A stretch of DNA of 64,000 bases from Clostridia bacterium (GTDB lineage: Bacteria > Bacillota > Clostridia > UMGS1883 > UMGS1540), in contig JAFZQX010000031.1 in the NCBI GenBank assembly GCA_017620205.1, forward strand, positions 62,001 through 126,000, read 5' to 3'. Positions 1 to 64,000 of this stretch are shown here, piece by piece. Position numbers and translations under genes: made by a program. Numbering within the stretch: position 1 is the first letter of the stretch; every line of letters starts with the position of its first letter. The notes under the pieces were generated by a model. The model was given only the letters and a program-made list of their open reading frames with translations. It made no database searches and was not told the DNA's origin.

Positions 1-1
1 C

Positions 2-796
2 ATGAAAATTCTCTTTATAGGCGACATTGTATCGTCCGCGGGACGCGACGCCGTCGCTCGGTATGTTTATGAAATTAAGGAAAAAGAAAATATTGATTTG
101 TGCATAGCAAACTGCGAAAACTCCGCGGGCGGCTTCGGCGTAACGAGAACTATCCTTGAAGAGCTTTCGCGAAGCGGCGTTGACGCTTTCACAACCGGAA
201 ACCACGTTTATTCCAAAAAAGACGTGGTGGAGCTTTTAACCGATAACGAATTTGACATTATAAGGCCGTATAATCTGTCTCCGCAAGACCCCGGCAGGGG
301 ATATATGATCTTAACTGCCCGCGGCGGCGAAAAGGTCGCTGTTATAAATCTGCTCGGTCAGCTGTTTATTGATATGCCTATGTCAAACCCCTTTGAAGCG
401 GTAAACGACGCGCTCGCGGAGGTAAAAGATAAGGCAAAATATATTTTGCTTGACTTTCACGCCGACGCTACAAGCGAAAAACGCGCGATGGGATATATGC
501 TGGACGGCAAGGTTTCCGCCGTTTTAGGCACGCATACGCACGTTCAGACGGCGGACGCGCAGGTGCTCCCAAACGGTACGGCGTATATTACGGACGTTGG
601 CATGTGCGGCGCGTTTCACTCGGTACTCGGTGCGAAAATAGACGTCGCCACATCTCGCTTTATAACGTCCGTCGGCAAAAAATACGAAGCGGCGGAGGGC
701 GAAGCGCAGTTTTGCGCCGTAATTTTAACGCTGTCCGAAAACGGCAGGGCAGAGAAAATAAAGCGTATTTTTAAAACGGATAAATTATCTTTCTAA
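2..796 (+). CDS. ymdB: YmdB-family metallophosphoesterase (2',3'-cyclic nucleotide phosphodiesterase type)
   Basis: 264 residues, the usual full length for this family. The metal-binding pattern is intact: GD at residues 7-8, E39-N40 followed by SAGG, GNH at 66-68, H153 in the DFHAD segment, and GTHTHVQT with H178 and H180. In Bacillus, YmdB is a cytoplasmic di-metal phosphodiesterase acting on 2',3'-cAMP and affecting biofilm and motility decisions; the function here is carried over from the family. The ATG is the second base of the window, so its ribosome binding site and promoter lie outside. Its stop codon overlaps by a few bases the stop of the convergent pdaA gene, leaving no room for a terminator between them. 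The family assignment is secure; the physiological role is inferred. Confidence 0.93.
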   Translation: MKILFIGDIVSSAGRDAVARYVYEIKEKENIDLCIANCENSAGGFGVTRTILEELSRSGVDAFTTGNHVYSKKDVVELLTDNEFDIIRPYNLSPQDPGRGYMILTARGGEKVAVINLLGQLFIDMPMSNPFEAVNDALAEVKDKAKYILLDFHADATSEKRAMGYMLDGKVSAVLGTHTHVQTADAQVLPNGTAYITDVGMCGAFHSVLGAKIDVATSRFITSVGKKYEAAEGEAQFCAVILTLSENGRAEKIKRIFKTDKLSF

Positions 797-1578
797 TTTG
801 TACCTTTTTCAAATTTAAATTCATCAAGACTTTTGAATTCATAGCCGCTGTCCTTGGCGTATTTTATCATATCACCGAGGGCGGCGGCGTTGTCTTTTGA
901 TACGGCGTGCAATAGTATTACCGCGCCGTCATGCAAATTATTCTTAAATTCCGAAAGCGCAAACGCGGCGCCCTTTTGATTGTCTACCTCCCAATCCCTG
1001 TACGCAAAGCTCCAGAAAACGTTTGTGTATCCCATGTTTTTTGTAATAAACAGCGTTCGCTCGCTGTACTCGCCCATCGGCGGACGGATATATTTCATGT
1101 GCGAATTGTATCTTTTTGCATACATGCCGTCAAGCTCTTCTATCTCTTTTTTTATCTCCTTTTCGCTTTTAGAAGGCAAAGAGGGGTGGTTTACCGTGTG
1201 GTTTCCGACTATATGCCCTTCTTTTACCATTCTGTCAACAATATCCGCATGCTCCTTCATATACGGCCCCGTTATAAAAAACGCGGCACGAACGCCGTTT
1301 TCTTTTAAAACGTCCAAAATCGGCTCGGTATAGCCGTTTTCATACCCCTCGTCAAAAGTCAAATATATTGATTTATCGCCTCCCGCGCCCTCGTATATAC
1401 AGCCGTATTTTTCCATATCCTCTCTCTGCTTCTCGGTAAATTCGGGTCTGCCGCCCGGCATTTTGCGAAAGCCCCAGCCCTGCATATCGTTTGAGAGCGC
1501 GCCTGTTTCAAGACTTACGCGTTGCGCGCCGCAGCCGCATAAAAGACAAAGGAGCAAAACCGTAATTATTTTTTTCAA
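793..1578 (-). CDS. pdaA: PdaA-type polysaccharide deacetylase, probable lipoprotein
   Basis: NodB-fold deacetylase with the signature of the delta-lactam (PdaA) branch: LTFDEGYENGYT, the zinc-binding motif GNHTVNHPS, YIRPPMGEYSERT and a late LLHAVSKDNA. PdaA removes the N-acetyl group from muramic acid so that muramic delta-lactam can form in spore cortex peptidoglycan, which fits the sporulation genes elsewhere in the window. I prefer the TTG at 1578 over the in-frame GTG at 1587, because the GTG lies inside the Shine-Dalgarno GAGGTG, which is spaced 6 nt from the TTG. The resulting N-terminus MKKIITVLLL leads to L-C-G-C16, an imperfect lipobox, so export and perhaps lipid anchoring are likely. 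Mature protein is about 245 residues. Export mode is inference. Confidence 0.85.
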   Translation of the reverse strand: MKKIITVLLLCLLCGCGAQRVSLETGALSNDMQGWGFRKMPGGRPEFTEKQREDMEKYGCIYEGAGGDKSIYLTFDEGYENGYTEPILDVLKENGVRAAFFITGPYMKEHADIVDRMVKEGHIVGNHTVNHPSLPSKSEKEIKKEIEELDGMYAKRYNSHMKYIRPPMGEYSERTLFITKNMGYTNVFWSFAYRDWEVDNQKGAAFALSEFKNNLHDGAVILLHAVSKDNAAALGDMIKYAKDSGYEFKSLDEFKFEKGTN

Positions 1579-1633
1579 ACAAATCACCTCGCTAAATTCT
1601 ATGAAAAATTTGGCGTTTAATGCGCCTTTTGTC

Positions 1634-1662
1634 TTGACAACCGCTTAAAAAAGCAGTAAAAT
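1634..1662 (+). promoter_or_regulatory. Sigma-A type promoter of typA
   Basis: TTGACA at 1634-1639, a 17-nt spacer, and TAAAAT at 1657-1662. The typA start codon at 1694 is about 25 nt beyond the expected transcription start and is preceded by AGGAAAGAGG. Confidence 0.8.
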
Positions 1663-1693
1663 TAGATGTTATTTAATAGGAAAGAGGCTTTTT

Positions 1694-3499
1694 ATGGATA
1701 AGAAGAATATCAGAAACATAGCGATAGTGGCGCACGTTGACCATGGAAAAACAACTCTTGTTGACGCAATGCTTAGGCAAAGCGGCGTTTTCCGCGAAAA
1801 CGAGCAGGTGGAAGAGAGGGTAATGGACTCGGGCGATATTGAGCGCGAGCGCGGCATTACCATACTTGCCAAAAACACTTCGCTTATGTACGGCGATACA
1901 AAGATAAATATAATAGATACGCCCGGCCACGCCGATTTCGGCGGCGAGGTTGAGCGCGGTCTTAAAATGGCGGACGGCATTTTGCTTTTAGTAGACGCAT
2001 TTGAGGGCTGTATGCCGCAGACGCGTTTCGTACTTAAAAAAGCGCTTGCACTCAATCTGCAGCTTATTGTTGTTGTAAACAAAGTAGACAGACCTAATGC
2101 CCGCCCGTATGAAGTAATAGACGAGGTTTTAGAGCTTTTAATTGACCTTGACGCCACAGAAGAGCAGCTCGATTCTCCCGTTTTATACGCGTCCGCAAAG
2201 GACGGCTACGCTTCTCTTGACCCCGACGCGAGAAGCGGCAATCTTCAGCCGCTTTTTGAAAGCATTGTAGACTATATCCCCGCGCCCGAGGGCGACGCGG
2301 ACGGTCCGTTCCAGATGCTTGTTTCAAATATAGATTATGACGAATACACGGGCAGAATAGCTGTGGGCAAAATAGCGAGAGGCGCGGCGCACGTAAACGA
2401 CGCAGTAGTAATGTGCCGCGGCGATAAGACAGAAAACGGCAAAATTACAAAGCTTTTCACATATCAGAATCTCGGCAAAGCGGTAGCATCCGTTGCGTCC
2501 GTGGGCGATATTGTGGCGATTTCCGGTCTCGGCAACATAAATATAGGCGACACGATCTGCGCACCGTCTGCACCCGAGCCGCTTCCGTTTGTAGAGATAG
2601 ACAGACCCGTTTTGTCTATGACGTTCTCCGTAAACGACAGCCCCTTCGCGGGCAGAGAGGGCGAATTTGTAACGTCACGGCACCTCAAAGACAGACTTTA
2701 CAAAGAGCTTTTATCCAATATCAGTCTTGAAGTAAAAGACACGGATTCAACAGACGCTTTCACCGTTTCGGGCAGAGGCGAGCTGCATTTGTCCGTTTTA
2801 ATAGAAGAAATGCGCAGACAGGGCTATGAATTCCAGGTTTCAAAGCCGCAGGTTATTATGAAAGAGATAGACGGCGAAAAGTGCGAGCCTATCGAGCGCG
2901 TTACAATAGATGTTCCCGAAGAATTTACGGGAACCGTAATAGAAGGCCTTTCAACAAGGCGCGCGGAGCTGCAGAGCATGGCTCCGTCCGCGGGCGGCTT
3001 TACAAGACTTGAATTTAAAGTTCCCGCGAGAGGTTTAGTCGGCTACCGCGACAAGCTTTTAACCGAAACGCGCGGCACATGCGTTATGAACCACGTTTTT
3101 GACTGCTATGAGCCCTATAAGGGCGATATACCTTCCCGCAACCGCGGCTCTCTGGTCGCTTTTGAAGAGGGCGAAACTGTTGCATACGGCCTTTTCGGCG
3201 CACAGGACAGAGGCACTCTTTTCGTATCTCCCGGCGAAGCGGTTTACGAAGGTATGGTGGTTGGCGAAAACAGCAGACAGGAAGATATAGTAGTAAACGT
3301 TTGCAAGCGCAAACAGGCTACAAACACGCGCGCATCGGGCAGCGATGAGGCGGTGCGCCTTACGCCGCCGAGGGTTATGAGCCTTGAGCAGTGCATATCG
3401 TTTATAGGCGATGACGAGCTTTTGGAGGTAACTCCTGAGCACTTGCGTATAAGAAAGAAAATACTCAGAGCAGATATAAGACTTAAAAAGAAAAAATAA
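1694..3499 (+). CDS. typA: TypA/BipA ribosome-associated GTPase
   Basis: 601 residues, near the usual 605-615. EF-G-like translational GTPase. G1 is AHVDHGKTTL near residue 14, G3 is DTPGHADFGGEVE, and G4 is NKVDRP, followed by EF-G-type domains and the BipA-specific C-terminal region. BipA binds the 70S ribosome and aids 50S assembly and growth under stress. The gene has its own consensus promoter and is followed at 3503-3550 by a hairpin holding a dispersed-repeat core. It is probably monocistronic, or read through weakly into radC. The family call is not in doubt. Confidence 0.97.
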   Translation: MDKKNIRNIAIVAHVDHGKTTLVDAMLRQSGVFRENEQVEERVMDSGDIERERGITILAKNTSLMYGDTKINIIDTPGHADFGGEVERGLKMADGILLLVDAFEGCMPQTRFVLKKALALNLQLIVVVNKVDRPNARPYEVIDEVLELLIDLDATEEQLDSPVLYASAKDGYASLDPDARSGNLQPLFESIVDYIPAPEGDADGPFQMLVSNIDYDEYTGRIAVGKIARGAAHVNDAVVMCRGDKTENGKITKLFTYQNLGKAVASVASVGDIVAISGLGNINIGDTICAPSAPEPLPFVEIDRPVLSMTFSVNDSPFAGREGEFVTSRHLKDRLYKELLSNISLEVKDTDSTDAFTVSGRGELHLSVLIEEMRRQGYEFQVSKPQVIMKEIDGEKCEPIERVTIDVPEEFTGTVIEGLSTRRAELQSMAPSAGGFTRLEFKVPARGLVGYRDKLLTETRGTCVMNHVFDCYEPYKGDIPSRNRGSLVAFEEGETVAYGLFGAQDRGTLFVSPGEAVYEGMVVGENSRQEDIVVNVCKRKQATNTRASGSDEAVRLTPPRVMSLEQCISFIGDDELLEVTPEHLRIRKKILRADIRLKKKK

Positions 3500-3502
3500 C
3501 CG

Positions 3503-3550
3503 GACCGTCTCACTAGGTACAGACCGCAAAAAGCATAAAAGAGACAGTCC
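3503..3550 (+). repeat. Hairpin after typA containing the dispersed-repeat core
   Basis: GGACCGTCTC at 3503-3512 pairs with GAGACAGTCC at 3541-3550 (10 bp with one G-U). The loop holds CAGACCGCAAAAAGCATAAA, the core seen in the repeat family that follows other stop codons in this window. There is no T-run, so it is not a classical terminator. Confidence 0.55.
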
Positions 3551-3569
3551 ATAAACTTGGAGGATAGAG

Positions 3570-4238
3570 ATGCACGAAGGCCATAGAGCGCGCATGAGAG
3601 ACAAATATCTGAAAAACGGAATTTCGTCCCTTTCCGAGCATGAGATAGCCGAGCTTTTGCTCTTTTATTCCATGCCGAGAGTAAACACAAACGAAATAGC
3701 GCACACTCTCTTGGCGGAATTCGGCAGCCTTTCAAACGCGCTTGACGCGGACCCCAAGGATTTAATGAACGTAAAGGGCATAGGAGAGCAGACGGCTGTT
3801 TTCCTAAAGCTTATAAAAGACATCGCGCTTTACTGCCAAAAGGATAAATGGAAAGAAAAGCCCGTACTCAGGCATACCGCAGAGGTAGGAACATACGTAC
3901 AGGACATGATAGGCGATTTGCCGTATGAGTGCTTCTTCGTTTTGTCTCTCGATTCGGGCGACAAGGTTATAAGTTTTACAAAGCTTGAAGAGGGCACGTC
4001 CGCGTGCGCAAACGTAGATATCAGAAAAATCCTTGAATGCGCCGTTCGCCTGCACGCAAATAAAGTAGTTTTAGCGCATAACCACCCTTCGGGCAGACTT
4101 ATCCCGTCCGACAGCGATATTTCTTTAACGCGTATGCTTCAAACGTCTTTTGAGCCTTTCGGCATAACGGTTTTAGACCACATAATAGTCGGAGGCGGAG
4201 GATATTTAAGCCTCGCGGAAAAGCAATATATCAAATAG
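3570..4238 (+). CDS. radC: RadC-family JAB/MPN metalloprotease-like protein
   Basis: 222 residues, full length for RadC (UPF0758). The N-terminal half carries a helix-hairpin-helix (LMNVKGIGEQTA around residues 52-63). The C-terminal half is an MPN/JAMM domain with the zinc motif HNHPSG followed by the downstream SDSD aspartate. The family was once linked to DNA repair, but its molecular function remains unsettled. The ATG at 3570 is preceded by GGAGGATAGAG, a strong ribosome binding site. It sits between typA and a terminator at 4313-4341. Confidence 0.92.
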   Translation: MHEGHRARMRDKYLKNGISSLSEHEIAELLLFYSMPRVNTNEIAHTLLAEFGSLSNALDADPKDLMNVKGIGEQTAVFLKLIKDIALYCQKDKWKEKPVLRHTAEVGTYVQDMIGDLPYECFFVLSLDSGDKVISFTKLEEGTSACANVDIRKILECAVRLHANKVVLAHNHPSGRLIPSDSDISLTRMLQTSFEPFGITVLDHIIVGGGGYLSLAEKQYIK

Positions 4239-4306
4239 TGTTATTCGCCTTCGGCGAGTTATATTACTTCGGTGAACAAGTTGCGTTGAAAATATAACTG
4301 TTTATA
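4239..4306 (+). repeat. Degenerate small-palindrome array
   Basis: Just after the radC stop are short palindromes such as TCGCCTTCGGCGA, separated by AGTGTTAT, AGTTATAT and a terminal ATATAACT. These linkers resemble the reverse complement of the ATATCRCT/ATATAACT linkers of the arrays at 19539 and 21186, so this looks like a degraded relative in the opposite orientation. Confidence 0.5.
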
Positions 4307-4312
4307 ATAAAG

Positions 4313-4341
4313 GCTGTGACAAGATTTGTCACAGCTCTTTT
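4313..4341 (+). terminator. Rho-independent terminator after radC
   Basis: GCTGTGACAA (4313-4322), 3-nt loop GAT, TTGTCACAGC (4326-4335), then TCTTTT. A perfect 10-bp stem. The stem sequence GCTGTGACAA also occurs at the edge of the dispersed-repeat family described elsewhere in this window. Confidence 0.85.
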
Positions 4342-4379
4342 CGTATTTCTACATTCTACACTCTACATTCTACATTTCT

Positions 4380-5918
4380 TCACGGTATCAAAAGCTTTTC
4401 CCCGCCCGTAAGCGTTTTTTCCGTGTCAATCCCGTTTGCGGCGGCTATTTTTCCCATAGTCGTTTTATATTTTTTGGCTATGTTCCAGAGCGTATCGCCG
4501 CTTTGAACAAAATAAATAACTATCGGTGCGCGCTCATTCTTTTCAGCCTCGCTTGCCTTTATATCGCCTATAACGCTTACTCTTTCCGTGCCGATAACTT
4601 TTATCGACGCCGAAACCGACGCGCGGATGTTTACGGTTCTTTCGCCCATGGTATAGCTTAAATTCGAAAGCGTCACGCCGCAGTCGGCGGCTTTGCCTTC
4701 ACCGTCCGCGTCCGCCGTATATACAAACGGTATTTCGCCGCGCATGCCCGAAAGCGGCATTTCCTCTTCCGCCGTCAGATACAGAATATCTGCTTTCAGT
4801 CTTCCGCGAAGCGTAATATTCTCATTGTTAACGGAAACGCTGTCCAAAACGGGCTTTGCCGAAACAGAAAGTATTCTCTCCGCCGCGGGATTTTCTTCGC
4901 CAAACGCAATATCGCCTTTTACGCTTATTTGGGGATTCAATTTTGCTTCCGCAAAATCAAAATCGCAATAGTTTTTTGTAAAGCTTATTTCGAAATCCGG
5001 GCTGAAGCAGTCCGTTAAAACAAGGGCGTTTTCAGCGCTTGTGACGGCGGCTGACACGGAAAGCGTAACCTCCACTCCCATCTCTCTTATATCTTCTTCA
5101 TTGTCTGTTTCAAAGTAAACATTCAAAACGGAAAAATCTATATCGGCATCCATATCTTCCGCAACGCCCGGAAGCTCTAAAATCTCCGTGAACGGAATTT
5201 CATGCTCCATATACTCAAGCTTTAAGTTTTTCTTTGCGACATAAAGCGTTCCGACTTTAATTATTCCTTTAACTATCGCTTTTCCCGCCAGAAGGCGAAC
5301 GTCATAATCCGTAACGTCTGCCGAAACCTTAAGCATTTCCGCCGCGGCGGGGCTTCCCGAAGGAAATTCAAGCTTGTCGGAAACACTTATTACAAATTCC
5401 TCATCGGCAACGCTCATAAGCGCGCTGACCTCGCTTTTGAGCGTTTCAATTTCTCCTTCTTCGCATTTGGCGTCCGCTACGAATTCGCGCGTTTTGTGCC
5501 TTACCGCTTTTATCTCTGTTGAAACGGCAGCTTTTATGTTTATTTTTCTGCTGTTTATTAAAGAATAGTCAATATTTGATACTTCTGCAAAGCTTTTTAT
5601 CTTCATATCGCCCGTAACGCCTGCGGCTTCGCATACATCGGTAAAAGACACCGAAGACGTTACGCTTTTCGCCGGCATATCGCTAATCTTGGGGTCGGGC
5701 ACGTAAATAATTCTTATCGCTATATCGCCTTTTAAAATCACTCTGTCGTTTGACACTTCCCTGTCCTTAATCACGGGCATTGCGTCAACCTGCAAAACTC
5801 TCAGTATATCGGGGTATTCCTCGGACAAAATAACATCTGTCTCCGCCAAAACCTCGGAGCCGCATCCCAGTGCCGTTTCGCAAATGCTTATGCCCGATAT
5901 TTTCGTTTCTATATCCAT
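4380..5918 (-). CDS. sipL: SipL-like SPOCS/DUF3794 and LysM spore-coat morphogenetic protein
   Basis: 512 residues. Most of the protein consists of repeated beta-rich SPOCS (DUF3794) segments, recognisable by recurring patterns such as VKGDIAFGEE, LKGDIAIRIIY and LRGRLKADILYL. It ends in one LysM domain at about residues 465-510 (VQSGDTLWNIAKKY, then GGEKLLIP). This architecture and length match clostridial SipL, which binds SpoIVA and anchors coat assembly in the mother cell, playing the role SpoVID has in Bacillus. There is no signal peptide, as expected for a mother-cell cytosolic coat protein. ATG at 5918 with an AGAGGAAGG ribosome binding site. A sporulation-sigma promoter was looked for but not convincingly found. 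The SPOCS/LysM call is firm; the SipL orthology is likely. Confidence 0.85.
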   Translation of the reverse strand: MDIETKISGISICETALGCGSEVLAETDVILSEEYPDILRVLQVDAMPVIKDREVSNDRVILKGDIAIRIIYVPDPKISDMPAKSVTSSVSFTDVCEAAGVTGDMKIKSFAEVSNIDYSLINSRKINIKAAVSTEIKAVRHKTREFVADAKCEEGEIETLKSEVSALMSVADEEFVISVSDKLEFPSGSPAAAEMLKVSADVTDYDVRLLAGKAIVKGIIKVGTLYVAKKNLKLEYMEHEIPFTEILELPGVAEDMDADIDFSVLNVYFETDNEEDIREMGVEVTLSVSAAVTSAENALVLTDCFSPDFEISFTKNYCDFDFAEAKLNPQISVKGDIAFGEENPAAERILSVSAKPVLDSVSVNNENITLRGRLKADILYLTAEEEMPLSGMRGEIPFVYTADADGEGKAADCGVTLSNLSYTMGERTVNIRASVSASIKVIGTERVSVIGDIKASEAEKNERAPIVIYFVQSGDTLWNIAKKYKTTMGKIAAANGIDTEKTLTGGEKLLIP

Positions 5919-5997
5919 TTAAAGCGCCTTCCTCTCAAACAAATTCTATATAATAAATATGCGCCGCGGCCATGCGGTATTACTATTATTTTTATTG

Positions 5998-6026
5998 TTG
6001 ACAAATACATATAAAAGAATTAAAAT
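5998..6026 (+). promoter_or_regulatory. Sigma-A type promoter of the 6066-11321 operon
   Basis: TTGACA at 5998-6003, a 17-nt spacer, and TAAAAT at 6021-6026. It lies in the gap divergent from sipL and about 40 nt upstream of the first gene. Confidence 0.82.
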
Positions 6027-6065
6027 ATATATTGATATAATCTGTTCTGAAGAAAGGAAAAGAAC

Positions 6066-6425
6066 ATGTCAGATAAGCATGAGCTTAAAAGGCTCGCTAT
6101 TGAAAAAGAAATAAGAAGCATTGTCCTCTCCGACAGCCGCGCCATACTTGCCGACAACATGAAAAGAATACGCCAAAGGCTCGGAAATTTGCGTGTTGGG
6201 GACACCGTTTTGCTTTTTGAATATATAGGCAAAAAGCGCCTCGCGCCCGACGATATGGCGGAAGCGCTCTACCGCATGACGGAGGGCACGGTTATACAGG
6301 TCACAAAAAGCGGCTTTTTTATTGACGGCGTAAACGGCAGAGGCCATAAAATAAGAGAGTTTGTAAACAAAGCGCATATTATAAACGGAAGGGTACGCCT
6401 TTTGTTGGCGGAAAAAACCAAATGA
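6066..6425 (+). CDS. Unrecognised 119-residue protein, translationally coupled to a cysteine desulfurase
   Basis: I do not recognise this family. The N-terminal half (about residues 1-40) looks helical and highly charged. The middle, beginning RVGDTVLLFEYIGKKR near residue 43, and the part ending DGVNGRGHKIREF look like strands of a small beta-barrel, perhaps of the SH3/KOW kind; that is a guess from pattern only. No cysteines, signal peptide or membrane segment are seen. Ribosome binding site AGAAAGGAAAAG precedes ATG 6066. The TGA overlaps the ATG of the next gene (ATGA), so it is the first gene of the operon with the desulfurase, thiI, pncC and parC. Its context suggests a link to sulfur transfer or tRNA thiolation, but nothing in the sequence proves it. 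Confidence 0.75.
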   Translation: MSDKHELKRLAIEKEIRSIVLSDSRAILADNMKRIRQRLGNLRVGDTVLLFEYIGKKRLAPDDMAEALYRMTEGTVIQVTKSGFFIDGVNGRGHKIREFVNKAHIINGRVRLLLAEKTK

Positions 6426-7537
6426 TATATTTTGATAACAGCGCAACAACAAAACCATGTGAAGGCGCGGTTTCTGCCGTAAACCGCGGTCTTTGCGATA
6501 CTTTCGGAAACCCCTCGTCCGGTCATCCCGAGGGGATAAAAGCCGCCGGCGAGCTCCGCGCGGCAAGAGGGACTTTAGCTTCCGTGCTGCACACGGACTC
6601 TAAAAGCATATATTTTACGTCGGGCGGTACCGCGTCCGATAATATAGCGGTGTTCGGCGGCGCAAAAAGCGGCGTAGGGCGTCACGTTGTAACTTCAGCC
6701 ATTGAGCACGACGCCGTGCTCGGCTGCTTTAAAGCGCTCGATATGCTCGGGTTTTCCGTTACATACGTAAAGCCGCGCGAAGACGGAAACATACATATAG
6801 AAGATATATCGGCGGCGCTTCGCGAAAACACTTCGCTTGTAAGCATAATGACCGTGAATAACGAAACGGGCGCAATAAGTCCCATAGACAAGATAAAAAT
6901 CGAAATGCTTAAAATTTGTCCGCGCGCGCTTTTTCATACGGACGCCGTTCAGGCTTTCGGAAAGCACGATCTTCTGCCCGAAAAATGGGGGGTTGACATG
7001 CTGTCACTCAGCGGACATAAAATGCACGCGCCAAAGGGCATAGGCGCGCTTTATATAAGAAGCGGCGTTTCTCTAAACCCCGTTGTATACGGCGGCGGAC
7101 AGGAAGGCGGCGTTTTCTCCGGAACGGAGAATCTGCCCGCCATAATGGGTCTTGCGGCGGCGTGTGACGAAATAGATTTAAAGTGCGAAACGGTCCGCGA
7201 AATAAACTCTTATTTGCGTGAAGAACTTATTAAAATTCCAAACGCCGTGATAAACAGCCCCAAAGACGCATCGCCCTATGTTTTAAACGTATCTTTTCCG
7301 AATATCCCTTCGGAAGTGATTTTAAACGCACTTGCGGGCGAAGGAATATGCGCTTCGGCAGGCAGCGCCTGCGCCGCTAATAAGTCGGGCGAGAGCCATG
7401 TTTTAAAAGCTATGGGCAAAAGCCCGAAAAGCGCGATACGTTTAAGCTTTTCCAGATATAACACAATGGACGAAGCTAAAACGGCCGCAGAATATCTTAA
7501 AAAAGTTATACCCATGTTATCAGGAGTTGTAAGATGA
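6422..7537 (+). CDS. Cysteine desulfurase (NifS/IscS family, PLP-dependent)
   Basis: 371 residues. Starts IYFDNSATTKP, typical of class V aminotransferase-fold desulfurases. The PLP lysine is in SLSGHKMHAPKG (about residue 198), and the active-site cysteine is in SAGSACAANKSGESH (about residue 320). It mobilises sulfur from cysteine as a protein persulfide. The immediate neighbour is thiI, also coupled by an ATGA overlap at 7534-7537, so this enzyme is most likely the dedicated sulfur donor for 4-thiouridine formation, as NifZ is in Bacillus. No iscU-like scaffold is nearby. Family certain; dedicated partnership inferred from the overlap. Confidence 0.93.
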   Translation: MIYFDNSATTKPCEGAVSAVNRGLCDTFGNPSSGHPEGIKAAGELRAARGTLASVLHTDSKSIYFTSGGTASDNIAVFGGAKSGVGRHVVTSAIEHDAVLGCFKALDMLGFSVTYVKPREDGNIHIEDISAALRENTSLVSIMTVNNETGAISPIDKIKIEMLKICPRALFHTDAVQAFGKHDLLPEKWGVDMLSLSGHKMHAPKGIGALYIRSGVSLNPVVYGGGQEGGVFSGTENLPAIMGLAAACDEIDLKCETVREINSYLREELIKIPNAVINSPKDASPYVLNVSFPNIPSEVILNALAGEGICASAGSACAANKSGESHVLKAMGKSPKSAIRLSFSRYNTMDEAKTAAEYLKKVIPMLSGVVR

Positions 7538-8694
7538 AAGAACTTATACTTATAAAATACGGTGAAATAATACTTAAAGGCCTCAACCGCCATATATTCG
7601 AGGATAAGCTTATAGCGAATATCCAGAAGGCGGTGGGGGACGACGCGAGAATATACAAATCCCTTGCTACAATTTACGCGGAGCCGCGCGAAGGCGCAGA
7701 CACGGATGAACTTATAAAGAAAATAGGCCGTGTTTTCGGCATTGTATGGATAGTTCGCGCGGGTGTTTGCGGAAAAGAGCTTTCGGAAATTTCGGAAGCC
7801 GTAAACGCATACTTAAAAGATACGCTTTCCTCCGCCAAAACCTTTAAGGTTGAAACAAAGAGAGCCGATAAGCGCTATCCCTTAAAATCACCCGAGGTAA
7901 GCCGCGAAGTAGGCGGCACGGTGCTTTCCGCTTTTCCGCATCTTAAGGTTGACGTTAAAAACCCCGAAGTTCAGGTAAACGTTGAGATAAGGGACACGGC
8001 GGCTTATGTTTACGCCGACAGAATACCCGGCCGCGGCGGTATGCCGACGGGCACATCGGGCAAGGCTATGCTGCTTTTATCAGGCGGTATCGACAGCCCC
8101 GTTGCGGGATATATGATAGCAAAGCGCGGCGCTGTACTCGAGGGCATCCATTTCTTCTCGCACCCCTTTACAAGCGAGATGGCAAAACAGAAGGTTTTGG
8201 ATTTAGCCAAAATAGTTTCGGGCTACTGCGGCAAGATGCGCGTGCACATTGTGCCCTTTACACAGCCGCAGCTCGATATGCGCGACAAGTGCCCCGCGGA
8301 GCATTTAACGCTTTTAATGCGCAGAATGATGATGATGATCTCATGCGAAATTGCAAAGCGCGAAGGCGCAATATGCCTTGTTACGGGCGAGAGCCTCGGT
8401 CAGGTTGCAAGCCAGACGATGGAGGCCATTGCCGTAACGGACAACGCTTCCGATATGCCCTGCTTCAGACCTTTAATCGGCATGGACAAAGAGGATATAG
8501 TAAAAATCGCGCGCGATATAGGCACATACGAAACATCAATACTTCCCTATGAGGACTGCTGCACGATTTTCGTGCCGAAGCACCCCACAACGAGGCCGCA
8601 GCTTGAAAAGATTTTGCAGTCCGAAAAGCTTTTAGATGTAGAAACGCTTGTGCGCGAAGCGGTTGAAGGGACTGAAACCGTTGAAATCGGATAA
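7534..8694 (+). CDS. thiI: ThiI, tRNA uracil-8 4-sulfurtransferase
   Basis: 386 residues: N-terminal ferredoxin-like part, THUMP domain (about residues 60-165), and an adenylating PP-loop domain with LLLSGGIDSPVAGYM near residue 180. It lacks the C-terminal rhodanese domain of enterobacterial ThiI, as is usual in Firmicutes, and so should handle tRNA s4U8 but not necessarily the thiamine role. It ends with EDCCTIFVPKHP, a cysteine-containing segment conserved in short ThiI proteins. Overlaps the desulfurase by 4 nt, and its last codons overlap the start of pncC. Confidence 0.95.
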   Translation: MKELILIKYGEIILKGLNRHIFEDKLIANIQKAVGDDARIYKSLATIYAEPREGADTDELIKKIGRVFGIVWIVRAGVCGKELSEISEAVNAYLKDTLSSAKTFKVETKRADKRYPLKSPEVSREVGGTVLSAFPHLKVDVKNPEVQVNVEIRDTAAYVYADRIPGRGGMPTGTSGKAMLLLSGGIDSPVAGYMIAKRGAVLEGIHFFSHPFTSEMAKQKVLDLAKIVSGYCGKMRVHIVPFTQPQLDMRDKCPAEHLTLLMRRMMMMISCEIAKREGAICLVTGESLGQVASQTMEAIAVTDNASDMPCFRPLIGMDKEDIVKIARDIGTYETSILPYEDCCTIFVPKHPTTRPQLEKILQSEKLLDVETLVREAVEGTETVEIG

Positions 8695-9157
8695 CATATT
8701 TGAATACTTAATAGAAAATAACATAACCGTCGCAACGTGCGAATCCTGCACGGGCGGTCTTTTGGCGGCGGCTTTTACGGATGTGCCGGGCATATCGTCC
8801 GTTTTTCTTGAAGGCGCCGTAACATATACAAACGAAGCCAAAGAGCGTCTCGGCGTTAAGTGCGAAACGCTTGAAGAATTCGGCGCTGTAAGCCGCCAAA
8901 CGGCAAGAGAGATGGCGCAGTGCATAAAGGAGCGCGCAAAAAGCGATATAGGAATATCTACAACGGGCGTGGCGGGCCCGGAGCCTTCCGAGGGCAAACC
9001 CGTAGGCCTTGTATATACCGCGATTGCATCAAAAAACAAAACACATGTTTTTGAACTGAATTTAAGCGGTTCCCGCCGCGAAATACGCGAAGAAACCGTT
9101 AAGGCTGTGCTCAGGCACTTAAAGAATATATCAGAAACGGAGAAATTCCATGAATAA
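8681..9157 (+). CDS. pncC: CinA C-terminal domain protein (PncC-type nicotinamide-nucleotide amidohydrolase)
   Basis: About 158 residues, equal to the stand-alone C-terminal amidohydrolase domain of CinA. Motifs: TCESCTGGLLAAAFTDVPG, VTYTNEAKERLGV and STTGVAGPEPSEGKPVG. The enzyme hydrolyses nicotinamide mononucleotide to nicotinate mononucleotide in pyridine nucleotide recycling. No ATG fits. In-frame TTG codons occur at 8648, 8663 and 8681; I choose 8681 because AAGGG at 8666-8670 gives proper spacing and the protein then begins right before the conserved fold. It overlaps the 3' end of thiI by about 14 nt, and its stop overlaps the parC start at 9150. There is no N-terminal molybdopterin-like CinA domain. 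Confidence 0.87.
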   Translation: MKSDNIFEYLIENNITVATCESCTGGLLAAAFTDVPGISSVFLEGAVTYTNEAKERLGVKCETLEEFGAVSRQTAREMAQCIKERAKSDIGISTTGVAGPEPSEGKPVGLVYTAIASKNKTHVFELNLSGSRREIREETVKAVLRHLKNISETEKFHE

Positions 9158-11321
9158 TCCCCCGATTTTACAAAACATTACGGATACGCTTGAAGAAAAC
9201 TACATGCCGTATGCCATGAGCGTTATAATCTCCCGTGCGATACCGGAAATTGACGGCTTTAAGCCGTCGCACAGAAAGCTCCTTTATACTATGTATAAAA
9301 TGGGACTGCTCTCGGGCAACAGAACAAAATCGGCAAACGTTGTCGGTCAGACGATGAAGCTAAACCCGCACGGCGATATGGCGATATACGAAACCATGGT
9401 GCGCTTAACGCGAGGAAACGGCGCACTTTTGCAGCCTTTGGTAGACTCCAAGGGCAACTTCGGTAAGCAGTACAGCCGCGATATGGCTTATGCCGCGGCG
9501 CGTTATACCGAGGTTAAGCTTGACGCTTTCTGCCGCGAGGTTTTCGGTGATATAGATAAAGACACGGTAGATTTTGTCGATAACTACGACGGCACTTTAA
9601 AAGAGCCTACGCTCCTGCCCGTATCGCTCCCTACAATTTTGTTAAACGCAAACCAGGGTATTGCGGTAGGTATGGCGAGCAACATCTGCAGCTTTAACTT
9701 AAAAGAGCTTTGCGAAGCTACGATAGCGCTTATAAAGCACCCTATGGCGGATATTACGGAAACGCTCAAAGCGCCTGATTTTCCGACGGGCGGCATGCTT
9801 TTATATGACGAAGCGGCAATGCGCGAGATTTATAAAACGGGCAGAGGCACGTTCCGCCTCCGTTCCAAATATAAATTTGACAAGAAAGAAAACCTTATCG
9901 AAATATACGAAATTCCGTACACAACAACGAGCGAGGCCATAATCGACAAGCTTATAGAGCTTATAAAGGAAAACAAGATACGCGAGATAAGCGATATCCG
10001 CGACGAAACAGACTTAAACGGTCTTAAAATAACGCTTGACATAAAGCGCGGCGCGGATCCCGAAAAGCTTATGACAAAGCTTTTCAAAATGACGCCTTTA
10101 GAAGACAGCTTCGGCTGTAACTTTAACGTGCTTATAGGCGGCGCGCCGCAGGTTTTGGGCGTTTACGGAATACTTAAAGCGTGGATAGATTTCAGAATAA
10201 ACTGCGTAAAAAGAAAGCTTACTTTTGATATTTCCAAAAAGCGCGACAAGCTGCATCTGCTTTTAGGTCTTCGCGAAATTCTTCTCGATATTGACAAGGC
10301 TATAAAAATTGTCCGTGAGACGGAAGAAGACGAAATGGTAGTTCCGAATCTCATGAAGGGCTTTAACATAGACGAGCTGCAGGCTGAATTTGTTGCGGAA
10401 ATTAAGCTTCGTAATTTAAACAAGCAGTATATTTTAAAGCGCACGGCTGAGTGCGATGAGCTTGCCGAAGAGATAAAACGCCTTGAAGAGATACTCGGCA
10501 GCGAAAAAGAGATTAAAAAGCTTATAATTGATTCATTAAAGGAAATAATAAAAAAATACGGCGCGGAGCGCCGCACCGAAATAATTGAAAGCGGAGAAAT
10601 TGCCGAATACAAAGAGGAAACGTTTATTGATAACTATAATCTTAAATACTTCCTCACAAAAGACAATTATTTCAAGAAAATATCTCTCGTTTCGCTTCGC
10701 AGCGCGGGCGAGCAGAAATTAAAAGAAAACGACGAAATAGTCCTTGAGGCGGAAAGCTCAAACGCTTCCGATATTCTGTTCTTTACGGATAAGCAGAGCG
10801 TTTACAAATCAAAGCTTTACGATATACCCGACTGCAAGGCAAGCGCATGGGGCGAATATCTGCCAAACCTTCTGGGCATGGACGATGATGAAAAAGTTGT
10901 TTACGCTGTTGCAACGGAAAAATACGAGGGCGAAATGATTTTCGCTTTCGAAAACGGAAAGACGGCAAGAGTTCCGCTTATGGCGTACGCAACAAAGTCA
11001 AACAGAAAGAAATTAACAAACGCATACGGTTCTCAATCTCCGCTTGTTTCGGCGCTTTTCGTGCCGCAGGCTGCGGATATTGTGCTTTTTGCGGATTCCG
11101 GCAAAATACTTGTTGTAAACACGGATATAGTGCCGCTTAAAACAACGAGAAGCACGCAGGGCGTTCAGACTATGCGCCTTAAAAAAGGAAGCAAGCTCTC
11201 ACGCGCGGTTTTGGGAGAGCAAAGCGGTCTTTCCGATTTTGACTCATACAGAGCAAAAGCGCTCCCGGCGGGCGGCCACTATCCAAAGGGCGACGACGAC
11301 CCGCAAATCTCGCTTTTCTAA
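9150..11321 (+). CDS. parC: Type II topoisomerase A subunit, ParC-like
   Basis: 723 residues, shorter than GyrA of the same window (847). Starts with the usual EENYMPYAMSVIISRAIPEIDG; the catalytic tyrosine is in AAARYTEVK near residue 117. It carries the breakage-reunion core, a long coiled-coil region (about residues 370-480) and a reduced C-terminal beta-pinwheel ending at QISLF. It would form topoisomerase IV with a ParE partner and decatenate chromosomes, but no parE lies next to it; the only gyrB-type gene is gyrB in the origin cluster. The quinolone-pocket motif reads PHGDMAIYE, with Met where E. coli ParC has Ser80. Last gene of the operon starting at 6066. ParC versus a second GyrA-like protein cannot be fully settled by eye. 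Confidence 0.88.
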   Translation: MNNPPILQNITDTLEENYMPYAMSVIISRAIPEIDGFKPSHRKLLYTMYKMGLLSGNRTKSANVVGQTMKLNPHGDMAIYETMVRLTRGNGALLQPLVDSKGNFGKQYSRDMAYAAARYTEVKLDAFCREVFGDIDKDTVDFVDNYDGTLKEPTLLPVSLPTILLNANQGIAVGMASNICSFNLKELCEATIALIKHPMADITETLKAPDFPTGGMLLYDEAAMREIYKTGRGTFRLRSKYKFDKKENLIEIYEIPYTTTSEAIIDKLIELIKENKIREISDIRDETDLNGLKITLDIKRGADPEKLMTKLFKMTPLEDSFGCNFNVLIGGAPQVLGVYGILKAWIDFRINCVKRKLTFDISKKRDKLHLLLGLREILLDIDKAIKIVRETEEDEMVVPNLMKGFNIDELQAEFVAEIKLRNLNKQYILKRTAECDELAEEIKRLEEILGSEKEIKKLIIDSLKEIIKKYGAERRTEIIESGEIAEYKEETFIDNYNLKYFLTKDNYFKKISLVSLRSAGEQKLKENDEIVLEAESSNASDILFFTDKQSVYKSKLYDIPDCKASAWGEYLPNLLGMDDDEKVVYAVATEKYEGEMIFAFENGKTARVPLMAYATKSNRKKLTNAYGSQSPLVSALFVPQAADIVLFADSGKILVVNTDIVPLKTTRSTQGVQTMRLKKGSKLSRAVLGEQSGLSDFDSYRAKALPAGGHYPKGDDDPQISLF

Positions 11322-11332
11322 TATTTACGCTA

Positions 11333-11361
11333 TTGACTTTTTCAAGGTTTTTTGGTATAAT
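11333..11361 (+). promoter_or_regulatory. Sigma-A type promoter of the nfeD-stomatin operon
   Basis: TTGACT at 11333-11338, a 17-nt spacer, and TATAAT at 11356-11361, 50 nt before the ATG at 11412. Confidence 0.85.
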
Positions 11362-11411
11362 GACATTGTTATAAAATTAACACACTTTCAGCAAACATAT
11401 GAGGTGATATT

Positions 11412-11846
11412 ATGACCGATATGATGGTTTTTTGGATCGTTTTGGCATGCGCGTGCCTCATTTTAGAGGTCGCAACGGTAAATCTTGTTTCAATCTGGTT
11501 TGTAGCCGGCGCGGTTGCCGCAATTATTGCGACGGCTCTCGGTGCGCCCGTTTGGCTTCAGGTCGTTATTTTCGTTATTGTAACGGCAATTTGTCTTATC
11601 TTTACGATGCCGGCGGCAAAGCGGCTTCTGCAAAAATCAAAAAGTCCTACGAATTCGGACAGGATTATAGGAAAAGAAGCTGTTGTTACAAAGGAGATCA
11701 ATAACATTAAAGGCGAAGGTCAGGTTAAGGTTTTGGGCAGTATCTGGTCGGCCGTATCGGAAGACGAAAGCGTAATACCCGAAGGCGAAATGGTTGAAGT
11801 TGTTGAAATCCGCGGCGTTCGCGCGGTTGTAAAGAAGCGTTCATAA
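11412..11846 (+). CDS. Short NfeD-family membrane protein
   Basis: 144 residues. Two to three hydrophobic segments fill about residues 5-75 (MVFWIVLACACLILEVATV and WLQVVIFVIVTAICLIF). These are followed by a soluble C-terminal OB-fold domain (IIGKEAVVTKEIN to VEVVEIRGVRAVVKKR). This is the short NfeD1b type, which lacks the serine protease domain of long NfeD. Such proteins are almost always encoded next to an SPFH/stomatin protein, as here, and are thought to act together in membrane microdomain organisation. Ribosome binding site GAGGTG precedes ATG 11412. Confidence 0.9.
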   Translation: MTDMMVFWIVLACACLILEVATVNLVSIWFVAGAVAAIIATALGAPVWLQVVIFVIVTAICLIFTMPAAKRLLQKSKSPTNSDRIIGKEAVVTKEINNIKGEGQVKVLGSIWSAVSEDESVIPEGEMVEVVEIRGVRAVVKKRS

Positions 11847-11879
11847 CATTTTAAATATTTAATTAATAAGGAGGATATC

Positions 11880-12779
11880 ATGGGTTTTTTCATTGTTTTT
11901 ATCATTTTAGTATTCTTGATCATTGTATCATGCATCAAAATCGTACCGCAGGCGCACGCGTATATCGTTGAACGTCTCGGCGCGTATCACGCAACATGGA
12001 ACGTTGGTCTTCATTTCAAAGTTCCGATCATCGAAAAGGTTTCAAAGCGCGTTAACTTAAAAGAGCAGGTTGTTGACTTTGCTCCGCAGGGTGTTATCAC
12101 AAAGGATAACGTAACAATGCAGATAGATACCGTTGTATATTTCCAGATAACGGATCCGAAGCTCTATACTTACGGCGTTGAAAGACCTATGATGGCTATT
12201 GAAAACTTAACGGCTACAACGCTCCGTAACATCATAGGCGAGATGGAGCTTGACGAAACGCTCACATCGCGCGATATTGTTAATACAAAGATGCGCTCCA
12301 TCCTTGACGAAGCTACAGACCCGTGGGGTATCAAGATAAACCGCGTTGAGCTTAAAAATATTATACCGCCCCGCGAAATTCAGGATTCAATGGAACGCCA
12401 GATGAAGGCGGAACGCGAAAGACGTGAATCGATCCTTCGTGCTGAAGGTGAAAAGAAATCGGCAATCCTCGTTGCGGAAGGTGAAAAAGAAAGCGCGATC
12501 CTTCGCGCAGAGGCTACAAAAGAAGCGGCTATACGCCAGGCGGAAGGTGAAGCTGAGGCAATACTCAAAGTTCAGAAGGCTGTTGCCGAAGGCTTAAAGC
12601 TTATAAACGAAGCTGCTCCCTCCAAAGAGACCTTAACGCTCCGCAGCTTCGAAGCGCTTGAAAAGGTTTCGGAAGGCAAAGCTACAAAGCTTATTATCCC
12701 TTCGGAAATACAGGGCCTTGCAGGTCTTGCCGGCGCATTAAAAGAAACCATTAAAGAAGACGAAAAGAAATCTAAATAA
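11880..12779 (+). CDS. SPFH/stomatin-like membrane scaffold protein (slipin/QmcA type)
   Basis: 299 residues. One N-terminal hydrophobic segment (residues 2-20) is followed by PQAHAYIVERLGAYHATW, the opening of a prohibitin/stomatin SPFH domain (about 20-200). Then comes an alanine/glutamate-rich helical stretch with repeated AEGEK and EGEAEAI units (about 175-240), typical of oligomerising stomatins. It probably forms ring-like assemblies in the cytoplasmic membrane with the NfeD protein encoded 33 nt upstream. Ribosome binding site AAGGAGG. A strong terminator follows at 12793. Confidence 0.93.
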   Translation: MGFFIVFIILVFLIIVSCIKIVPQAHAYIVERLGAYHATWNVGLHFKVPIIEKVSKRVNLKEQVVDFAPQGVITKDNVTMQIDTVVYFQITDPKLYTYGVERPMMAIENLTATTLRNIIGEMELDETLTSRDIVNTKMRSILDEATDPWGIKINRVELKNIIPPREIQDSMERQMKAERERRESILRAEGEKKSAILVAEGEKESAILRAEATKEAAIRQAEGEAEAILKVQKAVAEGLKLINEAAPSKETLTLRSFEALEKVSEGKATKLIIPSEIQGLAGLAGALKETIKEDEKKSK

Positions 12780-12792
12780 ATAGAAAACCAAA

Positions 12793-12825
12793 ACGGGCAG
12801 CGACCATAGTCGCTGCCCGTTTTTT
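12793..12825 (+). terminator. Bidirectional terminator between stomatin gene and yycI
   Basis: Perfect 12-bp stem ACGGGCAGCGAC / GTCGCTGCCCGT with loop CATA, followed by six T on the + strand. On the - strand it is followed by TTTTGGTTTT, so it can also end the leftward wal cluster. Confidence 0.93.
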
Positions 12826-12862
12826 CGTTAATTATTCATTATTCATTCTTAAGTGTTCATTA

Positions 12863-13666
12863 TTAATTATAATAGTAAAAGCTTCCCTTGTCCGTTTTGA
12901 CCTCATACGCCGGTATCGCGTCCGTATATTTAAAGCTTACGGAATCATTGCCGAGGATAACCCAATACCCCGTATTTACGCCTTTTACCTCAAACGGCGT
13001 TTTTTCTCTTTCCGGATCCCGCAGAAATTTCAAAAGCGCCTCGCGCACATAAAGCTCTTTATTTTCGTTTTCCTCTTCGTTTAATATCTTTATAAGATGC
13101 CCGCCGCATTCAGACATAACCCCGCCGTACATCTTTACGTAAAGCTGCTTTTCAAATACCGGCACGCTGTTTATTTTATAAGTAAAAACTATTCTGTCGC
13201 CTTTTATTTCGCTGTCGCAGCCGCTGAGATCAACTCCGATTTCTTCAAAAAACTCCTTTGCCGCAGCTATATCTTCCTCCGTCTGTGTGGTTTCCGGCAC
13301 CGCGCTGTCCGCCATCATAAATCTGCCGCTGTTTATATACACTTTTTTGTTTCCTGCCGTATAACAGATGTTTCCCGCTTCGTCCAGCTCTTTTTTTGTG
13401 CTTGCGCCCGTTATTTTGTCTGCAAACTCAAAAGAATCTTCTACAACGTTTTCTATTTTAAATACATGCAGTTTCGTTCTTTCGCCGTTTAAAACTTCTT
13501 TGTCAACGCTGATTTCATTTTTTTCAAGTACCGTCAAAAGCGTTTCGGAAAGCTCTTTTTCGCGCTTATCTGCGCGTATGTTTGAAATGATTATCATTGA
13601 CAGAAGAAAAACGTTAAGCAGGGTAAAAAGAATAATCAGCATGTTTTTTACTTTATACCAATACAT
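12863..13666 (-). CDS. yycI: YycI-like regulator of WalK
   Basis: 267 residues. Begins MYWYKVKNMLIILFTLLNVFLL, a single N-terminal membrane anchor (about residues 8-28), followed by an extracytoplasmic domain rich in short strands. Sequence similarity to YycI is weak by eye; the call rests on topology and on position as the last gene of walR-walK-yycH-yycI. In Bacillus and Staphylococcus, YycI and YycH contact WalK in the membrane and modulate it. It starts 30 nt after the yycH stop. Confidence 0.78.
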   Translation of the reverse strand: MYWYKVKNMLIILFTLLNVFLLSMIIISNIRADKREKELSETLLTVLEKNEISVDKEVLNGERTKLHVFKIENVVEDSFEFADKITGASTKKELDEAGNICYTAGNKKVYINSGRFMMADSAVPETTQTEEDIAAAKEFFEEIGVDLSGCDSEIKGDRIVFTYKINSVPVFEKQLYVKMYGGVMSECGGHLIKILNEEENENKELYVREALLKFLRDPEREKTPFEVKGVNTGYWVILGNDSVSFKYTDAIPAYEVKTDKGSFYYYN

Positions 13667-13696
13667 GAAATCACCTGCCTTTTCCGCAGAGGTCTG

Positions 13697-15190
13697 TTAA
13701 TATACGGTTTCATCCGTTCCCTGCAGCTTTGCGCACCAAACGGGCGATTTTTCTGAAATGTCGCCTTTTTCAATATAGCTGAGGAATATATCCGCTATCT
13801 GCGTTTCCTCTTCCGCGGAAGCGTATTTTTTATATATGGTGTCAAGCGCCTCTATCGAAGACGGATTTGTAACGGTTTTGTCCGTTTTTTCGTATTTTCT
13901 TATAAAATGACGGTACTTTATTATTTTGCCGTCTTTAACGTCTATTTCAACCGCGTGGTTCATGTTTTCAAAATTGTCGGACGACGCTTCAACCGTTACG
14001 GGCACGCCCTCATAATAATAGTCAAGCGTAAAATGGTATTCTCCACTCTCGCTCTCCAAAAGGTCGCTCGTAACCAAAACGTTAAACGGCTCGTCCGGTG
14101 CCGCCGCAGACCATACTTTTTCGGAAAACTCTATGGCGCGGTTTAATGATTCATACAAAGATACGGATTCATCCGATATTTCTATGCCCATGCTCTCGTT
14201 ATCAGCCTTATATTCTATAAGACCTTCGGGGTATATTTTCAAAACACTGTAGTTTTCAACAAAATACAAAACGCCGGATGAGTCTGTATATCTTCTTGTT
14301 ATTCCCGTTTTTGTCCTGAATATATCGGAAATGGCATCAGCCCTGTCACCGCCCGGTATAAGCGGATTTTCGCTCTCTACCACGGCCGATTCTACGCTGC
14401 TTGTCGAAACCGTTATCATTGCGTTTAAGAAAACCTTCTGAACTACGCCTTCGCCTATGCCCTCCGTGTTTTTATTTAAATTCAGCTCAAACGAAAAGGG
14501 CGCGGGCATATCGCTGTTTTTTGTATAGCTGTCAACCGCGTCAAGAAACCCTCCTGCGGCGTCATACGTTACATGATACTTAAAAATATCGTTTGTGGCG
14601 CTGTCACGGATATATAAAAGCATTTCGTTCTCCGAAAGCGGCGCCATGGTAAACTCTTTCACGGCTGAAATATCGCGCGAAATCCACGAATTTCTGAGAC
14701 CTATCATGTGCGCGAAAAGGGATGTTGAATACGAGAGCGAATAGTTAACATATATTGAGCGCGTATCGAGAAGCTCATCGTTGCGAAGAACGTTAAACCA
14801 TTCTTCCTCCGAAACCTTCTGGCTGTTTGCAACCTTGTCTTCGCTCCTCATCGTTTCCGCTATAAAAGGCTTGATTATATCGTGCAGCGAATTAAAATCG
14901 CTGTTGCCGTTATAGAAAACAGCGCGGCGCTCGCCGTTTGTAACAACGATTTTCTGCGGCTTTGAAAGATTTTCCTTCGGCATCGAATAAACATCTTTTT
15001 CAAACATTTGTCTTGCGAAGGGAATATTATTTTTAAGCATAATAAAAAAATTATAGCCGCCGGGCCATAATTCATCGCTAAACCATACAAAAGAAGACAG
15101 CGCAAGGCTAAGCGTAATAAGGCATATAAGCAGCGCTGTCTTTGTCTTTCTGAATTTTTGAATTTCAGGTGTTTTATTTAGGGTTTTCAA
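13697..15190 (-). CDS. yycH: YycH-like regulator of WalK
   Basis: 497 residues, near the usual size of YycH. Short basic N-terminus (KTLNKTPEIQKFRKTKT), one membrane segment at about residues 18-38 (ALLICLITLSLALSSFVWF), then a large extracytoplasmic region. The following WFSDELWPGGYNFF pattern is reminiscent of YycH. Together with yycI it should tune WalK activity at the membrane. It lies 14 nt after the small secreted-protein gene that separates it from walK, an uncommon arrangement. Orthology is judged mainly on context and topology. Confidence 0.8.
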   Translation of the reverse strand: MKTLNKTPEIQKFRKTKTALLICLITLSLALSSFVWFSDELWPGGYNFFIMLKNNIPFARQMFEKDVYSMPKENLSKPQKIVVTNGERRAVFYNGNSDFNSLHDIIKPFIAETMRSEDKVANSQKVSEEEWFNVLRNDELLDTRSIYVNYSLSYSTSLFAHMIGLRNSWISRDISAVKEFTMAPLSENEMLLYIRDSATNDIFKYHVTYDAAGGFLDAVDSYTKNSDMPAPFSFELNLNKNTEGIGEGVVQKVFLNAMITVSTSSVESAVVESENPLIPGGDRADAISDIFRTKTGITRRYTDSSGVLYFVENYSVLKIYPEGLIEYKADNESMGIEISDESVSLYESLNRAIEFSEKVWSAAAPDEPFNVLVTSDLLESESGEYHFTLDYYYEGVPVTVEASSDNFENMNHAVEIDVKDGKIIKYRHFIRKYEKTDKTVTNPSSIEALDTIYKKYASAEEETQIADIFLSYIEKGDISEKSPVWCAKLQGTDETVY

Positions 15191-15204
15191 TTAAACTCCC
15201 CCGA

Positions 15205-15675
15205 TTACCATCCGCCGAATTTGGAACCGAAGTTAGTTGCAAAGCCTTGAATACTGTCTAAAAGGCCCTGGTCCATAAGCGTTATGTCAAATCTGATGTT
15301 CTGATAAATTCCGCCGTACTGTGCTCTTACCATGAGGTAATTGGTGTTTGCGTCAAGCGCGATATCGCGGACATAGATGCCTGTTGCGCCGACAACGTTT
15401 GACACGGGGTTTCCGTATCCGTCTCTTAAAATATCAAAGTAGCCCGTGTAGGGATTGTACTTGTAAATTGATACTTCAACGCCTTCAAGGCTCAAAGCCG
15501 ATACGGTGTAAATCTGTTTAGTTGTGGTTGAAACAGCTGTTTCGGGTTTTTTAACAATAACAAGGCCTGATATATTTCCGCCGTCCCATGCGCTTACCGA
15601 AGCGGGCGCGGCATAACAGGTTTGTGATATTATTATTGTAAAGATAAGCACTAAAACTGCTATAATCTTTTTCAT
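15205..15675 (-). CDS. Small secreted protein of unknown function inside the wal cluster
   Basis: 156 residues. Clear Sec signal peptide MKKIIAVLVLIFTIIISQTC, with likely cleavage after CYA (A-P follows). The mature region of about 133 residues has beta-type alternation, for example YTVSALSLEGVEVSIYKYN and NYLMVRAQYGGIYQNIRFD, and ends FGSKFGGW. I recognise no family. It is placed between walK and yycH and has its own probable promoter with a WalR-type box (15733-15765). That makes it a likely WalR target and possibly an envelope protein linked to the WalK sensor; both are inference. yycH follows after 14 nt, so the same promoter may drive yycHI. Confidence 0.8.
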   Translation of the reverse strand: MKKIIAVLVLIFTIIISQTCYAAPASVSAWDGGNISGLVIVKKPETAVSTTTKQIYTVSALSLEGVEVSIYKYNPYTGYFDILRDGYGNPVSNVVGATGIYVRDIALDANTNYLMVRAQYGGIYQNIRFDITLMDQGLLDSIQGFATNFGSKFGGW

Positions 15676-15732
15676 CTTTTTTCACTGGACCTTTCTAAGC
15701 AATTAATTACATAATATCTCTCTACGGTTTTT

Positions 15733-15738
15733 ATTATA
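15733..15738 (-). promoter_or_regulatory. -10 element of the promoter for 15675-12863 genes
   Basis: TATAAT on the - strand. No consensus -35 lies 17 nt upstream (ACGGGA instead); that position is occupied by the WalR-type box, as expected of an activator-dependent promoter. Confidence 0.6.
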
Positions 15739-15748
15739 CACCACTTTT

Positions 15749-15765
15749 GTTACAATCCCGTTACA
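15749..15765 (-). promoter_or_regulatory. WalR-type box
   Basis: The - strand reads TGTAAC-GGGAT-TGTAAC, a full match to the published WalR/YycF recognition pattern TGTWAH-N5-TGTWAH. It lies 10 nt upstream of a TATAAT, covering the -35 region, within the walRK gene cluster. Confidence 0.75.
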
Positions 15766-15818
15766 AAGGGTTTAACTTTAAACAACAAAAAAGAGAAATT
15801 AAGTAAAATTATGTCGGA

Positions 15819-17579
15819 TCATTTACTGTAAAAAGGAATTTTAAGGATTACTTTCGTGCCCTTTCCCTGCTCGCTTTCTATTTTGATTTCACCGCCGTGC
15901 GCGTCTGTTATTTCTTTAGCAATGGCAAGCCCCAGGCCCGTTCCGCCGAATTTGCGGCTTCGCGCTTTATCAACTCTGTAAAAGCGGTCGAAAAGGCGAG
16001 GTATATCCGCTTTCGGTATTCCAACGCCCGTATCCGTTACGGTAATTACGGCGTTTTTCAAAACGCCTTTGCAGGTGACGGCAATTTTGCCGCCGTCCGG
16101 TGTGTATTTTATAGCGTTTGTAATTATATTTGTTATAACCTGCTCTATTCTGTCCTTATCGGCAAAAAGCTGCTGCATGGAGCTGTCGCCTTCAAATGTC
16201 AGCGTCTGATTTCTGCGCGACGTTTCAACCGTCAGTCTCTGAACGATGGATTTTGTAAGGTCATTTACGTCAAACCTTGCCTTTGTCATCGCCTTTTTGT
16301 CATAGTCAAGCAGCGACAGCGTCAAAAGGTCTTTGACAAGACGCGTCATTCTGTCCGCTTCGCTCTCTATTACAGAGAGGAAATTTGCTTCCATCGAGTT
16401 TTCCTCAGCGCTCTCGCGCAGCGTTTCCGTATAACTTTTTATGGTTGTAAGCGGCGTTCTCAGCTCATGCGATACGTTTGCCACAAATTCTTTTCTTGCA
16501 ATGTCCAGCTTTTGCTGCTCCGTTATATCCTGAATTGCAACAACAACGCCGTCCGCCGTGCCGTCCGCCGCGACAACGGGTGCGAAATGCGCTTTGAGGC
16601 TTTTGCCGTCATATTCCATATCGCGTTCAAGTGTTTTTATATGTTCAAGATACAAAAGATCTTTTATTTTAACGTCAACGCCGAGGTCTTTAAAAAACTT
16701 GTTAAACGTAATATCGCCGTTTACGGCGCCCGGCAGCATTTCTTCCGCCGCGGGATTTATATGCATAACCGAGCCGTCGCGGTAAAAAGCTATAACGGCG
16801 TCCGTCATATAGCGCAGAATTGTTTCAACCTTTGTTTTTTCTTTCGCTATTTCCGAAAGCGTTGCGGCAAGCTCCGATGCCATTGTATTAAACGTTTTTG
16901 TAAGATCGCCTATCTCGTCGCGGCTTTTAATTTCAAGCCTTTCCTCAAAATCGCCGCCCGTTATTTTTTCGGCGCGGTTTTTAAGCGAGCGTATGGGCGC
17001 AATGATAGTTCTTGCCATAAAAAGACCCAAAACAGCAGAAATAATAAGCCCCAAAAAGAGCGCCCAGAAAATAATCTTAAAAATATTTCCCAGAATTCCG
17101 TAAAGCTCGTCCTTTGTGTCTGCAATATAAACGATATATCCCTCGCCGCCTGCGCGCTCGATAGGATATGCATAATCCATAACTCTCGCGCGGCGGTTTA
17201 CTGTATTTCCGACGCCGCCCCCCATTGCCGTCAGCAGGTTCTGCGACTCGTCAACATCTGTTTTTCCTTCGGAAGAATATAAAACGCTTCCCGTATCGCC
17301 GCCTAAAATCGTATAGCTTCTGTAGCTGTCAAGACCGATTCTGCCGGAATAAACGTCAATAAGGTTTTTAAGCTCCTCAACGGGATTTTCGCCGTTTGCC
17401 GCAGAAGTCAGCTGTTTTTTAAAATCAGACGTGAAAACCATGCTTTCCATCTGCGTTACGAATTCTTTATGATAATAGGAGCTGACGCTGTTTAAAAGAA
17501 ACGTTCCGACGGCTATCATAACCGAGACAATAAGAAGAACAAATACCGTCAGTATTTTCCATTGGATACTCTTAAACAC
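15819..17579 (-). CDS. walK: WalK-like sensor histidine kinase
   Basis: 586 residues. Domain order: membrane segment at about 8-30, extracytoplasmic sensor region to about 165, second membrane segment ([19 protein letters not shown]), HAMP (about 190-240), PAS (about 255-360), HisKA with phospho-acceptor H-box [13 protein letters not shown] (about 370-380), then HATPase_c with [14 protein letters not shown] and GGTGLGLAI. This is the WalK layout. It is encoded 49 nt downstream of walR. The start is GTG at 17579, with GGAGGAAG at 17586-17593 spaced 6 nt. It should phosphorylate WalR in response to cell-wall status. Confidence 0.93.
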
Positions 17580-17628
17580 TTACTACTTCCTCCATGGCGG
17601 CATGCTCTTGGCACCTGCTGCCGCATGT

Positions 17629-18315
17629 TTATTTCTTGAAATAATATCCCACACCGCGCTTTGTTATAATATACACGGGATTTGCGGGATCGTCCTCTAT
17701 CTTTTCGCGCAAACGGCGCACGGTTACGTCAACCGTTCTTATGTCGCCGTAATAATCATATCTCCATACCTTTTCAAGCAGCGTTTCTCTTGAAAAGATT
17801 TTGCCCTGCTGCTCCGCCAAAAACTTTAAAAGCTCAAATTCGCGCAAGGTAAGGTCTATAACGGTTTCGTCCTTTACAACCTCGTATCTGCCGCAGTCTA
17901 TAGAGAGGTTTCCTATGCGCAGGATATCTCCCGCTTCGGTTTCACCCTCGTCCGTATGGCGGCGCAAATTTGCCTTAACGCGCGCCAAAAGCTCGCGTAC
18001 GCTAAACGGCTTTGTTATATAATCGTCCGCGCCGAGCTCAAGGCCCAAAACTTTATCAACTTCTTCGTCCCTTGCCGTAAGCATTATAATAGGAACAGAA
18101 GATTTTTCGCGTATTTTCCTGCACACGCCAAACCCGTCCATACCGGGCAGCATAACGTCAAGCAAAACCATATCGGGCTCCTTTGAAAGCGCCAGGCGAA
18201 GGCCCTCGTTTCCGTCCAAAGCCTCTATTGTTTTATATCCGTTTTTTTCGAGATTAAATTTTAAAATATCTACAATCGGTCTTTCGTCATCAACAATCAA
18301 AATTAGTTTTTGCAA
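17629..18315 (-). CDS. walR: WalR-like OmpR-family response regulator
   Basis: 228 residues. Receiver domain with D9-D10, phosphorylation site D53 (VLLDVMLPGMDGFG) and K in YITKPFS. The C-terminal winged helix ends RTVDVTVRRLREKIEDDP and ITKRGVGYYF. D53 matches the phosphorylated aspartate of Bacillus WalR. I start at the TTG at 18315, because GGAGGTG lies immediately upstream at correct spacing; the longer in-frame reading from 18330 would translate the Shine-Dalgarno itself. WalR controls autolysins and cell-wall turnover and is usually essential. A consensus promoter lies at 18357-18385. Confidence 0.94.
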   Translation of the reverse strand: MQKLILIVDDERPIVDILKFNLEKNGYKTIEALDGNEGLRLALSKEPDMVLLDVMLPGMDGFGVCRKIREKSSVPIIMLTARDEEVDKVLGLELGADDYITKPFSVRELLARVKANLRRHTDEGETEAGDILRIGNLSIDCGRYEVVKDETVIDLTLREFELLKFLAEQQGKIFSRETLLEKVWRYDYYGDIRTVDVTVRRLREKIEDDPANPVYIITKRGVGYYFKK

Positions 18316-18356
18316 GGAAAACACCTCCAAAATTTTAGCTATATATACCTAATATA

Positions 18357-18385
18357 ATTTTATTATATTTCATTAGTGTTGTCAA
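18357..18385 (-). promoter_or_regulatory. Sigma-A type promoter of walRK
   Basis: On the - strand TTGACA (18385-18380), 17-nt spacer, TAAAAT (18362-18357), about 40 nt before the walR start. Confidence 0.85.
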
Positions 18386-18482
18386 GATATTTCTTTAGTT
18401 AAATACAGGTGTTTGTGCCACTATTTACATAAAGGTTTCCGCATTCTGTTCTTGAAAAAATTAAGTAGAGGAGGTAAAAGAT

Positions 18483-19499
18483 ATGAAAAAGAAATTTATA
18501 GCTTTGACGCTTTCGTTATCAGCGCTTTTTCTGCCGCAAAGCGTCGGTTGTTACACCGCAAAAAGCGGAGACACGTTTTGGAAAATAGCAAAGGCGCACG
18601 GCGTTTCCCTGCAAAGCGTGCTTTCGGCAAACGGCAAAACGGAGCAAAGCGTTTTAGAGATTGGCGATACCGTTTTGATACCGGGCGAAGACGTACACAT
18701 TGTAAAAAGCGGCGATACATATTGGAAGCTTTCGAAAGAATACGGCATTTCTTTTAAAGAGCTTCTTTCCTTAAACGGAGCTGACGAAAACACGGGACTT
18801 TTTGTAGGTCAGGTTATAAAGCTTAAAGGCGAAGACGCCAAAGAGCCTTACATAACACACGAAACATATTACATAAAGGCGGGCGACACTCTCTGGAGCC
18901 TTTCTCTTAAATTCGGCGTGCCCTACGCGGAGCTTTGCGCCGAAAACCCCGCGGCAGGCACAAATCTTTACATAGGGCAAAAAATTACATATCCCGTACA
19001 CCATATTCCCGAAACGGCACACCACGACGGCTGCGGAGAATATCTTAATTGGAGCGACGCCGCGCAGTATTTGGTGCCCATAGGCGCAGAATTTACAATA
19101 ACCGATTTTTATACGGGCAGTTTGTTTTGCGCAAAAAGAACTATAGGCGCAAACCATGCGGACTGCGAGCCGATGACAAAAGACGACACCGCCATAATGA
19201 AAAAAATATGGGGCGGCGCGCTATCGTGGCAGAGCCGTCCCGTTCTTATAAATATAGGCGGCAGAACTTTAGCCGCTTCGGCAGCATCTTTCCCGCACGC
19301 AGGTGTGGATTCCGCGCCCGCAGGCGCATATGTTTCATGGCGCAGCGGAGACTGGGGCGCGGGCGAAAACTATGACTATGTAAAGGGCAACAATTTTGAC
19401 GGTCACTTTGATCTGTACTTTCACGGCGCAACTTCTCATAATACGGGGCAGATAAACGCAAACCACGAAAAGAATATTAAAATTGCCGCGGGTAAATAA
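18483..19499 (+). CDS. Secreted protein with three LysM domains and a conserved C-terminal domain
   Basis: 338 residues. Signal peptide MKKKFIALTLSLSALFLPQS. Three LysM domains follow at about 22-68, 72-115 and 127-172, each with a SGDT/AGDT-(F/Y/L)W start; they should bind peptidoglycan. The C-terminal domain (about 190-338) contains KRTIGANHADCEP, PVLINIGGRTLAASAASFPHAG, NNFDGHFDLYF and HGATSHNTG. I know similar sequences from clostridial LysM proteins but cannot name a proven activity; the conserved His/Asp residues would suit a metal-dependent cell-wall enzyme. Divergent from walR, with a GAGGAGG ribosome binding site. The WalR regulon often includes such proteins, but no WalR box is visible in its 150-nt upstream region. 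Confidence 0.88.
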   Translation: MKKKFIALTLSLSALFLPQSVGCYTAKSGDTFWKIAKAHGVSLQSVLSANGKTEQSVLEIGDTVLIPGEDVHIVKSGDTYWKLSKEYGISFKELLSLNGADENTGLFVGQVIKLKGEDAKEPYITHETYYIKAGDTLWSLSLKFGVPYAELCAENPAAGTNLYIGQKITYPVHHIPETAHHDGCGEYLNWSDAAQYLVPIGAEFTITDFYTGSLFCAKRTIGANHADCEPMTKDDTAIMKKIWGGALSWQSRPVLINIGGRTLAASAASFPHAGVDSAPAGAYVSWRSGDWGAGENYDYVKGNNFDGHFDLYFHGATSHNTGQINANHEKNIKIAAGK

Positions 19500-19500
19500 A

Positions 19501-19534
19501 AGAAAGAGAATTGCAAAATGCAATTCTCTTTCTT
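19501..19534 (+). terminator. Hairpin terminator after the LysM gene
   Basis: A perfect 15-bp stem (19501-19515 with 19519-19533) and 3-nt loop directly after the stop codon. The 3' arm itself is T-rich (CTCTTTCTT). Confidence 0.75.
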
Positions 19535-19538
19535 AAAC

Positions 19539-19660
19539 TTTGTTTGCTTGCAAACAAAATATCACTACGTACGCAGTACGGAATATCGCTTAAACCGAAG
19601 GTTTAAATATCGCTTCGCACAGAGCGCGAAATAAAACTACCGAGTTTTATTGATTCGCAG
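19539..19660 (+). repeat. Hairpin array, copy 1: 8-nt linkers at exact 24-nt period
   Basis: Starts with the 20-nt palindrome TTTGTTTGCTTGCAAACAAA. Linkers ATATCACT (19559), ATATCGCT (19583), ATATCGCT (19607) and ATAAAACT (19631) then alternate with 16-nt, mostly palindromic blocks. Direct repeat of the array at 21186; together they flank the gene at 19697-21163. Confidence 0.85.
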
Positions 19661-19696
19661 TTAAACTTTCCATCGGAAAGCAAACAGCGTCTGTTT

Positions 19697-21163
19697 TTAT
19701 TCCTGATAAAAATACTCCGTGCTCATTGTAGGCTTTAGCGAGCCGTTCCAATAATAAATTTTTATTGTTTTGACTTTTCCCGGGTTTACAAAATTTTGAA
19801 TGTTGACTGTTTCCGCTGTTTTGTCGGAGGACAGCGCAGCAACGCACAGTACTTTTCCGTTTTTGTCGTAAGCGCATAATATCGTAATTTCCGGAAGCGG
19901 CACGCTATGGTTAAGCGTTATTTTTTTTATACGTTTTTCCTTTCCGGAATATTGGTCTGTTATTTCGTCATATTTATCATACTCGCCATACTCGCACGTA
20001 ATATCAATTGTCTTATTATTCTCAAGCCTCGGAGTAATTACAATGTTTTCAGGCTGATTATAAATATCTATACATTGGCGAGGGTCTGACGACACAATTT
20101 CTCCGTTTGTTGAAGATACTATTGGGTAAGCAACATTTGCCTGAAGTAGTTCTCCGTTAGAATAAAAATCATTTGCATAATCGCCTAAGCCCCAGGAAAG
20201 TATTGCCTGCGAAGCGTCTGTGCGGACGGGAATTAAAAATTCTGCCGAACGCGTGCCTTTTTTTAGCGTAATTACATCTTCCCCTAACCAATATGAAGCG
20301 GAAGACAGACGCACTTTATATGTTTGGTCACACTCCGGGGCAGGACACTCTTCGGGCAACATAAGCGTACCGTGAACTGTCTTAAAGTCAGACGTCAGGT
20401 AAAAATTTACATCTTTTATATCGTTATTCTCCACTGCAAATTTTGTTCCGCGGACGGTATCCTTATAAAAGCTTTTTTGTATATCAACATACAGCTGCAT
20501 TTCATATTCCTGACCGCTTATTACGTTTAAAGAATACTGCGCTTCGCTTTGTCCCGCTTCACATGTGCAGGAAGTTTTTGCGACAAATTCATCACTTACC
20601 GCATAAATGGTAAAAACTTCATCATGAGCACACGGGGGAGACAAAACAATTTTACCGCCGATACTGTAAAACAAATTACAAGGTACAGAAATGTCCTCTG
20701 TTACGTTATAGCCATTTTTAAGACTGCCGATGTTTGTTTTTCTTGTCCAAGAAGACATTCCATAAGCGGTTTCCAGGTATGCCGCAACAGAAACTGTCGG
20801 ATTTGTCTTGCCGTCAACAAGACCAACAAGCTCATCATAAGTAAAGCTATATGTTGCAGAAGTTTCGCCTTCTTTAATCTCAACTTTATGCTCTCGTTTA
20901 CCGTTTAATTTTAAATCCGTCACTTCATCGTCGGGACGTTTTTGTTCCGGCCAACGGAAACCGGCTTTACCACCCCCGGAACCGCTTCCTCCGGATGATG
21001 ATCCTGATTCTATATCTTTGACTACTACAACAGCTTTTATCCCTCCTGCGGGCGCAGGCTGTGAAATAGTAACTGTCCCTGTCAAAACGCCATAATCATT
21101 CTCCGCATAAACAAAAGAAGAACTCATTATCAAAGCCAAAACAATTACTAATACTTTTTTCAT
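19697..21163 (-). CDS. Secreted protein with repeated beta domains, unknown function
   Basis: 488 residues. Signal peptide MKKVLVIVLALIMSSSFVYA. The rest appears to hold three related beta domains opening with similar strands: VLTGTVTISQPAP, IGGKIVLSPPCA and VHGTLMLPEECP. The same domains close with similar strands: GETSATYSF, GQSEAQYSL and GTRSAEFLI. A Gly/Ser linker (SGSSSGGSGSGGG) sits inside the first domain. The C-terminus (VKTIKIYYWNGSLKP) resembles the closing strand module found in many clostridial surface proteins. Probably an exported adhesin- or scaffold-like protein; no catalytic motif is seen. It is bracketed by two direct-repeat hairpin arrays, and no promoter is visible upstream except within the array. 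Confidence 0.82.
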   Translation of the reverse strand: MKKVLVIVLALIMSSSFVYAENDYGVLTGTVTISQPAPAGGIKAVVVVKDIESGSSSGGSGSGGGKAGFRWPEQKRPDDEVTDLKLNGKREHKVEIKEGETSATYSFTYDELVGLVDGKTNPTVSVAAYLETAYGMSSWTRKTNIGSLKNGYNVTEDISVPCNLFYSIGGKIVLSPPCAHDEVFTIYAVSDEFVAKTSCTCEAGQSEAQYSLNVISGQEYEMQLYVDIQKSFYKDTVRGTKFAVENNDIKDVNFYLTSDFKTVHGTLMLPEECPAPECDQTYKVRLSSASYWLGEDVITLKKGTRSAEFLIPVRTDASQAILSWGLGDYANDFYSNGELLQANVAYPIVSSTNGEIVSSDPRQCIDIYNQPENIVITPRLENNKTIDITCEYGEYDKYDEITDQYSGKEKRIKKITLNHSVPLPEITILCAYDKNGKVLCVAALSSDKTAETVNIQNFVNPGKVKTIKIYYWNGSLKPTMSTEYFYQE

Positions 21164-21185
21164 TTTATCGCGCCTCCTTTTTATC

Positions 21186-21310
21186 TTTGTTTGCCTGCAA
21201 ACAAAATATCACTCCGTACACAGTACGGAATATCGCTTAAACCGAAGGTTTAAATATCGCTTCGCGCCACGCGCGAAATATAACTTTGAGTTTTATTGCT
21301 TCGCAGGTTT
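21186..21310 (+). repeat. Hairpin array, copy 2: 8-nt linkers at exact 24-nt period
   Basis: Palindrome TTTGTTTGCCTGCAAACAAA, then linkers ATATCACT (21206), ATATCGCT (21230), ATATCGCT (21254) and ATATAACT (21278), spaced exactly 24 nt. Between them are blocks such as CCGTACACAGTACGGA and TAAACCGAAGGTTTAA. About 88% identical by eye to copy 1 and in the same orientation. Confidence 0.85.
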
Positions 21311-21365
21311 TTTCTTCACGTTCTTCATTAAATTCAGAACGCAAATTTGTATTTCATATTTTCCC

Positions 21366-21392
21366 TTGCCTTTTTTGCGGTCTGCGCGATTT
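21366..21392 (-). repeat. Stop-codon-adjacent repeat core after polC
   Basis: Reading leftward from the polC stop: AAATCGCGCAGACCGCAAAA, a match to the core GCACAGACCGCAAAA found after serS, spo0A, rubrerythrin and pgsA. The element appears truncated here. Confidence 0.6.
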
Positions 21393-24300
21393 TCACATCC
21401 CGGCAAACATATCCATCTGAGAACTCTCGGTCATACCTTTTAGTACTCCCGCGTTTTTCATGGTTTCAACAACGGCTTTTGTAATTCCGCAGCGGTTTAC
21501 CATATCGTCAATAGCCATAAACTCACCGTTTTCGCGCTCTTTCGCTATGCTCTCCGCGGCAGCTGTGCCGAGGCCGGGCAAAGCGTTTAAGGGCGGCAGA
21601 ATTTTGCCGTCAAGCTCTTTAAATTTTGACGAATGCGACTTATAAAGGTCTATGGGGCAAAACTCTATGCCGCGGGCGTACATCTCTATGCAGACCTCAA
21701 GAATCGTTATCATATCGCTGTCTTTCTGCGTCGTCTTTTCCTTTGAGGCAAGCATCTTTATATTCTCTCTCGCCTTGTCGATGCCCTTGCACATTATTTC
21801 ATAGTCAAAGCTGTCCGCGCGCACGGAAAAATATGTCATATAAAACTGCAGGGGATAGTGAACCTTATAATATGCAATCCTGAAAGCCATTGTAACATAC
21901 GCCACGGCGTGCGCCTTCGGGAACATGTATTTTATCTTTTTACAGGACGCTATATACCACTCCGGCACGCCTTTTTCGCGCATAAGGTCTTCCCACTCGG
22001 GCGTGAGGCCTTTGCCTTTTCTTACCGCCTCCATTATCTTAAACGAATCGGACGGCGGCAGGTTTTGCTTTATTAAATAAATCATAATATCGTCACGCGT
22101 ACAGATACATTCCGCGAGCGTACACGTGCCGCCGCGCACCAAATCCTGCGCGTTGTTTGTCCAAACGTCCGTACCGTGCGACAATCCGCTTATGAGGATA
22201 AGCTCCGAAAACGTTGTGGGCTTTGTTTCAAGAAGCATCTGCCTTACAAAGCGCGTTCCGAATTCCGGCACCGCGAAAGTGCCGACCTTGCTGTTTATAT
22301 CCTCTTCCGTAACGCCGAGCGCCTCAGTGCCGGTGAAAAGCGACATTGTGTCTTTATCGTCAAGCGGTATTTCGCGCGCGTTTGTGCCCGTTAAATCCTC
22401 AAGCATTTTAATAACGGTCGGGTCGTCGTGCCCGAGTTGGTCAAGCTTTAAGAGGTTTTTGTCTATTGAGTGATAATCAAAATGCGTTGTAATTATATCG
22501 ATTCCGCTTTTATCTGCCGGGTGCTGAACGGGAGTAAATTCATGAATATCGTGACCTTTAGGCAGGATTATAACGCCGCCCGGGTGCTGGCCCGTTGTGC
22601 GCTTAACGCCCGTACATCCGTCAACAAGGCGCTGCATGTCTGCTTTTCCGAGCGACTGACCGCGCTCCTCAAAATAGTTTTTAACAAAGCCGAATGCCGT
22701 TTTGTCCGCGACCGTGCCTATGGTTCCCGCGCGGAAAACGTGTCCCTTGCCGAAAATAACTTCCGTATATTTATGCGCTCTCGCCTGGTATTCACCCGAA
22801 AAGTTAAGGTCAATATCGGGCTCTTTGTCACCGTTAAAGCCGAGAAACGTTTCAAACGGTATATCGTGCCCGTCTTTATTCATTTTAGCGCCGCATTCGG
22901 GGCAGTCTTTATCGGGCAAGTCACAGCCCGAGCTTAAAGCCGCGTCCAGAATAAATTCGCTGTGGCGGCACGCGGGGCATACATAGTGCGGCGGCAGGGA
23001 ATTAACCTCCGTTATATCCGTTAAAAACGCCACCAAAGACGAGCCTACGCTGCCGCGCGAACCTACGAGATAACCGTCCTCGTTTGACTTTTTAACGAGC
23101 TTGTGCGCTATCATATACATAACGGCAAATCCGTTTTTAATAATACTGTCAAGCTCCGCCGTCATGCGGCTTTCAACGATTTCGGGCAGCGGAGAGCCGT
23201 AAATATGCTCCGCCTTTTCGCGGCACATGCGCTTTATATCCTCATCCGTGCCCTCGATAACGGGCGGACATTTTTCTTTCGGAACGGGGCGTATATCCTC
23301 TATCATATCGGCTATTACGTGCGTATTGTCGATTACAACGCGCCGCGCGGTTTCTTCGTCTAAATAGTCAAATTCCTTTAGCATTTCCTCCGTTGTTCTG
23401 AAATACAGCGGCGCCTGATAGTCGGCGTCCGCGAATTTCTGCCCCGCCATAAGAATTCTTCTGAAAACCTCATCCTCAGCGTTTAGAAAATGCACGTCGC
23501 CCGTAGCTACAACGGGTTTACCGTATTTTTTACCGAGCTCAATTATCTTTTTGTTGTAGTTTTGAAGCTCTTCTATGCCCGAAACCTCGCCGTTTCTTAT
23601 CATAAACGTATTGTTTCCGATAGGCTGGATCTCGAGATAGTCATAAAATTTGCTTATCTTTTCTATCTCTTTCGCGTCCGCGCCTGTGTGCAGAGCGCGA
23701 TACAGCTCGCCCGCTTCGCAGGCGGAGCCCAGTATCAGCCCTTCTCTGTGCTTTAAAAGCTCCGATTTCGGTATTCTCGGCGTTCTTTTAAAGTATTTTA
23801 AATGGGACATTGAAACGAGCTTATAAAGATTTTTAAGACCCGTCGAGTTCTTTGCCAGAATTATTATATGATACGATTTGAGCGCGCCTATATCGCCTTT
23901 TCTTGACAGCTTTTCGTCAATTTCGGAAAGATTTGAAACGCCGTCCTTTGAAAGCATTTCAGAAAGCTTTTTCCATATCCCCGCCAAAACCTCAGCGTCG
24001 TTTACAGCTCTGTGGTGCTCGGGGTTCGGCACACCGAAATATTTTGCCATAACGTCGAGTTTATGCTTTTTTGTGTCTGTTATTAAAACGCGGCAAAGCG
24101 CAAGTGTGTCAAGATACTGCAAAGCGGTGCTTTTTCCGCTTCTTCTCAGTACCTCACGGATAAAGCCCGTGTCAAACTCCGCGTTGTGCGCTATAAGCGG
24201 CGCAGAGCCGCAAAATTCCATAAAGGCCGTAACCGCATCTTCCGGCTTCGGCGCGCCTTTTACCATTTCGTCCGTAATGCCCGTAAGCTCTATAATACGC

Positions 24301-25604
24301 GGCGGAATTGGCTTTCCGGGGTCGACAAAGGTTGAAAAAGCGTCGATCACTTCTCCGTCCTTTAATTTGACCGCGCCTATCTCCGTTATTTCCTCACTCT
24401 GCGGAGAAAGACCCGTGGTTTCTATGTCAAATATAACGATTTCGCCCGTGAGAGGATGGCTGTCGCCTTTATATATAACGTTATCGCAGTCGTTTACGAG
24501 ATACCCTTCCGTGCCGTAAATTATTTTTATGCTGTCGTCCTTTTCGTGAAACGCTTCGGGGAATGCCTGAACTACGCCGTGATCCGTAATCGCTATGGCG
24601 CTGTGACCGTACTGCTTTGCGCGTTTTACTAAGTCTTTGGCGCTTGCCATGCCGTCCATTGTGCTCATTTTTGTGTGAGCGTGAAGTTCTATTCTCTTTT
24701 TTTCCGCATTGTCCTCTTTAAGCTCTTTTTTTGCTTTTACTATATCGCGCGCAAGGATAGTAACCTCGTTTTCAAAGCGGTCAAATTCAGCGTCTCCGCG
24801 AACTTTAACGTAAATACCCTTTTTAAAATCGCCTTTGATATTCTCAAACTGCGTGTTTTTTATGAAAAACTTGCAGATCATGGCTCCGCTGTCATCTTTT
24901 ATATAAAACGTTACGATCTTTTTGTCGTTTTTAATATCGCGCGTGTCAAGAAAGAAAACTTCGCCCTCAATTATAACTCTGCCGCTGTCTTCCCTTATTT
25001 CGCTAATGTTTATATTACTGCCCGTTACCGGCTTGCCTAAATATATTTCATCGTTTGCCCTCTCCTTCGGTGCGTCCGTTTTTTGCGGTTTCGGCGCAAA
25101 ATATACGGGTTCCGGATTATATTCTACCTCTCCGAGCTCTTCGGAAAGGTCTATTTCCGCGTCAAAATTCCATCGGCGCATTATCTTTGCCATTTCGTCC
25201 AAAACTTTATGCTTACGGAGAAGCTCTCCGCAGCCGTGCTTTATCTTAATAGAAAGCTTCCCGTTTGAACATTCCCAATCGCAGCCCTCAAAGATATATT
25301 TATTCATGGGGTTTTTATCGCAGAGCTCACCCAGAATATATTCTTTTCCTATACATCCGAAACGCTCCGCGGTCATTTCGTCAAAAACGGTCTTAATGCT
25401 TATTCCGTTTAAAACATACGCGCGCGTAATCTCCGTTTTAAGCGCCGATATTTCTTTATAAGGCAAAGGAGAGCATAGCTTCAAAACGAAGTCCATGCTC
25501 CTTGATTCCATATCTATTTTAAGCGCGCAAACGGCGCTGTTACGAAGATTTTCGGGAATTTTTGCTTCCGAAAAAACCTCGCAAATTCTTTTTTCGTTAC
25601 TCAT
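21393..25604 (-). CDS. polC: PolC-type DNA polymerase III alpha subunit
   Basis: 1403 residues, normal for PolC. Order: N-terminal domain, OB fold (about 205-290), PHP domain start (RIELHAHTKMSTMDG near 305), inserted proofreading exonuclease with FDIETTGLS near residue 392, rest of PHP, then a PolC-specific zinc motif (YVCPACRHSEF and DCPECGAKM). The palm carries GDKEPDIDLNFSGEYQ, followed by the fingers and thumb. It is the replicative leading-strand polymerase of low-GC Gram-positives with built-in 3'-5' proofreading. Its ATG overlaps the 3' end of ispG by 8 nt, completing a gyrB-gyrA-ispG-polC run. Confidence 0.97.
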   Translation of the reverse strand: MSNEKRICEVFSEAKIPENLRNSAVCALKIDMESRSMDFVLKLCSPLPYKEISALKTEITRAYVLNGISIKTVFDEMTAERFGCIGKEYILGELCDKNPMNKYIFEGCDWECSNGKLSIKIKHGCGELLRKHKVLDEMAKIMRRWNFDAEIDLSEELGEVEYNPEPVYFAPKPQKTDAPKERANDEIYLGKPVTGSNINISEIREDSGRVIIEGEVFFLDTRDIKNDKKIVTFYIKDDSGAMICKFFIKNTQFENIKGDFKKGIYVKVRGDAEFDRFENEVTILARDIVKAKKELKEDNAEKKRIELHAHTKMSTMDGMASAKDLVKRAKQYGHSAIAITDHGVVQAFPEAFHEKDDSIKIIYGTEGYLVNDCDNVIYKGDSHPLTGEIVIFDIETTGLSPQSEEITEIGAVKLKDGEVIDAFSTFVDPGKPIPPRIIELTGITDEMVKGAPKPEDAVTAFMEFCGSAPLIAHNAEFDTGFIREVLRRSGKSTALQYLDTLALCRVLITDTKKHKLDVMAKYFGVPNPEHHRAVNDAEVLAGIWKKLSEMLSKDGVSNLSEIDEKLSRKGDIGALKSYHIIILAKNSTGLKNLYKLVSMSHLKYFKRTPRIPKSELLKHREGLILGSACEAGELYRALHTGADAKEIEKISKFYDYLEIQPIGNNTFMIRNGEVSGIEELQNYNKKIIELGKKYGKPVVATGDVHFLNAEDEVFRRILMAGQKFADADYQAPLYFRTTEEMLKEFDYLDEETARRVVIDNTHVIADMIEDIRPVPKEKCPPVIEGTDEDIKRMCREKAEHIYGSPLPEIVESRMTAELDSIIKNGFAVMYMIAHKLVKKSNEDGYLVGSRGSVGSSLVAFLTDITEVNSLPPHYVCPACRHSEFILDAALSSGCDLPDKDCPECGAKMNKDGHDIPFETFLGFNGDKEPDIDLNFSGEYQARAHKYTEVIFGKGHVFRAGTIGTVADKTAFGFVKNYFEERGQSLGKADMQRLVDGCTGVKRTTGQHPGGVIILPKGHDIHEFTPVQHPADKSGIDIITTHFDYHSIDKNLLKLDQLGHDDPTVIKMLEDLTGTNAREIPLDDKDTMSLFTGTEALGVTEEDINSKVGTFAVPEFGTRFVRQMLLETKPTTFSELILISGLSHGTDVWTNNAQDLVRGGTCTLAECICTRDDIMIYLIKQNLPPSDSFKIMEAVRKGKGLTPEWEDLMREKGVPEWYIASCKKIKYMFPKAHAVAYVTMAFRIAYYKVHYPLQFYMTYFSVRADSFDYEIMCKGIDKARENIKMLASKEKTTQKDSDMITILEVCIEMYARGIEFCPIDLYKSHSSKFKELDGKILPPLNALPGLGTAAAESIAKERENGEFMAIDDMVNRCGITKAVVETMKNAGVLKGMTESSQMDMFAGM

Positions 25605-26649
25605 TTTTATCCGCTTTCTCTATTTCTTCAAATAAAACGTTTAAAATTTCACTTTCGGGCAGCTTTCTGATTATTTCGCCCTTTTTGAATAAAACGGCGC
25701 AGTTATCTCCGCCCGCTATGCCAAAATCTGCTTCGCGTGCTTCGCCCGGGCCGTTTACGGCGCAGCCCATAACGGCAACCGTAATGGGCGCTTTTACCGT
25801 TTCAAGCCTTTTTTCAACGGCTTTGGCTATCGGAAACAGATTTATCCTGCATCTGCCGCATGTAGGACATGAAACAAGTCTCGCGCTTTTTGAAAGATTT
25901 AAAGCCGCGAGTAATGCCTTGCCCGCGCGGACCTCTTCAACGGGGTTTGCTGTTAAAGACACTCTTATTGTGTCGCCAATGCCCGATAAAAGCAGGCCGC
26001 CTATGCCCGCCGCGGATTTTATAATACCGCCGTATTCCGTTCCCGCTTCCGTAACGCCGAGATGCAAAGGATAATCGCACTCCTCCGCCATCATCTTATA
26101 TGCTTCATACGTTTTGGGAACGTCCGAGGCTTTAAGGCTTATAACTATATCCTTCATACCACATTCCTCTAAAAGAGATACGTGATATTTTGCACTTTCA
26201 ACCATTGCGCGCGGAGTATTGCCGTATTTTTCGCAAAATTCGCGCTCGAGCGAACCCGCGTTTACGCCTATGCGTATGGGAACTTTTCGCTCCATGCACT
26301 TTTCCGCAACAAGGCGAACTCTTTCCTTATCGCCTATGTTTCCGGGGTTTATGCGTATTTTGTCTATGCCGCCTTCTATGCTTTTAAGCGCCAGACGGTA
26401 GTCAAAATGAATATCGGCAACTATAGGCACCTTTACGTTTGCTTTAATTTCCGCAACGTTTTCAGCCGCCTTCATATCGGGCACGGTAAAGCGCACTATG
26501 TCCGCGCCCGCCGCAGAAAGCTCGTTTATCTGCGCAATTGTAGATGCGGCGTCCTGCGTATACGCAGTCGTCATAGACTGCACCAAAACGGGATTTTCAC
26601 CGCCTATTTTTTTATTGCCTATTTTAACCTCTAAGCTTTTTCTTCTCAT
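25597..26649 (-). CDS. ispG: IspG, 4-hydroxy-3-methylbut-2-enyl-diphosphate synthase
   Basis: 350 residues. Penultimate enzyme of the MEP isoprenoid pathway, converting MEcPP to HMBPP with a [4Fe-4S] cluster. The cluster ligands are visible: SCPTCGRCRINLF near residue 263 and GCAVNGPGEAREAD near 297. TIM-barrel half begins KSLEVKIGNKKIGGENPVLVQSM. Its start overlaps the gyrA stop (ATGA) and its end overlaps the polC start, so translation of the three genes is probably coupled. Confidence 0.96.
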   Translation of the reverse strand: MRRKSLEVKIGNKKIGGENPVLVQSMTTAYTQDAASTIAQINELSAAGADIVRFTVPDMKAAENVAEIKANVKVPIVADIHFDYRLALKSIEGGIDKIRINPGNIGDKERVRLVAEKCMERKVPIRIGVNAGSLEREFCEKYGNTPRAMVESAKYHVSLLEECGMKDIVISLKASDVPKTYEAYKMMAEECDYPLHLGVTEAGTEYGGIIKSAAGIGGLLLSGIGDTIRVSLTANPVEEVRAGKALLAALNLSKSARLVSCPTCGRCRINLFPIAKAVEKRLETVKAPITVAVMGCAVNGPGEAREADFGIAGGDNCAVLFKKGEIIRKLPESEILNVLFEEIEKADKNE

Positions 26650-29189
26650 TCTTCCGTCTTTTCGCCTTCGGCGCTTTCCGTGTTTTCAGCGTTTTCTGCG
26701 TTTTCAGCCGCGTCTTCCGCGTCTTCCTCTTCTTCGTGTTCGGTTAAAGCAACGGACACAACCTTTATGCCGTCGCCGAGTTTTACAAGTCTAACGCCCT
26801 TCGTGCTTCTGCCGATACTGCTTATAGCGCCCGTTTCCATACGGATTATAACGCCCTCGCTTGTGATAAGCATAAGATCGTCATTCTCCTGAACGGTTTT
26901 AATGCCCGCGATAAAGCCGGTATCGTCCGTTATCTTATAAGTTCTTATACCTACGCCGCCCCTTGTCTGAATCTTGTATTCATCAAGCACGGTCTTTTTG
27001 CCGAAGCCGTATTCGGTTGCAACCAAAAGCTCGCTGTTTTCTTTTGCAACCGCCATACCTATAACATAGTCTTCTCCGCGCAGTCTTATGCCGCGAACGC
27101 CGTGAGCCGTTCTGCCCATTGCGCGCACATCGCTTTCCTTAAAGCGGATCGCCATGCCCTTATATGTACTTAAAATTATATTGTCGCCGGGGCTTACTAT
27201 CTTGGCTTCTATAAGCTCGTCGCCCTCATTAAGTCCTATTGCGATAAGACCGCCTTTTCTCGTCATGTTATAGTCCGATACGGCCGTCTTTTTAACGGTA
27301 CCCATCTTTGTTGCCATAATGAGGTATGCCTCATCGTCATAATCGCGCACTTTAAGCATTGCCGTTATCTTCTCGTCGCCTTCAAGCGGCAAAAGATTTA
27401 TAATAGCCGTGCCTTTTGCGTGTCTGCCGGCTTCGGGAATTCTGTAGCCCTTTAAGTGATACATTCTGCCCCTTGTTGTAAAGAACAGGATATTATCGTG
27501 CGTTGATGCGGTAAAGAGCGTTTCAACAAAGTCTTCCTCTCTTGTGCTGAGTGCCGATATACCTCTGCCGCCTCTGTGCTGGCTTCTGTATGTTGAAACG
27601 GGAAGACGCTTAATGTAGCCGTAATGCGTTAACGTAAATACGTTTTCTTCTTCGTCTATAAGGTCTTCTATATCAATATCGTCAATTGAATGCTCAATAG
27701 ACGTAAGTCTTTCGTCGCCGTATTTTGCGCGGATCTCGGAAAGCTCTTCTTTTATCTGTTCCATGAGTTTGCCGTGATCAGACAAAAGAAGTCTGTATTC
27801 TTCCGCTTTCTCCTTAAGGTCGTTATATTCCGCGTCAATTTTATCGGAATTGAGTTTCTGCAGCTGTGCAAGACGCATATCGAGAACGCTCTGCGCCTGG
27901 ATTTCAGAGAAACCGAAGCGCGCCATGAGTTTTTCCTTGGCGTCGTCATACGAATTTCTGATAACTTCTATAACTTCGTCAATATTTGCGATCGCGATTT
28001 TAAGGCCTTCCAATATATGCATTCTCGCTTCGGCTTTTTCAAGGTCAAAGCGCGTTCTGCGCGTTACGATCTCTTCCTGGAACGCTATAAAGTCAGCCAA
28101 AATTTCGCGAAGGCCCATTGTTTTCGGCTTGCCGTCCTGAATTGCGAGCATGTTTATTGAGAAGCTGTCCTGAAGTCTTGTAAACTTAAAGAGCTGATTT
28201 AAAACAACCTGCGGATTTGCGTCACGCTTAACGGATATTTCAACTCTTATTCCGACACGGTCTGAGGAATGGTCGTCAATATCCGAAATGCCTTCAATTC
28301 TCTTCTCTTTTGCAAGCTGCGCGATAGATTCAACAAGCATTTTCTTGTTTACCTGATACGGAAGCTCCGTAACTATTATGGCAGAGGTTCCGTCTTTATG
28401 CTCTTCTATCTCCGTTCTTGCGCGGACTATTACCTTGCCCTTACCCGTTTCATACGCCTGCCTTACGCCGCGTCTGCCCATTATAGAGGCTCTTGTCGGG
28501 AAATCGGGGCCTTTTATGTATTCCATAAGCTCTTCAACGGTTATGTCGGGGTTGTCTATCTGCGCTATAACGCCGTCTAACACTTCGGTTAAATTATGCG
28601 GCGGAATATTTGTAGCCATTCCGACTGCTATACCCGAGCTGCCGTTTATAAGAAGCGTGGGTATTCTTGTAGGAAGTACAACGGGCTCCTGACGCTTCTC
28701 GTCAAAGTTCGGCGCGAAGTCTACCGTGTTTTTATCTATGTTTTCGAGCATTAAGTTCGCGATTCTGCTCATTCTCGCCTCTGTATAACGGTAAGCAGCA
28801 GCGCTGTCGCCGTCTATTGAGCCGAAGTTTCCGTGACCGTCTATAAGCATATAGCGCATAGAAAAGTCCTGCGCAAGTCTTACCATAGCGTCATAAACGG
28901 ACGCGTCACCGTGCGGATGGTAACGACCTATAACGTTACCTACGGTCGTAGCGGATTTGAAAAACGGTTTATCGTGCGTTAAATGCTCTTCGTACATTGA
29001 ATAGAGAATTCTTCTGTGAACGGGCTTTAAGCCGTCGCGAACATCGGGCAACGCGCGGCTGACTATAACGCTCATGGCATAGTCAATAAACGCTTCCTTC
29101 ATTCTCTTTTCAATATCAATATTAACTATTTTTTGTGTTTCGAGGTATTCTTCAAAATGTGAATCCTCGTAATTTTTATGTTTAGCCAT
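26646..29189 (-). CDS. gyrA: DNA gyrase subunit A
   Basis: 847 residues. N-terminal MKEAFIDYAMSVIVSRALPDVRDG, catalytic tyrosine in AAYRYTEARM (about residue 130), GyrA-box motif RGGRGI in the C-terminal pinwheel, and a long acidic tail made of Glu/Ala/Asn repeats. The quinolone pocket reads RYHPHGDASVYDAMV, with Ala in the position of E. coli Ser83 and Asp conserved at position 87. It starts 13 nt after gyrB, and its stop overlaps ispG. Confidence 0.97.
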   Translation of the reverse strand: MAKHKNYEDSHFEEYLETQKIVNIDIEKRMKEAFIDYAMSVIVSRALPDVRDGLKPVHRRILYSMYEEHLTHDKPFFKSATTVGNVIGRYHPHGDASVYDAMVRLAQDFSMRYMLIDGHGNFGSIDGDSAAAYRYTEARMSRIANLMLENIDKNTVDFAPNFDEKRQEPVVLPTRIPTLLINGSSGIAVGMATNIPPHNLTEVLDGVIAQIDNPDITVEELMEYIKGPDFPTRASIMGRRGVRQAYETGKGKVIVRARTEIEEHKDGTSAIIVTELPYQVNKKMLVESIAQLAKEKRIEGISDIDDHSSDRVGIRVEISVKRDANPQVVLNQLFKFTRLQDSFSINMLAIQDGKPKTMGLREILADFIAFQEEIVTRRTRFDLEKAEARMHILEGLKIAIANIDEVIEVIRNSYDDAKEKLMARFGFSEIQAQSVLDMRLAQLQKLNSDKIDAEYNDLKEKAEEYRLLLSDHGKLMEQIKEELSEIRAKYGDERLTSIEHSIDDIDIEDLIDEEENVFTLTHYGYIKRLPVSTYRSQHRGGRGISALSTREEDFVETLFTASTHDNILFFTTRGRMYHLKGYRIPEAGRHAKGTAIINLLPLEGDEKITAMLKVRDYDDEAYLIMATKMGTVKKTAVSDYNMTRKGGLIAIGLNEGDELIEAKIVSPGDNIILSTYKGMAIRFKESDVRAMGRTAHGVRGIRLRGEDYVIGMAVAKENSELLVATEYGFGKKTVLDEYKIQTRGGVGIRTYKITDDTGFIAGIKTVQENDDLMLITSEGVIIRMETGAISSIGRSTKGVRLVKLGDGIKVVSVALTEHEEEEDAEDAAENAENAENTESAEGEKTEE

Positions 29190-29202
29190 ATATATTTACC
29201 TC

Positions 29203-31137
29203 TTACACATCAAGATTTGTTACATACTGCGCGTTTTCTTCAATAAAGAGTCGTCTCGGCTCTACCTCGTCGCCCATAAGCACGCTGAAAATGTTGTCTG
29301 CTCTTTCCGCGTCTTCAAGCGAAACTCTTAAAAGTATGCGGTTTTTTGGATCCATTGTCGTCTCCCACAGCTCTTCGGGGTTCATCTCACCCAGACCTTT
29401 GTAGCGGCTTATATCAACCTTCGCATTGGCGTCTCCGCCTTTAAAGTCCTCGCTTATAGCGTCTCTTTCCTCATCGGAAAACGCAACAGCCTGCTTTTTG
29501 CCTCTTGATAATTTATAAAGCGGCGGTTTCGCAAGATATACATGACCGGTTTCTATAAGCGGCGTCATAAATCTGAAGAAGAAAGTTAAAAGAAGCGTCT
29601 GGATATGCGCGCCGTCAACGTCGGCATCGGCCATTATGATTATTTTGTCGTATCTGAGTTTTTCTATATTAAATTCCGCGCCTATGCCCGTTCCGAGCGC
29701 CTGGATAACGGGCGTTAGCTTATCGTTTCCGTAAACCTTGTCGGCGCGCGTTTTTTCAACGTTTAGCATCTTGCCCCACAGCGGCAGAATAGCCTGATAT
29801 TTACTGTCGCGTCCGCTTTTTGCGGAGCCGCCTGCCGAATCACCCTCGACTATGTAAATCTCGGTTTTGGTAGGGTCTTTTACTATGCAGTCCGTAAGCT
29901 TGCCGGGAAGGGACGACGTGCCGAGAGGAGTTTTTCTTGTAGCTTCTCTCGCTTTTCTTGCCGCTATTCTCGCGCGGGAGGCAAGCAGCGCTTTTTCTAT
30001 AATTCCTCTTGCAACGTTTGGGTTTTCCTCAAGGAAATCCGCAAGCTTTTCGCGCATTATTGTTTCAACAAGGCCGCGCATTTCAGAGTTGCCGAGCTTT
30101 GTTTTTGTCTGGCCTTCAAACTGCGGCTCTTCAAGCTTTACGGAGATAACGCTTATAAGACCTTCTCTTACGTCGTCGCCCGTCAGCTCTTCATCGTCTT
30201 TTAGTATTTTAAATCTTCTTGCGTAGTCGATTAAAACCTTAGTTAAAGCCGCTTTAAAACCGGTTACGTGCGTTCCGCCCTCGGTTGTGGCGATGTTATT
30301 TGCGAAAGATTCCATAACCTCGTCAAAGCCGTTGTTCCACTGCATGGCGATCTCCGCCATGCCGCCGTCTCTTTCGCCTTTTATATAAATAACCTCTTCG
30401 TTTATATATTCGAGAGATTCTTTTCTCGACTTTTTATCGTTATAAATATACGAAACAAAGTTTTTGATACCGCCCTCGTAGTGCAGAACTTCGGTTTGAG
30501 GCTCATCTTCCCTGTCATCGGTAAAGATAATCTTAAGACCGCCGTTTAAGAACGCCTGCTCGCGCATTCTTTTAAGCAAAGTATTGTAATCGTAAACGGT
30601 TTCTTCAAATATCTTTTCGTCCGCCCAGAAGGTTATCTCCGTACCGGTTTCGTTTGTTTCGCCGATAGAATGAACCTCGCCGTCCGCTTTGCCGCGCTTG
30701 TAGCTCTGATACCATATTTTTTCGCCGTCATAAACTTTTACTTCAAGCTTTGAGGACAGTGCGTTTACAACAGACGCGCCAACGCCGTGCAGACCGCCCG
30801 ATACTTTATATCCTCCGCCGCCGAACTTACCGCCCGCGTGAAGTACCGTAAATACAACGTCAATAGTTGAAATACCGCGTTTGGGATGTATACCGTGCGG
30901 AATACCGCGTCCGTTATCGCGAACCGTAACGGAATTATCTTTATTAAGTGTTATTGAAACTTCCGTACAAAAACCCGCAAGCGCCTCGTCAATACTGTTA
31001 TCTACGATTTCGTAAACTAGGTGATGCAAGCCTCTTATGGATGTTGAGCCTATGTACATACCCGGTCTTTTTCTAACTGCTTCAAGACCTTCCAGAATCT
31101 GTATTTGGCTTTCATCATAATTCGTCTGTTTCTGCAT
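29203..31137 (-). CDS. gyrB: DNA gyrase subunit B
   Basis: 644 residues. GHKL ATPase with [13 protein letters not shown] and a glycine-rich [14 protein letters not shown] loop, transducer domain, then TOPRIM with [14 protein letters not shown] and DADVDGAHI. It supplies ATP-driven negative supercoiling with GyrA. The ATG at 31137 lies inside the last codons of remB (23-nt overlap). This is the classical origin-proximal position after recF. Confidence 0.97.
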
Positions 31138-31405
31138 AGCTTAAATTTCTTCCTTTCGCTTTTACGATTTTAACTCTTTTATATAAAGTTCCGGAGGAAA
31201 CGGGTGAAATATAAAGATTTGTCTTTCCCCTCTCCTTCGTTATGATAAAGGATTTCGGCAGCTCGTCCGAAATATTTATAACGCTTTTGCCTATTTTCCT
31301 TAAAAATTCTTTTGTTATTTTTGAGGTGCTTGTATTTTCAATATCCATTATCGCAACTATGTCGCTGTCTTTCAAAATGAAATCGCCGCCAATATTTATA
31401 TACAC
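31115..31405 (-). CDS. remB: RemB-like DUF370 protein (YaaB)
   Basis: 96 residues, opening [25 protein letters not shown], typical of the DUF370/RemA-RemB family. It is located between recF and gyrB exactly like Bacillus yaaB/remB. RemA-type proteins are DNA-binding regulators of matrix and osmoprotection genes; the role of RemB is less clear. It follows recF by 3 nt and overlaps gyrB. Confidence 0.88.
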
Positions 31406-31408
31406 TTT

Positions 31409-32497
31409 CTATTCCTCCGAAACAGTGCCGTTTTCTACATAAAAACACTTTGCGCCGGCTGATTCATATTTATCCGTACAGGTTATGATCACCTGCTTAT
31501 CTTTAATTTTTTCGGAAAGGTAGTTTCTTCTTTCAAAATCAAGCTCGCTCATAACGTCGTCAAGTAAAAATACGGGATATTCGCCGCAGTTTTCTTTTAT
31601 GATCTCCGCCTGCGCCATTTTAAGCGCTATAATAGCCGTTCTCTGCTGACCCTGCGATGAAAAACTCTTAGCGTTCTTGCCGTTTATGAAAAACGAATAA
31701 TCGTCGCGGTGAATACCGCAGACAGAAGCTCCCAGCATTATTTCCGCCTGCATTTTTTTATTCATAGAGTTTAAAAGCAAATCATAAAGCGTATTTTCTT
31801 CAAATTCTTCCGCCGACACGGAAGGCACATAATTTATCTTTATGTCTTCTTTTCCTTCCGTTATTTCCTCAAAAGTTTCCTTTACATATGGGTTTATTAA
31901 ATCTATAAAGCTTTTTCTGTAAACCATTATTTTTGCTCCCGCCTGCGCCAAACTTTCGTTCCAAACCGCGAGAGTTTCTTCTTTTGAAGAGTTATTCTGC
32001 TTTAAGAGATTATTTTTTTGCTTCAAAATTTTATAATATCTCTTTAAAATATTATAGTAGACAGGTTTTTCGGAGCTTATTACAAGATCCGTAAAATTAC
32101 GCCGAAGCTCGGGAGCGCCGGTTATCAGCGACATCTCTTCCGGACTGAAAATAACGCTTTTAAACTGACCCAAAAGCTCGCTCGTTTTATGAAGCGGCGC
32201 GCCGCAAAGCTTTATATACTTTTTGCTTTCGCGGTTTATTATAATTTCGGCGTCTTTTCCTACGCCGTTTATCTCAAATTCTATATTTATTTTTGATGAC
32301 GGCTCGCCGTCTTTTATTAAATTGCGGTCCTGCGCACGTCTGAAACTTTTGCCTGATGAAAAGAGCGATACGGCTTCCAAAAGATTTGTTTTTCCCTGGG
32401 CGTTTTTTCCGTAAATTATATTTGTTTCACGTGAAAACTCTATTTTTTGGTTTACATAATTTCTGAAATTATTTACCTCAAGAGATTTAATAAACAT
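31409..32497 (-). CDS. recF: RecF recombination mediator ATPase
   Basis: 362 residues. SMC-like ABC ATPase: Walker A YGKNAQGKTNLLEA near residue 30, signature SSQGQQRT near 280, Walker B VFLLDDVMSELD near 320. RecF helps load RecA at gapped DNA with RecO and RecR. The gene also contains a near-consensus parS site at 32423-32438. Packed 3 nt from yaaA and 3 nt from remB. Confidence 0.96.
   Translation of the reverse strand: MFIKSLEVNNFRNYVNQKIEFSRETNIIYGKNAQGKTNLLEAVSLFSSGKSFRRAQDRNLIKDGEPSSKINIEFEINGVGKDAEIIINRESKKYIKLCGAPLHKTSELLGQFKSVIFSPEEMSLITGAPELRRNFTDLVISSEKPVYYNILKRYYKILKQKNNLLKQNNSSKEETLAVWNESLAQAGAKIMVYRKSFIDLINPYVKETFEEITEGKEDIKINYVPSVSAEEFEENTLYDLLLNSMNKKMQAEIMLGASVCGIHRDDYSFFINGKNAKSFSSQGQQRTAIIALKMAQAEIIKENCGEYPVFLLDDVMSELDFERRNYLSEKIKDKQVIITCTDKYESAGAKCFYVENGTVSEE
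32423..32438. promoter_or_regulatory. Candidate parS site inside recF
   Basis: TGTTTCACGTGAAAAC matches the parS consensus TGTTTCACGTGAAACA at 14 of 16 positions, with the central TTTCACGTGAAA intact. It lies about 3 kb to the left of oriC. Confidence 0.7.
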
Positions 32498-32500
32498 ATC

Positions 32501-32713
32501 TTAAATCACCGTAATATTAATGTCTTTATCAAATTTTCCGGTTATACGGTCGCCTTTTACTATTTTTTTACCGCGCCTTGTTTCCGTTTCGCCGTTTACG
32601 AGTATTTCACCGTTTTGAATTATCATCTTGGCCTCTCCGCCGCTTTGTACAAAAGCGGCAGCTTTTAAAAGTGCTTCAAGTTTTATATAATCGCCGATTA
32701 CTTCAAATTCCAT
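32501..32713 (-). CDS. yaaA: S4-domain RNA-binding protein YaaA
   Basis: 70 residues, a stand-alone S4 domain: YIKLEALLKAAAFVQSGGEAK, then GEILVNGETETRRGKKIVKGD. It occupies the conserved slot between dnaN and recF. The family binds RNA and has been connected with ribosome biogenesis. Ten nt separate it from dnaN and 3 nt from recF. Confidence 0.92.
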   Translation of the reverse strand: MEFEVIGDYIKLEALLKAAAFVQSGGEAKMIIQNGEILVNGETETRRGKKIVKGDRITGKFDKDINITVI

Positions 32714-32723
32714 TGTTTCTTCC

Positions 32724-33830
32724 TTATTGACTAAGTTTTACAGGCAATACCATAAATAAGAAATCTTCACCTTCGGAAGGTCTTACTATACATGGATTTA
32801 AACTGCCGTTAAACTGCATTATTATTTTTTCACATTCACACGCAGCAAGCGCTTCATGAATATATCTCTGGTTAAAACCTATCGTCAGGCTTTCGCCAAC
32901 ATTTTCTATTTCAATAACGTCATGAACTTTTCCGGTTGACGTCATACAGTCAACAGATAAAGTATCGTCTTCAATTGTTATTTTTATCGGGTTTTTACCG
33001 ATATCGACAGCAACTATCGGATCTGCTCTTTCAACACAAGTTAAAATATCGGAAAGCTCCATATTTAAAGATATTTTAAAATCTGTAGGAATTATTTTTT
33101 CATAATTTACAAATTCGCCTTCTATAAGTCTTGAAATTATTTTTGTATTTTCTATCATAAAAAGAACGAATTTATCGGAAAACTTAATACTAACGGGAGT
33201 GTCTCCGTCTTTTATTATTCTTGATACATCGGAAAGCGCTTTTCCGTCTATAATAAGTTTTTCATTACTGTCCGAATTTATTTTTTCTCTTTTTATAGCC
33301 ATTCTGTAACCGTCAAGAGATACAACCGTTAAATTTCCGTTTTCTATTTCAAACAGAGACCCCATCAAAGTAGGTTTATCTAATCTCTGTGATACCGCAT
33401 AGCCCGTCTGTCTTATAATCTTTTTAAGATTATCGGACGGAATTTCAAAAGAAGCTTTTTCTTTAATGCCGGGAAGCTCCGGAAATTCTTCGGGATTTAA
33501 GCATTGAACATTATAAACGGATTTTCTGCATCTGATTGTAGCTTTCATATCATCGTTTATTTCAACCGTTATTAAATCATTCGGAAGCTTTCTTATTATT
33601 TCAAGAAAAATCCTTGCGTCACCTATAACTGCAGCTCCGTTTTCATGAACTTCCGCAGGTATTGTGCTTTCTATTCCCAAATCAAGATTATTAGTGGTTA
33701 ATGTAATAGAACCGTTGTCGCTGTTTATAAGTATACCTTTTAAAATAGGTAACGGTGTTTTTGATGTAACAGCGTTTATAACAGTTGACAAAGCGTCGGA
33801 TAAAACGCTTTTTTCACAAATAAAAAACAT
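32724..33830 (-). CDS. dnaN: DNA polymerase III beta sliding clamp
   Basis: 368 residues, full length. Three clamp domains; starts MFFICEKSVLSDALSTVINAVTSKTPLPILKGI and ends VLPVKLSQ. The dimeric ring tethers PolC and DnaE to DNA. It is separated from dnaA by 139 nt of AT-rich DNA with DnaA boxes and a TAG repeat (see 33831-33969), so that gap may be part of the origin. Confidence 0.97.
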   Translation of the reverse strand: MFFICEKSVLSDALSTVINAVTSKTPLPILKGILINSDNGSITLTTNNLDLGIESTIPAEVHENGAAVIGDARIFLEIIRKLPNDLITVEINDDMKATIRCRKSVYNVQCLNPEEFPELPGIKEKASFEIPSDNLKKIIRQTGYAVSQRLDKPTLMGSLFEIENGNLTVVSLDGYRMAIKREKINSDSNEKLIIDGKALSDVSRIIKDGDTPVSIKFSDKFVLFMIENTKIISRLIEGEFVNYEKIIPTDFKISLNMELSDILTCVERADPIVAVDIGKNPIKITIEDDTLSVDCMTSTGKVHDVIEIENVGESLTIGFNQRYIHEALAACECEKIIMQFNGSLNPCIVRPSEGEDFLFMVLPVKLSQ

Positions 33831-33969
33831 ATTTTTTCTTCCTTTCCGAAAACGCTTAGATAGAATATATAATATATAGTTATAGTAGTAGTATATGTGA
33901 ATTATCTTGAAAACTCACAAAAACCTTGTAAATAAACTACTTTTTATCTTAATAAAAAGTGGATAACTT
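33831..33969. other. dnaA-dnaN intergenic region: candidate DNA unwinding element
   Basis: Very AT-rich 139 nt. It contains AGTGGATAA (33958-33966, one mismatch to the DnaA box), TGTAAATAA (33927-33935, one mismatch), TGTGAATTA (33896-33904, one mismatch) and, 4 nt from the last, TAGTAGTAG (33883-33891), which resembles the DnaA-trio element of Bacillus oriC. Function is inferred from location and motif. Confidence 0.65.
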
Positions 33970-35286
33970 TTAATTTAAAATATCGTCCTTTAAAACTTCT
34001 ATCTGTGTTTTAAAAGATATATCGTTTTTCATTTCTTTTTCTATTTTGCTTACGGCGTACATAACCGTTGTATGATCTTTTCCGAAATAATTTGCAACCT
34101 TTAAAAGAGAATATCCCAAAAGCTCGCGGAAGAGATACATACAAATCTGTCTTGCATAAGCTATTTCTTTTGTTCGTCTGTTTCCGAGTATATCGTCTTT
34201 TCTTATGTTATAGAAAGAAGCGCAGCTGTTTAAAATTATATCCGGAGTTACAACTTTTGCGTCTAAATTCTGTTCATAGTATTGAAGCGCTTCCATTGCT
34301 ACTTCCATTGTAATTTCTTTATTTACAAGACCTCGGTATGCCAAAACTTTGTTAAGACCGCCTTCAAGCTCTCTTATATTTGAAGTTATCTTTTCAGCTA
34401 TGTAAGATAAAATATCGTTTGAAATTGTGATGCCCTCAAGCTGAACCTTTTTTTGCAGAATAGCAACTCTCGTTTCATAATCCGGCAAGCCTATATTTGC
34501 CGTAATTCCCCATTCAAATCTTGAACGCAGTCTTTCTTCAAGGTTTTTAAGCTCCTGCGGAGGCTTATCACTTGTTATGATTATTTGTTTATTTGAATCG
34601 TATAAAGTATTAAACGTGTGGAAAAACTCTTCTTCAGTTTTGTCCTTGCCGGCAATAAACTGAATATCGTCAACCATTAATATATCCATTGAACGGTATT
34701 TGTCTTTAAAATCGTTTGTGGTATTGTCTCTCATTGCGGTAATAAACTCATTTAAAAACGTTTCGGATGATATGTAAGCTATTTTTGCATCCGGATTGTT
34801 TTCCAAAATATAATTTCCGATGGCGTGCAGAAGATGTGTTTTGCCGAGACCTACGCCGCTGTATAAAAACAGCGGGTTATAAGAAATTGCGGGGCTTTCC
34901 GCAACGGCTAAAGAAGCTGCGTGCGCAAAGCGGTTTGATTCTCCTACGACAAACGAATCGAAAGTATATTTTTTATTTAAAGGAATTCCGTATGTTTTTA
35001 CGGAAGATGCTTCCTTTTGCTTCGGTTCACGTCCTTCTTCTTTTATTTCAACGTTTATATCATAATTGTCTCCGGAAAGAATAAGGATAGAATTTCTGAT
35101 AAGGTCTTTGTATCTTCCCTCAACCATGTTTTTATTAACGGTGTTCGGAACATATAAAGTAAAAGTACCGTTTTCGGTATTTCCGGGCGTTATTGTTTTT
35201 ATCCATGTATTAAAGCCGATAGCTGTTGTTTCTTCTTCTAGTAAATTTAATACTTCCGACCAAATGTCTGAAATATTTTGTGCCAT
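33970..35286 (-). CDS. dnaA: Chromosomal replication initiator DnaA
   Basis: 438 residues. Domain I at the N-terminus (IWSEVLNLLEEE), AAA+ ATPase with Walker A SGVGLGKTHLLHA (about residue 145) and Walker B DILMVDDIQFIAG. The C-terminal DNA-binding domain carries the DnaA signature GKDHTTVMYAVSKIE. AGGAGG precedes ATG 35286. DnaA boxes lie on both sides of the gene, consistent with a bipartite origin and self-regulation. Confidence 0.98.
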   Translation of the reverse strand: MAQNISDIWSEVLNLLEEETTAIGFNTWIKTITPGNTENGTFTLYVPNTVNKNMVEGRYKDLIRNSILILSGDNYDINVEIKEEGREPKQKEASSVKTYGIPLNKKYTFDSFVVGESNRFAHAASLAVAESPAISYNPLFLYSGVGLGKTHLLHAIGNYILENNPDAKIAYISSETFLNEFITAMRDNTTNDFKDKYRSMDILMVDDIQFIAGKDKTEEEFFHTFNTLYDSNKQIIITSDKPPQELKNLEERLRSRFEWGITANIGLPDYETRVAILQKKVQLEGITISNDILSYIAEKITSNIRELEGGLNKVLAYRGLVNKEITMEVAMEALQYYEQNLDAKVVTPDIILNSCASFYNIRKDDILGNRRTKEIAYARQICMYLFRELLGYSLLKVANYFGKDHTTVMYAVSKIEKEMKNDISFKTQIEVLKDDILN

Positions 35287-35520
35287 TTTAGCCTCCTTTT
35301 GTATTGCAGCAGGTTTTACACAAATTGTGGAAAAGTGGATAGAAAATAATCCAAAATATGTGGATAACCTGCGTTTTTATTAAAAAACAAGTATATTTTA
35401 TGTTAAAAACTATGTGTATAACTTTTCTTCTTATTATAAAGCATGTTCCTTAATATAATACCATTTTTTTTCAAAATAAGCAACATTTTTTTAATATTTT
35501 ATAAAAAATTAAAAAAGTAT
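35287..35520. other. oriC region upstream of dnaA with DnaA boxes
   Basis: DnaA boxes on the + strand: TGTGGATAA at 35359-35367 (perfect) and TGTGTATAA at 35413-35421 (perfect to TTATNCACA). One-mismatch boxes are TTTTACACA at 35314-35322 and TGTGGAAAA at 35326-35334, and there is a weaker AGTGGATAG at 35334-35342. From about 35440 to 35520 the DNA is almost pure A/T. Genes diverge on both sides (dnaA left, rpmH right), as expected at the origin. Confidence 0.85.
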
Positions 35521-35549
35521 TTGACAAAGGGGCAGGTTTTATATATAAT
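35521..35549 (+). promoter_or_regulatory. Consensus sigma-A promoter of rpmH
   Basis: TTGACA (35521-35526), 17-nt spacer, TATAAT (35544-35549): a perfect consensus, 50 nt before the rpmH start. Confidence 0.92.
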
Positions 35550-35598
35550 ACAATAGTATTTATGTCAGCAGAATAATTTGAGGAGGTGTACTATTATT

Positions 35599-35733
35599 AT
35601 GTTACAGACATATCAGCCTAACAGAAGACACAGAAAAATGGAACACGGTTTCAGAAAGAGAATGGCTACCAAAAACGGCAGAAAAGTTCTCGCTTCAAGA
35701 AGAAGAAAAGGAAGAAAAGTTCTTTCTGCTTAA
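35599..35733 (+). CDS. rpmH: 50S ribosomal protein L34
   Basis: 44 residues, very basic, beginning [20 protein letters not shown] and ending RKGRKVLSA; exact length of bacterial L34. AGGAGGTG at 35581-35588 is a strong ribosome binding site. First gene to the right of oriC, followed 14 nt later by rnpA, the standard order. Confidence 0.97.
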
Positions 35734-35747
35734 GTAAAGGATACAAA

Positions 35748-36110
35748 ATGAAAAAAACGGAAGCAATTAAGCTTAACAGAGAATTTCGTAGCTTATATTA
35801 CAGAGGCGGCTCTATGGCTTCAAGAAGTCTTGTAATTTATTACAGGAAAAACAAACGAAGTATAAACCGCCTTGGTCTTACCGTAAGTAAAAAGATAGGC
35901 AAAGCGGTTGTAAGAAACCATATAAAAAGGCTTATCAAAGAAAATTACAGATTAAGAGAAGATAATATAAAAACGGGTTACGATATTATTTTTGTTGCCC
36001 GCAGAGCCTGTCCCTCGAAAACTTTTCATGAGATAGGCAGAGATATGGATTATGTTCTCGGAAAGTGTGGATTGTTTTTAAGTGAAAAAGATAATCCTGA
36101 AACTGATTAA
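35748..36110 (+). CDS. rnpA: Ribonuclease P protein component
   Basis: 120 residues. Carries the RNR signature [23 protein letters not shown] at about residues 43-66 and the basic surface expected for binding RNase P RNA and the tRNA 5' leader. The RNase P RNA gene is not in this window. Overlaps yidD by 29 nt. Confidence 0.96.
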
Positions 36111-36291
36111 ATTCTATATGCTTAAAATTTCGCCTCATAAAAAGCCGTGCTGCAGGTTTTATCCTACCTGCTCAGAGTATTGCTACGAAGCAGTAGAGAA
36201 GTACGGCGCTTTAAAGGGCGGTTTTTTAGGGCTTAAAAGAATTTTAAAATGTAATCCTTTATTTAAAGGAGGATACGATCCTCTTAAATAG
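36082..36291 (+). CDS. yidD: YidD membrane protein insertion factor
   Basis: 69 residues. Family core [17 protein letters not shown] followed by [17 protein letters not shown] and GGYDPL. Starts at GTG 36082 inside rnpA in another frame. YidD is a small membrane-associated protein thought to help YidC-dependent insertion. Expression is probably coupled to rnpA. Confidence 0.94.
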
Positions 36292-36324
36292 CGGCTTTAT
36301 TTAATGGTATTATAGGAGAAAAAT

Positions 36325-37128
36325 ATGGGTATTATCAGCGGTATAGCAACCGGTCTCGGACATATTATTGCTTTTATTTATAAATATGTTCAGAATTACG
36401 GCGTTGCTATTATTATATTTACGCTTCTTGTAAGGCTTCTTCTTCTTCCCTTAAACATCAAACAGCAAAGATCAATGCTTCGCATGAAGGCTATAAATCC
36501 TTTGCTTCAAAAAATTCAGACAAAGTATAAAGACGATAAAGAAAAGCTTAATCAAGAAACAATGAAGCTGTATAAGGAATATAACATAAATCCTATGGCA
36601 GGATGTCTGCCGCTTCTTATTCAGCTTCCTATTTTATTGGCGCTTATCCGCGTTATATACGATCCGGCAAGATTTATGTTCGGCGCGGATACTTCCGGTA
36701 TAAGAGATATTATGTCAAAGCTTAACCTTGCGGTTAACGAATACGGTTTAAAGCGCACATTTTTGGGAATTGACCTTATATCAATACCCGATTTTAAATT
36801 TGTAAGCGTTCTTTGGATTTTCCCGCTTTTAGCTACCGCGGCAACTTATTTATCGGGTAAAATGGCACAAAAAACGCAGGGCGGCACTAACACGGGTAAC
36901 GACGCCGCATCCCAAACAAGTAATATGATGACATCAATTTTTCCGATAATGACGCTGTTTTTCACGTTTACGATGCCTGTTGCGGCTTCGTTTTATTGGT
37001 TTATAAGCAGCGCTATTCAGATTGTTCAGACGTATGCTTTGAACAAAATAATTAAAGTTGATGACATTTCAATAGATGATGGAGGAAACTGGCATGAAAG
37101 AAACAATAAAAAAAGGAAAAACGGTTGA
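36325..37128 (+). CDS. yidC: YidC/Oxa1-family membrane protein insertase
   Basis: 267 residues with about five membrane segments. The first core segment contains the conserved groove arginine (IFTLLVRLLLLPLNIKQQ). This is followed by the cytoplasmic helical hairpin (residues about 55-90) and PMAGCLPLLIQLPILLAL. No lipobox is seen at the N-terminus, unlike Bacillus SpoIIIJ. Inserts membrane proteins with or without SecYEG. AGGAGAAAAAT precedes the ATG. Overlaps jag. Confidence 0.95.
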   Translation: MGIISGIATGLGHIIAFIYKYVQNYGVAIIIFTLLVRLLLLPLNIKQQRSMLRMKAINPLLQKIQTKYKDDKEKLNQETMKLYKEYNINPMAGCLPLLIQLPILLALIRVIYDPARFMFGADTSGIRDIMSKLNLAVNEYGLKRTFLGIDLISIPDFKFVSVLWIFPLLATAATYLSGKMAQKTQGGTNTGNDAASQTSNMMTSIFPIMTLFFTFTMPVAASFYWFISSAIQIVQTYALNKIIKVDDISIDDGGNWHERNNKKRKNG

Positions 37129-37720
37129 CGAGGCCGTACAGCTCGCTTTAGATGAACTCGGCTGCACCCGTGATGACGTTTTAATAGATGTTTTAAGCGA
37201 AGGTAAGGCAGGTCTTTTCGGTATCGGCAGCAAAGAAGCGGAAGTTCGCGTAACTCTTGAAGAAAAAAGCGTTGAATCTGTTGCAGCTGCGTTTCTTCAG
37301 GGCGTTACAGACAAGCTTGGCTTAAACGCAACAATTAATACAAGCACAGACGATGAAGATGTTTTGAATATTGACATTTCCGGCGACGATATGGGCGCTA
37401 TTATCGGCAGACGCGGCGAAACGCTCTCAGCTTTGCAGTACCTTACAAGCCTTGTGGTAAACAGAGGCACGGAAGATTTTATACGAGTTTCGCTTGATAC
37501 GGAAAACTACAAGCAAAGACGCGAACAGGCGCTTATTCATCTTGCGGACAAAACGGCAAGTAAAGTAGTCCGATTCAGACGCAGTATTACGCTTGAGCCC
37601 ATGAATCCGTATGAAAGAAGAATTATTCATTCCCATCTTCAGGGCAACGGCAGAGTAAGCACATACAGCACAGGAGTTGAGCCTGCAAGAAGAGTTGTTG
37701 TAGCGCTTAAAAGAGACTAA
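37094..37720 (+). CDS. jag: Jag/KhpB RNA-binding protein
   Basis: 208 residues. N-terminal Jag_N domain (TVDEAVQLALDELGCTRDDV through GLFGIGSKEAEVRV), KH domain with GAIIGRRGETLSALQYL, then R3H domain with PMNPYERRIIHSHLQG and the Arg-x3-His pattern. In other Firmicutes, KhpB pairs with KhpA and affects cell elongation and sporulation genes. I start at ATG 37094, because GGAGG at 37081-37085 fits it; two upstream ATGs at 37076 and 37079 lack a site. Overlaps the 3' end of yidC by 35 nt. Confidence 0.93.
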   Translation: MKETIKKGKTVDEAVQLALDELGCTRDDVLIDVLSEGKAGLFGIGSKEAEVRVTLEEKSVESVAAAFLQGVTDKLGLNATINTSTDDEDVLNIDISGDDMGAIIGRRGETLSALQYLTSLVVNRGTEDFIRVSLDTENYKQRREQALIHLADKTASKVVRFRRSITLEPMNPYERRIIHSHLQGNGRVSTYSTGVEPARRVVVALKRD

Positions 37721-37735
37721 AAAAAGCATAAAAGT

Positions 37736-37783
37736 AGCTGCGGCAAAACGGTTTGTTAATCGATTTGACTGCAGCTTTTTTTT
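37736..37783 (+). terminator. Terminator after jag
   Basis: AGCTGCGG (37736-37743) pairs with CTGCAGCT (37769-37776), followed by eight T. The 25-nt loop makes it moderate in strength. It ends the rpmH-jag operon. Confidence 0.7.
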
Positions 37784-37785
37784 AA

Positions 37786-37966
37786 GGTGATAACTTGAAA
37801 GTACCTTTCAAGTTAAGCCTCCGGCGGAACTTATGCACGTGCGAAATTTTCGGCCGATGCCGAAACGCACATGTGCCATTTAATCTCTTTCATTCCTTGC
37901 TCCACAAGAAAGAGATATATTTGATTACTATTTGTGCCGACGCGTAGCGGCAGAATGGAGATTAAA
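37786..37966 (+). ncRNA. Structured 5' leader of mnmE (copy 1 of a shared leader)
   Basis: About 85% identical by eye to the region before lepA (63306-63485, - strand). Elements in order: hairpin AACTTGAAAG-TAC-CTTTCAAGTT; a conserved stretch CCTCCGGCGGAACTTA; a two-tier stem GCACGTGCG/CGCACATGTGC enclosing TTCGGC/GCCGAA; hairpin TCTCTTTC/GAAAGAGA with a conserved 16-nt loop; then AATGGAG, which is the mnmE ribosome binding site. A pair A37837-T37874 is G-C in copy 2. RNA function is inference. Confidence 0.65.
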
Positions 37967-39322
37967 ATGAACTTGGGCAATAACACCATCGCAGCAGTTT
38001 CAACGGCGCACGGCGTAGGCGGCGTAGCGGTTATAAGAGTAAGCGGCACAGAAGCGGCGCCTGTATGCGATAAAATCTTTAAAGGCAAAACGCCGGTGTC
38101 CTGCGCACAGCCGTATCTTATGCAGTACGGCAGCATAAAGAGTTTAAGCGGAGAGCTTATTGACAGGGTTTTGTGCGTTTACATGAAAGGTCCGCATTCA
38201 TATACGGGAGAGGACACGGTCGAAATTCACTGTCACGGCGGAATAATAGTAACGGAAAAGGTTTTGGGCGCGGTAATTGAAGCGGGGGCTTCACTCGCGG
38301 CACCCGGCGAATTTACGAAAAGGGCGTTTTTAAACGGAAAAATAGATTTGGCGGAAGCAGAAGCCGTAGGCGACATTATAAACGCCGAAACCGATTTGTC
38401 TTTAACGGAAGCCGTAAACCGCCTCGGCGGCACGCTCTCGGATGAAATAAATAAAATACGCGATGAAATTCTTGATATAACGGCTCAGATTCTGGTAACG
38501 GCTGACTATCCCGAAGAAGATATTGATACCGAAACGGCTTCGGGCTTTGCGAAAATGATAAAAAAAGCGCTGGAGTATACGGAAGGGCTTCTTGAAACAT
38601 CAAAGCGCGGTAAATTTATAAAAGACGGCGTAAAGTGCGCTTTAGTCGGCAGACCAAACACGGGCAAATCGTCGCTTTTAAACGCTTTATCGGGCGAAAA
38701 CAAGGCGATTGTTACTGATATTGAAGGCACAACGCGTGATATAGTTGAGCAAAGAATAGTTGAAGACGGTATTGTAATTACGCTTTACGATACGGCCGGT
38801 ATACGTGAAGGCGGCGAAGAGATCGAGAAAATAGGCATAAAGAAATCAATAGACTTTATAAAGGAAGCCGATATATGCCTTGCTGTTATGGAAAACGGTA
38901 ACATAAATGGTGAAGATATGGAAATTTTGTCTTTGCTTAAAGACAAAAAGCACATTGTTGTTTTAAACAAAAACGATATAAACGATGAGGACGGCGGAAT
39001 AGAAGGCGAGACTTTGAGCATTTCGGCAAAGACGGGTGCGGGGCTTGACATTCTCCGCAAAAGGATTGTAGAGCTTGTAACGGACGGCGCCAAAAGCTCC
39101 GTGGAGCGCGCGATGATTACAAATATAAGGCAAAAGGAAGCGCTTTTGAGAGCACGTGAAAACCTTCGCGGCGCGCTTTCTACAATTGAAGGCGGCTTTC
39201 CTATCGATCTTGCCGCGTCCGACCTTGAAAACGCGGCGTCATCGCTCGGAGAGATAACCGGTGAAACGGTAAATGATGAGATAATAGATAAAATATTTTC
39301 TAAATTCTGTTTGGGTAAATGA
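37967..39322 (+). CDS. mnmE: MnmE tRNA modification GTPase
   Basis: 451 residues. N-terminal tetrahydrofolate-binding domain, helical domain with inserted Ras-like G domain: GRPNTGKSSLLNALSG near residue 224, DTAGIREGGE (G3), NKND (G4). Ends FCLGK, the C-terminal CxGK motif with the functional cysteine. With MnmG it installs the carboxymethylaminomethyl group at wobble U34 of tRNAs. The ATG at 37967 is preceded by GGAG at 6 nt; a GTG at 37934 lies within the leader and has no site. The 5' leader resembles that of lepA. Confidence 0.96.
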   Translation: MNLGNNTIAAVSTAHGVGGVAVIRVSGTEAAPVCDKIFKGKTPVSCAQPYLMQYGSIKSLSGELIDRVLCVYMKGPHSYTGEDTVEIHCHGGIIVTEKVLGAVIEAGASLAAPGEFTKRAFLNGKIDLAEAEAVGDIINAETDLSLTEAVNRLGGTLSDEINKIRDEILDITAQILVTADYPEEDIDTETASGFAKMIKKALEYTEGLLETSKRGKFIKDGVKCALVGRPNTGKSSLLNALSGENKAIVTDIEGTTRDIVEQRIVEDGIVITLYDTAGIREGGEEIEKIGIKKSIDFIKEADICLAVMENGNINGEDMEILSLLKDKKHIVVLNKNDINDEDGGIEGETLSISAKTGAGLDILRKRIVELVTDGAKSSVERAMITNIRQKEALLRARENLRGALSTIEGGFPIDLAASDLENAASSLGEITGETVNDEIIDKIFSKFCLGK

Positions 39323-39523
39323 AAAAACAAACAAAACCGCGGTTTGTTCGTAGCAAAAAGCATAATGTTATAAAAAATTCGTTATTACGGATTTTTACAA
39401 TAAGTAGATTTAATAAAGAGTAATAATAAAAATGGACTGTGTGTAGTTTTAGAATTATTCTTTTGCTTTTTGCGGTCTGTGCATATTTTGGCGGCCTATG
39501 CAGATAGAGAAACGGAGAATACT
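39323..39523. repeat. mnmE-mnmG gap with diverged dispersed-repeat copy and terminator-like hairpin
   Basis: Contains GGTTTGTTCGTAGCAAAAAG (similar to 58008 and to the reverse of 47015), a hairpin AAAAATTCGT/ACGGATTTTT at 39372-39396 that could end mnmE transcription, and TTTTTGCGGTCTGTGCAT at 39467-39484, the repeat core in - orientation. The mnmG ribosome binding site ACGGAGA lies at its end. Confidence 0.65.
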
Positions 39524-41407
39524 ATGGATTTTCATGCTGAGGATTATGATGTAATAGTTATAGGCGGCGGACACGCCGGGGCTGAGGCAGGGACTGCCGC
39601 GGCAAAGCTCGGCGCGCGTACGGCGCTTTTTACAATAAGTCTTGACGCTGTCGGAAACATGGCGTGCAACCCCAATATAGGAGGCAGCGGAAAAGGGCAT
39701 CTGGTGCGCGAGATTGATGCGCTCGGCGGTATTATGGGCAAGGCGGCTGACAATACTTTTATCCAGTCCAGAATGCTCAACCGCGGAAAAGGTCCTGCCG
39801 TATGGTCTCTGCGCGCACAGGCGGACAGATGGGCATACAGAAACGAGATAAAAAAACGCCTGGAGTTTACGGAAAACCTGGACGTAAGACAGGGCGAGGT
39901 CTCCGATATTTTATTTGATGAGAACAAACATGTTACGGGCGTTAAAACATCAAACGGAGCCGTTTACGGCGCAAAAGCCGTAGTTGTCGCAACAGGCACA
40001 TATCTGGGCGGCAAGATAATTGTAGGCGAAAACAGCCGTCAGGGCGGACCGGACGGTATGCTGCCCGCACTGCCACTGACGCAGTGCTTGCTTGATAACG
40101 GCATCGAGATATACAGATTTAAAACGGGAACGCCGCCGAGAATAAGCGGAAAAACAATTGACTATTCCGTTATGGAAGAGCAGCGCGGTGACGACAACAT
40201 TGTTCCCTTTTCTTTTGACGATGATAACGAATATGAAAACAGGGTATCCTGCTACCTTACATATACAAATGAGAAAACACATGAGATAATAAGAAACAAT
40301 CTGCACAGAGCTCCGCTTTTTTCGGGCGTTATAGAAGGCGTTGGACCGAGATACTGCCCGTCTATTGAGGACAAAGTTGTGCGGTTTGCGGAAAAGAAAC
40401 GGCATCAGCTTTTTATTGAGCCCATGGGGCTTAATTCCGATGAAATGTACGTTTCAGGCCTCTCAACGTCTATGCCCGAGGAAGTTCAGCTTGAAATTTT
40501 GCACTCCATAAAAGGTCTTGAACACTGCAAAATGATGCGAACAGGATATGCTATAGAGTATGACTGCATAAATCCTTTGCAGCTTAAAGCCTCGCTTGAA
40601 TTTAAAGACTACGGCGGCCTTTTCGGCGCCGGACAATTTAACGGCAGCTCCGGCTACGAAGAAGCGGCGGCGCAGGGCCTTATGGCAGGCATTAACGCGG
40701 CGCAGCTTGTAAAAGGCGAAGAGCCGCTTATATTGGGTCGCGACGAAGCGTATATAGGCGTTTTAATAGACGATCTCGTTACAAAAGGCACGAAAGAGCC
40801 TTACAGAATGATGACGTCGAGAAGCGAATACCGTCTTTTGCTCCGTCAGGACAACGCGGACGAGCGTTTAACGCCGAAAGGACACGCGATAGGGCTTATA
40901 GACGATGAGAGATACGAAAAGTTTAAAGAGAAAATGCGCGCTGTGGATATGGAGATAGAAAGACTTGAATCTACTTCTGTTCCGCCGTCCGAAGAACTTA
41001 ATAAAATCCTTACGGATAACGGCTTTGAGGCAATCTCAACGGGCATCCGTCTCGCAGACCTGCTGCGCAGACCCTATATTACTTATGAAAGCCTCGCATC
41101 TGTCGATTCAACAAGACCCGAAATTTCCGGGGATATATCGGCCCAGGCGGAAGTTAAGATAAAATACGCGGGATATATTAAAAGGCAGAAGATAATAGTT
41201 AGCCAGGTTTCAAAGCTTGAAAATAAACTGATACCCGAGGATCTGGATTATGATAATGTTTACGGTCTACGCATAGAGGCAAAGCAGAAGCTTCAGAAAA
41301 TGCGTCCGCGCAGCATAGGTCAGGCTTCGCGTATTTCGGGCGTATCGCCTGCGGATATTTCCGTTTTGATTGTTGCGCTTGAAGGAAGGGACAAAAAGGA
41401 TGAATAG
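39524..41407 (+). CDS. mnmG: MnmG (GidA) tRNA uridine-5-carboxymethylaminomethyl modification enzyme
   Basis: 627 residues, standard length. FAD-binding Rossmann motif VIVIGGGHAGAEAG near residue 10, GidA signatures ACNPNIGGSGKGHLVREIDALGG and KTGTPPRI, and a C-terminal helical domain ending near SRISGVSPADISVL. It forms the MnmEG complex. ATG 39524 chosen, because the protein starts only eight residues before the FAD motif, with ACGGAGA in front; an in-frame upstream start at 39470 lies inside repeat DNA. The stop overlaps the rsmG start. Confidence 0.96.
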   Translation: MDFHAEDYDVIVIGGGHAGAEAGTAAAKLGARTALFTISLDAVGNMACNPNIGGSGKGHLVREIDALGGIMGKAADNTFIQSRMLNRGKGPAVWSLRAQADRWAYRNEIKKRLEFTENLDVRQGEVSDILFDENKHVTGVKTSNGAVYGAKAVVVATGTYLGGKIIVGENSRQGGPDGMLPALPLTQCLLDNGIEIYRFKTGTPPRISGKTIDYSVMEEQRGDDNIVPFSFDDDNEYENRVSCYLTYTNEKTHEIIRNNLHRAPLFSGVIEGVGPRYCPSIEDKVVRFAEKKRHQLFIEPMGLNSDEMYVSGLSTSMPEEVQLEILHSIKGLEHCKMMRTGYAIEYDCINPLQLKASLEFKDYGGLFGAGQFNGSSGYEEAAAQGLMAGINAAQLVKGEEPLILGRDEAYIGVLIDDLVTKGTKEPYRMMTSRSEYRLLLRQDNADERLTPKGHAIGLIDDERYEKFKEKMRAVDMEIERLESTSVPPSEELNKILTDNGFEAISTGIRLADLLRRPYITYESLASVDSTRPEISGDISAQAEVKIKYAGYIKRQKIIVSQVSKLENKLIPEDLDYDNVYGLRIEAKQKLQKMRPRSIGQASRISGVSPADISVLIVALEGRDKKDE

Positions 41408-42101
41408 TATTTTACAGGACGCATTTAACTGTTTTCATCTTGACCTGACGGAAGATATATGCGATAAATTTGACAAATATGCTGATTTGCTTATTGAAAC
41501 GAACAAGAAGTTTAATCTGACCGCGATAACAGAGCGTGACGAAGTATACGAAAAGCATTTCGGGGACAGTGTTTCCTGCGCGCAGTTTATAGATCAGGGA
41601 TCGCGCGTAATAGACGTCGGGTGCGGCGCAGGCTTTCCGGGTTTGCCGCTTAAAATAGCGAGAGAGGATTTAAGCGTAACTTTGCTCGACTCTTTGGCAA
41701 AACGCGTTAATTTCCTTTCGGAAGTTTGCTCGGAATTAAAGCTTAAAGATGTAACTCCTGTTCACATGAGGGCGGAGGACGCGGGCGCCGATGAAAAATT
41801 CAGAGAGAAATACGATGTTTCTGTGGCGCGCGCTGTCGCAAACCTTGCCGTTTTGGCGGAATATTGCCTGCCCTTTGTAAAGGTTGGAGGCGTGTTTTTG
41901 GCGCTTAAGGGCAGAGACGCGGACTCCGAGCTTTCTGATGCCGAAAAAGCCATTGAGGTTTTGGGCGGAAAATGCGAAAAAACAGAAGAAGTTTTTTGGC
42001 GGGGAATGGAACATCGTGTCATAATAATACGTAAAGTTTGCAAAACGCCGTCGAAATATCCGCGCAAAGCGGGAAAACCCTCAAAAAGCCCGATAATTTG
42101 A
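41400..42101 (+). CDS. rsmG: RsmG, 16S rRNA (guanine-527-N7)-methyltransferase
   Basis: 233 residues. SAM-binding motif RVIDVGCGAGFPGLPLKI, the family motif NLTAITERDEVYEKHFGDS, and SVARAVANLAVLAEYCLP. Methylates G527 of 16S rRNA in the 530 loop. The ATG overlaps the last codons of mnmG, suggesting coupling. A C-terminal basic tail of about 18 residues (KTPSKYPRKAGKPSKSP) is slightly longer than usual. Confidence 0.95.
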   Translation: MNSILQDAFNCFHLDLTEDICDKFDKYADLLIETNKKFNLTAITERDEVYEKHFGDSVSCAQFIDQGSRVIDVGCGAGFPGLPLKIAREDLSVTLLDSLAKRVNFLSEVCSELKLKDVTPVHMRAEDAGADEKFREKYDVSVARAVANLAVLAEYCLPFVKVGGVFLALKGRDADSELSDAEKAIEVLGGKCEKTEEVFWRGMEHRVIIIRKVCKTPSKYPRKAGKPSKSPII

Positions 42102-42114
42102 CGATATTTTTTTC

Positions 42115-42143
42115 TTTACTGCTTGTCCTCTTTGTGGTAGAAT
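42115..42143 (+). promoter_or_regulatory. Probable promoter of noc
   Basis: TTTACT (42115-42120), 17-nt spacer, TAGAAT (42138-42143). It sits in the 77-nt gap between rsmG and noc. Confidence 0.6.
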
Positions 42144-42178
42144 AATTTACGAAATATTTCTACGGAGGGGGTTTCAGC

Positions 42179-42985
42179 ATGGAACGTACTTATGAAAACG
42201 CCGGCAGAATAATAAATATTCCTGTCGATACTATTAAACCAAACCCTTACCAACCGAGAAAATTTATAGACGCCACCTCAGTCTCATCGCTTGCGGATTC
42301 AATCCGCCGGTTCGGGCTGCTGCAGCCTATAACTGTCAGACGTCTTAAAGAAAATACATATGAGCTTGTTTCCGGTGAGAGACGATTGCGTGCGGCGCAG
42401 ATGGCAGGCGCCGACGCAATACCTGCAATTATCGTAGACATCTCCGATAATGACTGCGCATTCTTCGTTTTAACTGAAAACATACAGAGAAAACAGCTTG
42501 ATTTTTTTGAAGAATCCGAAGCGCTTTTAAGACTATGCGAGCAGCACGGGTTTTCCCCTGAGGAGATTTCGGGGCGGACCGGCCTTCGTCCGAGCGCCGT
42601 GGCATCCAAAATGAAACTGGCGCGGCTTTCGCCGACCGTTAAAAGGATTGTTTACGAAAACAAGCTGTCCGAAGAGCATGCCGCTGCGCTTTTAAGACTT
42701 GCAGACGATAACACAAGACTGGATGTTATTAAACGGATAATTGAAAAAGAGTATACGCCTGCTGATACGGAGCAATATATATCAGAAAGACTCAACAGCG
42801 AGATTTCTAAAAGAAAAAAAGTTGTTTGTATGCCGCGCGGCAACATACGTGATTATAAAATTGTTTTAAATACTGTCAACAAAGCGTTGGATTTAGCGAA
42901 AAGCGCAGGTGTAAGCACGGAAACAGAGCAAAGCGAGCATGACGGTTTTTATGAATATGTAATAAAAATCAATAAATCAAAGTAA
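42179..42985 (+). CDS. noc: Noc-like ParB-family nucleoid occlusion protein
   Basis: 268 residues. ParB/Srx N-terminal domain with NPYQPRKF and the CTP-binding GERRLRAAQMAG and TENIQRKQLDFFEE motifs, then a helix-turn-helix near residues 115-140 (SGRTGLRPSAVASKMKLARL). It lies between rsmG and parA, the Noc slot; the second ParB-type protein at 44085 is the Spo0J. Noc spreads from its own sites and keeps the division septum off the nucleoid. No membrane-binding amphipathic N-terminus is obvious. No ATTTCCCGGGAAAT Noc site was noticed in the window. Confidence 0.85.
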   Translation: MERTYENAGRIINIPVDTIKPNPYQPRKFIDATSVSSLADSIRRFGLLQPITVRRLKENTYELVSGERRLRAAQMAGADAIPAIIVDISDNDCAFFVLTENIQRKQLDFFEESEALLRLCEQHGFSPEEISGRTGLRPSAVASKMKLARLSPTVKRIVYENKLSEEHAAALLRLADDNTRLDVIKRIIEKEYTPADTEQYISERLNSEISKRKKVVCMPRGNIRDYKIVLNTVNKALDLAKSAGVSTETEQSEHDGFYEYVIKINKSK

Positions 42986-42987
42986 AG

Positions 42988-43003
42988 AGTTTCACGTGAA
43001 ACA
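42988..43003. promoter_or_regulatory. parS site 1
   Basis: AGTTTCACGTGAAACA, 15 of 16 matches to the parS consensus, immediately after noc. Confidence 0.9.
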
Positions 43004-43030
43004 TAAAATTTTGAAAAATTTTCAAAAAAG

Positions 43031-43046
43031 TGTTTCACGTGAAACT
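43031..43046. promoter_or_regulatory. parS site 2
   Basis: TGTTTCACGTGAAACT, 15 of 16 matches to the parS consensus, 27 nt after site 1 and 274 nt upstream of parA. Confidence 0.92.
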
Positions 43047-43057
43047 TTTTTATGTTA

Positions 43058-43118
43058 TAATAACCTCACATGATATAAACGAAATCAAAGATTTCTATAT
43101 CATGGAGAACATTGAAGC
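43058..43118 (+). repeat. 61-bp perfect direct repeat, unit 1
   Basis: Identical to 43156-43216. Contains the hairpin CATGATATA...GAAATC-AAA-GATTTC-TATATCATG and ends ATGGAGAACATTGAAGC. In unit 1 that ATG opens an 18-codon reading frame with no ribosome binding site. Confidence 0.9.
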
Positions 43119-43155
43119 CGTCCGCAGCGGTGTTGTTACGTCTGCGGCCTTGCTT

Positions 43156-43216
43156 TAATAACCTCACATGATATAAACGAAATCAAAGATTTCTATATCA
43201 TGGAGAACATTGAAGC
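43156..43216 (+). repeat. 61-bp perfect direct repeat, unit 2
   Basis: Second copy, 98 nt from unit 1. The 37-nt spacer holds its own stem CCGCAG/CTGCGG. The ATG inside unit 2 is in frame with parA, but no Shine-Dalgarno precedes it. The rest of the gap (43217-43300) holds nothing I recognise. Confidence 0.9.
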
Positions 43217-43319
43217 ATACCGCGCGGCACGATGCGCCTTGCGACATGTTTTACTATTTAAACGTTTAACTGTTTTATTAATAACAGAAACAAAAAAACA
43301 CAAAGGAGGAGGAAAATAC

Positions 43320-44084
43320 TTGACGAAGGTAATTGCCATAGCAAACCAAAAAGGCGGAGTAGGAAAGACAACAACGGCGGTTAATTTATCAGCCTGTCTT
43401 GCAAGAATGGGTAAAAGAGTTCTTCTTATAGATATTGATCCGCAGGGGAACGCGTCAAGCGGTCTTGGAATTAACGTTAAAAATATTGAAAAGTCGGTTT
43501 ACGATGTTTTGATAAACCAGGAAAACATTGCCGACGTTATTGTTGAAACGGAATATAAAAACCTCTCTGTTTGTCCTTCAAGTCCCGCGCTGTCCGGCGC
43601 GGAGGTAGAGCTTGTCGGCGTTATGGGCAGAGAATATCAGCTTAAAACGGCAGTTGAAGAGATTAAAAAAGATTATGACTTTATTTTTGTAGACTGTCCG
43701 CCGTCACTCGGCCTTATTACTCTAAACGCTTTCACGGCGTGCGGCTCCGTTCTTGTTCCCATTCAGTGCGAGTATTACGCGCTTGAAGGGTTAAGCAGCC
43801 TTACGGGAACAATTAAAAGAGTTAAAAGCGTTTTGAATAAAGAAATAGAAATTGAGGGTGTTTTGCTTACAATGTTTGACGCCAGAACAAACCTCGCGAT
43901 ACAGGTTGTAGACGAAGTTAAAAGATTCTTCCCGGAAAAGGTTTATAAAACTATTATACCGAGAAACGTAAGGCTAAGCGAAGCCCCCGGCTTCGGTCAG
44001 CCCGTAATAGTTTACGATCCCGCTTCAAAAGGTGCGGAGAGCTATTTAGACCTTGCGGAAGAAATTCTGGAAAGGAGCGAATAA
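43320..44084 (+). CDS. parA: ParA/Soj chromosome-partitioning ATPase
   Basis: 254 residues, matching Soj. Deviant Walker [19 protein letters not shown] right at the N-terminus, Walker A' [13 protein letters not shown], and [13 protein letters not shown]. Binds DNA as an ATP dimer, is regulated by ParB and also acts on DnaA. The TTG at 43320 is the start: AAAGGAGGAGG lies at 43303-43312, and the next residues begin the Walker motif. Longer in-frame extensions run into the direct repeat and lack a site. Confidence 0.95.
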
Positions 44085-44948
44085 ATGGCGGCAAAAAGAG
44101 GATTGGGAAAAGGTCTTGACGCTTTGTTTGACAGCACAGAGGTTGTCAAGGAAGAGAAAAAAGACTTAACACAACTCAGAATAAATATGATAGAACCAAA
44201 CCGCAAGCAGCCCAGGCAGGATTTTGACGAGGACGCGCTTCATACTTTAAGCGAATCAATAAAAAAGCACGGTCTTATTCAGCCGATTATCGTAGCTCCG
44301 CAGGACAACGGCTTTTATAAAATAATCGCAGGCGAAAGACGCTGGAGAGCCTGCAAAATGGCGGGGCTAACGGAAATACCGGTTGTGATACGCACTTATG
44401 AAAAACAGAAGGCGGCAGAGGTTGCGCTCCTTGAGAATCTGCAGAGAGAGGATTTAAATCCGATAGAAGAAGCGTTTGGTTATAAAAATCTTATGGAAGA
44501 GTTTTCAATGACGCAGGACGGTGTTGCGGAGGCAGTAGGCAAAAGCCGCCCCGCCGTTGCAAACGCTTTAAGGCTTTTATCTCTTTCCGATAATATTATT
44601 AAGATGGTTCGCGAAGGACTTATATCGGGCGGACATGCCCGCGCGCTTTTGGCTGTTGACTCCGAAACGGAAAGACAGCGCCTCGCGGAACAGATTATTG
44701 AAGAACAGCTTTCCGTAAGACAAACCGAAAAGCTCGCGTCGGAAGCAAAGAAAAGCGTACCGAAAAAAACGGTAAAAAGACAAGCCTCTCCCGAACTGCT
44801 TGATTTGGAAAAAACGCTTTCCGAAAAAATCGGCAGCAAAGTTAAAATTTCAAACGGTCCGAAAAAAGGCAAAATCGAAATTGAATACTACGGCAATGAC
44901 GATTTAAACAGAGTTTTGGAAAAAATTGGAATCAAAATCGACCTTTAA
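44085..44948 (+). CDS. parB: ParB/Spo0J chromosome-partitioning protein
   Basis: 287 residues. N-terminal RGLGKGLDALF, the ParA-activating segment; ParB/Srx CTPase domain with PNRKQPRQDF, AGERRWRACKMAG and ENLQREDLNPIEEA; HTH near residues 145-185; C-terminal dimer domain after a basic linker (KKSVPKKTVKRQ). Starts right after the parA stop. Expected to load at the parS sites found at 42988, 43031 and 32423. Confidence 0.96.
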   Translation: MAAKRGLGKGLDALFDSTEVVKEEKKDLTQLRINMIEPNRKQPRQDFDEDALHTLSESIKKHGLIQPIIVAPQDNGFYKIIAGERRWRACKMAGLTEIPVVIRTYEKQKAAEVALLENLQREDLNPIEEAFGYKNLMEEFSMTQDGVAEAVGKSRPAVANALRLLSLSDNIIKMVREGLISGGHARALLAVDSETERQRLAEQIIEEQLSVRQTEKLASEAKKSVPKKTVKRQASPELLDLEKTLSEKIGSKVKISNGPKKGKIEIEYYGNDDLNRVLEKIGIKIDL

Positions 44949-45082
44949 AACGTCGTCTTAAAGACGAAAAAACGAAAAATCAATATAGTAACGCCAAAAA
45001 AGATAAAAACGCCGCAGAGGGCAAATTTAAGCCGGATTTAAGGCGCCCGGAAAATGCGGTTTCTGAAAGGAAGTAATGAGAC

Positions 45083-45592
45083 ATGAAACAAAAATCAAAA
45101 TTTTTCTTGGTTTACAGCATTGCGTTGTTCTCGGTTGCGCTTATTCTTATTTTGTTTTCTTCGTTTATGGGAATAAGAAACAAAGAGCAGGCTTATAATT
45201 TAAACAATAACATTCTTGCTCTTCAGGATCAAAACGAAACTCTGGCAAAAGACAAAACGGAAAAAGAAACGCAGATTTCGGAGCTGGAGCAGCAAAACAT
45301 AATTTTGAAAACAGAAAACAACACGCTTAAAGCAGACATTGCGATAATGCAGATGCATGATCTTATCGGCAGAGGAAAACCTTCCGAAGCGGAAGCTTTA
45401 AACGGCAAGCTTGATAATATCCGCGATGCGCTTGACAACGGACAGATAGACGAGGCAAAAGAAGCGCTTGCTTCGTTTACGGATGAAGAAAAAGAAGTTA
45501 TGGATTTGCTCGGAGAAGATGCGCACGGCATATTTGAACAGATAGAAACTGCAGTAACGGAAATAGTTAATAATACCGAAAGGGATGAATAA
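45083..45592 (+). CDS. Unknown membrane-anchored coiled-coil protein
   Basis: 169 residues. Short basic N-terminus, one membrane helix (FFLVYSIALFSVALILILFSSF, about residues 8-29), then a long coiled coil to about residue 100 (LNNNILALQDQNETLAKD, ISELEQQNIILKTENNTLKA). The C-terminal part is an acidic helical segment. I do not recognise a family. Topology resembles small bitopic division or envelope proteins, but the similarity is only architectural. Ribosome binding site AAAGGAAG. It lies between parB and serS, 3 nt before serS, so it is probably co-transcribed with serS. The 134-nt gap before it holds nothing clear. Confidence 0.75.
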   Translation: MKQKSKFFLVYSIALFSVALILILFSSFMGIRNKEQAYNLNNNILALQDQNETLAKDKTEKETQISELEQQNIILKTENNTLKADIAIMQMHDLIGRGKPSEAEALNGKLDNIRDALDNGQIDEAKEALASFTDEEKEVMDLLGEDAHGIFEQIETAVTEIVNNTERDE

Positions 45593-45595
45593 TAA

Positions 45596-46876
45596 ATGCT
45601 GGATATTAAGGTAATAAGAAACGAAACAGAGAGAGTAAAAGCCGCTATGGCGCGCAGAAAAGAGGACGTTGATATTGACGCGCTTTTGGCGCTTGACGAG
45701 AAACGCCGCGAGCTTCTTTTCGAAGCGGAAGGCCTTAAAGCAAAACAAAACGAAGTTACAAAACAGATTCCCGCACTCAAAAAAGAGGGAAAAGACACAA
45801 CTGCCGTTTTTGCTGAAATGAAAGAGCTTTCCGATAAAATAAAAGAGCTTGACGTGAAAACAAGAGAATGCGAAGATGATCTTTACAAGATGCTTTTAAC
45901 CATTCCGAATATCCCGAACGAAACAGTTCCGGACGGCAATACGGATGAAGACAATGTTGAAATAAGACGCTACGGCGAGCCGACAAAATTCGACTTTGAG
46001 CCGAAGGCGCACTGGGATCTCGGAGAGAGCCTCGGCATACTTGATTTTCAGGCGGCGGCTAAAATCACGGGCGCGCGCTTTACAGTTTACCGCGGCGCAG
46101 GCTCAAGACTTGAGAGAAGCGTTATCGGATATTTCCTCGATACGCATACGGAGAAAAACGGCTATACCGAGATTTTCCCGCCGTTTATGGTACACAGAAA
46201 CAGTATGGTCGGCACAGGCCAGCTTCCGAAGTTTGAAGAGGACGCATTTAAGGTTACGGGCACGGATTATTTCCTTATTCCGACAGCCGAAGTTCCCGTT
46301 ACAAACCTTTACAGGGACAGCATTATAGACGGCGCGGACCTTCCGATAAAGCACTGCGCATACTCCGCCTGCTTCAGAGCCGAAGCGGGCTCTGCCGGCA
46401 GAGATACGCGCGGTCTTATAAGACAGCATCAGTTTAACAAGGTTGAGCTTGTTAAATTTACGCGCCCCGAAGACTCTTACGATGAGCTCGAAAAGCTTGT
46501 AAACGACGCGGAAAGCGTGCTTCAAGGACTCGGACTTCCGTACAGAGTTGTTAAAATCTGTATCGGCGATTTAGGCTTTACGCCCGCCATGAAATACGAT
46601 ATAGAAGTATGGATGCCGAGCTACGGAAGATATGTTGAAATTTCCTCCTGCAGTAACTTTGAAGACTATCAGGCGCGCCGCGCTGGCATACGCTTTAAAG
46701 ACGGAGTAAAGAGCAAAGCGCAGTTCGTTCATACTTTAAACGGCAGCGGCGTTGCAATCGGCAGAACGGTTGCGGCTATTATGGAAAACTATCAGCAGGG
46801 CGACGGAAGCATAATAATTCCCGAAGCTTTAAGACCTTACATGGGCGGACTTGAGAAAATATCTAGAAACGTCTGA
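45596..46876 (+). CDS. serS: Seryl-tRNA synthetase
   Basis: 426 residues. N-terminal tRNA-binding coiled-coil arm (residues about 25-105), class II catalytic core with motif 2 [21 protein letters not shown] and motif 3 with [18 protein letters not shown]. Ends [10 protein letters not shown]. Charges tRNA-Ser. No T-box leader is seen upstream. A dispersed-repeat copy begins at the base after its stop codon. Confidence 0.97.
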
Positions 46877-47198
46877 GGGGCTGTGACAAAATGCACAGAC
46901 CGCAAAAGGCAACTAAATAAAATGATTTAGATTTGTTGTTTGCTTTGCAAATACACATAACGAAAGAACCTGCATGTATGCAGGTTCTTTTGAATTTCGC
47001 CTTTTGCTGCGGACAAACGTCACCTCTCGCACGTCGGAGTTTGCAGTTACTTAGCTCCAATTCGACCTTTGCGGTCGAATTTTCCGCACGTACTACGACT
47101 CCACATTCTCCCCAAAAGGTAAATAGCCTTTCGGGGCCCCATTTGAGTACGCCTTCGGGTTCCGTTTGTCCGTCCTGCACTATTTTCTCCTCGCCCCG
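46877..47198 (-). repeat. Dispersed intergenic repeat, copy after serS
   Basis: Starts GGGGCTGTGACAAAATGCAC then AGACCGCAAAA at the base after the serS stop. It contains a terminator hairpin AGAACCTGCAT/ATGCAGGTTCT-TTT at 46965-46991 and a stem around TTCGACC/GGTCGAA near 47069. It ends with a block (47163-47198) that reappears at 57905-57935. An open reading frame across it is judged spurious. The remaining bases to 47253 hold nothing clear. Confidence 0.8.
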
Positions 47199-47253
47199 GA
47201 CAAGCCGGTTTCCCTGTTTTTAAACGTTATAATAAGTTTTTTTCAAAAAGGGC

Positions 47254-47282
47254 TTGCAATTTATTGGAAATTATTGTAAAAT
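47254..47282 (+). promoter_or_regulatory. Sigma-A type promoter of spo0A
   Basis: TTGCAA (47254-47259), 17-nt spacer, TAAAAT (47277-47282), 31 nt before the start codon, with AATGGAGGAAT as ribosome binding site. No clear Spo0A box or sigma-H element was seen. Confidence 0.75.
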
Positions 47283-47313
47283 AATACTGAATTTTGAAAA
47301 TGGAGGAATATTC

Positions 47314-48087
47314 ATGACAGAGCAGATAAAAGTTCTTATTGCGGAAGATAATATTGAATATGCTGAATTTTTGAAAAATACATTGGAAGATAACGGCATA
47401 ACCGTTGTTGCGGTGGCGCATGACGGAAACCGTGCTCTTGAATACATTGAAGAATATGAGCCGGATCTTGTAACGCTTGATATTGTCATGCCGCTGCTTG
47501 ACGGCGTTGAGGTTTTAAAGAAACTTAAAGAAAGAACTCTTTCAAAAAGACCGAAAATTATTGTAATTACGGGTGCGCACAAGGAAAACATACTCGCGCT
47601 TTGTATGCAAAACGGCGCGGATTATTATATGCTAAAGCCCTGCGACGCTTCTGTGCTTGTTGAAAGAATCAAAACCGTCTGCGGCATGGGCGATCCTGCG
47701 GAAAAACCCGATTTAAGCGACAGGGCTTTTCGCAGGAGCATGGAGATAAACGTGACGAATATGATACACATGGTTGGCGTTCCCGCGAATATCAAAGGCT
47801 ATCAGTATCTGCGCGACGCTATAATGCTCGCCATTTGCGAAAATGACCTTATAAGCGCAGTTACAAAACAGCTTTATCCGAGAGTTGCGGCAAATTACAA
47901 CACATCCGCTTCGCGCGTTGAAAGGGCGATAAGACACGCCATAGAAGTTGCCTGCACAAGGGGCAACGAGGAAGCGCTATACAGCCTTTTCGGCTATACC
48001 GTAAGCAATGCCAAGGGAAAGCCGACAAACAGCGAATTTATTGCAATGATAGCAGATAAACTACGCCTCGAAATGGAAGTGAGTTGA
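47314..48087 (+). CDS. spo0A: Spo0A sporulation master response regulator
   Basis: 257 residues. Receiver domain with E11-D12, phosphorylated D56 (LVTLDIVMP) and K in YMLKPCD. The C-terminal Spo0A-specific domain has [39 protein letters not shown] and [17 protein letters not shown], with the recognition helix near [11 protein letters not shown]. It governs entry into sporulation. ATG 47314 is chosen for its GGAGGAAT site. spoIVB, usually just upstream of spo0A, is here 0.9 kb downstream with rubrerythrin between. Confidence 0.97.
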
Positions 48088-48291
48088 GGCTTGCTAAAAT
48101 TGCGCAGACCGCAAAAAAAGAAAAGTATAGTAAAATCTTTTGTTTTACGCTTTGAATTTTAGAATAGTGATAAAGTTGAAAAACCTGCATAGGCAGGTTT
48201 TTCTTTCGTTTTGTTTATTAGTAAATCAAACAGCAAATCTAAATTATACTATTTAGATGCCTTTTACGGTCTGTGCATTTTGTCGCAGCCC
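48088..48291. repeat. Dispersed repeat filling the gap between convergent spo0A and rubrerythrin
   Basis: The left end GGCTTGCTAAAATTGCGCAG (48088-48107) and the right end TCTGTGCATTTTGTCGCAGCCC are imperfect inverted copies. Each touches the stop codon of the adjacent gene. The inside resembles the serS copy around AACCTGCA...CAAATCTAAAT. Confidence 0.8.
48179..48202. terminator. Bidirectional terminator between spo0A and rubrerythrin
   Basis: AAAAACCTGC-ATAG-GCAGGTTTTT, a perfect 10-bp stem with A-run on one side and T-run on the other, usable for both converging genes. Confidence 0.85.
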
Positions 48292-48828
48292 TTAATAGTT
48301 TTCTGCGTTTATTTCAAAGTAGCTTTGCGGATGGTCGCAAACCGGGCATTTCTCGGGCGCCGCCGTGCCCACAACGATATGACCGCAGTTGCGGCACTCC
48401 CATACTTTAACCTCGCTCTTTTTGAAAACCTCTGCGGTTTCTATGTTTTTAAGAAGCGCTCTGTATCTTTCTTCGTGGTGCTTTTCAATAGCGCCTACAG
48501 CGCGGAATTTTGCGGCAAGCTCCGGAAAGCCTTCTTCCTCGGCGGTTTTTGCGAAGCCTTCGTACATATCCGTCCATTCAAAGTTTTCGCCGTCCGCCGC
48601 GGCGCCGAGGTTTTCTGCAGTTGAGCCGATGCCCTGGAGCTCTTTAAACCACATTTTAGCGTGTTCCTTTTCGTTTTCGGCAGTTTTAAGGAAAATGGCC
48701 GAGATCTGTTCAAAACCTTCCTTTTTAGCCTTTGAAGCGAAATATGTGTACTTGTTTCTTGCCTGTGATTCGCCGGCGAAAGCGGCTTTTAAGTTATCCT
48801 CTGTTTTTGTTCCTTTGTATTTTGTCAT
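48292..48828 (-). CDS. rbr: Rubrerythrin
   Basis: 178 residues. Four-helix diiron domain with [27 protein letters not shown] and [13 protein letters not shown] supplying the Glu/His ligands. A C-terminal rubredoxin-like iron site follows with CRNCGHIV and [11 protein letters not shown]. Reduces hydrogen peroxide in anaerobes using reduced rubredoxin or similar donors. AGGAGG precedes the ATG. It separates spo0A from spoIVB. Confidence 0.96.
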
Positions 48829-48978
48829 TTTAATTCCTCCTTTTTCTTCATTTTATCATAAATATTTCCGTTTTAAAAGATAAATTTTCATATTTAATTA
48901 AAATGCGCTTTTTGTTTTAAATATTGTTTGGATACTGTTTCATTAAGACGGGCAAATTAAATTTGGGAGAGCGATGCG

Positions 48979-49986
48979 ATGAAAAAAAACAAAAAACTTT
49001 ATTTGGCGGCATTTCTCTGCTTAATATTGACGCTTTCCTCTTTCAAATCGCATGACAAAAGCGTTTTTGCGCGCTCTGCCGCATATCCCGGCGGCGGAAC
49101 CGTAGGTATAAAACTTTTTACGGACGGCCTCTTGGTAGTAGGTATTGCCGATATTCCCGCCGCGGGGCAAAAAGTGTCTCCCGCAAAGCTTGAAGGCATA
49201 AAAAAGGGAGATATAATAACGCATTTAAACGGCGAGAAAATAGAAAGCGCGGTTGATTTTTCGGAAAAAATTCAAAAAAACGGAAACGCAGCCGTTGCCG
49301 TAACCGTTTTAAAGAAAAACGGCTCTGCCGAAAAAACGCTCACGCCCGTATTATACCCCGAAACGGGAGAATATAAACTCGGTATGTGGGTGCGAGACAG
49401 CGCGGCGGGCATAGGAACTGTTACTTTTATACTTCCCGACGGCTCATACGGCGCGCTCGGTCACGGCATATCCGACATTGACACCGGCGACAGAATCAAA
49501 ATAGAATCGGGTGAAATAGTCGGAAGCCGCATAGTTTCTGTTCTTAAAGGAAGCCGCGGCGCGCCGGGCGAGCTTCGCGGAATGTTTACGGACGGCGTAA
49601 GCGGCACGGTAGACAAAAACACGGACTGCGGCATCTTCGGAACACTTTTAACTGTGCCTGACAATGTGCCGCTGCTTGAACTGGGCACGGCGGACGACGC
49701 ACAAAAAGGCGAAGCCTCTATATATTCAAATATAGAAGGCGAAAAAACAGAAGAGTTTTCCGTTTTGATAGAAAAAATACAGAAGCATAACAAATACGGA
49801 CAGAACATGGTAATAAAAGTGACAGACCCGCGCCTTCTCAGAAAAACAGGCGGCATCGTGCAGGGCATGAGTGGCAGCCCCATTATCCAAAACGGCAGGA
49901 TTATAGGCGCCGTAACGCACGTTTTTTTAGACGATCCCGAAAGAGGATACGGAATTTTTATTGAGAATATGCTGGGAGAAATCTAA
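48979..49986 (+). CDS. spoIVB: SpoIVB-type serine peptidase (S55)
   Basis: 335 residues, shorter than the Bacillus protein (about 425), mainly at the N-terminus. Signal/anchor segment at residues 6-22, PDZ domain (about 55-120, with LEGIKKGDIITHLNGEKIES). The S55 domain has GALGHGISDIDTG (catalytic His) and GIVQGMSGSPIIQNGRIIGAVTHVF (catalytic Ser), ending YGIFIENML. SpoIVB is secreted by the forespore and triggers sigma-K activation by cleaving SpoIVFA. No convincing sigma-G promoter was identified in the 150-nt upstream gap. Confidence 0.93.
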   Translation: MKKNKKLYLAAFLCLILTLSSFKSHDKSVFARSAAYPGGGTVGIKLFTDGLLVVGIADIPAAGQKVSPAKLEGIKKGDIITHLNGEKIESAVDFSEKIQKNGNAAVAVTVLKKNGSAEKTLTPVLYPETGEYKLGMWVRDSAAGIGTVTFILPDGSYGALGHGISDIDTGDRIKIESGEIVGSRIVSVLKGSRGAPGELRGMFTDGVSGTVDKNTDCGIFGTLLTVPDNVPLLELGTADDAQKGEASIYSNIEGEKTEEFSVLIEKIQKHNKYGQNMVIKVTDPRLLRKTGGIVQGMSGSPIIQNGRIIGAVTHVFLDDPERGYGIFIENMLGEI

Positions 49987-49992
49987 AAAACG

Positions 49993-50033
49993 ATGAGAAG
50001 GATACTATATATTGTGTTCTTCTCATGTTTTTT
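49993..50033 (+). terminator. Terminator after spoIVB
   Basis: ATGAGAAG (49993-50000) pairs with CTTCTCAT (50019-50026), extended inward by wobble pairs (ATAC/GTGT), followed by GTTTTTTT. Confidence 0.8.
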
Positions 50034-50044
50034 TGCCAAAAGTA

Positions 50045-50073
50045 TTGACAAATGCTTTTTTACATGATATAAT
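50045..50073 (+). promoter_or_regulatory. Perfect sigma-A promoter of the tetR gene
   Basis: TTGACA (50045-50050), 17-nt spacer, TATAAT (50068-50073). Its last base begins the operator at 50073-50091. Confidence 0.92.
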
Positions 50074-50091
50074 CAGCACACAGTGTGCTGA
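50073..50091. promoter_or_regulatory. Operator 1: perfect palindrome over the tetR transcription start
   Basis: TCAGCACACAGTGTGCTGA, 9-1-9 perfect inverted repeat beginning at the last base of the -10 and covering the expected start of transcription. Binding here would block the promoter. The same half-sites recur at 50716-50734. Confidence 0.88.
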
Positions 50092-50101
50092 GGAGGCCTT
50101 T

Positions 50102-50674
50102 ATGAATCAAGACGGTCTGATAAGGGACGAAGTATCCGATGAGATAATAGAAATAGCCAGAAACCTGGCAAAAGAAAAGGGCGCGCACAAGGTAACGGTC
50201 AGGGAAATCATAAATACTATGGGCGTTACAAACAGGGTTTTTTATAACCGCTTTCATAATGTTGACGAGGTTTTAAGGCTTATATACGAGCAGGCGGTTT
50301 ACGATATGCGCCACAACTTTAAAACCGGCTATGACGGCAGCGAAGATTTTTTTGAATATTGCATGGATATTGCCGTAAAAGTTCTTATCAGCACATACGA
50401 AGTTAAAATGGATTTCAGCAACTATATGTTTGAGCACTATTCTCTTACCGAAAGAAACCGTATCTGGTGGATGCAGGCGGTAAACAAAGCCATAGAATAC
50501 GCTATGGAAAACGGGCTTATAAAAGAGGTTGAGCCGGAAAAGCTCGCCTATTCCGTATGGTGCATTTGCCGCGGCTACGCGACAGACGCGCTGACAAGAA
50601 ACCTCTCAAGAGAGGAAGCGGTTGAATACTTTAAGTTCGGCTTCGGCTGTTTTCTTGAAGGCTTGAAAATCTGA
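50102..50674 (+). CDS. TetR-family regulator, probable repressor of the fab operon
   Basis: 190 residues. N-terminal TetR helix-turn-helix at about residues 12-55 (AHKVTVREIINTMGVTNRVFYNRF), then an all-helical ligand domain without recognisable specificity. ATG 50102 has GAGGAGG at the right distance; longer in-frame extensions run through the operator and promoter. Its own promoter and the region before fabH carry the same 19-bp palindrome, so it most likely represses itself and the fatty-acid operon, in the role of FabT or FapR in other Firmicutes (which belong to other families). An acyl-ACP or acyl-CoA ligand is a guess. Confidence 0.85.
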   Translation: MNQDGLIRDEVSDEIIEIARNLAKEKGAHKVTVREIINTMGVTNRVFYNRFHNVDEVLRLIYEQAVYDMRHNFKTGYDGSEDFFEYCMDIAVKVLISTYEVKMDFSNYMFEHYSLTERNRIWWMQAVNKAIEYAMENGLIKEVEPEKLAYSVWCICRGYATDALTRNLSREEAVEYFKFGFGCFLEGLKI

Positions 50675-50688
50675 ATTTTTAAAAACGG

Positions 50689-50706
50689 ACAGGGGTCAGC
50701 CCCTGT
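50689..50706 (+). other. Hairpin between tetR and fabH
   Basis: ACAGGGG-TCAG-CCCCTGT, a 7-bp GC-rich stem followed by AAAAA rather than T. Not a standard terminator; possibly an mRNA processing or stability element just upstream of operator 2. Confidence 0.5.
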
Positions 50707-50715
50707 AAAAACATA

Positions 50716-50734
50716 TCAGCACACCGTGTGCTGA
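50716..50734. promoter_or_regulatory. Operator 2: same palindrome upstream of fabH
   Basis: TCAGCACACCGTGTGCTGA, identical to operator 1 except the central base. It ends 24 nt before the fabH start. No good -35/-10 pair was found next to it, so it may act as a roadblock or cover a non-consensus promoter. Confidence 0.86.
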
Positions 50735-50758
50735 AACTGAAATTAAGGAGGCGCTTTT

Positions 50759-51712
50759 ATGAGCATTAACATAATCGGAACAGGTTCTTATGTGCCGGAG
50801 AAGGTTTTGACAAACGACGATCTCTCTAATATGGTTGACACGTCCGATGAATGGATAATGCAGAGAGTAGGCGTTTCCGAAAGACATATAGCGGTTAACG
50901 AATCCGCGGCGGATATGGCGATAAAAGCCGCTGAGAAGGCTTTGGAAAACGCAAATCTTGCCGCAAAGGATTTAGACCTTATTATTGCTTCAACACTCAC
51001 AAGCGACACGGCTTGCCCGACCGTTGCGGGATATGTTCAGGCTGGTGTGGGCGCTCTTTGCCCCGCGTTTGATATAAATTCAGCGTGCAGCGGTTTTCTC
51101 TTTGCGCTCGATACGGCGGCGTCTTTTGTAAGCCGCGGCGGCTTTGATAAAATCCTTGTAGTAGGCGCCGAGCGCGTCAGCAAAATTGTCAATTGGAAGG
51201 ACCGTTCAACCTGCGTTATATTCGGTGACGGCGCGGGCGCGGCGGTAGTTACGCGCGGCGACGGATATTTAGCTTCAAAGCTTGTGACAAGCGGCGGCGA
51301 TAACGTTATTAAAATACCGAATTACATAGGAACATCCGTTTTTTATAAAAAGGAAGAAGATCCGCCGTACATATTCATGGACGGGCAGGAAACTTTTAAA
51401 TTCGCGGTAAACAGCATAGTTGACGATATTACGGACGTTTCTAAAAAAGCAAATATTGCGCTTTCGGACATCGACCATGTAGTTTTGCACCAGGCGAATA
51501 TAAGAATTATGGATTACGCTTCAAAAAGGCTTAAAATCCCGAAAGAAAAGTTTTACGCAAATATCGGAAATTACGGAAACACATCCTCGGCAAGCGTTGC
51601 TATAGCGCTTGACGAAGTTGCGCGAAGCGGAAAACTGAAACGCGGCGACATAGTTGCAATGAGCGCTTTCGGCGGCGGCCTTTCAAGCGCGGCTTGTATA
51701 TTAAGATGGTAA
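50759..51712 (+). CDS. fabH: FabH, beta-ketoacyl-ACP synthase III
   Basis: 317 residues. Catalytic triad visible: Cys110 in DINSACSGFLFAL, His in VVLHQANIRIMDYA and Asn in IGNYGNTSSASV. Starts fatty-acid synthesis by condensing an acyl-CoA primer with malonyl-ACP. First structural gene of the fab operon, 84 nt after tetR, with TAAGGAGG ribosome binding site and a TetR operator in between. Confidence 0.97.
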   Translation: MSINIIGTGSYVPEKVLTNDDLSNMVDTSDEWIMQRVGVSERHIAVNESAADMAIKAAEKALENANLAAKDLDLIIASTLTSDTACPTVAGYVQAGVGALCPAFDINSACSGFLFALDTAASFVSRGGFDKILVVGAERVSKIVNWKDRSTCVIFGDGAGAAVVTRGDGYLASKLVTSGGDNVIKIPNYIGTSVFYKKEEDPPYIFMDGQETFKFAVNSIVDDITDVSKKANIALSDIDHVVLHQANIRIMDYASKRLKIPKEKFYANIGNYGNTSSASVAIALDEVARSGKLKRGDIVAMSAFGGGLSSAACILRW

Positions 51713-51757
51713 AACCATTTTAAAATAAATTTTAATTAAAGAAAGGAAATGAAAACA

Positions 51758-51979
51758 ATGACAGCAGAAAAAGTAATCGAATTATTGGCAGAACACCTTG
51801 AAATGGACAAAAGCGAAATCACGGAGGCTTCAACATTTGAAGATCTCGGCATAGACTCTCTTGACGCGGTAGAAATCATGATGGAAATGGAAGACGAATT
51901 CGGCATCGAAATCAAACCCGCACAGGTTGGCAAATCCGTAAGCGAACTTATAGCTTATATCGACAAGAAATTAAACTAA
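51758..51979 (+). CDS. acpP: Acyl carrier protein
   Basis: 73 residues. Ser34 in LGIDSLDAVEIMMEMEDEFG is the phosphopantetheine site; highly acidic. Two ATGs compete. The first (51749) is only 2 nt from AAAGGA, while the second (51758) has workable spacing and gives MTAEKVIELL, the usual N-terminus, so I choose 51758. It carries the acyl chain for all Fab enzymes encoded around it. Confidence 0.95.
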   Translation: MTAEKVIELLAEHLEMDKSEITEASTFEDLGIDSLDAVEIMMEMEDEFGIEIKPAQVGKSVSELIAYIDKKLN

Positions 51980-51999
51980 GCAAAAAGAGGTGAGCCGCA

Positions 52000-52944
52000 G
52001 TGATAAAAACATCAATATGTGAGCTTTTAGGAATAGAATATCCCCTGCTTCAGGGCGGCATGGCGCATATTTCGGACGCGCGCCTCGCGGCGGCGGTATC
52101 TGAAGGCGGCGGTCTCGGCATTATATCTGCCGCAAGCGGAAATATTGAGCAGATTGAAAAGGAAATAGACAAAATCCGCACGCTGACGGAGAAGCCTTTC
52201 GGCGTAAACGTTATGCTTATGGGCGCGAATGTTGACGAGGTTGCGCGTCTTTTGGCGGACAAAAAAGTTCCCGTTATCACAACGGGCGCGGGCGACCCGA
52301 GTAAATACGTTCCGATGTGGAAAGAGGCGGGAATTAAGGTTATCCCCGTTATCCCTTCCGCGGCGCTCTCGAAGCTTGTCTCACGCGGCGGCGTTGACGC
52401 GGTTATTGCCGAAGGCGGTGAAAGCGGCGGCCATGTCGGAGAAATGACGACGATGGCGCTCGTGCCGCAGGTGTGCGACACAGTTGATATTCCCGTTATA
52501 GCCGCAGGCGGCATAGCGGACGGCAGAGGCTTTGCGGCAGCTTTGATGCTCGGAGCCGAGGGTGTTCAGATAGGTACGAGATTTCTCTCGGCGTTTGAGT
52601 GCACAATAAGCCGCACATATAAAGATAAAGTTCTCGCGGCAAAAGACACTTCTACAATAGTTACGGGCAGACGGCTCGGTCACCCCGTAAGAAGCCTTAA
52701 ATCGCCTTTTTCAAGAGCGTATGCAAAGGCTGAATACACAGATATTTCAAACGAAGATTTGGAACAGATGGGAGTCGGCTCTTTGCGCAAAGCCGTTCAA
52801 GACGGCGACGAAAAGGGCGGCTGTTTCCTGGCAGGTCAGATATCCGGCTTGGTAAAAGAGGAGCAGAGCGCGGCGGACATTATAAAAGATATAATGAAAG
52901 GCGCAGAAGAAGCTTTAAAAGGAGGATTACAATGGGTAAAATAG
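52000..52944 (+). CDS. fabK: FabK, FMN-dependent enoyl-ACP reductase II
   Basis: 314 residues. Nitronate-monooxygenase-like TIM barrel: EYPLLQGGMAHISDARLAAAVSEGGGLG, EGGESGGHVGEMTT, IAAGGIADGRGFAAALMLGAEGVQIGTRF. Performs the last reduction of each elongation cycle. FabK rather than FabI implies insensitivity to triclosan-type inhibitors (family knowledge). Starts at GTG 52000 with AGAGGTGAG in front. Overlaps fabD by 13 nt. Confidence 0.95.
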   Translation: MIKTSICELLGIEYPLLQGGMAHISDARLAAAVSEGGGLGIISAASGNIEQIEKEIDKIRTLTEKPFGVNVMLMGANVDEVARLLADKKVPVITTGAGDPSKYVPMWKEAGIKVIPVIPSAALSKLVSRGGVDAVIAEGGESGGHVGEMTTMALVPQVCDTVDIPVIAAGGIADGRGFAAALMLGAEGVQIGTRFLSAFECTISRTYKDKVLAAKDTSTIVTGRRLGHPVRSLKSPFSRAYAKAEYTDISNEDLEQMGVGSLRKAVQDGDEKGGCFLAGQISGLVKEEQSAADIIKDIMKGAEEALKGGLQWVK

Positions 52945-53852
52945 CATTTGTTTTTTCCGGACAGGGCGCACAGTATTCCGGCATGGGAAAATCGCTTTAC
53001 GACACTTCCGCAGCTGCAAAAAAGCTTTATGACGAAGCGGAAATTCTCCGCGAGGGCACAAAAGCACAATCTTTTTCGGGCACGGATGATGAACTTAAAA
53101 TAACAAAAAACACACAGCCATGCTTATACCTTGTAGACCTTTCCGCGGCGCAGGCGCTCACCGAAAACGGCGTAAAAGCGGATGGCGTTGCAGGCTTTTC
53201 TTTAGGCGAAGTTGCGGCGCTTGCCTATGCAGGCGCATATTCAAACGCGGACGGCTTTAAGATAGTTACAAAGCGCGGAGAGCTTATGAACGACGCCGGC
53301 GGCGATGCGGACACATCAATGTGCGCCGTATTAAAGCTTGACAGCGAAACAATAGCAAAGAAAGCTTCGGAATATGAAAAGCTTTATGCCGTAAACTTTA
53401 ATTCCCCCGGTCAGACTGTTGTATCGGGTCTTTCGGAAAGCGTTGAAAAGTTTTCGGAAGAGATTACGGAAATGGGCGCAAGATGTATTCCCTTAAATGT
53501 CAGCGCGGCGTTTCACTCGCCCTTTATGAAGGACGCAGCAAAGAAATTTGACAAAGCGCTTTGTGAATTTGACATAGAAAAACCCGAAATTCCCGTTTAC
53601 GCCAATTTAACAGCGAAACCTTACGGCGAAGACGTAAAGGAAACGCTTGAAAAACAGATAGTAAGCCCCGTAAGGTGGCAGGAAACCATCGAAAATATGA
53701 TAAAAGACGGATATACGGATTTCGTTGAAGTAGGCGCGGGCAAAACGCTCTGCGGCCTTATAAAGAAAATCTCAAAGGACGTTTCCGTTTATAACGTTCA
53801 GGACGAAGAAAGTCTTAAAATTACAGTAGAAGCGCTTTCGGAAAGGAATTAA
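52932..53852 (+). CDS. fabD: FabD, malonyl-CoA:ACP transacylase
   Basis: 306 residues. FSGQGAQYSGMG at the N-terminus, nucleophile Ser90 in GFSLGEVAAL, catalytic His in VSAAFHSPFM near residue 195. Loads malonyl groups onto AcpP. Its ATG lies in the 3' end of fabK; GGAGG precedes it. Confidence 0.96.
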   Translation: MGKIAFVFSGQGAQYSGMGKSLYDTSAAAKKLYDEAEILREGTKAQSFSGTDDELKITKNTQPCLYLVDLSAAQALTENGVKADGVAGFSLGEVAALAYAGAYSNADGFKIVTKRGELMNDAGGDADTSMCAVLKLDSETIAKKASEYEKLYAVNFNSPGQTVVSGLSESVEKFSEEITEMGARCIPLNVSAAFHSPFMKDAAKKFDKALCEFDIEKPEIPVYANLTAKPYGEDVKETLEKQIVSPVRWQETIENMIKDGYTDFVEVGAGKTLCGLIKKISKDVSVYNVQDEESLKITVEALSERN

Positions 53853-53857
53853 ACAAC

Positions 53858-54586
53858 ATGTTAAAAGGTAAAACGGCGATTATAACAGGCGCCTCGCGCG
53901 GCATAGGCGCGGGCATAGCCAAAAAATTTGCTTCAGAGGGCGCAAATGTCGCTTTGATATATAGCGGCAACAAAGAAAAGGCGGAAGCCGTAAAAGCGGA
54001 ACTTTCCGGCGTAAAAGCGGAAATATATCAGTGCGACGTCGCAAATTTTGACGCGTGCAAAGAAACGGTTTTAAAAATCACAGAGGATTTCGGCGGCGTT
54101 GATATTCTCGTAAATAACGCGGGCATAACGCGCGACAATCTTTTGATTGCCATGAGCGATGAGGAGTTTTCCGCGGTTATTGACACAAACCTTAAAGGCT
54201 GTTTTAATATGATAAAAGCGTGCGGCAGAAACTTCGTACGCAGAAAATACGGCAAAATAATAAATCTCTCTTCAATATCGGGCCTTCGCGGCATAGCGGG
54301 CCAGGCAAACTATTCCGCTTCAAAAGCGGGCGTTATAGCGCTTACGAAAGTAACCGCCAAAGAATTTGCGGGCAAAAACGTTTGCTGCAACGCGATAGCG
54401 CCGGGCTTTATAGAAACCGATATGACGAAAGAGCTTCCAAACAGAGACGAATATATAGAAACTATTCCCCTTCGCCGCGCAGGCACTCCCGAAGACGTTG
54501 CAAACCTTGCGGCGTTTCTGGCGGACGATATATCGGACTATATCACGGGCGAAGTTATCCGCATAGACGGCGGACTTGCAATGTAA
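53858..54586 (+). CDS. fabG: FabG, 3-oxoacyl-ACP reductase
   Basis: 242 residues. Short-chain dehydrogenase: TGASRGIGAGIA nucleotide loop, NNAG, catalytic Ser in NLSSISG and YSASKAG with Tyr and Lys, ending TGEVIRIDGGLAM. NADPH-dependent reduction of beta-ketoacyl-ACP. Five nt after fabD. Confidence 0.96.
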   Translation: MLKGKTAIITGASRGIGAGIAKKFASEGANVALIYSGNKEKAEAVKAELSGVKAEIYQCDVANFDACKETVLKITEDFGGVDILVNNAGITRDNLLIAMSDEEFSAVIDTNLKGCFNMIKACGRNFVRRKYGKIINLSSISGLRGIAGQANYSASKAGVIALTKVTAKEFAGKNVCCNAIAPGFIETDMTKELPNRDEYIETIPLRRAGTPEDVANLAAFLADDISDYITGEVIRIDGGLAM

Positions 54587-54612
54587 AAAGCATAAGAAAG
54601 GCGTGAAAATAT

Positions 54613-55845
54613 ATGAAAAGAGCAGTTGTAACGGGCATGGGTGCGATAACGCCCATAGGCTGTGACGTAAATACTTTTTGGGAAAACCTTAAAGCGGGCG
54701 TTTGCGGCATAGATTTTATTACCCGTTTCGATACTTCGGATTATAGGGCAAAGCTTGCCGCCGAAGTAAAAGATGACTTTGATCCCCTTTTGTATATGGA
54801 AAAATCAGACGTCCGAAAGACGGACAGATTTGTTCAGTTTGCGCTTTCGTCCGCGGCGCAGGCCGTTGCCGATTCGGGTATCACGGGCAAAATAGACCCC
54901 GAAAGATTAGGCGTTTATTTCGGCTCCGGCATAGGCGGATTTGATACATTTATTCAGGAACATAACAATCTTTTAAACAGGGGCCCTTTAAGGGTTTCGC
55001 CCCTCTTTATACCGAAGATGATTTCAAATATAGGCGCCGGAAACATAGCCATAAAACACGGCGCAAAAGGCCCTTGCCTTTCGTTTTCAACGGCATGCGC
55101 AACGGGCACAACTTGTATAGGTGAAGCGCTCCGCGCCATCCGCGGCGGATATGCGGACGCAATAATCGCGGGCGGTTCGGATGCTACTATCTCCCCTCTT
55201 GCCGTTGCGGGCTTTATAAACTGCATGGCATTGACGGAGAGCGACGATCCTAAAGCGGCTTCAATACCGTTTGACAAAAGACGATCGGGTTTTGTTATGG
55301 GCGAAGGCGCAGGAGCTCTTTTAATAGAAGAATACGAGCACGCGAAAAAGCGCGGCGCGCACATTTACGCGGAGCTTTGCGGCTACGGCAGCACTTGCGA
55401 CGCGCACCACGTAACGGCGCCCGACACCGAAGCCACTGCATCTGCAAAGGCTATAGCGGACTGCTATAGGGAATCGGGCGAAGCGGACGCATCAAAAATC
55501 TACATAAACGCGCACGGCACAAGCACACCGATGAACGATAAAACAGAAACTGCGGCTATAAAAAGAGTATACGGCGAAGACGCTTATAAAATAAACATAA
55601 GTTCGACAAAATCCATGACAGGTCATTTACTCGGCGCGGCGGGCGCGGTTGAAGCGATAGCTTCTATAAAGGCGCTGAGTGACGGCATAGTACCGCCTAC
55701 CATAGGCTACAAAGAAAAAGACCCCGAATGCGACTTAAACTATACGCCGAATGAGGCGAAAAAGACGGAAATTGACCTCTCTATGTCGGTTTCTCTCGGT
55801 TTTGGCGGACACAATGCTTGTATAGGATTTAAAAAGGTGAAATAA
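54613..55845 (+). CDS. fabF: FabF, beta-ketoacyl-ACP synthase II
   Basis: 410 residues. Cys in SFSTACATGTTCIGEA, His in NAHGTSTPMND and TKSMTGHLLGAAGAVE, closing with SLGFGGHNA. Elongating condensing enzyme. The next gene, fabZ, begins at the base after its stop; accB, which sits here in many related operons, is absent. Confidence 0.96.
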   Translation: MKRAVVTGMGAITPIGCDVNTFWENLKAGVCGIDFITRFDTSDYRAKLAAEVKDDFDPLLYMEKSDVRKTDRFVQFALSSAAQAVADSGITGKIDPERLGVYFGSGIGGFDTFIQEHNNLLNRGPLRVSPLFIPKMISNIGAGNIAIKHGAKGPCLSFSTACATGTTCIGEALRAIRGGYADAIIAGGSDATISPLAVAGFINCMALTESDDPKAASIPFDKRRSGFVMGEGAGALLIEEYEHAKKRGAHIYAELCGYGSTCDAHHVTAPDTEATASAKAIADCYRESGEADASKIYINAHGTSTPMNDKTETAAIKRVYGEDAYKINISSTKSMTGHLLGAAGAVEAIASIKALSDGIVPPTIGYKEKDPECDLNYTPNEAKKTEIDLSMSVSLGFGGHNACIGFKKVK

Positions 55846-56262
55846 ATGAACAAAGAAGAGATTAAAAATATACTTCCCCACAGGGACAATATGCTGCTTT
55901 TAGACGAAGCGGAGCTTAAAGACGGAGTGGCGCACGGCAAGAAAAAAATAGTTGGCGACGAATGGTTTTTAAAAGGACATTTTCCCGGCAACCCGGTAGT
56001 TCCGGGTGTTATACTTTGTGAGATACTCGGTCAGTCCGTAAGCGTTTGTCTCGGCGGCATAGGCGACAGCAAGCTCCCCTTTTTCACGGGGCTTGACAAG
56101 GTAAAATTCAGAAATCCCGTAAAACCCGGCGATTTGTTTGAAACAAAGTGCGAAATAACGAAGGTAAGAGAGCCGTTTTATTTTGCGAAGGGCGAAGGAT
56201 ATGTAGACGGAAAGCTCTGCGTAAGCGCGGAATTTTCATTTGCTGTTACAGATAAAAAGTAA
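55846..56262 (+). CDS. fabZ: FabZ, 3-hydroxyacyl-ACP dehydratase
   Basis: 138 residues. Hot-dog fold with catalytic His45 in KGHFPGNPVVPGV and Glu59 in LCEILGQSV. Dehydrates hydroxyacyl-ACP. Directly abuts fabF (TAA then ATG). The next gene is accD, with accC missing between them. Confidence 0.95.
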   Translation: MNKEEIKNILPHRDNMLLLDEAELKDGVAHGKKKIVGDEWFLKGHFPGNPVVPGVILCEILGQSVSVCLGGIGDSKLPFFTGLDKVKFRNPVKPGDLFETKCEITKVREPFYFAKGEGYVDGKLCVSAEFSFAVTDKK

Positions 56263-56272
56263 GAGGTAGGAT

Positions 56273-57076
56273 ATGTTTTTAAAAAATCTTTTTAAGAAAG
56301 AAGCGGACCGCAAATGCACAAAATGCGGCGCGGAGATTCCCTATAAAAAGCTTTCGGAAAACGCTTTTATATGCCCTAAGTGCGGCGCATATATGCGCAT
56401 GAAAGCGTCTGAAAGACTTGCGCTTATAGCGGACGCGAAGACTTTTTCGGAGCAAAACGCGGATTTAAAATGCAAAAACCCCATAGACTTTCCCGGTTAT
56501 GACGAAAAGATAGAAAAAGCAAAAGCGGACAGCGGCCTTGAAGACGCCGTAGTTTGCGGCACATGTGAAATAGGCGGCGAGAAATGTGCAATTTTCGTTA
56601 TGGACTCATCTTTTATGATGGGCAGCATGGGAACAACGGTCGGCGAAAAGATAACAAGCCTTTTTGAATATGCGCTTGACAATTCGCTCCCCGTTGTAGG
56701 CTTTACTACCTCGGGCGGCGCGAGAATGCAGGAGGGCATTTTGTCTCTCATGCAGATGGCAAAGGTAAGCGGCGCGGTGAAGCGCCACAGCGACGGCAAA
56801 AACCTTTACATTGCCGTTTTAACAGACCCGACAACGGGCGGCGTTACGGCAAGCTTTGCAATGCTTGGCGATATTATAATAGCAGAGCCGAAGGCACTTA
56901 TAGGCTTTGCGGGCAAAAGGGTAATTGAGCAGACAACGGGCGAAAAACTGCCCGAAGGCTTTCAGACGGCTGAATTTATGCTCTCGCACGGGTTTGTTGA
57001 TATAATAGCAGAGCGCAAAAACTTAAAAGAAAAACTTGCAACTCTTTTAAAAATACATAAAGGAGGCAAGCGTTAA
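56273..57076 (+). CDS. accD: AccD, acetyl-CoA carboxylase carboxyltransferase beta subunit
   Basis: 267 residues. N-terminal zinc ribbon with C15, C18, C34 and C37, then a crotonase-like carboxyltransferase core with SGGARMQEGILSLMQMAK and TDPTTGGVTASFAMLGD. Transfers carboxyl from biotin to acetyl-CoA together with AccA. Its stop overlaps the accA start (TAATG), which suits 1:1 production. Confidence 0.96.
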   Translation: MFLKNLFKKEADRKCTKCGAEIPYKKLSENAFICPKCGAYMRMKASERLALIADAKTFSEQNADLKCKNPIDFPGYDEKIEKAKADSGLEDAVVCGTCEIGGEKCAIFVMDSSFMMGSMGTTVGEKITSLFEYALDNSLPVVGFTTSGGARMQEGILSLMQMAKVSGAVKRHSDGKNLYIAVLTDPTTGGVTASFAMLGDIIIAEPKALIGFAGKRVIEQTTGEKLPEGFQTAEFMLSHGFVDIIAERKNLKEKLATLLKIHKGGKR

Positions 57077-57852
57077 TGGAAATAAAAGCTTATGACAGAG
57101 TAAAAACCGCCCGAAGCGGTGGGAGACCCATGGGAAAATATTATATAGACAATATGATAGAAGACTTTTGCGAGCTGCACGGCGACAGAAGATACGGTGA
57201 TGACGGCGCAATAATAGGCGGCGTTGGCTTCTTGGGCGGAAAGCCCGTAACGGTAATCGCTATGGAGCGCGGCGAGACGGTTGAAGACAGAATGGCGCGC
57301 CATTTCGGCTGTCCAGCGCCCGAAGGCTACAGAAAGGCTCTGCGCCTTATGAAGCAGGCGGAGAAATTCGGGAGACCCATAATCTGCTTTATCGGCAGTC
57401 CCGGCGCGTACTGCGGCATTGAGGCCGAAAACCGCGGACAGGGCGAAGCCATTGCCGAAAACCTTTTTGAGATGATGGGGATTTCCGTTCCCATAATTTC
57501 CGTTGTTGCGGGCGAAGGCGGCAGCGGCGGCGCTTTGGCGCTCGGCGTTTGTGACAGCCTTATTATGCTTGAAAACGCCATATATTCCGTTATCTCCCCC
57601 GAAGGCTGCGCCAGCATTTTGTGGAAAGACTCCGCGAAAGCGCCGGACGCGGCGGAGGCTTTGCGCCTGACGGCTCCGGACCTTTATAAATTCGGCATAG
57701 CCGATAAAATTATAGACGAAACCGATAAGACAAACGAGAAAATCTGCAAGGATTTAAAAGACTATATAGTGGCGCAGATCGAGCTTTGCGAAAAATATTC
57801 TGCGCAGGAGCTTTTAGACAAGAGGTATGGAAAGTTCCGCAAGATTAAATAG
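57076..57852 (+). CDS. accA: AccA, acetyl-CoA carboxylase carboxyltransferase alpha subunit
   Basis: 258 residues, the short Firmicutes form. Core motifs ELHGDRRYGDDGAIIGG, GRPIICFIGSPGAYCGIEAENRGQ, GEGGSGGALALGV and ISPEGCASILW. Last gene of the fab operon; a strong terminator starts 10 nt after it. The biotin carrier and biotin carboxylase subunits must be encoded elsewhere. Confidence 0.96.
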   Translation: MEIKAYDRVKTARSGGRPMGKYYIDNMIEDFCELHGDRRYGDDGAIIGGVGFLGGKPVTVIAMERGETVEDRMARHFGCPAPEGYRKALRLMKQAEKFGRPIICFIGSPGAYCGIEAENRGQGEAIAENLFEMMGISVPIISVVAGEGGSGGALALGVCDSLIMLENAIYSVISPEGCASILWKDSAKAPDAAEALRLTAPDLYKFGIADKIIDETDKTNEKICKDLKDYIVAQIELCEKYSAQELLDKRYGKFRKIK

Positions 57853-58168
57853 AGAAGAAAAGAGGCTGTAGCAAAACGATTTCGTTTTCTACAGCCTCTT
57901 TTGGGCGAAGAGAAAATAGTGCAGAACGGACAAACTGAGCACAAAAAGCCGATGTTATCGGCTTTTTGTGGTTACCCGAAGCTGTACGAGGGTACAGCGA
58001 GAGGCGAAGTTTGTTCGTAGCATAAAGCATTTAAAGACAAAAATTTGCCAAACGGCGAATTTTTACCTTGAAGCCAAGTCTATTTTACCATGGTGTTTCT
58101 CTAAAAGTTCCGTAATAACGGCTTTTTCTTTGCTTTATGCGGTCTGTGCATTTTGTCACAGCCCCTTT
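57853..58168. repeat. Dispersed repeat between convergent accA and pgsA
   Basis: The right end TCTGTGCATTTTGTCACAGC-CCC stops 3 nt from the pgsA stop. The left part shares AGAAAATAGTGCAGAACGGA with the serS copy, and 57990-58025 shares GCGAGAGGCGAAGTTTGTTC. It includes three stems: 57862-57898, 57940-57970 (CACAAAAAGCCGAT with its complement, 14 bp) and 58040-58065. Confidence 0.8.
57862..57902 (+). terminator. Strong terminator of the fab operon
   Basis: GAGGCTGTAG...CTACAGCCTC with inner AAAACGA/TCGTTTT, roughly 17 bp with one bulge, then TTTT. Immediately after accA. Confidence 0.88.
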
Positions 58169-58699
58169 TTATTTTGAAGTTATATCCGATATAACGTTTC
58201 TGTTTTGAACAATATACTGTATTCCCGAAACGGCCGTTATAAATGCGGATAAGTAAAAGAGAATATCAATATAAATGTTTTTGCCGAATATTATAGCGGC
58301 TATAACCGTTATCATCTGCAGCGTAGTTTTTATTTTGCCGAGCCAGCCCGCAGCTATTACCTTGCCGCCCGACACCGCAACAAGGCGAAAGCCCGTTACT
58401 ATAAATTCACGCGCGAGGATTATCATAACAACCCAAGCAGCAACTATGTGGTAGTCAAGCATCATGCAAAGCGCGGCAAGAATTAAAAGCTTGTCGGCCA
58501 AAGGGTCTGCAAACTTTCCGAAGTTTGTAACCAGATTATATTTTCTCGCGATTTTGCCGTCCGCAAGATCGGTAAGGCACGCCAAAATGTAAACAATTGC
58601 TGCGGCAATGTTTAAAGCAGGGGTTTGAAAAGAATAAAGTATCATAAATACCGGTATCAGTAAAACGCGCAGTATTGTAAGCTTATTCGGTAAATTCAC
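58169..58699 (-). CDS. pgsA: PgsA, phosphatidylglycerophosphate synthase
   Basis: 176 residues, several membrane helices. CDP-alcohol phosphotransferase signature D-G-x2-A-R-x8-G-x3-D-x3-D seen as DLADGKIARKYNLVTNFGKF then ADPLADK. Starts MNLPNKLTILRVLLIPVF. Makes phosphatidylglycerophosphate from CDP-diacylglycerol. Overlaps rimO by 17 nt; last gene of the lepA operon. Confidence 0.94.
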   Translation of the reverse strand: MNLPNKLTILRVLLIPVFMILYSFQTPALNIAAAIVYILACLTDLADGKIARKYNLVTNFGKFADPLADKLLILAALCMMLDYHIVAAWVVMIILAREFIVTGFRLVAVSGGKVIAAGWLGKIKTTLQMITVIAAIIFGKNIYIDILFYLSAFITAVSGIQYIVQNRNVISDITSK

Positions 58700-60005
58700 C
58701 TTGCATCTCTCCCTTTAAATCGTATTCGTCGGCATCGGTAATCAAAACGGGCACGATATCGCCCAAAACGCCCTCGCCCGCCCCCGTAAAATATACGCTT
58801 CCGTCAATTTCGGGCGCGTCAAAAGCACATCTGCCCATGCAAATATCATCGGCTATCATCTCCGCTAAAACGGGCAGCGTTTTGCCTATATACTTTTTGC
58901 AGTTTTCAGCTGAGATTTCCTTTTGAATTTCCATTATTTTATCGCGGCGCGCGCATTTGATTTCTTCGTCCAAATGCCCGGTGAGTTTGTCGGCGGGGGT
59001 TCCCTCCTCGCGCGAATACGCAAAAACGCCGAGTCTGTCAAACTTTGTGTTTTTTACAAAATCGCAAAGCTCTAAAAAATCTTCCTCGTCTTCTCCGGGA
59101 AAGCCCGTCATAAGCGTTGTTCTTATTGTGGATTCGGGTAGCTTTTCGCGGATCTTTGAAATAAGCGCTTTGATATCCTCTCCCTTGCAGGGCCTGCCCA
59201 TTCTCTTTAAAACCTTCGCGCTTATGTGCTGTATGGGTATATCAAAATAATTTACTATATTTTCGTTTTTCTCAAAAACATCAAGTATTTCGTCCGTTAT
59301 GCGCTCGGGATACATATACAAAACGCGTATCCAGCTAAAATCTTTTATTTTCGCAAGCGCCGTCAGCAGTTCGGGAAGCTTGCTTTCCCCGTATAAATCC
59401 TCGCCGTAGCGCGTTGTGTCCTGCGCAATGACAATAAGCTCTTTTGTGCCGTTTTCCGCGAGGCGCTTCGCTTCCGACAAAATATCTTCTGTTTTGCGGC
59501 TTCTGTATTTGCCGCGTATCATAGGTATTGCGCAGTAGGTGCACCGGTTGTCGCACCCTTCCGCTATTTTTATGTACGAAGTATAAAAAGGTGTTGCGGT
59601 AATTCTCGGCGCGCTTTCGGGGTATGCTGCGTTTTCGTTTCCCAAAAATTCAGAAGTGCCGCTTTTTATTATATCCGCTATCTCGTCAAAGCGCGAAACG
59701 CCGACAATGGCGTCAACCTCCGGCAGCTCGCGAAGAACTTCGTCCTTATAGCGCTCCGCAAGACAGCCCGTAACGATAAGCTTTTTAAGGCTTCCCGTTT
59801 CTTTATACCGCGCCATCTCCAAAATAGTATTTATGGCTTCCTCTTTTGCTTCGTCTATAAAAGCGCAGGTGTTAACTATTATAACTTCGGCATTTTCAGC
59901 GTCGTCCGTAAGATAAAATCCTTTATCTTCGAGAATGCCACTCATAATCTCTGAATCCACAAGGTTTTTGCTGCAGCCGAGCGATATTATTGAAACATTA
60001 GTCAT
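58683..60005 (-). CDS. rimO: RimO, ribosomal protein S12 methylthiotransferase
   Basis: 440 residues. N-terminal UPF0004 domain with three Fe-S cysteines (SLGCSKNLVDSE, VNTCAFIDEAKEEA, VTGCLAERY), radical SAM motif EGCDNRCTYCAIP near residue 150, and C-terminal TRAM domain. Adds a methylthio group to the S12 aspartate. Overlaps recX by 8 nt and pgsA by 17 nt. RimO is preferred over MiaB on IPMIRGKYRSR and gene context. Confidence 0.93.
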   Translation of the reverse strand: MTNVSIISLGCSKNLVDSEIMSGILEDKGFYLTDDAENAEVIIVNTCAFIDEAKEEAINTILEMARYKETGSLKKLIVTGCLAERYKDEVLRELPEVDAIVGVSRFDEIADIIKSGTSEFLGNENAAYPESAPRITATPFYTSYIKIAEGCDNRCTYCAIPMIRGKYRSRKTEDILSEAKRLAENGTKELIVIAQDTTRYGEDLYGESKLPELLTALAKIKDFSWIRVLYMYPERITDEILDVFEKNENIVNYFDIPIQHISAKVLKRMGRPCKGEDIKALISKIREKLPESTIRTTLMTGFPGEDEEDFLELCDFVKNTKFDRLGVFAYSREEGTPADKLTGHLDEEIKCARRDKIMEIQKEISAENCKKYIGKTLPVLAEMIADDICMGRCAFDAPEIDGSVYFTGAGEGVLGDIVPVLITDADEYDLKGEMQGEFTE

Positions 60006-60438
60006 TATTATCTCCCAAATAAACCTCTCTTATGGCGTTTTTAATTTCGTCAAACGAAAAGCCGCGCCTTAAAAAGCAGTTTATTATTTTGTTCATAGTT
60101 TTTGTATCTTCACACTCTTTAAATTTCTTCTGCATAATGGGTTTTATGTCAAATTCAATATCATTTAGCGCTTCTTCAATATATTCGTCCTCAACGCCGC
60201 GCTCACGAAGATCGCGCCTTATTCTGTCGGGGCCGTAGCCTTTTATGTTTGCAGCATCGTGCGCAAAGCGCCTTGCAAAGTCGCGGTGGTCAATATACCC
60301 CGCGTCTTTGTAATACTCCGCGGCTTCCTCCGCCGCGTCAGGCTCAAAGCCTTTAGCTATAAGCTTTTCAACTATCTGCTTTTTCGTGCGGCGCTTTCCG
60401 AGCGCCAAACGCAAAGCTTCGCTTTTAACATCGTTCAT
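59998..60438 (-). CDS. recX: RecX regulatory protein
   Basis: 146 residues, three-helix repeats. Motifs ALRLALGKRRTKKQIVEKLIAKGFE, AGYIDHRDFARRFA and GPDRIRRDLRERGVEDEYI. RecX usually restrains RecA filament growth. recA is not in the window. Ten nt after hemW and overlapping rimO. Confidence 0.9.
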   Translation of the reverse strand: MNDVKSEALRLALGKRRTKKQIVEKLIAKGFEPDAAEEAAEYYKDAGYIDHRDFARRFAHDAANIKGYGPDRIRRDLRERGVEDEYIEEALNDIEFDIKPIMQKKFKECEDTKTMNKIINCFLRRGFSFDEIKNAIREVYLGDNND

Positions 60439-60447
60439 ACCGTTCTC

Positions 60448-61506
60448 CTACATCAAATCAGAAAAAATGTAGTCCGAAATATCTATTCCCTTCTCGGTTA
60501 AGCGGACGTTTTTGCCAACCCTTTCCATATAACCGAGGTTTATATATTTGTCGGTTTTTGAGTTTTCTTCATATAAAATGCCGTCAGACATACGAAGACC
60601 GAGCATTATTTTTTCTTTTTTAAGCTCCGCTTCGTCAATTTTTTGTATGTTGCATTTTATGTCTTTGCCGATAAGGTAGGCGTCAATGTCCTCGGCGTTT
60701 TGGTATCTTTCGCCGCAAAAATACGAATGCGCTCCCGCACCGAGACCTATGTAGGGCTCATTTTGCCAATACTTTGTGTTGTGGCGCGACCTTTTGCTGT
60801 CTTTTGCGAAGTTTGATATCTCATAATGCTCAAAATTTGCCGCCTTAAGCCTTTTTGCGAGGTGGCGGTACATTTTCCGTTCCGTGTCCTCGTCGGGCAA
60901 AGAGAGCGTGTTTTTGGACTTTTCAAACGGCGTTCCCTCTTCTATGGTCAGCGAATACGCCGATATATGCGTAAGCCCCAAAGAGAGCATTTTGTCAATA
61001 GTTATGTCAAGGCTTTCCATCGTCTGGTTAGGTATTGCCGTCATAATATCGCCCGAAATGTTCTCAAAGCCCGCGTTTTTTGCCATTTTTACGGCGTCCT
61101 CTCCGTCTTTTGCCGAATGTATTCTGCCGAGCGCAGAAAGTTCTTCGTCTATAAATGACTGAAAACCGAAGCTTATTCTGTTTACGCCTTCGGAAAACAA
61201 AGCGCAAAGCTCCTGCTCCGTAACGGTTTTCGGGTTTGCTTCAAGCGTTATTTCGGCGTTATCGCATACATTAAATGCGCTTTTTATGCCGCGGAGCATT
61301 TGGGAAATGTTCTCCGCGCCGAGTAAAGACGGCGTGCCGCCGCCGAAATATATTGTATCAATATCCTGCTTTTCGTAAGTTAAAGCCTCTTTTGCAACAC
61401 ATTTTGCGTATTTGCTAAAATCTTTTTCGCGCCCCGTTTTGGAATAAAAGGCGCAGTAGTTACACTTTTTTTTGCAAAAGGGCGTGTGAACGTATACCCC
61501 TAACAT
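60448..61506 (-). CDS. hemW: HemW-like radical SAM protein (heme chaperone family)
   Basis: 352 residues. Radical SAM motif HTPFCKKKCNYCAFYS (CxxxCxxC) near the N-terminus and YFGGGTPSLL. The C-terminal HemW domain includes IGLGAGAHSY and GLRMSDGI. Formerly annotated as HemN-like coproporphyrinogen oxidase; the family binds heme and is thought to be a heme chaperone. The ATG overlaps the lepA stop (TGATG), the classical lepA-hemW pair. Confidence 0.92.
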   Translation of the reverse strand: MLGVYVHTPFCKKKCNYCAFYSKTGREKDFSKYAKCVAKEALTYEKQDIDTIYFGGGTPSLLGAENISQMLRGIKSAFNVCDNAEITLEANPKTVTEQELCALFSEGVNRISFGFQSFIDEELSALGRIHSAKDGEDAVKMAKNAGFENISGDIMTAIPNQTMESLDITIDKMLSLGLTHISAYSLTIEEGTPFEKSKNTLSLPDEDTERKMYRHLAKRLKAANFEHYEISNFAKDSKRSRHNTKYWQNEPYIGLGAGAHSYFCGERYQNAEDIDAYLIGKDIKCNIQKIDEAELKKEKIMLGLRMSDGILYEENSKTDKYINLGYMERVGKNVRLTEKGIDISDYIFSDLM

Positions 61507-63305
61507 CAGTCAAGCTTTAAGACGGACATAAACGCTTCCTGAGGCACCTCAACAGAGCCTACCTGGCGCATACGCTTTTTACCTTCTTTTTGCTTTTCAA
61601 GAAGCTTTTTCTTTCTGGTTATATCGCCGCCGTAGCACTTTGCCAAAACGTCTTTGCGAAGGGCCTTAACCGTTTCCCTCGCGATTATCTTGCCGCCTAT
61701 AGCCGCCTGAATCGGAACTTCAAAGAGCTGGCGCGGAATTGCTTCTTTCAGTTTTTCCGCAATTCTTCTCGCTCTCGGATACGCTTTTGATTCGTGAACT
61801 ATAAAGCTCAGTGCGTCTACCATATCGCCGTTTAAGAGGATATCAAGCTTTACGAGCTTGCTTTCAACATATTCTTTCATTTCATAGTCAAAGGAAGCAT
61901 AGCCCTTTGTACGGGATTTTAGCGCGTCAAAAAAGTCATAGATGATTTCGTTTAAGGGCATATCGTAGTGAAGCGAGGCGCGTCCCTCGTCTATATACTG
62001 CATTCCCTTATAAACGCCGCGCCTGTCCTGACAAAGCTCCATAATGCTGCCGACAAATTCCGTAGGCACCATAATATCCGCCTCAACAAACGGCTCCTCC
62101 ATTTTTTCTATCTCGGAGGGGTGCGGCATATTGGTGGGGTTATCGATATAGACAACCTCGCCGCTTGTCTTTGTTATTTTATATATAACGCCGGGAGCTG
62201 TTGTAACAAGATCGAGATTATATTCTCTTTCAAGTCGCTCCTGGATAATTTCCATGTGTAAAAGCCCCAAAAAGCCGCATCTGAAACCAAAGCCTAAGGC
62301 AATAGATGTTTCGGGCTCAAAAGTTAAAGACGCGTCGTTTAACTTAAGCTTTTCGAGAGAATCGCGAAGGTCGCCGTATTTCGCGCCGTCCGCGGGGTAA
62401 ATACCGCAGTAAACCATCGGGTTTACCTTTTTATAACCGGGCAGAGGCTCGGGCGCGGGGTTATCTGCGCGCGTTACCGTGTCGCCGACGTTTATGTCCG
62501 AAACCGTCTTGATGCTCGCTGTTATATATCCTACCTCGCCTGCCGAAATGCTTTTTGAGGGAGTCATGCCGTTCGGGCTTAAATAGCCTACTTCAACTAC
62601 CTCAAACTGTTTATTTGTCGCCATAAATCTTATGGTGTCGCCCGCTTTTAAAGTGCCGTCCATAACGCGCACGTAAACTATGGCGCCCTTGTAGCTGTCA
62701 TAGTAAGAGTCAAATATAAGAGCTTTTAAAGGAGCGTCATCGTCGCCCGTGGGCGCGGGAACTTTGTCCGCTATAAGGTCTAAAACGGCTTCTATGTTTG
62801 TGCCCTGCTTTGCGCTGATTCTCGGCGCGTCTTCGGCTTCTATGCCTATGATATTTTCTATTTCGTTTATAACGACCTCCGGCCTTGCGGCCGGCAGGTC
62901 AATTTTATTTATAACAGGCAGAATTTCAAGGTCGTGGTCAAGCGCCAAGTAAGTATTTGCAAGAGTTTGCGCTTCTATGCCCTGCGCCGCGTCCACAACA
63001 AGCAGAGCGCCTTCGCAAGCCGCGAGAGAGCGCGAAACCTCATACCCGAAGTCAACGTGACCGGGCGTGTCTATAAGATTAAAGATATACTCTTTTCCGT
63101 CTCTTTTGTATATAAGTCTTACGGCGCGCGCTTTAATCGTAATGCCGCGCTCGCGCTCAAGCTCCATGTTGTCAAGCAATTGCTCTTCCATGTCCCTTTC
63201 GGCGATTGTGCCCGTAAGCTCTAAAAGCCTGTCGGCAAGTGTGGACTTGCCGTGGTCAATATGCGCTATTATACAAAAGTTTCTGATAAGTGACTTATCT
63301 GCCAT
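61506..63305 (-). CDS. lepA: LepA / elongation factor 4
   Basis: 599 residues. G domain [46 protein letters not shown]-like domains II, III and V; LepA-specific C-terminal domain ending [16 protein letters not shown] and [13 protein letters not shown]. Ribosomal GTPase involved in initiation and back-translocation. The ribosome binding site is the final AATGGAG of a structured leader at 63306-63485 that matches the leader of mnmE. First gene of lepA-hemW-recX-rimO-pgsA. Confidence 0.97.
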
Positions 63306-63485
63306 CTAAAAATCTCCATTCCGCTCCGCGTCTGCACAAGCAGTAATTATGTTCTCTCTTTCATGCGGAGCAAGGAATGAAAGAGATTTTTGGCGCATGT
63401 GCGTTTCGGCGTCAGCCGAAAATTTCGCACGCGCATTAAGTTCCGCCGGAGGCATAGTTTGAAAGGTACTTTCAAGCTTTTCCTT
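63306..63485 (-). ncRNA. Structured 5' leader of lepA (copy 2 of a shared leader)
   Basis: The - strand carries, in order: hairpin TTGAAAG-TAC-CTTTCAA, CCTCCGGCGGAACTTAATG, two-tier stem GCGCGTGCG/CGCACATGCGC around TTCGGC/GCCGAA, hairpin TCTCTTTC/GAAAGAGA with loop ATTCCTTGCTCCGCAT, then GCGGAGCGGAATGGAG. That hairpin loop can pair with GCGGAGC and GGAAT next to the ribosome binding site (12 bp with a two-base bulge). It begins only a few bases after the kinase stop codon, so it may also be transcribed from upstream. Confidence 0.65.
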
Positions 63486-64000
63486 TCAGACCAAATTTTC
63501 GAGTTTAACCGAATTTACATATTTTGTAAGATCGTCAAAGGCGGGAATATCCGTGCCGTCTTTTTCTATTTTTGCCGCAGAAAACGAAGCGGCATATTTT
63601 ATGCACTCTTCAAAAGAAGCGCCGCGTGTTTTTCCGTATACAAAGCCCGCCAAGAAGCTGTCGCCCGCGCCTACGGTGCTTTTGACGGAAACGGGAAGCG
63701 GGCATACTCTGTAAACGCCGTCTTCCCCCGCGCACACTGCGCCCTCGCCTCCGAGGGAGAGCAAAACGTTTTTAATGCCTAAAGAAAAGAGCTTTTTCGC
63801 GGCTTTTGCCGCGTCGCTTACGGAGGTTATGGGTTCTCCGAGCAGCTCTTCGGCTTCTTTTTCGTTCGGCTTTATAATATCGGGCTTTTCCGCTATCGCA
63901 CATTTAAGTGCCGCGCCGCTTGTGTCTGCTGCAGATAAAGCTCCGCATGCTTTGCAAAGCTTTATTATTTTAGCGTAGGTATCATCACCTGCGCCCATAG
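63486..64000 (-). CDS. PfkB-family sugar kinase, probably 1-phosphofructokinase type (5' end cut by the window)
   Basis: The C-terminal 171 residues or so are present; the gene continues beyond the right edge. Visible: MGAGDDTYAKIIKLC (likely following a GSLP motif), PNEKEAEELLG, and the PfkB signature TVGAGDSFLAGFVYG with the catalytic Asp. Phosphorylates a sugar phosphate with ATP; the fructose-1-phosphate/tagatose-6-phosphate subgroup is suggested by the pattern, not proven. The ATG near 63998 is an internal methionine, not the start. The stop is followed within a few bases by the lepA leader. Confidence 0.85.
   Translation of the reverse strand, partial: MGAGDDTYAKIIKLCKACGALSAADTSGAALKCAIAEKPDIIKPNEKEAEELLGEPITSVSDAAKAAKKLFSLGIKNVLLSLGGEGAVCAGEDGVYRVCPLPVSVKSTVGAGDSFLAGFVYGKTRGASFEECIKYAASFSAAKIEKDGTDIPAFDDLTKYVNSVKLENLV

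What the first reader, a model, noticed from the sequence alone, without database searches (positions are those of the whole stretch)
37786..37966. mnmE and lepA share a ~180-nt structured 5' leader, a candidate new cis-regulatory RNA
Seen: this region and 63306-63485 (opposite strand) are about 85% identical by eye, oriented with their gene, and both end in AATGGAG placed as the ribosome binding site. Four hairpin elements are conserved, and a base pair in the outer stem changes A-T (37837/37874) to G-C (63432/63395), which supports selection for structure. Known: MnmE (tRNA wobble modification) and LepA (EF4) are both GTPases acting in translation. Inference: a shared leader could tune initiation in response to a translation-related signal. 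Alternative: a dispersed repeat that happens to provide a ribosome binding site.
Basis: partly seen in the sequence, partly recalled or inferred. Interest (0 to 1): 0.75.

Follow-up and report, generated by a model that had tools for sequence, protein, structure and literature searches.

The report
Miniature IS110 elements at gene starts
The shared leader before mnmE and lepA is not a private switch for two translation genes but two copies of a small, highly structured mobile element that slips in between a gene's ribosome-binding site and its start codon, carries a replacement ribosome-binding site, and shares its ends with RNA-guided IS110 transposons whose own guide loop carries a ribosome-binding-site sequence.

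Summary
In detail: window 37792-37966(+) and 63308-63478(-) are 86% identical, sense-oriented, structured, and end in GGAATGGAG just before mnmE and lepA. They belong to a dispersed family: 13 near-full-length copies in this genome, and matches in 62 of 391 sampled genomes of its class. About 85-90% of 88 copies abut a start codon in sense orientation, before genes of unrelated function; a host Shine-Dalgarno (SD) usually lies just upstream. Close relatives show clean empty sites. These are insertions between SD and start codon, bringing a new SD. Base pairs covary strongly.

The likely mobiliser is IS110-family. Autonomous IS110 elements in Clostridia and viral contigs have the same right end (profile E 3.5e-11 to 5.6e-5 in eight; none in controls), a similar left end, and the same SD|start-codon target. 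The presumed target loop of their bridge RNA carries an SD-like sequence.

Best reading: non-autonomous IS110 derivatives that keep a bridge-RNA-like structured RNA, with one segment complementary to the host SD and another to their own end. Sister classes sit at -10 boxes and after terminators. A translation-responsive regulator of mnmE/lepA is not supported. In-trans mobilisation and guide function are inferred.

The parts
37784..37789 (+). presumed original (host) Shine-Dalgarno AAGGTG of mnmE, now stranded upstream of the element
   Evidence: sequence; in relatives' empty sites SD and start codon are contiguous
37792..37966 (+). element copy 1, between host SD and the mnmE start codon (37967)
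   Evidence: R1 covariance model 151.5 bits, E 4.8e-43; family in genome
37792..37814 (+). P1 hairpin, left end (AACTTGAAAG TAC CTTTCAAGTT); resembles the right end (RE) of autonomous IS110 copies, T|AGTGTGAAAG in gene sense
   Evidence: covariation; IS110 RE ends
37817..37822 (+). GCCTCC, complementary to a host SD; candidate target guide
   Evidence: conserved in nearly all copies; complementarity read directly
37835..37876 (+). P3 hairpin, shared with the -10-box and terminator sister classes
   Evidence: covariation; sister classes
37879..37896 (+). TTTAATCTC...ATTCC, complementary to the element's own right end GGAAT..GAGATTAAA; candidate donor guide
   Evidence: covaries with the 3 nt before the start codon: 49 of 67 copies exact against 16.7 expected on shuffling; helices 5 and 7
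37885..37915 (+). P5 hairpin CTCTTTC/GAAAGAG; its CTC is the same CTC that can pair with the SD GAG, so the two pairings exclude each other
   Evidence: covariation; MFE of mnmE uses P5, MFE of lepA uses P4
37930..37966 (+). right-end module ATTTGTGCCG..GCGGCAGAATGGAGATTAAA, homologous to the left end (LE) of autonomous IS110 elements
   Evidence: nhmmer to IS110 loci E 3.5e-11 to 5.6e-5, none in controls
37957..37960 (+). GGAG, element-borne Shine-Dalgarno now serving mnmE
   Evidence: sequence, 6 nt before ATG 37967
63481..63486 (-). presumed original host SD AAAGGA of lepA
   Evidence: sequence
63308..63478 (-). element copy 2, before the lepA start codon (63305)
   Evidence: R1 covariance model 145.8 bits, E 2.3e-41
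63448..63453 (-). GCCTCC, candidate target guide in copy 2
   Evidence: sequence
63314..63317 (-). GGAG, element-borne SD serving lepA
   Evidence: sequence

Best explanation
Each leader is a copy of a non-autonomous, IS110-related mobile element (a miniature IS110). It inserted between a gene's SD and its start codon. Its right end carries a new SD (GGAATGGAGATTNNN|ATG), so the gene can still be translated, while its GCCTCC can pair with the stranded host SD. Target choice is RNA-guided: in the autonomous relatives the presumed target-binding loop of the bridge RNA contains an SD-like sequence. The miniature copies keep a structured RNA of about 180 nt, with one segment complementary to the SD target and another complementary to their own end, and are mobilised in trans by an IS110 recombinase. 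Shown: the family, its position, clean empty sites, covariation, ends and target shared with IS110 elements, and SD-like loops in those elements. Inferred: in-trans mobilisation, guide function of the miniature RNA, and any effect on translation.
For: Thirteen near-full-length copies in G000. 62 of 391 class genomes have matches. 75 of 88 copies have a start codon of an ORF of at least 50 aa within 0-4 nt (control 5.9%), 60 exactly abutting; most of the rest are tandem upstream copies, contig-edge copies, sister-class hits or starts a few nt further away. An SD-like 4-mer lies in the 16 nt upstream of the left boundary in 63 of 86 (control 15%). Empty sites at 91-98% flank identity between G055 and G087, more distant ones in G151/G102. 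Covariation: 20 pairs, 57 cells, 0/500 shuffles. End-to-guide covariation 49/67 against 16.7 shuffled, maximum 28. IS110 transposase (PF01548 3.6e-22, PF02371 2.9e-19) lies between the two element ends in L359 and, frameshifted, in L360. The right-end profile hits eight IS110 loci, E 3.5e-11 to 5.6e-5, no control locus. IS110 copies also lie between SD and start codon, with loops CTACAAAGCAC[GAGGAGGAG or GGTGAGGTGAG] and a second loop repeating their own end; the script counts 10 of 12 agreeing in NNN, and one of the two misses is a regex mis-pick. Bridge-RNA logic: PMC11208160 and PMC11187229.
Against: G000 and several copy-rich genomes (G055, G087, G004, G012) have no PF01548 match, so the mobiliser is not there now or is missed. 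The middle of the miniature element (P3, P5) is not recognisably homologous to the IS110 bridge RNA; only the ends are. In empty sites 3-4 host nt before the start codon are replaced, which the published IS110 mechanism does not obviously explain. The strand relation of the donor-guide-like segment differs between miniature and autonomous elements. Rfam has no model that matches either. No RNA data.
Confidence: 0.82

Rival explanations
1. A cis-regulatory RNA (riboswitch-like or protein-responsive leader) that tunes translation of mnmE, lepA and other genes, spread by duplication.
For: Covarying structure; two mutually exclusive pairings of the CTC with the SD GAG or with P5, and different predicted minimum-energy folds for the two copies; almost always sense and at the RBS.
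Against: No functional coherence of downstream genes; orthologues in close relatives lack it; ends shared with IS110; the SD-pairing stem has a simpler reading as an end-to-guide match.
Confidence: 0.08
2. An IS200/IS605-type (Y1 transposase) miniature element, with SD and TATAAT as guide-paired cleavage sites.
For: Subterminal hairpins, end-to-guide pairing, target repeated at the right end in the -10-box class.
Against: No Y1 match in G055, G087, G151, G273, G004, G012 or G001, although G055 and G087 differ at recent insertions; the RAYT-like gene nearest a copy (L321) is separated from it by a small gene; an IS110 partner with the same ends exists.
Confidence: 0.05
3. A variant of the best explanation: the miniature element is only an inert pair of IS110 ends moved by bridge RNA supplied in trans; its internal structure serves recombinase binding, not guiding.
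For: Miniature and autonomous elements share target and terminal sequence; internal parts are not homologous to the autonomous bridge RNA.
Against: The internal segment covaries with each copy's own last 3 nt, and in the -10-box class four segments change together between G010 and G016 copies, as expected if each carries its own guide.
Confidence: 0.35

Closest known systems
IS110 family insertion sequences with bridge RNA (IS621; Durrant 2024, PMC11208160)
   Same: Ends and an RNA of about 180 nt with loops matching target and donor; DEDD recombinase in the autonomous partners; a target-loop sequence that matches the insertion site.
   Different: Target is the SD|start-codon junction of many genes; the window copies lack the recombinase gene; 3-4 host nt are replaced at insertion.
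seekRNA of IS1111/IS110 (Siddiquee 2024, PMC11187229)
   Same: Short RNA guides insertion; a mini-IS with ends only can be moved, as that paper shows experimentally.
   Different: Here natural miniature copies are numerous and carry their own guide-like segments.
Bacterial MITEs and small interspersed repeats (e.g. BOX and RUP of pneumococcus, PMC3049150)
   Same: Short, dispersed, structured, non-coding, presumably mobilised in trans.
   Different: Almost all sit at one functional position, between SD and start codon, in sense orientation.
HEARO/IscB-associated RNA elements (from memory)
   Same: Structured RNA elements reported to sit next to ATGA/GTGA-like sites.
   Different: No Rfam match at E up to 10 for the mnmE copy; partner is IS110, not IS200/IS605.

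Membership tests
IS110 family (non-autonomous derivative) | DEDD/Transposase_20 recombinase encoded in the element | tested here: not met
   The 175-nt copies have no room for it; hence 'derivative', not an IS110. Met in the autonomous partners.
IS110 family (non-autonomous derivative) | terminal sequences shared with an autonomous IS110 element | tested here: met
   Right end: nhmmer E 3.5e-11 to 5.6e-5 in eight IS110 loci, none in controls; left end T|AGTGTGAAAG / T|AACGTGAAAG by reading
IS110 family (non-autonomous derivative) | same target as the autonomous element | tested here: met
   SD upstream and start codon downstream in both
IS110 family (non-autonomous derivative) | clean insertion without long target duplication | tested here: met
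   Empty sites show no duplication, but 3-4 host nt replaced
Bridge RNA / seekRNA | RNA loop matching the insertion target | tested here: met
   Autonomous: loops with GAGGAGGAG or GAGGTGAG. Miniature: GCCTCC complementary to SD, read directly
Bridge RNA / seekRNA | RNA segment matching the element's own end, covarying with it | tested here: met
   10 of 12 autonomous as counted, one of the two misses a regex mis-pick; 49 of 67 miniature
Bridge RNA / seekRNA | miniature RNA homologous to the bridge RNA in its middle part | tested here: inconclusive
   Only end modules match by reading and profile; no Rfam model hits either
Bridge RNA / seekRNA | expressed RNA bound by recombinase; circular intermediate | not testable with these tools
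   needs RNA and protein work
Cis-regulatory leader / riboswitch | functionally related downstream genes | tested here: not met
Cis-regulatory leader / riboswitch | kept at orthologous genes in relatives | tested here: not met
Cis-regulatory leader / riboswitch | covarying secondary structure | tested here: met
Known Rfam family | match at gathering score | tested here: not met
IS200/IS605 miniature element | Y1 transposase in genomes with recent copies | tested here: not met

The most novel reading that the evidence does not exclude
The elements are stand-alone mobile guide RNAs: a transposon reduced to little more than a bridge-RNA-like gene and its ends, which borrows an IS110 recombinase and is programmed by its own sequence to insert at a universal gene-expression signal and to restore that signal behind itself. 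One class targets Shine-Dalgarno sites; sister classes are programmed for -10 promoter boxes and for terminator T-tracts.
Probability: 0.4. Interest if true: 0.88.

Novelty: new variant of a known kind. Interest (0 to 1): 0.74.

Why it matters
Bridge-RNA recombinases are a recently described class of RNA-guided DNA-insertion enzymes (PMC11208160, PMC11187229). Here nature appears to have programmed one for the commonest landmark in a bacterial genome, the ribosome-binding site, and spread small cargo-free copies to many gene starts while keeping the genes translatable. That would give a natural series of reprogrammed guides (SD, -10 box, terminator) for learning targeting rules, a mechanism by which mobile DNA rewrites 5' leaders across the Clostridia, and a warning that structured leaders shared by unrelated genes need not be regulators.

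Tried and rejected
(1) Riboswitch or regulon: rejected on downstream genes and empty sites. (2) Conserved leader peptide from the GTG/TTG/ATG in P1: rejected, frame-breaking length changes in P1 loop and junction. (3) IS200/IS605 or RAYT mobilisation: I favoured it after seeing guide-like pairing; Y1 is absent from several copy-rich genomes, and the one RAYT near a copy is separated by a small gene. (4) Rfam family: none. (5) Plasmid or phage records: no match; IMG/VR gave three hits, two of which exposed the IS110 partner, the third (L361) a chance-looking match. (6) IS110 found by Pfam in copy-rich genomes (L362-L373): none showed both ends; the partner was found through L359's transposase. 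(7) First empty-site query reached only about 75% identity; the G055/G087 pair gave base-level resolution. (8) P3 pattern search for a copy with a gene inside: none among the loci read. (10) Two literature queries failed on characters; none of the abstracts returned reports an SD-targeting IS110 or IS110-derived bridge-RNA MITEs, and the words Shine, ribosome and start codon do not occur in PMC11208160; most subscription papers are not held.

Full report
Observation. R1 hits at 37792-37966(+) and 63308-63478(-); 85.8% identity without gaps, and the A-T to G-C pair is real. The downstream genes are MnmE and LepA; the genes upstream are jag/eloR and a PfkB-type sugar kinase. Rfam has nothing.

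It is a family. In the whole genome (G000, 2.34 Mb) the mnmE copy finds 12 other near-full-length copies and fragments at 76-92% identity. All are sense to a following gene, end GGAATGGAGATTNNN at or within three nt of the start codon, and directly follow what looks like the native spacer after a Shine-Dalgarno; one site holds a tandem array of two full copies and a fragment joined at GGAGATT|AACTTG. By covariance model, 62 of 391 sampled genomes of the class have matches, in 42 of 223 genera, with more than 20 matches in one genome. A 3'-end pattern finds at least 119 stretches in GTDB genomes; the record titles listed are Clostridia or unspecific Firmicutes, mostly Lachnospiraceae and Oscillospiraceae and mostly MAGs, with a few isolates. 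Of 88 non-identical copies, 75 have a start codon with an ORF of at least 50 aa within 0-4 nt (control 5.9%), 60 at exactly 0 nt; 63 of 86 have an SD-like 4-mer in the 16 nt upstream (control 15%). The genes have no common theme (names other than mnmE and lepA are my reading of translations).

Structure. On 15 diverse copies 49 pairs in 8 helices are 96.4% standard, 20 pairs have two-sided changes, 57 compensatory cells against 13.3 in shuffles (0/500), far above slid controls. Elements in order: P1 hairpin; GCCTCCGGCGGA; P3 hairpin; then a strand NNNAATCTC..ATTCC..GCNNNNGC that pairs with the element's own 3' end; and a local hairpin P5 sharing the CTC. Predicted folds differ between the two window copies (P5 in mnmE, P4 in lepA; the SD is largely paired in both nested folds), so accessibility of the SD cannot be settled by folding, and a pseudoknot is possible.

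Insertion. Distant empty sites within a family (G373 against G151 and G102) already read straight from SD to ATG. Close ones: G055 GAATCCGGC|element|ATGAAAATG against G087 GAATCCGGC-GCT-ATGAAAATG; G055 AAGGAGGTGTTT|element|ATGACC against G087 AAGGAGGTGTTT-TAT-ATGACT; G087 GGGGAGCTGT|element|ATGAAACG against G203 GGGGAGCTGT-TTTT-ATGAAACG; G087 ATTGGTAT|element|ATGAAAGGAG against G055 ATTGGTAT-AAC-GTGAAAGGAG. So these are recent, clean insertions without target duplication; three or four host nucleotides before the start codon are replaced by the element's own last three. The last case is not before a real start codon (the gene's own SD lies downstream), so a start codon is not strictly required.

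The last three nucleotides covary with the internal strand: 49 of 67 copies exact against 16.7 expected, maximum 28 in 10,000 shuffles. The shuffle ignores relatedness, but several combinations (TTT, ATT, AAA, AAT, ACT, GTT, AAC) occur.

Partner. A scan of viral contigs for the 3' end returned two contigs in which it lies next to a transposase: L359 encodes 449 aa with PF01548 (3.6e-22) and PF02371 (2.9e-19), i.e. IS110 family. Its other end reads AGGAGGTTT|TAGTGTGAAAG, the left end of the small elements, next to an SD; its near end reads GGCGGCGGAATGGAGATTTAT|ATG. L360 is a second, frameshifted copy at another site with the same ends. Relatives of this transposase occur in 17 of 391 class genomes and six viral contigs. 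A profile of the small elements' last 60 nt hits eight of these IS110 loci at E 3.5e-11 to 5.6e-5, each ending 1-6 nt from an ATG, and no control locus. Their far ends abut SDs in most cases (CGAGGTGC|TAGTGTG, TTTAGGAGGA|TACTGTG, AAAGGGGTA|TAGGTTG, CGGAGGATAGT|TAGCGTG; L398-L400 less clearly). Their noncoding end contains a conserved loop CTACAAAGCAC[GAGGAGGAG or GGTGAGGTGAG]TTGTA that carries an SD, and a second loop that repeats their own end (CATNNNAATC), agreeing in NNN in 10 of 12 as counted by script, with one of the two misses (L359) a regex mis-pick of the wrong CAT. This matches the logic of bridge RNA, in which one loop matches the target and another the donor (PMC11208160) and of seekRNA, where ends alone can be moved in trans (PMC11187229). 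That these loops are the bridge-RNA loops is inferred from sequence; no RNA was observed.

Interpretation. The window leaders are therefore best seen as non-autonomous IS110 derivatives. Their GCCTCC can pair with the SD target and their internal strand with their own end, so they may carry a guide RNA of their own; alternatively they use the autonomous bridge RNA. G000 has no detectable PF01548 gene, so the recombinase was lost or came from outside, for instance a phage. The element supplies an SD at normal spacing, which would explain how insertions before important genes are tolerated; whether expression changes is untested.

Sister classes. Weaker model hits share the P3 hairpin but sit elsewhere. 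One class lies directly after TATAAT with a -35-like hexamer 17-18 bp upstream in several cases (L148, L155, L156, L159, L090; read by eye) and ends in TGRTATAAT; L148 has an empty counterpart in G087. G010 and G016 copies change GGTATAAT/GATATAAT together in host flank, both internal strands and right end. Another class follows intrinsic terminators (L016 in this genome; L079, L161, L162 and the G304 copies). In each, the host signal is complementary to the sequence just after P1. I found no autonomous partner for these, so their link to IS110 rests on the shared hairpin only.

Verdict. Observation confirmed; regulatory reading not supported; the thing is a new variant of a known kind of mobile element, with a plausible and testable claim to be RNA-guided to ribosome-binding sites.

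Noticed in passing
L146-L148, L152, L153, L155-L160, L090, L336-L338, L344, L350: Sister class of 3-hairpin elements inserted directly after a -10 box (TATAAT), ending in TGRTATAAT; -35-like hexamers 17-18 bp upstream remain in several cases.
   Followed up: partly
L016/L335 (G000:C26:17411), L079, L161, L162, L333, L342, L348, L354, L358: Sister class placed directly after the T-tract of intrinsic terminators, sharing the P3 hairpin.
   Followed up: partly
window 39468-39490(-), 46885-46907(+), 48262-48284(-), 58135-58157(-): Another dispersed intergenic repeat, GACAAAATGCACAGACCGCAAAA, four copies within 3 mismatches where shuffles give none.
   Followed up: no
window 43053-43125 and 43151-43223: Two 73-nt direct repeats 98 nt apart (93%) just upstream of and overlapping the start of the ORF at 43200.
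   Followed up: no
window 19533-19638 and 21180-21285: 106-nt repeat at 91% identity flanking the ORF at 19697-21163.
   Followed up: no
L073, L075, L077, L150, L151, L154, L329: Variant subfamily with a different SD (GGAAATT, GGGAATT, GGATATT, GGCGATT) and matching internal strand; in L151 it precedes an mnmE-like gene in an unrelated genus (independent insertion).
   Followed up: partly
L045, L046, L047, L031, L035: Short copies with only the right-end module at a start codon; L031 also retains the SD-bearing loop, so it is probably an IS110 remnant.
   Followed up: partly
L321 (G021:C57): A RAYT-like Y1 transposase of 254 aa about 300 nt from a copy, with a small gene in between; probably coincidence.
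   Followed up: partly
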